From an uncultured Bacteroides sp. (GTDB taxonomy: Bacteria > Bacteroidota > Bacteroidia > Bacteroidales > UBA11471), in assembly GCA_905210875.1 (NCBI GenBank), contig CAJLYN010000008.1, positions 1-27,103 on the forward strand: a DNA stretch of 27,103 nucleotides, written 5' to 3'. This document shows positions 1-27,103 of the stretch, piece after piece. A program made the position numbers and the translations under genes. Within the stretch, counting starts at the first letter, position 1. Every line of letters begins with the position of its first letter. Under the pieces are notes generated by a model. That model was given only the letters and a program-made list of their open reading frames with translations. It did no database searches and was not told the origin of the DNA.

Positions 1-654
1 GGCGCCTGCATGCAGGTGTGCCGCCGCGGCTACACCGTGCGCGACAAGGAGAGCGACATCGAACTCGATATCGACAACCAGTATATACTCTCGCCCAAAG
101 ACCTGAAAACCATACACTTCATCAACCGCATGATGGAGGCCGGCGTGCGCGTGTTCAAAATCGAAGGCCGCGCCCGCAGCGCCGAGTATGTGCGCACCGT
201 CGTCGAGTGTTACCGCCAGGCCGTAGAGAGCGTCATCGACGGCAGCTACGGCGACGAGAAAATCGCCGCCTGGGACACCCGCCTGGCCCAAGTCTTCAAC
301 CGCGGATTCTGGAACGGCTACTACCTCGGCCAGCGGCTGGGCGAGTGGAGCCACACCTACGGCTCCGAAGCCACCCGCGTGAAGGTCTACATAGGCAAGG
401 GGGTGAAATACTACTCCAACCTCGGGGTAGCCGAGTTTGTCGTCGAGACCCAGTCGCTGCACGTCGGCGACGAAATCGTCATCACCGGCCCCACGACGGG
501 CGCCATCATCACCACCGTCGAAGAGATGCGCGTCGACCTCAAACCGGTCGAAGAGGCCGTCAAGGGCGACCACTTCTCGATAAAGCTCGACCAGAAGATA
601 CGCCCCTCGGACAAACTCTACAAATGGGTCGCCCCCGAAACCCTCAAACGATGA
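1..654 (+). CDS. U32-family peptidase-like protein, TrhP-type tRNA hydroxylation protein (5' truncated by window)
   Basis: C-terminal 217 codons; the reading frame is open from base 1, so the start lies upstream of the window. The fragment opens GACMQVCRRGY, which matches the conserved cysteine segment of U32 proteins (NxGxCxxxCRxxY), followed by DNQYILSPKDLKTI and the FKIEGR block typical of the family. TrhP-type U32 proteins are Fe-S proteins needed for 5-hydroxyuridine formation at wobble U34 of tRNA; other U32 members hydroxylate 23S rRNA or serve ubiquinone synthesis. The conserved late block (FNRGFWNGYYLGQRLGEW, then a small beta domain with GDEIVITGPTTG) favours the TrhP-like subgroup. 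Its stop overlaps the start of the next gene (ATGA), a methyltransferase acting on the same tRNA base, which supports a tRNA role. Family is certain; exact substrate is inferred. Confidence 0.88.
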   Translation, partial: GACMQVCRRGYTVRDKESDIELDIDNQYILSPKDLKTIHFINRMMEAGVRVFKIEGRARSAEYVRTVVECYRQAVESVIDGSYGDEKIAAWDTRLAQVFNRGFWNGYYLGQRLGEWSHTYGSEATRVKVYIGKGVKYYSNLGVAEFVVETQSLHVGDEIVITGPTTGAIITTVEEMRVDLKPVEEAVKGDHFSIKLDQKIRPSDKLYKWVAPETLKR

Positions 655-1340
655 AGCGCGAAACGCCCGTAACCGTCATCACCGACGACGGCACACCCAC
701 CCTCTACCTGCCCGGCCTCGACGAGCACTATCATTCGGTGCGGGGAGCCGTGGCCGAGTCGATGCACGTCTACATCAAGACCGGCCTCGAAGCCTGCGGG
801 CGGGAAACGGTCGACCTCTTTGAGTGTGGCTTCGGCACCGGGCTCAACGCATTTCTCACCCTCCTTGCCGCCGGGCAAAGCCGCCGGCACATACACTACA
901 CCGTGGTCGAAGCCTTCCCGCTTGATACCGAACGGGCCATCGGCCTTGCCTACCCCGAAACGATACAGCCCGGCAGCCGCCCCCTCTTCGAGCAGCTGCA
1001 CCGCTGCGAGTGGGAGAGAGAGGTGGCCATCACCCCCTTTTTCACGCTGCACAAGGTCGGGGCCGACCTCACCGGCTACCCCTTGGGCGACGAAAGCTAC
1101 GACGTGATTTACTACGACGCCTTCGCCCCCGAAAAACAGCCCGAGCTGTGGAGCGCCGAACTGCTGGGCCGTGTAGCCCGCTCCCTGCGCAGGGGAGGGG
1201 TACTCTCGACCTACTGCGCCAAAGGCGAGGTGCGCCGCCGCCTGCAACAGGCAGGGCTCGTCGTGCAACGCACCCCCGGCCCGCCGGGCGGGAACCGCGA
1301 AATACTGCAAGCCCGCCGCCCCGACGGCTCCGACACATAA
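651..1340 (+). CDS. mnmD: tRNA 5-methylaminomethyl-2-thiouridine methyltransferase, stand-alone MnmC2-type (MnmD)
   Basis: 229 residues. The start was chosen at the ATG that overlaps the upstream stop as ATGA, although the frame is open further upstream. It carries the SAM-binding loop GFGTGLN (residues 60-66) and the motif DVIYYDAFAPEKQPELW with Asp156 before FAP, both diagnostic of the MnmC methyltransferase domain (DUF752/Methyltransf_30). The family methylates nm5(s2)U34 to mnm5(s2)U34 in tRNA wobble positions. The FAD-dependent MnmC1 domain found in the E. coli fusion is absent, as in the stand-alone Aquifex type, so only the final methyl transfer is expected. It is translationally coupled to the U32 gene. 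Cytosolic. Confidence in family is high; the in vivo nucleoside is inferred. Confidence 0.9.
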   Translation: MKRETPVTVITDDGTPTLYLPGLDEHYHSVRGAVAESMHVYIKTGLEACGRETVDLFECGFGTGLNAFLTLLAAGQSRRHIHYTVVEAFPLDTERAIGLAYPETIQPGSRPLFEQLHRCEWEREVAITPFFTLHKVGADLTGYPLGDESYDVIYYDAFAPEKQPELWSAELLGRVARSLRRGGVLSTYCAKGEVRRRLQQAGLVVQRTPGPPGGNREILQARRPDGSDT

Positions 1341-1390
1341 AAAAATAAGTTAATAAACCGGGAGGTCCCCCAGCGATACGAAGTTTTTTC

Positions 1391-1398
1391 TATTTTTG
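1391..1398 (+). promoter_or_regulatory. Bacteroidota -7 promoter element (TATTTTTG) for the TPR/beta-barrel pair
   Basis: TATTTTTG matches TAnnTTTG exactly and lies 18 bases before the ATG at 1417, in a 76-base AT-rich gap after mnmD. No clear -33 TTTG was found. The short distance implies a very short leader, or that the upstream transcript also contributes. Confidence 0.5.
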
Positions 1399-1416
1399 TT
1401 TCAAAGATTTACCGCA

Positions 1417-4404
1417 ATGAAAAAAAATGCCATTCGCCATATAGCCTGTGCCCTGCTGTGCAGCGCCGTGCCGCTGGCAACACCGGCACAGAAGGCCGTC
1501 CGCATCGAACAGCCCGCCTACATCTTCGACCGTGCGCAACTCCTGTACAATGAGGGAAACTACGCCGGCTGCATCGACCTCCTGACCGCATACCGCAAAG
1601 AGGCCACCCGCACCATCGACAAGGCCAAGGCCGACTTCCTGATTGCCGCTTCAGCCTACGCTTCGCGCGAGCCAAACGCCCTCGACCTCATCGAAGGCTA
1701 CCTCGCCGACCACCCCAAGACCCCGCACAGCACCGAGGCCCAACTCCTGCAAGGACACTGCTACTTCGACCGCGGCAACTACGACAAGGCGCTCGAAATA
1801 TACCGTGCCATCGACATCGACAAGCTCTCACCCGAAAAACAGGGCGACCTGCTGCTGCACCTCGGCTGCACCTATGTAGAGAAAGGCGATACCGAACAGG
1901 CCGCTCCCTGCTTCGCCGCTATTATCGAAGTGGGCGGTCCCTACGAGAAGGCCGCCCTTTACCACGACGCCCACCGCCGTTACCTCGAAGGCAAATACGA
2001 GAGCGCCGAGAGCGAGCTGCTGCCCATCGCCGACGACCCGACATTTGCCCGCCAGGCCACGGCCCTGCTCGCCCAGTGCCGCTTTGCCCGGGCCAACTAT
2101 CCCGAGGCCATCGAAACGGCCGGCCGGTACATGGAGCGCTATCCTGCCGACTCGACCTACTACGAGATGGAACGTATTCTCGGCGAGAGCCACTTCCGCA
2201 CGGGCTACAACACCCAGGCCATCAAATACCTCTCGGGCTACACCACCTACTGCACTGCACCACAACGCAGCAGCCACTACGCCCTGGGTATGGCCTACTA
2301 TCAAACGGGAAAATACCTCGAAGCCATCGAACAGCTGGGGAGGGTTACCGACCGGAAAGATGCCCTGGCACAAAGCGCCTACCTCTTCATCGGGCAGAGC
2401 TACCTGCGGCTCAACGACCCCACCAACGCCCGTCTGGCCTTCGAGATGGCCTCACAATACGACTTCGACCCGCAGGTGCAGGAGGCCGCCCTGTACAACT
2501 ACGCCCTCACGCTGCACGCCGCCACCTTCTCGCCCTTTGCCGAGTCGGTTACCGTGTTTGAGAAATTTCTCAACCTCTTCCCCCGGTCGCAACACGCCGA
2601 CACCATCAACGACTACCTCGTCGACGTCTACATGACCACCCGCAACTACGAGAGCGCACTCAACTCCATCAACAAGATACAGCACCCCACGGCCAAAATC
2701 TATACCGCCAAGCAACGTATCCTCTACCGGCTCGGCACCGAATGTTTTGCCAACAACGACCTGAAACGGGCCGCCGACTACTTTACCCAGGCCATCGCCC
2801 TGGGTAACTACGACCGCGAAGCCAAGGCCGATGCCTACCTGTGGCTCGCCGAGTGCCGCTACCGCGAAGGAGACTACACCGGGGCCGCCCAGAACGACCG
2901 CCTCTACCTGCAAACCGCCTCTGCGGTCGACCCGCTGGTCTATTACAACCTCGGATACGCCAGCTTCAAACAGCACGACTTTGCCGGGGCACAATCGCAA
3001 TTCACCCAATACATCAAGAGCGAAACGCCCGACGAAAACCGGCTGCCCCGCATCGCCGACGCCTGTACCCGCCTGGCCGACTGCCTCTACGGACAGCGCC
3101 GCTTTGCCGAGGCCGAAGCCACCTACAACAAGGCCGTAGCCCTCTATCCCGCCATGGGCGACTACGCCCTCTACCAGCAGGGTTTCATGGCCGGACTGCA
3201 AAAGAAACAGACCGAAAAGATTGCCGCCATGCAACAGCTGCGGCAACGCTACCCGCAATCGGACTACATCGACGAAGCCTGGCTCGAAGAGGGCCTCGCC
3301 CACGTCGCCCTCCACGACGGAAAGGCTGCCGCCTGCTTCACCGCCCTGCTCGAAAAATATCCCGACCAGGCAACTGCCCGCAAAGCCGGCGTGCAACTGG
3401 GCATGCTCTACTACAACGACAAACAGCCCCAGAAAGCCATCGCCACCTACAAGAGCGTCATAGCCGACTACCCCGGCACCGAAGAGGCCCACATCGCCCT
3501 GCAAGACCTCAAAGCCGTGTACGTGGCCCAGAACGATGTCGACGCCTATGCCGCCTACCTGAAAACCCTCGGCGGAAACGTATCGACCGAAATCTCGGAA
3601 CTCGACTCCCTCTCGTTCCTCACCGCCGAACGCGCCTTCCTCAAAACCCCCAATGCCGCCTCGGCCAACCAGCTCCAACAATACCTCAAAAAATACCCCC
3701 GCGGAGCCTACACCCTGCCGGCACACCACTACCTGAGCCTCTACTACTACGACCGCAAGGAGTATGGCAAAGCCCGCAAGGAACTCACCACCGTGCTGCA
3801 AACGCCCAATAATCCCTACACCGAAGAGGCCCTCACCCGCCTGGCCGACATACAGGAGAAGAGCAAAGAGTATCCCGAAGCCTTTGTCAGCTACCAGAAA
3901 CTCGAACGTCTCGCCTCCCGCAAGGAACCCCGGCAACTAGCCCGCCTGGGCATGCTGCGCCCCGCCGTGCAGCTGGGCGACAACCGGGCCGTGATAGAGG
4001 TATCGGCACGCCTGCTGGCCGACCCCACCCTCTCGCCCGAACACATACGCGACGCACGGGCCGCACGGGCTGGCAGCTTCATCGCCCTGGGCGATTCGGC
4101 ACAAGCCGCCGGCGAATGGGAGAAACTCGCCGAAGACCCCCGCACCGAAACCGGCGCCAAAGCCGCTTACCAGCTGGGCCAGCAAGGGCGACGACACCCA
4201 GGCCGAAGCCGTCGTCAACCGCCTGCTCGAAGACGGCACCTCGCACCAGTACTGGCTGGCCCGCGGATTCATCGTGCTGGCCGACGTCTATACCCGACGG
4301 GGCGACACCTTCAAAGCCCGGCAATACCTGCTGAGCCTCCAAAACAACTACACCGCCGACGACGACATCAAGGAGCGTGTCGCCGTGCGCCTCGAAAAAC
4401 TTGA
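1417..4404 (+). CDS. Periplasmic tetratricopeptide-repeat protein, C terminus frameshifted
   Basis: Start at ATG 1417 (MKKNAIRH), which gives a clean signal peptide ending near TPAQ; the upstream in-frame start only adds MFQRFTA. No lipobox Cys is present. The rest is many TPR/YbgF-like helical repeats, for example LLQGHCYFDRGNYDKALEIY, ALGMAYYQTGKYLEAIEQLG, YNLGYASFKQHDFAGAQSQF and GVQLGMLYYNDKQPQKAI. Such arrays scaffold protein complexes; here probably in the periplasm. After codon 922 (base 4183) the frame switches: the encoded tail becomes Arg/Pro-rich nonsense (GRRHPGRSRR) and ends at 4404. The original frame resumes at 4184 and runs to 4429, where its stop overlaps the next ATG. The lost segment after LGQ looks like about 11 bases. 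No enzymatic function is suggested. The partner is the following outer-membrane protein. Confidence 0.85.
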   Translation: MKKNAIRHIACALLCSAVPLATPAQKAVRIEQPAYIFDRAQLLYNEGNYAGCIDLLTAYRKEATRTIDKAKADFLIAASAYASREPNALDLIEGYLADHPKTPHSTEAQLLQGHCYFDRGNYDKALEIYRAIDIDKLSPEKQGDLLLHLGCTYVEKGDTEQAAPCFAAIIEVGGPYEKAALYHDAHRRYLEGKYESAESELLPIADDPTFARQATALLAQCRFARANYPEAIETAGRYMERYPADSTYYEMERILGESHFRTGYNTQAIKYLSGYTTYCTAPQRSSHYALGMAYYQTGKYLEAIEQLGRVTDRKDALAQSAYLFIGQSYLRLNDPTNARLAFEMASQYDFDPQVQEAALYNYALTLHAATFSPFAESVTVFEKFLNLFPRSQHADTINDYLVDVYMTTRNYESALNSINKIQHPTAKIYTAKQRILYRLGTECFANNDLKRAADYFTQAIALGNYDREAKADAYLWLAECRYREGDYTGAAQNDRLYLQTASAVDPLVYYNLGYASFKQHDFAGAQSQFTQYIKSETPDENRLPRIADACTRLADCLYGQRRFAEAEATYNKAVALYPAMGDYALYQQGFMAGLQKKQTEKIAAMQQLRQRYPQSDYIDEAWLEEGLAHVALHDGKAAACFTALLEKYPDQATARKAGVQLGMLYYNDKQPQKAIATYKSVIADYPGTEEAHIALQDLKAVYVAQNDVDAYAAYLKTLGGNVSTEISELDSLSFLTAERAFLKTPNAASANQLQQYLKKYPRGAYTLPAHHYLSLYYYDRKEYGKARKELTTVLQTPNNPYTEEALTRLADIQEKSKEYPEAFVSYQKLERLASRKEPRQLARLGMLRPAVQLGDNRAVIEVSARLLADPTLSPEHIRDARAARAGSFIALGDSAQAAGEWEKLAEDPRTETGAKAAYQLGQQGRRHPGRSRRQPPARRRHLAPVLAGPRIHRAGRRLYPTGRHLQSPAIPAEPPKQLHRRRRHQGACRRAPRKT

Positions 4405-4429
4405 ACCTGCAAACACCGACGTACAATGA
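4184..4429 (+). other. Out-of-frame C-terminal segment of the TPR protein
   Basis: Read from 4184, the sequence encodes a good TPR continuation (KGDDTQAEAVVNRLLEDG, then HQYWLARGFIVLADVY and ARQYLLSLQNNY) ending in a stop at 4427-4429. That stop overlaps the next gene's ATG as ATGA, the same coupling seen elsewhere in the window. This is the native C terminus of the gene starting at 1417, separated from it by a short deletion or sequence error at about 4183. It has no start of its own and should not be read as an independent gene. Confidence 0.85.
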
Positions 4430-6156
4430 ATACCCGCCATATCACCCTGCTGCTCTTTGCCGTGCCGGCCCTCTTCGGCGCCAGCGCCCAGACCGACAAC
4501 AAAAACACCCTGCAACGTGCCGTAACCATCGAAAAGGAGTTTACCCCCATCGTGCAGGACGCCTCGAAAATCAACGTCATACCCGAGATGGAGGTATCGG
4601 CCTCGGCACGCCCCGACATACGATACACCGAGTGGAAAAACGCCCGCAACGAGACACCCACCCTCGACCTGCTTCCGGCCGGCGACGGCGGTGTCGAAGC
4701 CCCCGACCGCCAGCGGGGATATGCCCAGATAGAGATGGGCAACTATCTCAACATCAACGCCAATGCCGGTATTCGCATCGTCGACAGGCAGCGCGACCAG
4801 TTGCTGTTCTGGTACAGCCACAACTCGACCAACGGCACCCTCGCTTACCTCACCGACAACAACAAGACCCACCAGCGCCGCAACGACAACAAGCTGAATC
4901 TTGCCTATACCCACACCTTCGACCGCGCCAGCTGGAACACCACGGCCTACTACCGCTACAACGGCTTCAACTACTACGGCATGCCCCTCTACAACATCGA
5001 CAAGAACCGTCTTGCCGGGCTCAGCACCACCACCGACCAGCAGACCGTGCAACACTACGGCTTCGACACCCGCATCGCCTCCAAGCCCAATAAAGAGTTC
5101 AACTACACCGCCGAGATAAGCTACCGGGGCTACAACAGCGACCTCGGCCTCTTCTACGGCCAGCGCGGCGTACTCGAAAACCACCTCAGCACCCGACTCG
5201 ACGGCAGTGCCCCCCTGGGCGACAACTACCTCATAGGTGTGGCCGTGGGCATGGACAATCTCATCTACAACCGCTGCGACCGTGAAAACTACACGGTGCT
5301 GCGGGCCAATCCCTACTTCGGCATCGAAAAGGAAGCCCTGAAATTCAGAGCCGGTGCCATTGTCGACCTCTCGATTCACGACAACACCATCTTCCGCATC
5401 GCCCCCGACGTGCGGTTGGAATGGGAATTTGAAAAACTCTGGTTTCTCTACACCAGCCTCACCGGAGGCAAGAGCCTCAACACCTGGGAGAAGATGAGTG
5501 CCATCACCGCCTATGTCGACCCAAGCCGCAAGATGAGCAACACCTACACGCCGGCCGACTTCACCGTGGGATTGCGCACCGCCACCTTCAAGCAGCTGCA
5601 CTTCACCCTCTACGGCGGCATCAAATACAGCATCGACGCCCTCTTCGACTACCGCTGGCAATACATCGAGGCCACCGGCACCGGCGCCCGCCTCACCCGC
5701 CCCGTGGTCAGCTTCTACGCCACCGACGCCTATGCCTGGAAAGCCGGTTTTGAGATACAGTACAACCCGCGCGACTTCTTCAAGGCCCACCTCGCTTGGG
5801 AACACAACGAGTGGCACCAGCAGGGCAGCAAGGCACGCATACGCTCGTCGCAACCCCGCAACGAGTGGAAAGCCGGCGTAACGGTAGTGCCCATTCGTCC
5901 GCTCGACATCTCGGCCGACCTCTACTTTGCCGACGGTCTCGGATACCGCAACCTCACAGAGGGCATGGTCGACTACCCCTCGTCGGGAAATCTCCCCAAC
6001 ATCGTTACCCTCAACCTCGGCGCCATATACCGACTCAACAAGCACATACACTTCTCGGCCCAGCTCAACAACCTGCTCTCCAAACGCACCGACCTCTTCT
6101 ACGGAATGCCGGCACAACGCTTCCATTTTCTCATAGGAGCGGGGGTTGTTTTCTGA
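4426..6156 (+). CDS. Outer-membrane beta-barrel protein, TonB-receptor-like without plug
   Basis: 576 residues. Signal peptide MNTRHITLLLFAVPALFGASAQ. Just after it is a short conserved-looking stretch (VTIEKEFTPIVQDASKIN, residues 33-50) instead of a TonB-receptor plug domain. The remainder alternates short aromatic-rich strands with polar loops, as in large outer-membrane barrels, and ends ...IGAGVVF with a terminal Phe, the usual signal for barrel assembly. Its ATG overlaps the original stop of the TPR gene, so the two are probably co-translated and may form an envelope complex. Similar proteins are often labelled TonB-dependent receptor, but no plug or TonB box is visible here. Substrate or role is unknown. 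Transcription probably stops before topA, which has its own promoter. Confidence 0.85.
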   Translation: MNTRHITLLLFAVPALFGASAQTDNKNTLQRAVTIEKEFTPIVQDASKINVIPEMEVSASARPDIRYTEWKNARNETPTLDLLPAGDGGVEAPDRQRGYAQIEMGNYLNINANAGIRIVDRQRDQLLFWYSHNSTNGTLAYLTDNNKTHQRRNDNKLNLAYTHTFDRASWNTTAYYRYNGFNYYGMPLYNIDKNRLAGLSTTTDQQTVQHYGFDTRIASKPNKEFNYTAEISYRGYNSDLGLFYGQRGVLENHLSTRLDGSAPLGDNYLIGVAVGMDNLIYNRCDRENYTVLRANPYFGIEKEALKFRAGAIVDLSIHDNTIFRIAPDVRLEWEFEKLWFLYTSLTGGKSLNTWEKMSAITAYVDPSRKMSNTYTPADFTVGLRTATFKQLHFTLYGGIKYSIDALFDYRWQYIEATGTGARLTRPVVSFYATDAYAWKAGFEIQYNPRDFFKAHLAWEHNEWHQQGSKARIRSSQPRNEWKAGVTVVPIRPLDISADLYFADGLGYRNLTEGMVDYPSSGNLPNIVTLNLGAIYRLNKHIHFSAQLNNLLSKRTDLFYGMPAQRFHFLIGAGVVF

Positions 6157-6218
6157 GAATTTAGAGAGGAAAAGAAAATTTTAACGACAAAATAACTGAC
6201 TGTCAATCGCTTTTTTTC

Positions 6219-6226
6219 TACTTTTG
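6219..6226 (+). promoter_or_regulatory. Bacteroidota -7 promoter element (TACTTTTG) for topA
   Basis: TACTTTTG is an exact TAnnTTTG match preceded by a T-run, with an A-rich leader of about 28 bases before the topA ATG at 6255. The leader lacks a Shine-Dalgarno site, which is normal in this phylum. No convincing -33 box was seen. Confidence 0.65.
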
Positions 6227-6254
6227 CAGGCGAAAATAAAAGAAGCGACAGAAA

Positions 6255-8594
6255 ATGCCGAAAAATTTAGTCATTGTAGAGTCGCCTGCCAAGGCAAAAA
6301 CGATCGAAAAATTTTTAGGAAAAGATTATAAAGTCTTATCGAGTTACGGCCACATCCGAGACCTGAAAAAGAAAGATTTCAGTGTCGACGTAGACCATAA
6401 CTTCAACCCCATATACGAAATTCCCTCCGACAAGAAACAGCTCGTCGAGACCCTGAAAAAAGAGGCCGACAAAGCCGACATGGTGTGGCTCGCTTCCGAT
6501 GAAGACCGCGAAGGAGAAGCCATCGCCTGGCACCTCTACGAGGTACTCGGGCTCAAACCCGAAAAGACCCGCCGCATCGTCTTCCACGAAATCACCAAAA
6601 GCGCCATACTCAACGCCATCGAGCACCCGCGCAACATCGACATCGACCGCGTCAACGCCCAGCAGGCACGCCGCGTACTCGACCGCATCGTGGGCTTCGA
6701 GCTGTCGCCCGTGCTGTGGAAAAAGGTAAAACCCGCCCTCTCGGCCGGCCGCGTGCAGTCGGTCGCCGTGCGACTCATCGTCGAGCGGGAGAGAGAAATA
6801 GAGCAGTTTGTGAGCGAAGCCTCCTACCGCATCGTCGCCACCTTTGCCGTAGCCACGCCGGCCGGTGAGACCGTCGAGATGAAAGCCGAGCTCAACACCC
6901 GCCCCAAAACCAAAGAAGAGGCCATCGCCCTGCTCAACGCCTGCCGCGACGCCCGCTTCACCATCGAAGAGGTGCAGGTAAAGCCCGCCCGCAAATCGCC
7001 GGCCGCCCCCTTCACCACCTCGACCCTCCAACAGGAGGCCGCACGCAAGCTGGGTCTGTCGGTGGCACAGACCATGATTATTGCCCAGCGCCTCTACGAG
7101 TCGGGATTCATCACCTACATGCGTACCGACTCGGTCAATCTCTCCTCACTCGCCCTGAACACCTCCAAGGCCGAAATCCTCAAAACCTGGGGAGAGAGAT
7201 ACCAGCACACCCGCAACTACCACACCAAGACCAAAGGCGCCCAGGAGGCCCACGAAGCCATACGCCCCACCTACATCGACCATCACGACATCGAAGGGTC
7301 GGCCCAGGAAAAACGCCTCTACGAACTCATCTGGAAACGCACCATCGCCTCACAGATGAGCGATGCCGAGATAGAAAAGACCACAGCCGTCATCGACATC
7401 TCGGGCCGCAAGGAGAAATTCATCGCCACGGGCGAAGTGCTGAAATTCGACGGTTTCCTGCGTGTCTACAACGAGTCGACCGACGACGAAGGCGAGAACG
7501 GCGAAGGCAACAGCAAGATGCTACCCCCCCTCGCTACGGGCGAAGAGCTGCCGGCCCTCGAAATCGAAGCCACCGAGCGTTTCACCCAACGGCCGCCCCG
7601 CTACACCGAGGCCTCGCTCGTGCGCAAGCTCGAAGAGCTTGGCATAGGCCGCCCCTCGACCTACGCCCCCACCATATCGACCATACAGCAACGCGAGTAT
7701 GTAGAGCGTGGCGACCGTCCCGGCACCGAACGCTCCTACAATGTACTCACCCTCAAAAACGGGAAAATCTCCGATAAGGAGAAGACCGAAATCGTCGGAG
7801 CCGAAAAGGGTAAACTGCTGCCCACAGACATCGGCATCGTGGTCAACGACTTCCTTACCGAACACTTTCCCGAAATACTCAACTACAACTTCACGGCCCA
7901 GGTCGAGAGCAAGTTCGACGAAGTGGCCGAGGGTAAAATCGAGTGGAACAAGTCGATTGAAGACTTTTACAAACTCTTCCACCCCGTAGTCGAAGAGGCC
8001 CTCTCACTGCGCCTCGAACACCGCGTAGGCGAACGCCAGCTCGGCATCGATCCCAAGAGCGGTCGCCCCGTATCGGTGAAGATAGGCCGCTTCGGCCCCC
8101 TGGTACAGATAGGCCTCCCCGAAGACAAGGAAAAGCCCCTCTTCGCCTCGTTGCAGAAGGGGCAGTCTATCAACACCATCACCCTCGACGAAGCCCTGAA
8201 ACTCTTTGAACTGCCCCGCACACTGGGCGAGTACGAAGGCGAGACCATCACCGTATCGACCGGCCGCTTCGGCCCCTACATACGCCACAACGGCAAGTAT
8301 GTGTCGCTGCCCAAAGAGTATGCCCCGCAGACCGTCTCCTACGACGAAGCCGTGGCCCTCATCGAGAAAAAGCGCGAAGAAGAAAAAAACCGCATTATCA
8401 AGACTTTCCCCGAAAACAGCGACCTCGAAATCCTCAACGGCCGCTTCGGCCCCTACATCGCCTACAAGGGCAAGAACTACAAAATACCCAAAGGCACCAA
8501 ACCCGAAGAGCTGTCGAGCGACGACTGCCTGAAAATCATCGAGAGCGACAGCCAGCCCAAAGCCAAAGCCCGCCGGGTATCGCGCAAGAAATAG
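6255..8594 (+). CDS. topA: DNA topoisomerase I (type IA)
   Basis: 779 residues. TOPRIM domain at the N terminus: LVIVESPAKAKTIEKFLG, then the DEDREGEAIAWH metal-binding motif (Asp82 onward). The active-site loop GFITYMRTDS gives catalytic Tyr288; the SAGRVQSVAVRL helix of the family is also present. It relaxes negative supercoils by single-strand cleavage and passage. The C-terminal third has three GRFGP repeats (GRFGPLVQIG, GRFGPYIRHNGKY, GRFGPYIAYKGKNY) of the topoisomerase C-terminal type and no Cys4 zinc fingers, unlike the E. coli enzyme. A basic tail (KAKARRVSRKK) closes the protein. Single-gene unit with its own promoter and a hairpin terminator downstream. Confidence 0.98.
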   Translation: MPKNLVIVESPAKAKTIEKFLGKDYKVLSSYGHIRDLKKKDFSVDVDHNFNPIYEIPSDKKQLVETLKKEADKADMVWLASDEDREGEAIAWHLYEVLGLKPEKTRRIVFHEITKSAILNAIEHPRNIDIDRVNAQQARRVLDRIVGFELSPVLWKKVKPALSAGRVQSVAVRLIVEREREIEQFVSEASYRIVATFAVATPAGETVEMKAELNTRPKTKEEAIALLNACRDARFTIEEVQVKPARKSPAAPFTTSTLQQEAARKLGLSVAQTMIIAQRLYESGFITYMRTDSVNLSSLALNTSKAEILKTWGERYQHTRNYHTKTKGAQEAHEAIRPTYIDHHDIEGSAQEKRLYELIWKRTIASQMSDAEIEKTTAVIDISGRKEKFIATGEVLKFDGFLRVYNESTDDEGENGEGNSKMLPPLATGEELPALEIEATERFTQRPPRYTEASLVRKLEELGIGRPSTYAPTISTIQQREYVERGDRPGTERSYNVLTLKNGKISDKEKTEIVGAEKGKLLPTDIGIVVNDFLTEHFPEILNYNFTAQVESKFDEVAEGKIEWNKSIEDFYKLFHPVVEEALSLRLEHRVGERQLGIDPKSGRPVSVKIGRFGPLVQIGLPEDKEKPLFASLQKGQSINTITLDEALKLFELPRTLGEYEGETITVSTGRFGPYIRHNGKYVSLPKEYAPQTVSYDEAVALIEKKREEEKNRIIKTFPENSDLEILNGRFGPYIAYKGKNYKIPKGTKPEELSSDDCLKIIESDSQPKAKARRVSRKK

Positions 8595-8643
8595 AAACAA
8601 GGGTGGGAGCTACCCCTCACAAAAAAACATCATACCACAAAAG

Positions 8644-8675
8644 CACCGGATTTTTTCCGGTGTTTTTGTTTTTAT
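8644..8675 (+). terminator. Intrinsic terminator after topA, possibly bidirectional
   Basis: CACCGGA (8644-8650), T5 loop, TCCGGTG (8656-8662), followed by TTTTTGTTTTTAT. A perfect 7-bp GC-rich stem with a T-tract about 50 bases after the topA stop. The minus-strand reading also has a stem followed by CTTTTG, so it may also end dusB transcripts arriving from the other side. Confidence 0.8.
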
Positions 8676-8823
8676 CACCTCACCCTGACGCGACACAATC
8701 GCTCAGGGAGAGAAGTATAATCGTAAAACGGAAAAAGGAAGTTGCCGGCGGGAAAGAAAATCACAAACAGGAGAAACAGGGCACCCGGTCAACCCCGGCA
8801 AGAGAAGAGCAGGAGAGGGGTTG
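8663..8823. other. Gap between convergent topA and dusB with an imperfect hairpin
   Basis: No supported gene. It holds one inverted repeat: CCCTGA at 8683-8688 and GCGA at 8690-8693 pair with TCGC at 8699-8702 and TCAGGG at 8703-8708, leaving one bulged C and a 5-base loop. No T-tract follows on either strand, so it is not a standard terminator. The open frame across this stretch has composition unlike the neighbouring genes and no recognisable domain. Confidence 0.4.
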
Positions 8824-9797
8824 CTACTCGGCCTGCGAGAGCAACAGTTCCTCAACGCGGTCGAGAATAGGGTAGAGGTCGGCCAGCGTCTCAGCCCGCA
8901 ACATGGCGATGCGTGTCTCGCGGAAGTGGGGGATACCCTTGAAAAGCGGAGTAGCCGCCAGGTGTCGCCGTATGTGCAGAATACCGCGACGCTCATCGAG
9001 CCGCGCTACACTCTCGCGCAACTGGCGCCGCAAGACCTCCATCTTGGCACTCACCGTTAGGGGCGTTACGGCACCCTCGCGCAGATACTGCTTCATCTCG
9101 CCGAAAATCCACGGCGCCCCTATCGAGGCCCGGCCCACCATCACGCCATCGACCCCGTAGCGGTCGAACGCCTCGCGGGCCTTTTCGGGCGTCGTGATGT
9201 CGCCGTTGCCGATAATGGGAATCGTCATGCGGGGATTCTCCTTCACCCGCCCGATGAGCGACCAGTCGGCCTCGCCCGTGTACATCTGGCTGCGGGTGCG
9301 GCCGTGAATGGCCAGGGCGGCAATGCCGCAATCCTGCAACTGCTCGGCCAGCTCCACAATGATGCGCGAGTCCTGGTCCCAGCCCAGGCGGGTCTTTACC
9401 GTCACGGGCAACTTCACCGCCTGCACCACTGCCCGGGTGATGGCCAACAGCAGCGGCACGTTGCGCAGCATGCCCGACCCGGCCCCCTTGCCGGGCAGCC
9501 GAAGTTGAGATCGATAACATCGGGACGCGCCGCCTCGCAGATGCGGGCCGCCTCGACCATCGAGTCGACATCGCGGCCGTAAATCTGTATTGCCACCGGC
9601 CGCTCGGCCTCGGCAATGGAGAGTTTGGCCTGTGTCTTGCCCACAAAGCGGATGAGCGCGTCGCTCGACACAAACTCGGTCGTTACCATGTCGGCACCGA
9701 ACTCCTTGCACAGGAGGCGGAAAGGAGCGTTGGTAACATCTTCCATCGGAGCCAGGAAGAGCGGGCGTTCGCCCAAATCGATTGTCCCGATTTTCAT
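8824..9797 (-). pseudogene. dusB: tRNA-dihydrouridine synthase, DusB-like, broken by an internal frameshift
   Basis: Start ATG at 9797 gives MKIGTIDLGERPLFLAPMED, the N terminus of the DusB/NifR3 family (FMN-dependent reduction of uridine to dihydrouridine in tRNA). This frame is good to DLNFGCP (about base 9493). The other frame then carries the rest, starting GKGAGSGMLRN and continuing TVKTRLGW, AIHGRTRSQMYTG, GNGDITTPEKA and VMVGRASIGAPWIFGE to the stop at 8824. In the family the join reads GCPVKKVAGKGAGSG; the residues VKKVA plus one base are missing, about 16 bases. The loss sits in the FMN/catalytic loop, so as written the gene makes a 127-residue dead product. Real mutation or assembly error cannot be told apart here. 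Single-gene unit with its own promoter. Confidence 0.9.
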
Positions 9798-9823
9798 GCT
9801 GTAACAAATTAAGTATTGCGTGG

Positions 9824-9831
9824 CAAAAATA
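9824..9831 (-). promoter_or_regulatory. Bacteroidota -7 promoter element for dusB
   Basis: On the minus strand this reads TATTTTTG, an exact TAnnTTTG match, about 26 bases upstream of the dusB ATG at 9797. Confidence 0.6.
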
Positions 9832-9843
9832 GTACATTTTCAC

Positions 9844-9970
9844 CAGCCGGCCACCGCACCCGGCCCCAAAATCGGAAAAGCACGTCCGGGCAATGCTTCC
9901 GCGGCAACAACAAAAACAACATAAATCGTCGTAATAAAACGGTTTTTTGGCGCCATCTCCTTTTTTTTAT
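9844..9970. other. Divergent dusB-leuS intergenic region
   Basis: Spacer between the two divergent promoters. It is GC-rich near dusB and becomes A/T-rich with T-runs toward leuS. I see no gene, no long repeat and no recognisable riboswitch or T-box structure in it. Confidence 0.4.
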
Positions 9971-9978
9971 TACTTTTG
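9971..9978 (+). promoter_or_regulatory. Bacteroidota -7 promoter element (TACTTTTG) for leuS
   Basis: Exact TAnnTTTG match after a long T-run, about 45 bases before the leuS ATG at 10024. The leader ends in an A-run right before the start and has no Shine-Dalgarno site. Confidence 0.65.
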
Positions 9979-10023
9979 CAATATTAAATAGGGTAAATAT
10001 CCACCTCCAAATCGAAAAAAACG

Positions 10024-12795
10024 ATGGAATATAATTTCAGAGAAATCGAGCAGAAATGGCAGCAGTACTGGAAAGATAACCACACCTACCGCGTAACCGA
10101 GAACCGTCAGAAACCCAAATACTACGTTTTGGACATGTTTCCCTATCCGTCGGGAGCCGGTCTGCATGTGGGACACCCGCTGGGCTACATCGCCTCAGAC
10201 ATCTACGCCCGCTTCAAGCGGCTCAAAGGGTTCAACGTGCTGCACCCCATGGGATACGACGCCTACGGTCTGCCCGCCGAACAATATGCCATACAGACGG
10301 GTCAACACCCGGCCATCACCACCGAAAAAAACATCAACCGCTACCGTGAGCAGCTCGACAAGATAGGATTCTGCTTCGACTGGGACCGCGAGATACGCAC
10401 TTGCGACCCCGAATATTACAAGTGGACGCAGTGGGCCTTCATACAGATGTTCAACAGCTATTATGACTACAACGAGCAGAAGGCTCTCCCCATCAACACC
10501 CTCATCGAAGCCTTCGAGACCAACGGCACCGAAGGGCTGAACGTAGCCTGCACCGAAACACTCTCCTTCACGGCCGACGAGTGGTGCGCCATGAGCGAGG
10601 AGGAGCAGCAGAAAACCCTGCTCAACTACCGCATTGCCTACCTGGGCGATACGATGGTGAACTGGTGTCCCAAACTGGGTACCGTGCTGGCCAACGACGA
10701 AGTGAGTGAAGGCCTCTCGGTGCGCGGCGGATATCCCGTAGAGCAAAAGGTGATGCGCCAGTGGTGCCTCCGCGTCTCGGCTTATGCCCAACGCCTGCTC
10801 GACGGCCTCGACACCATCGACTGGACCGACTCGCTCAAAGAGACCCAGCGCAACTGGATAGGCCGCTCCGAAGGTGCCGAGATGGAGTTTAAGGTCGTAA
10901 ACAGCGACGTAACCTTCACCATCTTCACCACCCGGGCCGACACCATCTTCGGTGTTACCTTCATGGTACTCGCCCCCGAGAGCGAATATGTGGCACAAGT
11001 AACCACCCCCGCACAGAAAGCCGCCGTAGATGCCTACCTCGACCAAATCAAACACCGCACCGAACGCGAACGCATGATGGACCGCAGCGTGAGCGGCGTC
11101 TTCTCGGGCGCATACGCCATCAACCCCCTCAACGGAAAAGAGATACCCATCTGGATAAGCGACTACGTACTGGCCGGCTACGGTACCGGCGCCATCATGG
11201 CCGTACCGGCCCACGACAGCCGCGACTACGCCTTTGCCAAGCACTTCGACCTGCCCATCATACCCCTCATCGAGGGCTGCGACGTGTCGCAGGAGAGTTT
11301 CGACGCCAAAGAGGGCATCATGATAAACTCCTGCGGCAACGGACTCGACCTCAACGGGCTCACCGTGAAAGAGGCCATCGCCAAGACCAAAGCCTTCATC
11401 AAGGAAAAAGGCATCGGCCGCGTCAAGGTAAACTACCGCCTGCGCGACGCCATATTCAGCCGCCAGCGCTACTGGGGCGAGCCGTTCCCGGTCTACTATA
11501 AGAACGGACTTCCCTACATGCTCGACGAGAGCCGTCTGCCGCTGCTGCTGCCGGGCATCGACAAGTTCCTCCCCACCGAACAGGGCGAGCCGCCTCTGGG
11601 ACGTGCCAAAAACTGGGAAACCGAAGATCACTACCCGCTCGAACTCTGCACCATGCCTGGATTTGCCGGCTCGTCGGCCTACTACCTGCGCTACATGGAC
11701 CCGCACAACGACGCCGCTCTCGTATCGGAAGAGGCCGATACCTACTGGCGCAACGTCGACCTCTATGTGGGAGGCACCGAGCACGCCACGGGACACCTCA
11801 TTTACAGCCGCTTCTGGAACAAGTTCCTCTATGACCTGGGAATTGTGTGCGAAGACGAACCCTTCAAGAAGCTCGTCAACCAGGGCATGATACAGGGACG
11901 TTCCAACTTCGTGTACCGCATCAAGGACACCAACACGTTTGTCTCCTACAACCTCAAAGACCAGTACGAGACTACCCCCATACACGTCGATGTCAACATC
12001 GTAAGCAACGACGTGCTCGACATCGAGGCCTTCCGCAACTGGCGGCCCGACTTCAAAGATGCCGAGTTCATACTCGAAAACGGCCGTTACATCTGCGGCT
12101 GGGCAATAGAGAAGATGTCGAAGTCGATGTTCAACGTCGTCAACCCCGACGACATCGTCGAACGCTACGGCGCCGACACGCTGCGTCTCTACGAGATGTT
12201 CCTCGGCCCCATCGAGCAGAGCAAACCGTGGGACACCAACGGTATCGACGGCGTGCACCGCTTCCTCAAAAAATTCTGGAACCTCTTCTTCGACGGCGAC
12301 ACCCTCGCCCTCACCGACGGCAAACCCTCGAAAGAGGAGCTCAAAAGCCTACACAAGCTCATCAAGAAGGTGAGCGGCGACATCGAGACCTTCTCCTACA
12401 ACACCTCGGTAAGCGCCTTCATGATATGCGTCAACGAGCTCACCGCCCTAAAATGCCGCAACCGCCACATACTCGAACCCATCGTCGTGCTGCTCGCACC
12501 CTTCACCCCGCACCTGAGCGAGGAGCTGTGGCACGCCCTCGGACACAACACCACGGTGTGCGATGCCCAGTGGCCGGACTATAACGAAGAGTACCTCAAA
12601 GAAGACTCGGTCAACTACGCCGTCTCGTTCAACGGTAAAGTGCGCTTCAACCTCGAATTCCCCATCGACACCCCCAAAGAGGAGATAGAGAAACAGGTCA
12701 TTGCCCACGAAAACTCGGCCAAATGGCTCGACGGCAAAAACATCAAGAAGGTCATTGTCGTACCCGGCAAGCTCATCAACATTGTCGTAGGATAA
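10024..12795 (+). CDS. leuS: Leucyl-tRNA synthetase
   Basis: 923 residues, class Ia synthetase that charges tRNA-Leu in the cytosol. The N-terminal catalytic signature is [18 protein letters not shown] (HVGH is the HIGH motif) and the KMSKS motif is present ([12 protein letters not shown]). The CP1 editing domain is recognisable by [18 protein letters not shown] and [22 protein letters not shown] segment of about 60 residues after the first catalytic half ([19 protein letters not shown] region) and an enlarged leucine-specific region before KMSKS ([12 protein letters not shown] to RYICGWAIE) are features I associate with Bacteroidota LeuRS. Monocistronic: own promoter, strong terminator right after the stop. 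Confidence 0.98.
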
Positions 12796-12824
12796 TTCCC
12801 CCCTTTCATACCATATTATAGAGC

Positions 12825-12860
12825 GAAACGGCTGCACCTCTCGGGTGCAGCCGTTTCTGT
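12825..12860 (+). terminator. Strong intrinsic terminator after leuS
   Basis: GAAACGGCTGCACC (12825-12838) pairs perfectly with GGTGCAGCCGTTTC (12844-12857) around a 5-base loop: a 14-bp stem 29 bases after the leuS stop. The following T-tract is weak (TGTTTCT), but the stem length makes termination likely. It separates leuS from the receptor operon. Confidence 0.8.
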
Positions 12861-12889
12861 TTCTCAGGCCGGGAGCATTTGAAACCGAA

Positions 12890-12919
12890 TTGTCACACGA
12901 GTGTCACAGAAACGTCAAG
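12890..12919 (+). promoter_or_regulatory. Three-unit 11-bp-periodic direct repeat, Pho-box-like
   Basis: TGTCAC begins at 12891 and at 12902, and a degenerate copy CGTCAA begins at 12913: three direct repeats with an exact 11-base period, one DNA turn each. The E. coli PhoB box is a direct repeat of CTGTCAT with 11-base period, and other PhoB-like winged-helix regulators also use 11-base tandem repeats. The array lies about 70-95 bases before the receptor ATG and after the leuS terminator, where an activator site would be expected. The regulator is inferred; no phoB gene is in the window. Confidence 0.5.
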
Positions 12920-12950
12920 ACTTTGCATCTCTCCTGTAATAAGAATCCCC

Positions 12951-12958
12951 GACTTTTG
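12951..12958 (+). promoter_or_regulatory. Likely -7 element (GACTTTTG) for the receptor/lipoprotein operon
   Basis: Seven of eight positions match TAnnTTTG (G for the first T), 27 bases before the ATG at 12985. The imperfect match would suit an activator-dependent promoter such as one served by the repeat array upstream. Confidence 0.4.
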
Positions 12959-12984
12959 CTGTCGAAAAAAATTAGGGGAATCAA

Positions 12985-15789
12985 ATGAAACGCTTGACAA
13001 GAATCATCATCGCAGCCACTCTTCTCACCCTCCTGCCGGCCACAGCCTGGTGCGCCGTCATAAAGGGTACCGTCAGAGACCTCGCCACCGGTGAACCCCT
13101 CGCCGGTGCCACCATATCGGTGAGCGGTACCAACCTGGCTGCCTTTACCGACGAAAACGGACTCTTTCAAATCGACAACCTCAAAGCCGGAGCCTACACC
13201 CTCATCGTCAACTACATCTCCTACCAGACCCTCACCCTCGCCGACCAGCGGGTACTCGAAAGCGCCCCGCTCACCCTCGACATACGGCTCAAAGCCGACG
13301 ACCAGAACCTCGACGAGGTGGTCGTCGTGGGGCAGATGCGCCGCAACACCGAACTGGGCATGATTGCCGCCACCAAGACCAGCCTCGTGATACAGAGCGG
13401 CGTGTCGTCGCAACAGATAAAGATAGCCCAGGACAAGGACGCCTCCGAAGCCATACGCCGGGTGTCGGGCATCAGCCTCATCAACGACAAGTTTGTAATG
13501 GTGCGCGGCCTCTCCGAACGCTACAACAACGTGTGGATAAACGGTAGCGCCGTGCCCAGCACCGAAGCCGATTCGCGCGCCTTCTCGTTCGACATCATAC
13601 CCAGCTCGCAGCTCGAAAACATCGCCATCGTCAAATCGCCCGCTCCCGAATATCCGGCCGATTTCAGTGGTGGATTTATCCTGCTCACCACCAAAGACCT
13701 CCCCGCCGAGAACAACTTCACCCTCTCGGTAGGCGGCAACATCAACGACGCCACCCACTTCCGCAACTTCAAGTACAGCCGAGGCAGCCGCACCGACTTC
13801 CTCGGATTTGACAACGGCCTGCGCGCCCTGCCCGGCGGCATCGACGCCACCCTCAACCCCATTGCCGGCAACGGTGTCGACCTGCAAGGCAACGGCTTCA
13901 ACAACGACTGGCGGGTGCGCACGATGAATCCCGTGGGCGACCTCAGCCTCAGCGCCGACGTGAGCCGCATACGCCGCCTTGCCGACGGCGGCAAGCTGGG
14001 ACTCATCGGTGCCCTCAATTACAGCAACAGCTACAAGACATTCCTCGACATGGAAAATTCGCTCTTCGGCGCCTACGACACCGAGAACGACCGCAGCAAC
14101 TACCTGCGCCACAGTCAGGACGACCAGTTCAACCACACCGCCCGCATCGGTGCCATGCTCAACCTCACGTTTGTCCCCGCCAAAGACAACAACCGCTTTG
14201 AATTCAAAAACATCTTCAACCAGATAGGCACCGACCGCTATACCTACCGCACCGGCATCAGTGCCCAGAACAACCACGAAGAGAACGCCGAATACTATTA
14301 CAGCAGCCGCACCACCTACAACGGCCAGTTCACCGGCAAACACACCTTCGAGAGCGACTACTTCGATTGGAGCGCCGGCTATGCCTACGCCAACCGCCTG
14401 CTGCCCGACCGCCGCAAATACCTCATCGACGATGCCCTCGAAACCGGCGTGCTCGCCCTCTCGACCGGTAACGACATCACCCGCGAATTTACCCGCCTCG
14501 ACGAACACATCGTCTCGGCCAACGCCAACTACCGCCACGACTTCGAGTGGGGCAGCTTTACCCCCACACTCAAAGCCGGAGCCTACGGCGAATACCGCAC
14601 CCGCAGCTACCGCACCCGCAGCTTCATCTACAACTGGAATTACAGCCAGAACACCCTGCCCGACGGATTCCGCCACATGGACCTTCCCACCGAACTCCTC
14701 ACCGACGGAAACTACGGTGCCGACAAGCTCTACCTGCTCGAAGAACTCAAAATGCGCAACAACTACGACGGCAACAACCTGCTGGGAGCCGGATACGTGG
14801 GTGTGAACCTGCCGTGGAGAGGATTCAACCTCTACGCCGGTGTGCGTTTCGAACACAGCGACATGGAGCTCATACGCAACACCCGCGACTACGAAGAGAG
14901 CCCGCAAAGCACCCACTACATCTACGACGACCTCTTCCCCTCGGTCAACGCCACCTACAAGTTCAACGACGAGCACCAGTTGCGCGCCTCCTACGGCAAG
15001 TCAATCAACCGTCCCGAGTTCCGCGAGGTATCCCCCTCGGTCTTCTACGACTTCGACCTGGCCTCGAACGTACAAGGTAACACCGAGCTGCGTCCCTGCT
15101 ATGTACAGAACTTCGACCTGCGGTACGAATGGTATCCCTCCAAAGGCGAACAGATATCGGTAGCCCTCTTCTACAAACACTTCGACGACCCCATCGAGTG
15201 GACCTACACCGTGGCCGGAGGTACCGACCTCGTCTACTCCTACCGCAATGCCGACGGCGCATATAGCTACGGACTCGAAGTAGACCTGCGCAAGAACCTC
15301 GCCTTCATGGGAATGCCCTCGTTCGACTTCGTCTTCAACGGCGCCCTCATCAAGAGCCTTGTAGAGTTTCCCGAGGGCGACCGCGAAAAAGACCGCCCCA
15401 TGCAGGGCCAGTCGCCCTACCTCATCAACACCGGTCTCTCTTACCGCCACGAAAAGAGCGGTATCACCGCCGCCCTCTTCTACAACCGCATAGGCAAACG
15501 CATCACCGGTGTGGGCCGCTACCTCGGCAGCTCGGGCAACGAAGAGACCGTGCGCATACCCGACTCCTACGAGATGCCGCGTGATGTCATCGACCTGAGT
15601 CTCTCCTGGAAAGCCAAGAAACACTGGGAGGTAAAACTGGGTATCCGCGACCTGCTGGCCGACAAGGTAACCTTCATGCAACTCGACGATGTAACCACCA
15701 AGGCCGGAGAGAGCAAGGTCGTCGAAGAGATTACCCGCCAATACCGTCCGGGACGCAACTTCAACCTCTCGGTAAGCTACACCTTCTGA
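12985..15789 (+). CDS. TonB-dependent outer-membrane receptor with N-terminal carboxypeptidase-regulatory-like domain
   Basis: 934 residues. Signal peptide MKRLTRIIIAATLLTLLPATAWCA. Residues ~25-110 form the carboxypeptidase-regulatory-like beta-sandwich typical of Bacteroidota receptors (IKGTVRDLATGEPLAGATI, then FTDENGLFQI). A TonB-box-like LDEVVVVGQ follows, then a plug domain (~120-230; DASEAIRRVSGISL, MVRGLSERYNNVWING, FSGGFILLTTKD) and a large barrel ending NLSVSYTF. The block SRTDFLGFDNGLRALPGG after the plug marks a recognisable receptor subgroup outside the classical SusC glycan family. Imports a substrate using TonB energy; substrate unknown. It is followed after 67 bases by a surface lipoprotein that is probably its partner. 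The upstream Pho-box-like repeat hints at phosphate-responsive expression. Confidence 0.93.
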   Translation: MKRLTRIIIAATLLTLLPATAWCAVIKGTVRDLATGEPLAGATISVSGTNLAAFTDENGLFQIDNLKAGAYTLIVNYISYQTLTLADQRVLESAPLTLDIRLKADDQNLDEVVVVGQMRRNTELGMIAATKTSLVIQSGVSSQQIKIAQDKDASEAIRRVSGISLINDKFVMVRGLSERYNNVWINGSAVPSTEADSRAFSFDIIPSSQLENIAIVKSPAPEYPADFSGGFILLTTKDLPAENNFTLSVGGNINDATHFRNFKYSRGSRTDFLGFDNGLRALPGGIDATLNPIAGNGVDLQGNGFNNDWRVRTMNPVGDLSLSADVSRIRRLADGGKLGLIGALNYSNSYKTFLDMENSLFGAYDTENDRSNYLRHSQDDQFNHTARIGAMLNLTFVPAKDNNRFEFKNIFNQIGTDRYTYRTGISAQNNHEENAEYYYSSRTTYNGQFTGKHTFESDYFDWSAGYAYANRLLPDRRKYLIDDALETGVLALSTGNDITREFTRLDEHIVSANANYRHDFEWGSFTPTLKAGAYGEYRTRSYRTRSFIYNWNYSQNTLPDGFRHMDLPTELLTDGNYGADKLYLLEELKMRNNYDGNNLLGAGYVGVNLPWRGFNLYAGVRFEHSDMELIRNTRDYEESPQSTHYIYDDLFPSVNATYKFNDEHQLRASYGKSINRPEFREVSPSVFYDFDLASNVQGNTELRPCYVQNFDLRYEWYPSKGEQISVALFYKHFDDPIEWTYTVAGGTDLVYSYRNADGAYSYGLEVDLRKNLAFMGMPSFDFVFNGALIKSLVEFPEGDREKDRPMQGQSPYLINTGLSYRHEKSGITAALFYNRIGKRITGVGRYLGSSGNEETVRIPDSYEMPRDVIDLSLSWKAKKHWEVKLGIRDLLADKVTFMQLDDVTTKAGESKVVEEITRQYRPGRNFNLSVSYTF

Positions 15790-15856
15790 AACATTCATAA
15801 ACAATCATAAACAGGGTTTCTATACCAAGAGACCCACAAACCAAAAAAGAAAAAAC

Positions 15857-17353
15857 ATGAAATCGAAAAAATTTCTCAACTGGGCTTTCATCGCCCTTAT
15901 GTGTGGAGCTGTAACCGCTTGCAGCGACGACGATGACAACAAGGGTGTCGACAATCAAGGACAAGGCGGCAGCAGCAGCCTCGTATTCGACGGCAACGTC
16001 ATCGGTAACGGCGACCAGGAATTTGTCTTCTCGGGCAAAGAGACCCTCGCCCAAGGCACCTACCTGCTCAAAGGCTGGGTATACATTGCCGACGGTGCCG
16101 AACTCACCATCGAGCCGGGTACCATCATCAAAGGCGACAAGCAGACCAAAGCTGCCCTCATCGTAGAGCCCGGCGGAAAACTTTATGCACAGGGTACTGC
16201 CGACAAACCCATCGTATTCACTTCGGAAGAGGCCAAGGGCAACCGTCGTCCCGGCGACTGGGGCGGACTCATCATCTGCGGTAACGCCCGCAACAACCAG
16301 GGCCAGATGCAAATCGAAGGCGGCCCCCGCACCAAACACGGCGGCAGCAACGATGCCGACAACTCGGGTATCATCAGCTATGTGCGCGTAGAATTTGCCG
16401 GCTATCCCTTCGAGCGCGACAAGGAAATCAACGGTGTAACCTTCGGCTCGGTAGGTAACGGCACACAGATCGACCACGTACAGGTATCGTACTGCAACGA
16501 CGACTCCTACGAGTGGTTCGGCGGTACGGTCAATGCCAAATACCTCGTGGCCTACAAAGGCTGGGACGACGAGTTCGATACCGACAACGGTTTCTCGGGC
16601 AAAGTACAGTTCTGCCTCAGCGTGCGTGACTCCCGCATTGCCGATACCTCCCAATCGAACGGCTTTGAATCGGACAACTGCGCCGACGGTGCCGCCATCG
16701 ACCCCTACACCACCGCTACGTTCAGCAACATCACCTTCGTAGGTCCCAAAGCCGTCGATGCCAACTTTGAAAACTCTACCGACTACATCAACGGTAGTGA
16801 CGTATATCCCAACAACGGTTCGGCACTGGGCCGCTTCCAGGCTGCCATGCAGATACGCCGCAACAGCCGTCTCAACTGCTTCAACTCCATCGCCATCGGC
16901 TACCCCATCGGTCTCATTCTCGACAACCAGAAGGGCGATACCCAAAGTGCTGCCACCAACAGCCTGCTGAAACTTCAAAACATCTGGTTTGCCGACATGG
17001 ACGTTACCGGTAGCGATGCCAACAAATCTTACGACGACGTGCTGGTAAGCGGTTACGACGCCGACGGAAATCCCATCTACGACAACACCCAGACCTCGTT
17101 CTCGAGCCGCTTCTTCCTCGCCCAGTCTGGCAATAAGGTGAGCACCCTCGACGAGATGAACCTCACCGGTGCCGAAACCGCCGTAGGTACCAACTTCCGC
17201 CCCGCAGCCGGCAGCCCGCTGCTCTCGGTCGCTTCGTTCACCGACAGCAAACTCGCCTCAATGCAACAAGTAAGCTACATCGGAGCTTTCGACGCCAACG
17301 ATAACTGGCTTGACGGGTGGACCGAATTTGATCCCCAAAATGCCGACTATTAA
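15857..17353 (+). CDS. Surface-exposed lipoprotein, beta-helix-like, partner of the TonB receptor
   Basis: 498 residues. Lipoprotein signal peptide with lipobox VTAC (Cys22), followed at once by SDDDD, which matches the Bacteroidota lipoprotein export signal for surface display. The body has repeated short strands with Gly/Asp turns (VYIADGAELTIEPGTIIKGD, LIVEPGGKLYAQGTADKPI) suggesting a right-handed beta-helix, and a central part rich in Asp/Asn (YKGWDDEFDTDNGF, SNGFESDNCADGA). I do not recognise SusD features such as TPR helices, so it is not a SusD. It likely captures substrate for, or assists, the receptor encoded 67 bases upstream; the strong terminator after it closes the operon. Function is otherwise unknown. 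Confidence 0.88.
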   Translation: MKSKKFLNWAFIALMCGAVTACSDDDDNKGVDNQGQGGSSSLVFDGNVIGNGDQEFVFSGKETLAQGTYLLKGWVYIADGAELTIEPGTIIKGDKQTKAALIVEPGGKLYAQGTADKPIVFTSEEAKGNRRPGDWGGLIICGNARNNQGQMQIEGGPRTKHGGSNDADNSGIISYVRVEFAGYPFERDKEINGVTFGSVGNGTQIDHVQVSYCNDDSYEWFGGTVNAKYLVAYKGWDDEFDTDNGFSGKVQFCLSVRDSRIADTSQSNGFESDNCADGAAIDPYTTATFSNITFVGPKAVDANFENSTDYINGSDVYPNNGSALGRFQAAMQIRRNSRLNCFNSIAIGYPIGLILDNQKGDTQSAATNSLLKLQNIWFADMDVTGSDANKSYDDVLVSGYDADGNPIYDNTQTSFSSRFFLAQSGNKVSTLDEMNLTGAETAVGTNFRPAAGSPLLSVASFTDSKLASMQQVSYIGAFDANDNWLDGWTEFDPQNADY

Positions 17354-17380
17354 TCAATAAACAAGCACATCTGTCCACCT

Positions 17381-17414
17381 AAGGCTCCCGCACATGCGGG
17401 GGCCTTTTCTATTA
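17381..17414 (+). terminator. Intrinsic terminator of the receptor/lipoprotein operon
   Basis: AAGGCTCCCGC (17381-17391) pairs with GCGGGGGCCTT (17396-17406) with one T-G pair and loop ACAT, followed by TTCTATTATT. An 11-bp GC-rich stem 28 bases after the lipoprotein stop. Confidence 0.85.
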
Positions 17415-17469
17415 TTGGTCACAATCGTTCAAAAATAGGCTTTCAAACAAAACCGATTATAAAAATTAT

Positions 17470-17477
17470 TATCTTTG
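17470..17477 (+). promoter_or_regulatory. Bacteroidota -7 promoter element (TATCTTTG) for yitT-rdgB-porZ
   Basis: Exact TAnnTTTG match in an AT-rich stretch after the terminator, 43 bases before the ATG at 17520. It is the only clear promoter before the three same-strand genes that follow. Confidence 0.65.
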
Positions 17478-17519
17478 TGTCGGATTTATATCGGTATAAG
17501 TCGCTAAACCTTATTGAGT

Positions 17520-18395
17520 ATGACTATGAAATTAACTGCTCGCGACATCTGGAACGAGGTAAAAGACTACACCATCATTACCTTGGGATTAATGTGTTAT
17601 ACCTTCGGGTGGACCGCCTTTCTCGTCTCCAATGAAATCATTACCGGAGGAGTTACAGGTCTTTCGGCACTTATCTTTTTCGGGACCAAAATACCTATTC
17701 CTGTATCATACTTTGCCATCAACGGCATTCTGCTCATCGCCGCCATTCGGGTTATCGGATGGCAATATTGCATACGTTCCATATTCGGAGTGATTATGAC
17801 CACCATTCAACTGTCGATATGGAGCTACTACATCAAAGAACCTCTTGTCAAGGACGAGCCTTTCATGTCGTGCATCATCGGTGGCATCATGCTCGGCGTA
17901 GGCATAGGATTGGCCTTCACCCGCAACGGCAGCACGGGAGGTACCGATATCATCGCCGCCATCATCAACAAATACAAGCCCATCACACTGGGCCGCAGCA
18001 TTCTCTACTGCGACTTGCTCATCATCTCTTCGTCCTACATTCTCTTCCACGACCTGGAAAAGATACTCTTCGGTTTCGTTGTACTGGCCGTTTCGACCTA
18101 TACCTGCGACCTGCTCATCAACGGTATCAGACAGTCGATACAGTTGCTTATCTTTTCGGAGAAATACGAAGAGATTGCCGACCACATCAATCGCGACATC
18201 AAGCGTGGAGTAACCATTCTCGACGGCATGGGCTGGTATTCGAAACAACCCAAGAAGGTCATCGTCGTGCTGGCCAAACGCACCGAGTCGACCAGCATCT
18301 TCCGCCTTGTAAAGCAGATAGACAGCCACGCCTTCATCTCGCAATCTAACGTCATCGGCGTCTACGGTGAAGGGTTCGACAAGATAAAAACATAA
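17520..18395 (+). CDS. YitT-family integral membrane protein with C-terminal DUF2179 domain
   Basis: 291 residues from ATG 17520 (MTMKLTARD); ATG 17526 is an alternative. About six hydrophobic helices occupy residues ~15-200 (for example YTIITLGLMCYTFGWTAFLV and MSCIIGGIMLGVGIGLAFT). The family signature NGSTGGTDIIAAIINKY is present between helices. The soluble C terminus (IQLLIFSEKYEEIADHI, RGVTILDGMGWYS, VIVVLAKR) is the DUF2179 domain. The family sits in the inner membrane; its transported substrate or role is not established. First gene of a likely operon: rdgB starts 53 bases later. Codon choice is less C-biased than in the neighbouring leuS or topA. Confidence 0.9.
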   Translation: MTMKLTARDIWNEVKDYTIITLGLMCYTFGWTAFLVSNEIITGGVTGLSALIFFGTKIPIPVSYFAINGILLIAAIRVIGWQYCIRSIFGVIMTTIQLSIWSYYIKEPLVKDEPFMSCIIGGIMLGVGIGLAFTRNGSTGGTDIIAAIINKYKPITLGRSILYCDLLIISSSYILFHDLEKILFGFVVLAVSTYTCDLLINGIRQSIQLLIFSEKYEEIADHINRDIKRGVTILDGMGWYSKQPKKVIVVLAKRTESTSIFRLVKQIDSHAFISQSNVIGVYGEGFDKIKT

Positions 18396-18448
18396 TCCGC
18401 AGAGACCCGCCCGGACAATAATCTGCGGTGCTTCACCGTTATAACGGT

Positions 18449-19030
18449 ATGAAACAACTTGTATTTGCCACCAACAACGCCCACAAGCTCGACGAAGTGC
18501 GAAACATTCTGGGCGACACGTTTGAAATACTCGGCATGGCGCAAATCGGCTGCCACGACGATATCGAAGAGACGGCCGACACCTTTGCCGGCAATGCCCT
18601 CATCAAGGCCCGTTACATCAAGGGAAAATACGGATACGACTGTTTTGCCGACGACTCCGGCCTCGAAATCGAGGCACTCGGAGGCGCTCCCGGCGTCTAT
18701 TCGGCCCGCTTTGCGGGAGAGGGGCACAACTCCGAAAAAAACATGGACAAGGTACTCTCGCTCATGCAGGGCAAGAGCAACCGCAACGCTCGCTTCTGCA
18801 CCGTCGTGGCCCTTGTCACGGGCGAGGGCGAATACACGTTCGAGGGCGAAATCAAAGGCGAAATTCTCGATGAACGCCGCGGAAAAGGAGGATTCGGCTA
18901 CGACCCCATCTTCCGCCCCGAAAACGAAACCCTCACCTTTGCCGAGATGGGCGACGACCGCAAAAACGCCATCAGCCACCGGGCGCGTGCCGTGAAGAAA
19001 CTGGCCGAATTTTTACTGAAAAACGCATGA
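18449..19030 (+). CDS. rdgB: Non-canonical purine NTP pyrophosphatase (RdgB/HAM1)
   Basis: 193 residues from ATG 18449 ([17 protein letters not shown]); the frame is open further upstream but the family starts here. The substrate/phosphate-binding TNNAHK motif is at residues 8-13 and the metal-binding [12 protein letters not shown] follows (Asp68-Asp69), then [12 protein letters not shown] and the late GFGYDPIF and [10 protein letters not shown] blocks. It hydrolyses ITP, dITP and XTP to monophosphates, which keeps deaminated purines out of DNA and RNA. Its stop overlaps the next ATG (ATGA), so it is translationally coupled to porZ. Confidence 0.97.
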
Positions 19031-21342
19031 AAAGATTTTTCGTTCTCCTCCTGCTGTCGTGGTACATAGGTACACTCACTACGCAGGCCTTACAGCCGGT
19101 GGGAGAGTGGGAGATATATGCCTCTTTCCGTGTACCCAAACAGATATGCGAAGGGTCTGAAAAAATATTTTTCCTTGCCGACAACTCCCTCTTCTCCTAC
19201 GGGAAAACCGACCGGGAGGTGAGAGAGCTTTCGCGGCTGAACATCTTGTCGGACAACCGCATCGCCCGCATCGCCTCACAAGACGAGAACGACCTGCTGG
19301 TCGTCGTCTACGACAACAGCAACATCGACCTCGTCGACATGAGCAGCGAGAGATGCTACAACCTGCCCTACATCAAGAACGCCTCTCTCACGGCCAAGGG
19401 CATCAACGACATATCGTTTGCGGGCGACGAGACCTACCTGGCCACCGACTTCGGTATCGTGGTGCTCAACAACAGCAAGAAAGAGGTAAAGACCACCTAC
19501 ACTTTCAACGAGAAAATCACCTCGGCGGCCCGCCAGGGCGACTACCTCTACTGCATGCGTGCCGACTACTCTCTGTACCGCTGCCCGGCCGACGGCATAC
19601 CCTACGACATCAACAGCTGGGAAAAACTCAACAACTCCTACATCACGCAGTTGCGCCCCTTCGCCGACGGCCTGCTCATGCTGCACCAGAACAACAATCT
19701 CTACTACCGCGACAACGAAGGAAATACCTCGTTGCTGCTTGCCGACAACCTTACGAAGAAAATAGAGACCCACGACAGCCGGCTGCTCATATACACCATC
19801 GACAACGAAGTGCTTCTCTACGACGAAAACCGGCAACTTACCGGCCGGCTCCGGCTCGAAGAGGCCGGCTATACTCCCGCCGACGTTGCCGCCGCAAACA
19901 ACCAGAACCGCCTGTGGATAATCGGCACCGAATCGGTAACCGCCCTTTTATACGACGGCGCATCATCTACCCTCACACAGGAAGTAGACATACCTTGCGA
20001 CGCTTACCAGAAAATCTACAACCCCTTCTCCCTCACCATCGACAACGGTCGTCTCTATGTAGCCACGGCCGGTGTAGGCTACCTCAACGACGAACAGGAT
20101 ATCGACGGGTACATCTCCATACTTGAAAACGGAAAATGGACCAACATTCTCCCCGACGGCATACCCACCACGAAACACCCCGACTATACCTGGGGCAACC
20201 TCTACAACATCACCGTCGATCCCGACGACAAGAACACCTTCTATGTAGGTACATGGTTTGAAGGGCTCTACCGTTTCAAAAACAACCGTTACGACACCCA
20301 TTGGAACGACGAGAACAGCACCATAGGCAACGCCTCGGACTGGGCCTGGAAGGCCGGATACACGGCCTTCGACAAGGAGAAGAAACTCTACGTCCTTACC
20401 TTCAACACCGAGAGCGGACTTTCGGTCATGCGCCGCAACGAGACCTGGTATCGGCTCAACTACGACGAACTGAAAAACCAGCGCAACCTGAGCCAGATAC
20501 TCATACCCCAAAAATCATCGGCCAAATGGGTGGTGTGCCCCGCCTACAACTCGTTTATCTTTGCCTTCAACGAAAACGGAACCGAAGATATCGCCGACGA
20601 CCAGACCCGCAAATTCACCACTTTTACCGACCAGAACGGCGAGAGCATCGACGGAAACATCTTCTACGACATGGCCGAAGACCGCCAAGGACAACTGTGG
20701 ATAGCCACCAACCGCGGCCCCATCGTCATTACGCGACCCGACAATTTCGCCAGCAGCAGCTTCACCTGCAACCGCATAAAGATAGCCCGTAACGATGGTA
20801 CCAATCTGGCCGACTATCTGCTCAACGACGAAACCATACAAACCATCGCCATCGACGGCGCCGACCGCAAATGGTTCGGCACCCGCAACTCGGGAGCCTA
20901 CCTCATATCGAAAGACGGACAGGAAACCATCTATCACTTCACGGCCGACAATTCGCCCCTTCCCTCGGACAACATCTACGACATTGCCGTACACCCCGAG
21001 ACCGGCGAAGTATTCTTTGCCACCGAAGGGGGTCTCGTCTCTTTCCGTGCCGAAGCCACCGAACCGAAAGAGAACTACTCCGACGTCTACGTTTTCCCCA
21101 ACCCCGTGCGGCCCAACTACGAGGGCAACATCACCATTACCGGCTTGCAGGAAAACTCACTGGTGAAGATTACCGACACGGCAGGCAACCTCATCTACCA
21201 GAACTTCTCGACCGGCGGACAACTCGTGTGGAACGGGCTCACCCGCAGCGGTGACCGTCTGCACAGCGGCATCTACCTGGTCTTTGCCTCGGTCGATAAT
21301 GGAGGAGAAGGGGTAGTGGCCAAATTTGCCGTCGTGCGATAA
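19027..21342 (+). CDS. porZ: PorZ-like type IX secretion system component with beta-propellers and CTD
   Basis: 771 residues, close to the known P. gingivalis PorZ length. Signal peptide [21 protein letters not shown]. The main body is propeller-like repeats with the pattern of PorZ and two-component-regulator propellers ([65 protein letters not shown]). Residues ~686-771 form a C-terminal immunoglobulin-like domain ([38 protein letters not shown]) of the T9SS sorting type. PorZ is a surface part of the attachment complex that, with PorU, fixes T9SS cargo to A-LPS. No other T9SS gene is in the window, so a full system is inferred. Last gene of the operon, converging on the epimerase gene. Confidence 0.85.
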
Positions 21343-21391
21343 AACATCGCCCGGGCACAAACTCCCTGTAAAAAATTTTTCCGAAAAAAAG

Positions 21392-22408
21392 TCAGAGCCA
21401 ACCTTCGCGCCTGTACCAGGCTACGGCTTCGGCCACACCACGTTCGAGCGGATAGTCGGGCACAAACCCCAGTTCCTCCCGCGCCGCCGTCGTGTCGCAC
21501 ACCCAGTTGCGCTGTTTCATGATGCGGTACTTGTCGCGATTGAGCGTACTCGATGTGCCAAATATACCTGCCAGAAAACCTGCCGCATAGCAGACGGCCT
21601 TCAACAGAAAGAGCGGCACACGCACCGGCACGACCACCCTTCGGTGCAACTCGCGCGCCACATAACGGCGAAACTGCGACGAGGTGTACACTCCGCCGTC
21701 GGAGAGGAAATAGCCGCGACGCTTTACCCCCTTGTCGACGGCCAGGAAAACCGCCTTCACCAAATCCTTGACATAGATAAACGTGAGCAGCTGGCGGCGG
21801 TATCCCACCGAAAAGTCAAAGCCCGCCTTGATACTCTTCATCATCAGGTAATAATCTCTCTCGCGAGGACCGTAGACCCCCGTAGGGCGCATAAACACAT
21901 AGGGAAAATCGGGCAGTGACTGCAAAAACCGTTCGGCTTTGAGCTTGCTGCGGCCATACAGGGTATCGGGGTGAGGCTCGTCGTCGGGACGTATCGGCGT
22001 GTAACGACGCTCGTCGCCGGCCCCCCAGGCACCGAGGCTGCTCATCAATATGAACTGGTCGGGAACGGTGCCAGTCTCTACCAATGCCTCCGAAAAATTC
22101 TTGACATACCCATAGTTGATGCGTTCAAAATCGGCACTGTCGCGGCACTTGGTTACCCCCAGGTTGTGAACAATGATGTCCCAGCGACGCCCATCACCGA
22201 AAGTCTCACTTTCGGTAAGCTGGCTCTTCAACTTGGCCTTGTCGGCAAAAGCAAGGTCGACAAAATGTATGCGCTCATCGGTAAGGTAGGCCCGGCTGGT
22301 CGAGGCACGCACCCCCGCCCAGGTCTCATATCCGCGGCGCAAGGCCTCCTCTACGATAAAACCGCCTATGAAACCACCGGCACCGGTTATCAGAATACGT
22401 TTCGGCAT
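21392..22408 (-). CDS. NAD(P)-dependent epimerase/dehydratase (extended SDR)
   Basis: 338 residues. N-terminal Rossmann motif GAGGFIGG (Gly9-Gly16) binds the cofactor; the active-site Ser region LMSSLGAWG (Ser123/124) and YGRSK (Tyr151, Lys155) complete the SDR catalytic set. The RPTGVYGPRERDY block is typical of nucleotide-sugar epimerases and related reductases. A hydrophobic stretch near residues 255-280 (VPLFLLKAVCYAAGFLAGIFG) may touch the membrane or line a lipophilic substrate site. The substrate cannot be named from sequence. Convergent with porZ; only about 50 bases separate them and I see no strong hairpin there. No clear -7 box was found upstream on the minus strand. Confidence 0.9.
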   Translation of the reverse strand: MPKRILITGAGGFIGGFIVEEALRRGYETWAGVRASTSRAYLTDERIHFVDLAFADKAKLKSQLTESETFGDGRRWDIIVHNLGVTKCRDSADFERINYGYVKNFSEALVETGTVPDQFILMSSLGAWGAGDERRYTPIRPDDEPHPDTLYGRSKLKAERFLQSLPDFPYVFMRPTGVYGPRERDYYLMMKSIKAGFDFSVGYRRQLLTFIYVKDLVKAVFLAVDKGVKRRGYFLSDGGVYTSSQFRRYVARELHRRVVVPVRVPLFLLKAVCYAAGFLAGIFGTSSTLNRDKYRIMKQRNWVCDTTAAREELGFVPDYPLERGVAEAVAWYRREGWL

Positions 22409-22688
22409 GGCAAAAATGGTAAGAATAACGGGCTTTAAAATTACGACGATTTATCGGTTTTACCTCTGCACTCTCTCTATTTTTACACTTTTAGAGCCAT
22501 AAATAAGAATATACGATGATTATTACCATCTTTTAAAAAGATAAATGGCTTACTTTTCCTATCTTTGCTCGCGCGATGACAGAGAGCAACAGGGCAGGAG
22601 GAGTGATATACACATCTTTCTGTTTCTCCTTCTTGTTTTCTGTGAGATCGGTTATAAATCGTAATATACGTTATTTCATCATATCATC
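22409..22688. other. Divergent AT-rich regulatory region between epimerase and DUF2723 genes
   Basis: 280 bases without a gene. It holds a perfect palindrome ATCTTTT-A-AAAAGAT at 22528-22542, a -7 element at 22560-22567 for the rightward gene, and an unusually long leader of about 115 bases before the ATG at 22689. The palindrome sits 18-32 bases upstream of the -7 element, overlapping the expected -33 zone, so it could be an operator. An AGCCAT/ATGGCT pair (22495-22500, 22545-22550) flanks it. Confidence 0.45.
22560..22567 (+). promoter_or_regulatory. Bacteroidota -7 promoter element (TATCTTTG) for the DUF2723 gene
   Basis: Exact TAnnTTTG match. Transcription would begin near 22574, leaving a leader of about 115 bases with pyrimidine-rich tracts (TTTCTGTTTCTCCTTCTTG) before the ATG at 22689. 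Confidence 0.6.
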
Positions 22689-22736
22689 ATGAAACAATAC
22701 CAACTATTGAACAACATTTGCGGCTGGGCTTTGTGA
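22689..22736 (+). other. Native N-terminal segment of the DUF2723 protein, out of frame
   Basis: ATG 22689 encodes MKQYQLLNNICGW, which resembles the usual start of DUF2723 proteins, then runs into TGA at 22734-22736. The matching continuation (FVIAAVTYILTLEPTASFWD) is in the next frame from 22730. Adding one base (or four) after TGG at 22725-22727 restores a continuous protein. Confidence 0.8.
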
Positions 22737-25700
22737 TTGCCGCCGTAACGTATATCCTTACGCTCGAACCGACGGCGAGCTTCTGGGATTGCGGTGAATT
22801 CATTTCGTCGGCTTACAAACTCGAAGTGGGACACCCGCCGGGAAACCCCATCTTCATGCTTACCGGACGCTTCTTTGCCAACTTTGCTTCCGACCCCTCG
22901 CAGGTAGCCTACATGATAAACCTCATGTCGGGCCTGTTCAGTGCCGCCACCATACTGCTGCTCTTCTGGACCATTACTCACCTTACCCGCAGGATTCTCG
23001 TGAGAGACAATAGCGAAATGACACTCGCCCAGATGATTGTCATTCTCGGTTGCGGTGCCGTAGGTGCATTGGCCTACGCATGGAGCGACACCTTCTGGTT
23101 TTCGGCCGTCGAAGGCGAAGTATATGCCTACTCGTCGTTCTGTACGGCACTGGTATTCTGGCTCATACTCAAATGGGAAGATGTAGCCGACCGTCCACAC
23201 TCCGACCGCTACATCATACTCATCGCCTATATCATAGGCATATCCATCGCCGTGCACCTGCTCAACCTGCTTACCATACCTGCACTGGTGCTGGTCTATT
23301 ACTTTCACAAATTTCCCACCCCTACCACAAAAGGGGCATTCACGGCATTGCTGCTCTCTTTCGCTGTCATCGTGTTCCTGCTCTATGGTCTTGTTCCGGG
23401 ATTTGTAAAAGTAGCCGGCTGGGCCGAACTCCTCTGCGTCAACGTGCTCGGCATGCCTTTCAATTCGGGTGTCATCGTCTACTTCTTCCTGGTGATAGGC
23501 TGTATTTCTTGGAGTATCTTCGAGACCTACAAGCAGACCAGCCTCAACCGGCTGCGCCTGTCGTTCCTCATCAGTATCATATTGGTAGGAATGCCCTTTA
23601 TCAGCAGTAAAATCTATATCGGCATTCTTATTTCTGCGGCACTGGCCATATTTCTTTTCTACAAGAAACAGTTGCCCGTGCGACTGCTCAACATGATACT
23701 GGTATCGGTACTGGTCATCTTCATCGGCTACTCCTCTTACGCACTCATCGTCATACGTTCGTCGGCCAACACGCCGATGGATCAGAACTCGCCCGAAGAT
23801 ATCTTTGCCCTGGGCAGCTACCTCAACCGTGAGCAGTACGGCGACCGTCCGCTCTTCTACGGACAGACCTTCGTGGCCGATGTTGAACGCAAAGACGGCG
23901 CTCCTCTCTATGAAGAGGGAGCAGCGGTATGGGCCCGTGTGATAAAAACATCGGAAGACGAACCTGACCGCTACGAAATCATCGACCACAAACGCAACTA
24001 CATCTACACACCCGAGCTCTGCATGTTCTTCCCCCGCATGTACAGTCCCGACAGCCGCCACATCGGCGCCTACAAGGAGTGGTCGGGCTTCAAGGGCAAA
24101 CCGGTGAAGGTAAACGGCCGCACCGTGCGTAAACCCACCTTCGTCGAGAATATGCGTTTCTTCATCGACTATCAGGTAAACTTCATGTACTGGCGATACT
24201 TCTTGTGGAACTTTGCCGGCCGACAGAACGATATTCAGGGCCATGGCGATACAGCCTACGGCAACTGGATTACCGGTTTCAATTTCATCGACAATTTCCT
24301 GGTGGGCGACCAGACACTTCTTCCTACCGACCTGAAAGAAAACAAGGGTCGCAACGTATTCTTCATGTTGCCTCTGCTGCTGGGTATATTGGGCATTTTG
24401 TTCCAACTTTATTCAGGAAAAAAAGGTATAGAAAGTTTCTGGGTAGTCTTCTTCCTCTTCTTCATGACGGGACTGGCCATCGTCATCTACCTCAACCAGA
24501 CACCTTACCAACCCCGTGAGCGAGACTATGCCTATGCCGGCTCGTTCTACGCCTTTGCCATCTGGATAGGTATCGGCGTAGCAGCCATATACAAGCTGCT
24601 TTCTAAAAAAATCAACCCCGTGGTTGCAGCTTCCATCGCCACCGTCGTATCGCTGGCCGTACCGGTGCAGATGGTAAGCCAGACCTGGGACGACCACGAC
24701 CGCTCGGGCCGCTATGCCTGCCGTGACTTCGGTAAGAACTACCTCACTTCTGTCGATGAGAACGGTATCATCTTCACTAACGGCGACAACGATACCTTCC
24801 CCTTGTGGTATGCCCAGGAGACCGAAGGATACCGCACCGACGTGCGCGTGTGCAACCTCTCTTACCTGCAAACCGACTGGTATGTGTCGCAAATGAAATC
24901 GCAGGCCTATGAGTCGGATCCGCTGCCCATCTCCATGGAAGAGTACCAATACGGAAACAAAAAACGCGAATATGCCTACATAATCGAACGCGTAAACTAT
25001 CCCATATCGGTAAAAATGGCCATGGAATATTTCCTTTCCGATGATAAGAACACCAAATACATTCCCGGATACGGAAATATAAACTATCTACCCTCCGGCG
25101 AACTTTACATCGACATCGATAAGGAGAAAATCAAAAAGTCGGGCATCGTACCAGCCGGTTACGAAGACAAGATAGTCGACCGCATAAATCTCTCGCTCTC
25201 CGATAAGAGCACCCTCATGCTCAACGAACTGGCTATTATCGACATGCTCAGTACCAATGCCGAGCAGGGCTGGAAACGACCCATCTATTTTGCCTCGACC
25301 GTAGATCCTTCGCTCTTTACCGAGACCGACAAATACTTCATGCGCACCGGCATGGCCTACAAAATCGTTCCTGTCGAGCTCTCCAATGTCTCGGGACGTT
25401 ACCAGGTCGATACCGACGAAATGTACGACAACGTCATGAACAAGTTTGCCTGGGGCGGTATGGATGTCAACCCCGACGTCTACTTCGACGAGACCATTCG
25501 ACGCATGTGCTACTCCTACCGCATCATGTTCATCGATCTCATCGACCAGCTGATATTGGAGGGTAAAAAAGAGAAAGCGCTGAAAGCTCTCGACTACTGT
25601 ATGGAAAAGATACCCGACAGTGTCGTGCCTCACAACTACATCTCCCTGCAACTGGCCATGGACTACTACTTCCTGGGCGAGAACGAAAAGGGAAAAGAGT

Positions 25701-25939
25701 TGCTTACCAAAATTGCCGACAGTGCCCTTGAATATGTCATGTGGATAAACTCGCTCAGCGAAAACAAAAAACGTTCGGTAATGCGTGATTACACCTACAA
25801 CGAAAGAGCTCTCGTCGAACAGGCCATTCCCACCTTCTACCGCTTCGGCGATGAAGAGAGCGGAAAAAAATACCTCGAAATGGCAGCTCTGGCCGGTGTC
25901 AACATCAACCGCTATCTGAAAACCGATACTTTGAGATAA
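22718..25939 (+). CDS. DUF2723-family multi-pass glycosyltransferase (GT-C type), start frameshifted
   Basis: 1073 residues as an open frame from TTG 22718; the true start is probably ATG 22689 in another frame. The first hydrophobic helix is followed by EPTASFWDCGEF, the loop with acidic residues (Asp codon 22787, Glu codon 22796) expected of GT-C enzymes using lipid-linked sugars. About a dozen hydrophobic helices span the first half and middle. The soluble C-terminal half has the family block TNGDNDTFPLWYAQE and ends in TPR-like helices. The human DUF2723 protein TMEM260 is a protein O-mannosyltransferase, so a role in protein O-glycosylation at the inner membrane is a fair inference; Bacteroidota are known for general O-glycosylation of exported proteins. 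Own promoter and terminator, single gene. Confidence 0.85.
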   Translation: MRLGFVIAAVTYILTLEPTASFWDCGEFISSAYKLEVGHPPGNPIFMLTGRFFANFASDPSQVAYMINLMSGLFSAATILLLFWTITHLTRRILVRDNSEMTLAQMIVILGCGAVGALAYAWSDTFWFSAVEGEVYAYSSFCTALVFWLILKWEDVADRPHSDRYIILIAYIIGISIAVHLLNLLTIPALVLVYYFHKFPTPTTKGAFTALLLSFAVIVFLLYGLVPGFVKVAGWAELLCVNVLGMPFNSGVIVYFFLVIGCISWSIFETYKQTSLNRLRLSFLISIILVGMPFISSKIYIGILISAALAIFLFYKKQLPVRLLNMILVSVLVIFIGYSSYALIVIRSSANTPMDQNSPEDIFALGSYLNREQYGDRPLFYGQTFVADVERKDGAPLYEEGAAVWARVIKTSEDEPDRYEIIDHKRNYIYTPELCMFFPRMYSPDSRHIGAYKEWSGFKGKPVKVNGRTVRKPTFVENMRFFIDYQVNFMYWRYFLWNFAGRQNDIQGHGDTAYGNWITGFNFIDNFLVGDQTLLPTDLKENKGRNVFFMLPLLLGILGILFQLYSGKKGIESFWVVFFLFFMTGLAIVIYLNQTPYQPRERDYAYAGSFYAFAIWIGIGVAAIYKLLSKKINPVVAASIATVVSLAVPVQMVSQTWDDHDRSGRYACRDFGKNYLTSVDENGIIFTNGDNDTFPLWYAQETEGYRTDVRVCNLSYLQTDWYVSQMKSQAYESDPLPISMEEYQYGNKKREYAYIIERVNYPISVKMAMEYFLSDDKNTKYIPGYGNINYLPSGELYIDIDKEKIKKSGIVPAGYEDKIVDRINLSLSDKSTLMLNELAIIDMLSTNAEQGWKRPIYFASTVDPSLFTETDKYFMRTGMAYKIVPVELSNVSGRYQVDTDEMYDNVMNKFAWGGMDVNPDVYFDETIRRMCYSYRIMFIDLIDQLILEGKKEKALKALDYCMEKIPDSVVPHNYISLQLAMDYYFLGENEKGKELLTKIADSALEYVMWINSLSENKKRSVMRDYTYNERALVEQAIPTFYRFGDEESGKKYLEMAALAGVNINRYLKTDTLR

Positions 25940-25961
25940 ACCTCACAACCCTCTATATCGT

Positions 25962-25996
25962 AAAAAAGCTCTGCCTTTCCGGGCAGAGCTTTTTTT
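25962..25996 (+). terminator. Intrinsic terminator after the DUF2723 gene
   Basis: AAAAAAGCTCTGCC (25962-25975) pairs with GGCAGAGC plus TTTTTT (25982-25995) around a 6-base loop. The 8-bp GC-rich core extends by A-T pairs into a T-tract, 22 bases after the stop. It can work in both directions. Confidence 0.9.
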
Positions 25997-26068
25997 ACAG
26001 ACTCCATGCAGCATAACGCCATCAAACCGCATCTACTCCTTATGTAAACCTACACACTGTAACACGTC

Positions 26069-26677
26069 ATGTTTATAGAACGTCCCCCGCTTTTCTACCG
26101 CATGCTCTTTCCCGAAACGATATGGAGACTGCCGTGCAAGGAAAAGACCATATATCTCACCTTCGACGACGGGCCGGTGCCCGAAATCACCCCCTGGGTA
26201 CTCAACCTGCTCGACTACTACGATGTGAAGGCCACCTTCTTCTGCGTAGGCGAAAATGTGGCCCGCAACACCGAACTCTATGCCGAGATTCTCAAACGCG
26301 GACACCACACCGGCAACCACACCATGAATCACATTCAGGGCATGAAATATTCCATCAAGGATTACGTGCGCAATGTCGATGCCGCCAACGAACTGATACG
26401 TAGTGCGCTGTTCCGCCCGCCTCACGGACACATGTGTTTCGGCCAGGCTCACGAACTGCGACAGAAATACAAAATCATCATGTGGGACGTGGTTACCCGC
26501 GATTACAGCAAAAAACTGAGCGGCGAACAGGTTTTCAACAACGTGAAGAAATATACCCGCAACGGTTCCATCATCGTCTTTCACGACTCGTTGAAAGGAC
26601 AGAAAAACCTGCGCTACGCCCTGCCCAAATCCATCGAATGGATAAAGAGCCAGGGCTACGCTTTCGGACTTTTATAG
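26069..26677 (+). CDS. Polysaccharide deacetylase family protein (NodB homology, CE4)
   Basis: 202 residues. Motif 1 TFDDGP (residues 31-36; Asp33-Asp34 give the catalytic base and metal ligand), motif 2 HHTGNHTMNH with His84 and His88 as metal ligands, motif 3 RPPHGH (116-121; most homologues have Tyr, Phe or Trp after the Pro), and a late VFHDS with the conserved His. The fold spans nearly the whole protein. These enzymes remove N- or O-acetyl groups from polysaccharides such as peptidoglycan or surface glycans. No signal peptide or membrane helix is visible, so it would be cytosolic unless the start lies elsewhere. No clear -7 promoter was found in the 130-base gap before it. Confidence 0.93.
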   Translation: MFIERPPLFYRMLFPETIWRLPCKEKTIYLTFDDGPVPEITPWVLNLLDYYDVKATFFCVGENVARNTELYAEILKRGHHTGNHTMNHIQGMKYSIKDYVRNVDAANELIRSALFRPPHGHMCFGQAHELRQKYKIIMWDVVTRDYSKKLSGEQVFNNVKKYTRNGSIIVFHDSLKGQKNLRYALPKSIEWIKSQGYAFGLL

Positions 26678-26739
26678 TTAAAGATAAGCCTTCTCTATAA
26701 AAAATAGAAAGACTTACTATAAATGTGGATATTCTTGTA

Positions 26740-27103
26740 TCAATTATATTTACTATTCAGTAAATCAAACTTCGTAATGAAGGTAGTATCATATGTGCTG
26801 AGTAAATCATTACTCATAAATATACTACTGATATTCTCCATTTTATAATTCACTTTATTTTTTGCTTCCAGTGTATTGAAATTTTTTACCGTTTGAAGCA
26901 TGGCCCTATAATTCTCTTCCGGTATTCCTATTTCAACAGCCTCTTTCTCTCCGAGCGAAAAAACGACACTGTCGCCAAACACCAAATAATCAAACATTAC
27001 GACATCGGGTATCGACCACGCTTCATAAAACGAAAGAACATGCTCTCTCTGCTCAGCGGACAACTTGTCCAAACAGGTATTGATCAAGTCTACATAGTCC
27101 GAT
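26740..27103 (-). CDS. Unrecognised protein, C-terminal part (5' end beyond window)
   Basis: The minus-strand frame is open from the window edge to TGA at 26740-26742 (about 120 codons visible, ending FDLLNSKYN). The TTG at 27087 is not a convincing start, since the frame continues unbroken upstream of it. I recognise no domain. The visible part is mixed helical/strand, acidic, without membrane segments (LSAEQREHVLSFYEAW, FGDSVVFSLGEKEAVEIG). Base composition is clearly AT-richer than every other gene here, with A/T-ending codons, which suggests an acquired gene or an accessory segment starting after 26677. It converges with the deacetylase gene. Confidence 0.6.
   Translation of the reverse strand, partial: SDYVDLINTCLDKLSAEQREHVLSFYEAWSIPDVVMFDYLVFGDSVVFSLGEKEAVEIGIPEENYRAMLQTVKNFNTLEAKNKVNYKMENISSIFMSNDLLSTYDTTFITKFDLLNSKYN

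Follow-up and report, generated by a model that had tools for sequence, protein, structure and literature searches.

The window analysed here is a 27,103-nucleotide stretch of DNA from an uncultured Bacteroides sp. It contains, downstream of leuS, a transcription unit made up of a TonB-dependent receptor gene and a surface lipoprotein gene, flanked by terminator-like hairpins at 12825–12857 and 17381–17406 (in the window as a whole a terminator scan finds 8 such structures and shuffled sequence gives 6.7, about the same number). This setting, with leuS and a hairpin ahead of a repeat array and the receptor and lipoprotein behind it, is the one given in a preliminary description of the locus. 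The features are as follows.

12825..12857, forward strand: hairpin resembling an intrinsic terminator, downstream of leuS (14-bp perfect inverted repeat, T-rich tail)
12880..12945, forward strand: six-unit 11-nt direct-repeat array, a proposed PhoB-type binding array, with units at 12880 (TGAAAC), 12891 (TGTCAC), 12902 (TGTCAC), 12913 (CGTCAA), 12924 (TGCATC) and 12935 (TGTAAT)
12951..12959, forward strand: -7-like promoter box, GACTTTTGC, in which TTTGC starts 14 nt past the last TGTAAT
12985..15789, forward strand: TonB-dependent receptor P0001, 934 aa (Pfam PF13715, PF07715, PF00593, PF14905)
15857..17353, forward strand: surface lipoprotein P0002, 498 aa (PF28492, through the precomputed label of its homologues)
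17381..17406, forward strand: terminator-like hairpin closing the two-gene operon, an 11-pair stem with a T tail

The receptor and the lipoprotein form a stable pair. The lipoprotein gene adjoins the receptor gene in all 12 testable orthologous loci, and a lipoprotein homologue lies within the flanking sequence in 28 of 30 receptor loci of a wider set. Among 8000 scored candidates at least 7542 are homologues of P0002, and Cys22 is invariant across 26 aligned homologues. P0002 itself has no Pfam match in the domain scan, and sequence searches of solved structures gave no match for it or for its 26-row profile; for P0001 the same search returned nothing but small domain matches. A SusCD or PusCD pair was considered and rejected, since P0002 has no SusD-family match in Pfam and the receptor reaches 64.2 bits with the NCBIfam SusC/RagA model, far below its cut-off of 368.25. 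Elsewhere in the window a PorZ-like type IX secretion protein (PF21544, 19027–21342), unrelated to the array, is encoded downstream of YitT and Ham1-family genes, and positions 22718–25939 encode a TMEM260-like protein O-mannosyltransferase family protein of 1073 aa (PF11028).

The preliminary description had reported three repeat units in front of the receptor, TGTCAC at 12891–12896, TGTCAC at 12902–12907 and CGTCAA at 12913–12918, at a spacing of exactly 11 nt. All three are present as described, together with the TGTCA-like core and the 11-nt tandem geometry of PhoB sites, and they turn out to be half of a longer array, as the units at 12880, 12924 and 12935 share their phase. Within the window there is a single exact match to the three-unit pattern, and shuffled sequence gives a mean of 0.08 matches to it even at three mismatches. 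With a phased model of five units plus TTTGC, for which the window was outside the training set, the array scores 36.3 (z 10.7, equalled in none of 300 shuffles); the sixth unit, at 12880, is assigned by phase alone. On both strands of the window no other site exceeds 6 apart from the array's own in-phase shadows (18.7 and 13.5), and when periods from 7 to 16 are tried the maximum at any period other than 11 is 13.9. Nothing in Rfam matched within the window.

The TTTGC at 12955–12959, which ends 25 nt ahead of the receptor ATG at 12985, reads within GACTTTTG as a probable Bacteroidales-type -7 box, the Bacteroides -7 consensus being TAnnTTTG. Sigma-70-type promoters, the wrong type for this host, were set aside; the window has 2 of them and its shuffles 1.9. 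The Pho box of E. coli consists of TGTCA-like units 11 nt apart, mostly two to four of them, at the place of the upstream promoter element. The array of the window is likewise made of head-to-tail 11-nt units with a TGTCA-like core and occupies the same place, and such arrays again stand before phosphate genes. It differs in having six units, in cores that drift to TGTAAY and [GC]TTAAC, and in the position of the last unit, 14 nt ahead of a Bacteroidales TTTGC box.

The array is conserved before orthologous receptors. One scan of genome contigs yielded 17 loci with receptor relatives, of which one (L017) is a partial match. When their promoters are aligned on TTTGC, up to six TGTAAY-like units appear at 11-nt intervals, the last of them 14 nt ahead of TTTGC, and this picture is common to Segatella copri, Prevotella bivia, Bacteroides nordii, Muribaculaceae and others. 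Thirteen promoters were used for training. Left out were L001, whose promoter is near-identical to that of the window, L004 and L016, in which the last unit reads AGCAAT, and the partial L017; the 14-nt distance is the same in all 13, which were themselves aligned on TTTGC. Each training promoter was scored with itself left out, and once the near-identical L001 is set aside, 13 of 15 promoters outscore every one of their own 300 shuffles. The training scores are partly selected because the TTTGC positions were picked by eye, which does not apply to the score of the window. Twelve training rows score best at the picked position and one (L014) 11 nt away. The two poor promoters, from Parabacteroides distasonis (L004; z 0.2, 117 of 300 shuffles scoring at least as high) and another Parabacteroides (L016; z 2.5, 7 of 300), are those with AGCAAT as the last unit. 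A strict search for two units followed by TTTGC matches no more than 5 of 60 relatives, at nine sites, and its reversed control gives one.

A model trained on receptor promoters also recognizes the pst promoters of relatives, in line with the expectation in the preliminary description that phosphate-uptake genes would carry the same repeat. At a threshold of 14 bits, 14 of 16 first-gene promoters from 14 genomes are positive, as are 12 of 283 control open reading frames, which came from a simple caller and include some spurious ones; two divergent regions, in G009 and B. nordii, contribute two promoters each to the 16. The medians are 25.0 for pst promoters (15 in that comparison) and -6.7 for the 283 controls. 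Eleven of the 12 high controls are receptor orthologues or paralogues, a lipoprotein, phoU, pit, a PlcP-like enzyme or a calcium ATPase encoded next to phoBR-pit; the remaining one is a VTT-domain gene with no link to phosphate or to the receptor-lipoprotein pair. The pst promoter of a same-genus genome (G004) scores 28.6 and that of B. nordii pstC, whose reading frame is split into pieces, 22.9. Two promoters, those of B. nordii pstS (19.9) and of G075 (17.8), pass the threshold with TTTGC missing from its usual position. Of the two misses, the second pst operon of G072 lacks the array (2.0), and G028 (L095) has two clean units, scoring -2.4 with four units. PstS models are above cut-off for the pst operons scanned. 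The first gene ahead of pstS has no domain match in G009, G035 and G027 and is porin O/P in G046. The set leaves out L135 and L103 (short upstream sequence), L106 (ambiguous operon) and most PhoU loci.

Beyond pst, the array stands in relatives before pit, porin O/P and lipid-remodelling-type genes, before a metallophosphoesterase-glycosyltransferase-ppk-ppx operon and sometimes before phoB. A sequence-only model (R1) built from ten promoters, including that of the window, was run on 12 genomes with 150 candidates scored in each. Nine of these genomes gave it no sequence, although in one, G001, the receptor promoter is near-identical to that of the window, and the nine returned at least 19 matches at E ≤ 0.01. 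Among the matches listed, three precede the orthologous receptor (G001, G004, G035), another five stand before a paralogous one (G001, G004–G007) and nine before phosphate genes: pstS in G004 and G037, the gene in porin position of the G035 pst operon, pit three times (twice in G003, once in G028), ppk in G028, the metallophosphoesterase-glycosyltransferase-ppk-ppx operon of G004 and, behind a short open reading frame in G035, a glycosyltransferase of the same Pfam family as that of the G004 operon. The Pit identity of the array-bearing pit genes was confirmed by scan. Two unexplained matches (G006 C61 and G007 C7), inside a small lipoprotein gene, look false; matches at E > 0.01 were considered in part. 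When the search was repeated on ten genomes, including four that had been used in training, the matches beside phoB were taken in; G070 (E 1.9e-4) and G072 (E 0.05) have such a match immediately ahead of phoB. In G001 and G004 the promoter of the phoB copy next to pit lacks an array (-5.4 and -4.4).

The paralogous receptor, 26% identical, has a strong array in G001 (L089:6961-11052, 38.2), where a beta-helix lipoprotein gene follows, and in G004 (L090, 39.8), and is proposed as a second member of the regulon. At L088 and L091, where a gene for a calcium P-type ATPase lies close to phoB-phoR-pit, two units in phase stand 14 nt ahead of a TTTGC of that gene.

S. copri (G061) and P. bivia (G064) have no pstC above cut-off. 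Arrays precede pit and porin O/P in the former and DUF47-pit and phoB-phoR-porin O/P in the latter, and the receptor-lipoprotein genes of both carry arrays too. These species apparently have a phosphate regulon without Pst.

Gene neighbourhood points in the same direction. In G037 the orthologues of the receptor (46% identical) and the lipoprotein (56%) are divergent from pstS-pstC-pstA-pstB-phoU-phoB-phoR, and the region between them has an array on each side (40.7 and 29.0). A profile check of the genes of this cluster other than PstA places PstS, PstC, PstB, PhoB and PhoR above the NCBIfam cut-offs and PhoU just below (124.9 vs 130.25). PhoB (NF053854) is above cut-off in 23 of 25 genomes of relatives, among them G001 and G004, where PhoR adjoins PhoB; it is truncated in G006, and none is above cut-off in G007, which is 99% complete and whose paralogous receptor is preceded by an array all the same. 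PhoU exceeds its cut-off in only one (G004) of seven same-genus genomes, and the nearest relative, G001 (83% complete), has two PhoB and no PhoU match. Two PhoB-family regulators above cut-off per genome occur in G001, G004, G064, G065, G070 and G072.

At the level of the class the lipoprotein is present in 108 of 149 genomes. In 20 loci chosen for long flanks the receptor lies beside the lipoprotein in 18, a PhoB-like regulator adjoins the pair in nine and a pst-phoU cluster in two, one of which is shared, so that ten of the 20 are linked to phosphate regulation or uptake genes; for the nine regulators the two PhoB models fit best, yet below cut-off. Four-unit arrays scoring at least 14 are found at seven of these loci (Fisher p 5.6e-5 against controls, relatedness ignored, the promoters being searched over 420 nt and the controls over 310), and the other 13 score below 14. 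The cores of the class-level arrays have drifted to [GC]TTAAC.

Because relatives carry the same array at phosphate-uptake genes, phosphate starvation very probably turns on the receptor-lipoprotein pair, and sequence comparison leaves the regulatory reading of the array well supported. We infer that PhoB binds at the site in the window and activates the operon, and that the receptor takes up phosphate or some phosphorylated compound. Our preferred explanation, to which we give a probability of roughly 0.87, is that the array acts as a PhoB-type Pho box that would turn on the operon for phosphorus scavenging when phosphate runs short. PhoB dimers line up head-to-tail along a single face of the DNA helix, and the dimer nearest the promoter touches the sigma factor and thereby replaces the upstream promoter element. 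In the proposed mechanism, PhoR would phosphorylate PhoB under phosphate starvation, and PhoB dimers would bind the 11-nt units head-to-tail along one face of the helix. The last dimer, just upstream of the -7 box and in place of a -33 element, would contact the sigma factor and recruit RNA polymerase; a PhoB-type contact at the -33 position would fit the conserved 14-nt distance. The operon between the two terminator-like hairpins would then be transcribed, and receptor and lipoprotein would act jointly in the outer membrane to scavenge some source of phosphorus. Several observations count against this explanation: the two pst misses and the two pst promoters that lack TTTGC, the poor Parabacteroides scores, the few relatives that match the strict pattern, the array-free phoB copies of G001 and G004, the scarcity of PhoU in the genus, and the array of G007, where no PhoB passes the cut-off. 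The relatives compared are, moreover, related to one another and do not count as independent samples.

Related systems have been described in published work. In Flavobacterium johnsoniae the receptor Fjoh_0545 and the form II lipoprotein Fjoh_0546 lie in the phoBR operon (PUSIV) and are strongly induced when phosphate is depleted; Table 1 lists transcript FC values of 8.02 and 9.91 for them at phosphate depletion, taken here as log2 since the text of the paper uses log2FC (PMC8115612). P0001 has the Pfam domains PF07715, PF13715 and PF14905 of that system, and P0002, like Fjoh_0546, is a surface lipoprotein with no Pfam domain of its own next to a receptor; unlike the F. johnsoniae genes, the pair in the window is not beside phoBR. 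As the likeness is one of domain set, gene order and neighbourhood, Fjoh_0545/0546 is best described as the apparent counterpart. The authors relate the form II lipoprotein to one of Caulobacter (PMC8115612). Caulobacter ElpS (cc0170) is a surface lipoprotein made at phosphate starvation and encoded beside the TonB receptor gene cc0171, and its relatives include gut Bacteroides according to its authors; the cc0171 receptor is reported to be constitutive although elpS is induced, which counts against the preferred explanation (PMC2996285). The window has the same arrangement of a surface lipoprotein gene beside a TonB receptor gene, whereas ElpS is alphaproteobacterial and next to a type II secretion system. 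In B. fragilis, PhoB binds the pstC promoter in EMSA, and pst, ppk-ppx and a phosphate permease are PhoB-dependent (PMC3547664); the array stands at the same kinds of genes in the relatives of the window.

Predicted Pho boxes are mentioned at plcP clusters of marine bacteria, with flavobacteria among the organisms studied (PMC4796936). The literature search covered text passages, for the most part of open-access papers, and turned up no Pho box sequence in print for Bacteroidota, the nearest being the TTTAACA of Riemerella; a prediction for Bacteroidota may already exist, because the sites of PMC4796936 may be in its supplement.

The Riemerella motif bears on the first alternative, that another OmpR-family regulator, sharing PhoB targets or recognizing similar 11-nt repeats, binds the array and PhoB is not the main activator. 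Binding to 10–11-nt tandem repeats is common among OmpR-family regulators. G007, as noted, has the array, and its best regulator reaches 186.4 bits with the PhoB model, whose cut-off is 270. Riemerella PhoP is a Bacteroidota OmpR-family regulator tied to low phosphate, with a DAP-seq motif of core TTTAACA that its authors call ArcA-like (PMC9603813). The [GC]TTAAC units of the class-level loci are close to this core; unlike the array of the window, the Riemerella motif comes, in the accessible part of the source, with no description of an 11-nt array or of a link to pst or the lipoprotein. Against a different regulator, most targets of the array are phosphate genes, and phoB or phoR lies beside the array or the receptor pair in many loci, which makes this alternative unlikely.

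According to a second alternative the array belongs to a wider response of receptor genes to envelope or nutrient conditions, and the phosphate genes are only one part of that response. The five matches before the paralogous receptor, among the at least 19 of R1, would fit such a response, as would one weak match in S. copri (E 0.0265) before a SusC/SusD-type pair. However, strong matches are few per genome among those listed, and the VTT-domain gene is the sole control of 283 that reaches 14 with no phosphate or receptor-lipoprotein link, so we consider this very improbable. That the array is a chance repeat in the leuS-receptor spacer is hardly credible: short repeats are common and three units alone would be modest evidence, but phase and TTTGC distance are conserved across orthologues, no shuffle in 300 matches the window, and the array was found independently at pst promoters.

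A wider proposal can be put forward tentatively, at somewhat less than even odds. Bacteroidota might use a lineage-specific extended Pho box, of up to six 11-nt half-sites at a fixed distance from a TTTG -7 box, and many of them might possess, under its control, a conserved receptor-lipoprotein machine of the outer membrane for phosphorus scavenging. This machine would work even where PstSCAB is not detectable, as in S. copri and P. bivia, and there would form, with Pit and porin O/P, the main answer to phosphate starvation. A readable Bacteroidota Pho box would make the phosphate regulon predictable from sequence in uncultured gut species, and a widespread unnamed receptor-lipoprotein pair would gain a testable role in phosphorus acquisition in the gut, an environment in which most other outer-membrane receptors are interpreted as glycan transporters.

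Relatives of the lipoprotein, 41–46% identical, are also encoded on thirteen IMG/VR viral contigs of 23–228 kb (L187–L199). The flanking sequence of these contigs has no receptor match, and no array lies directly before the lipoprotein gene; L197 has one site scoring 16.0 about 780 nt ahead. In the four contigs with open reading frames listed the neighbouring genes are phage-like by eye, and the viral relative is possibly a phage-borne phosphate-starvation gene.
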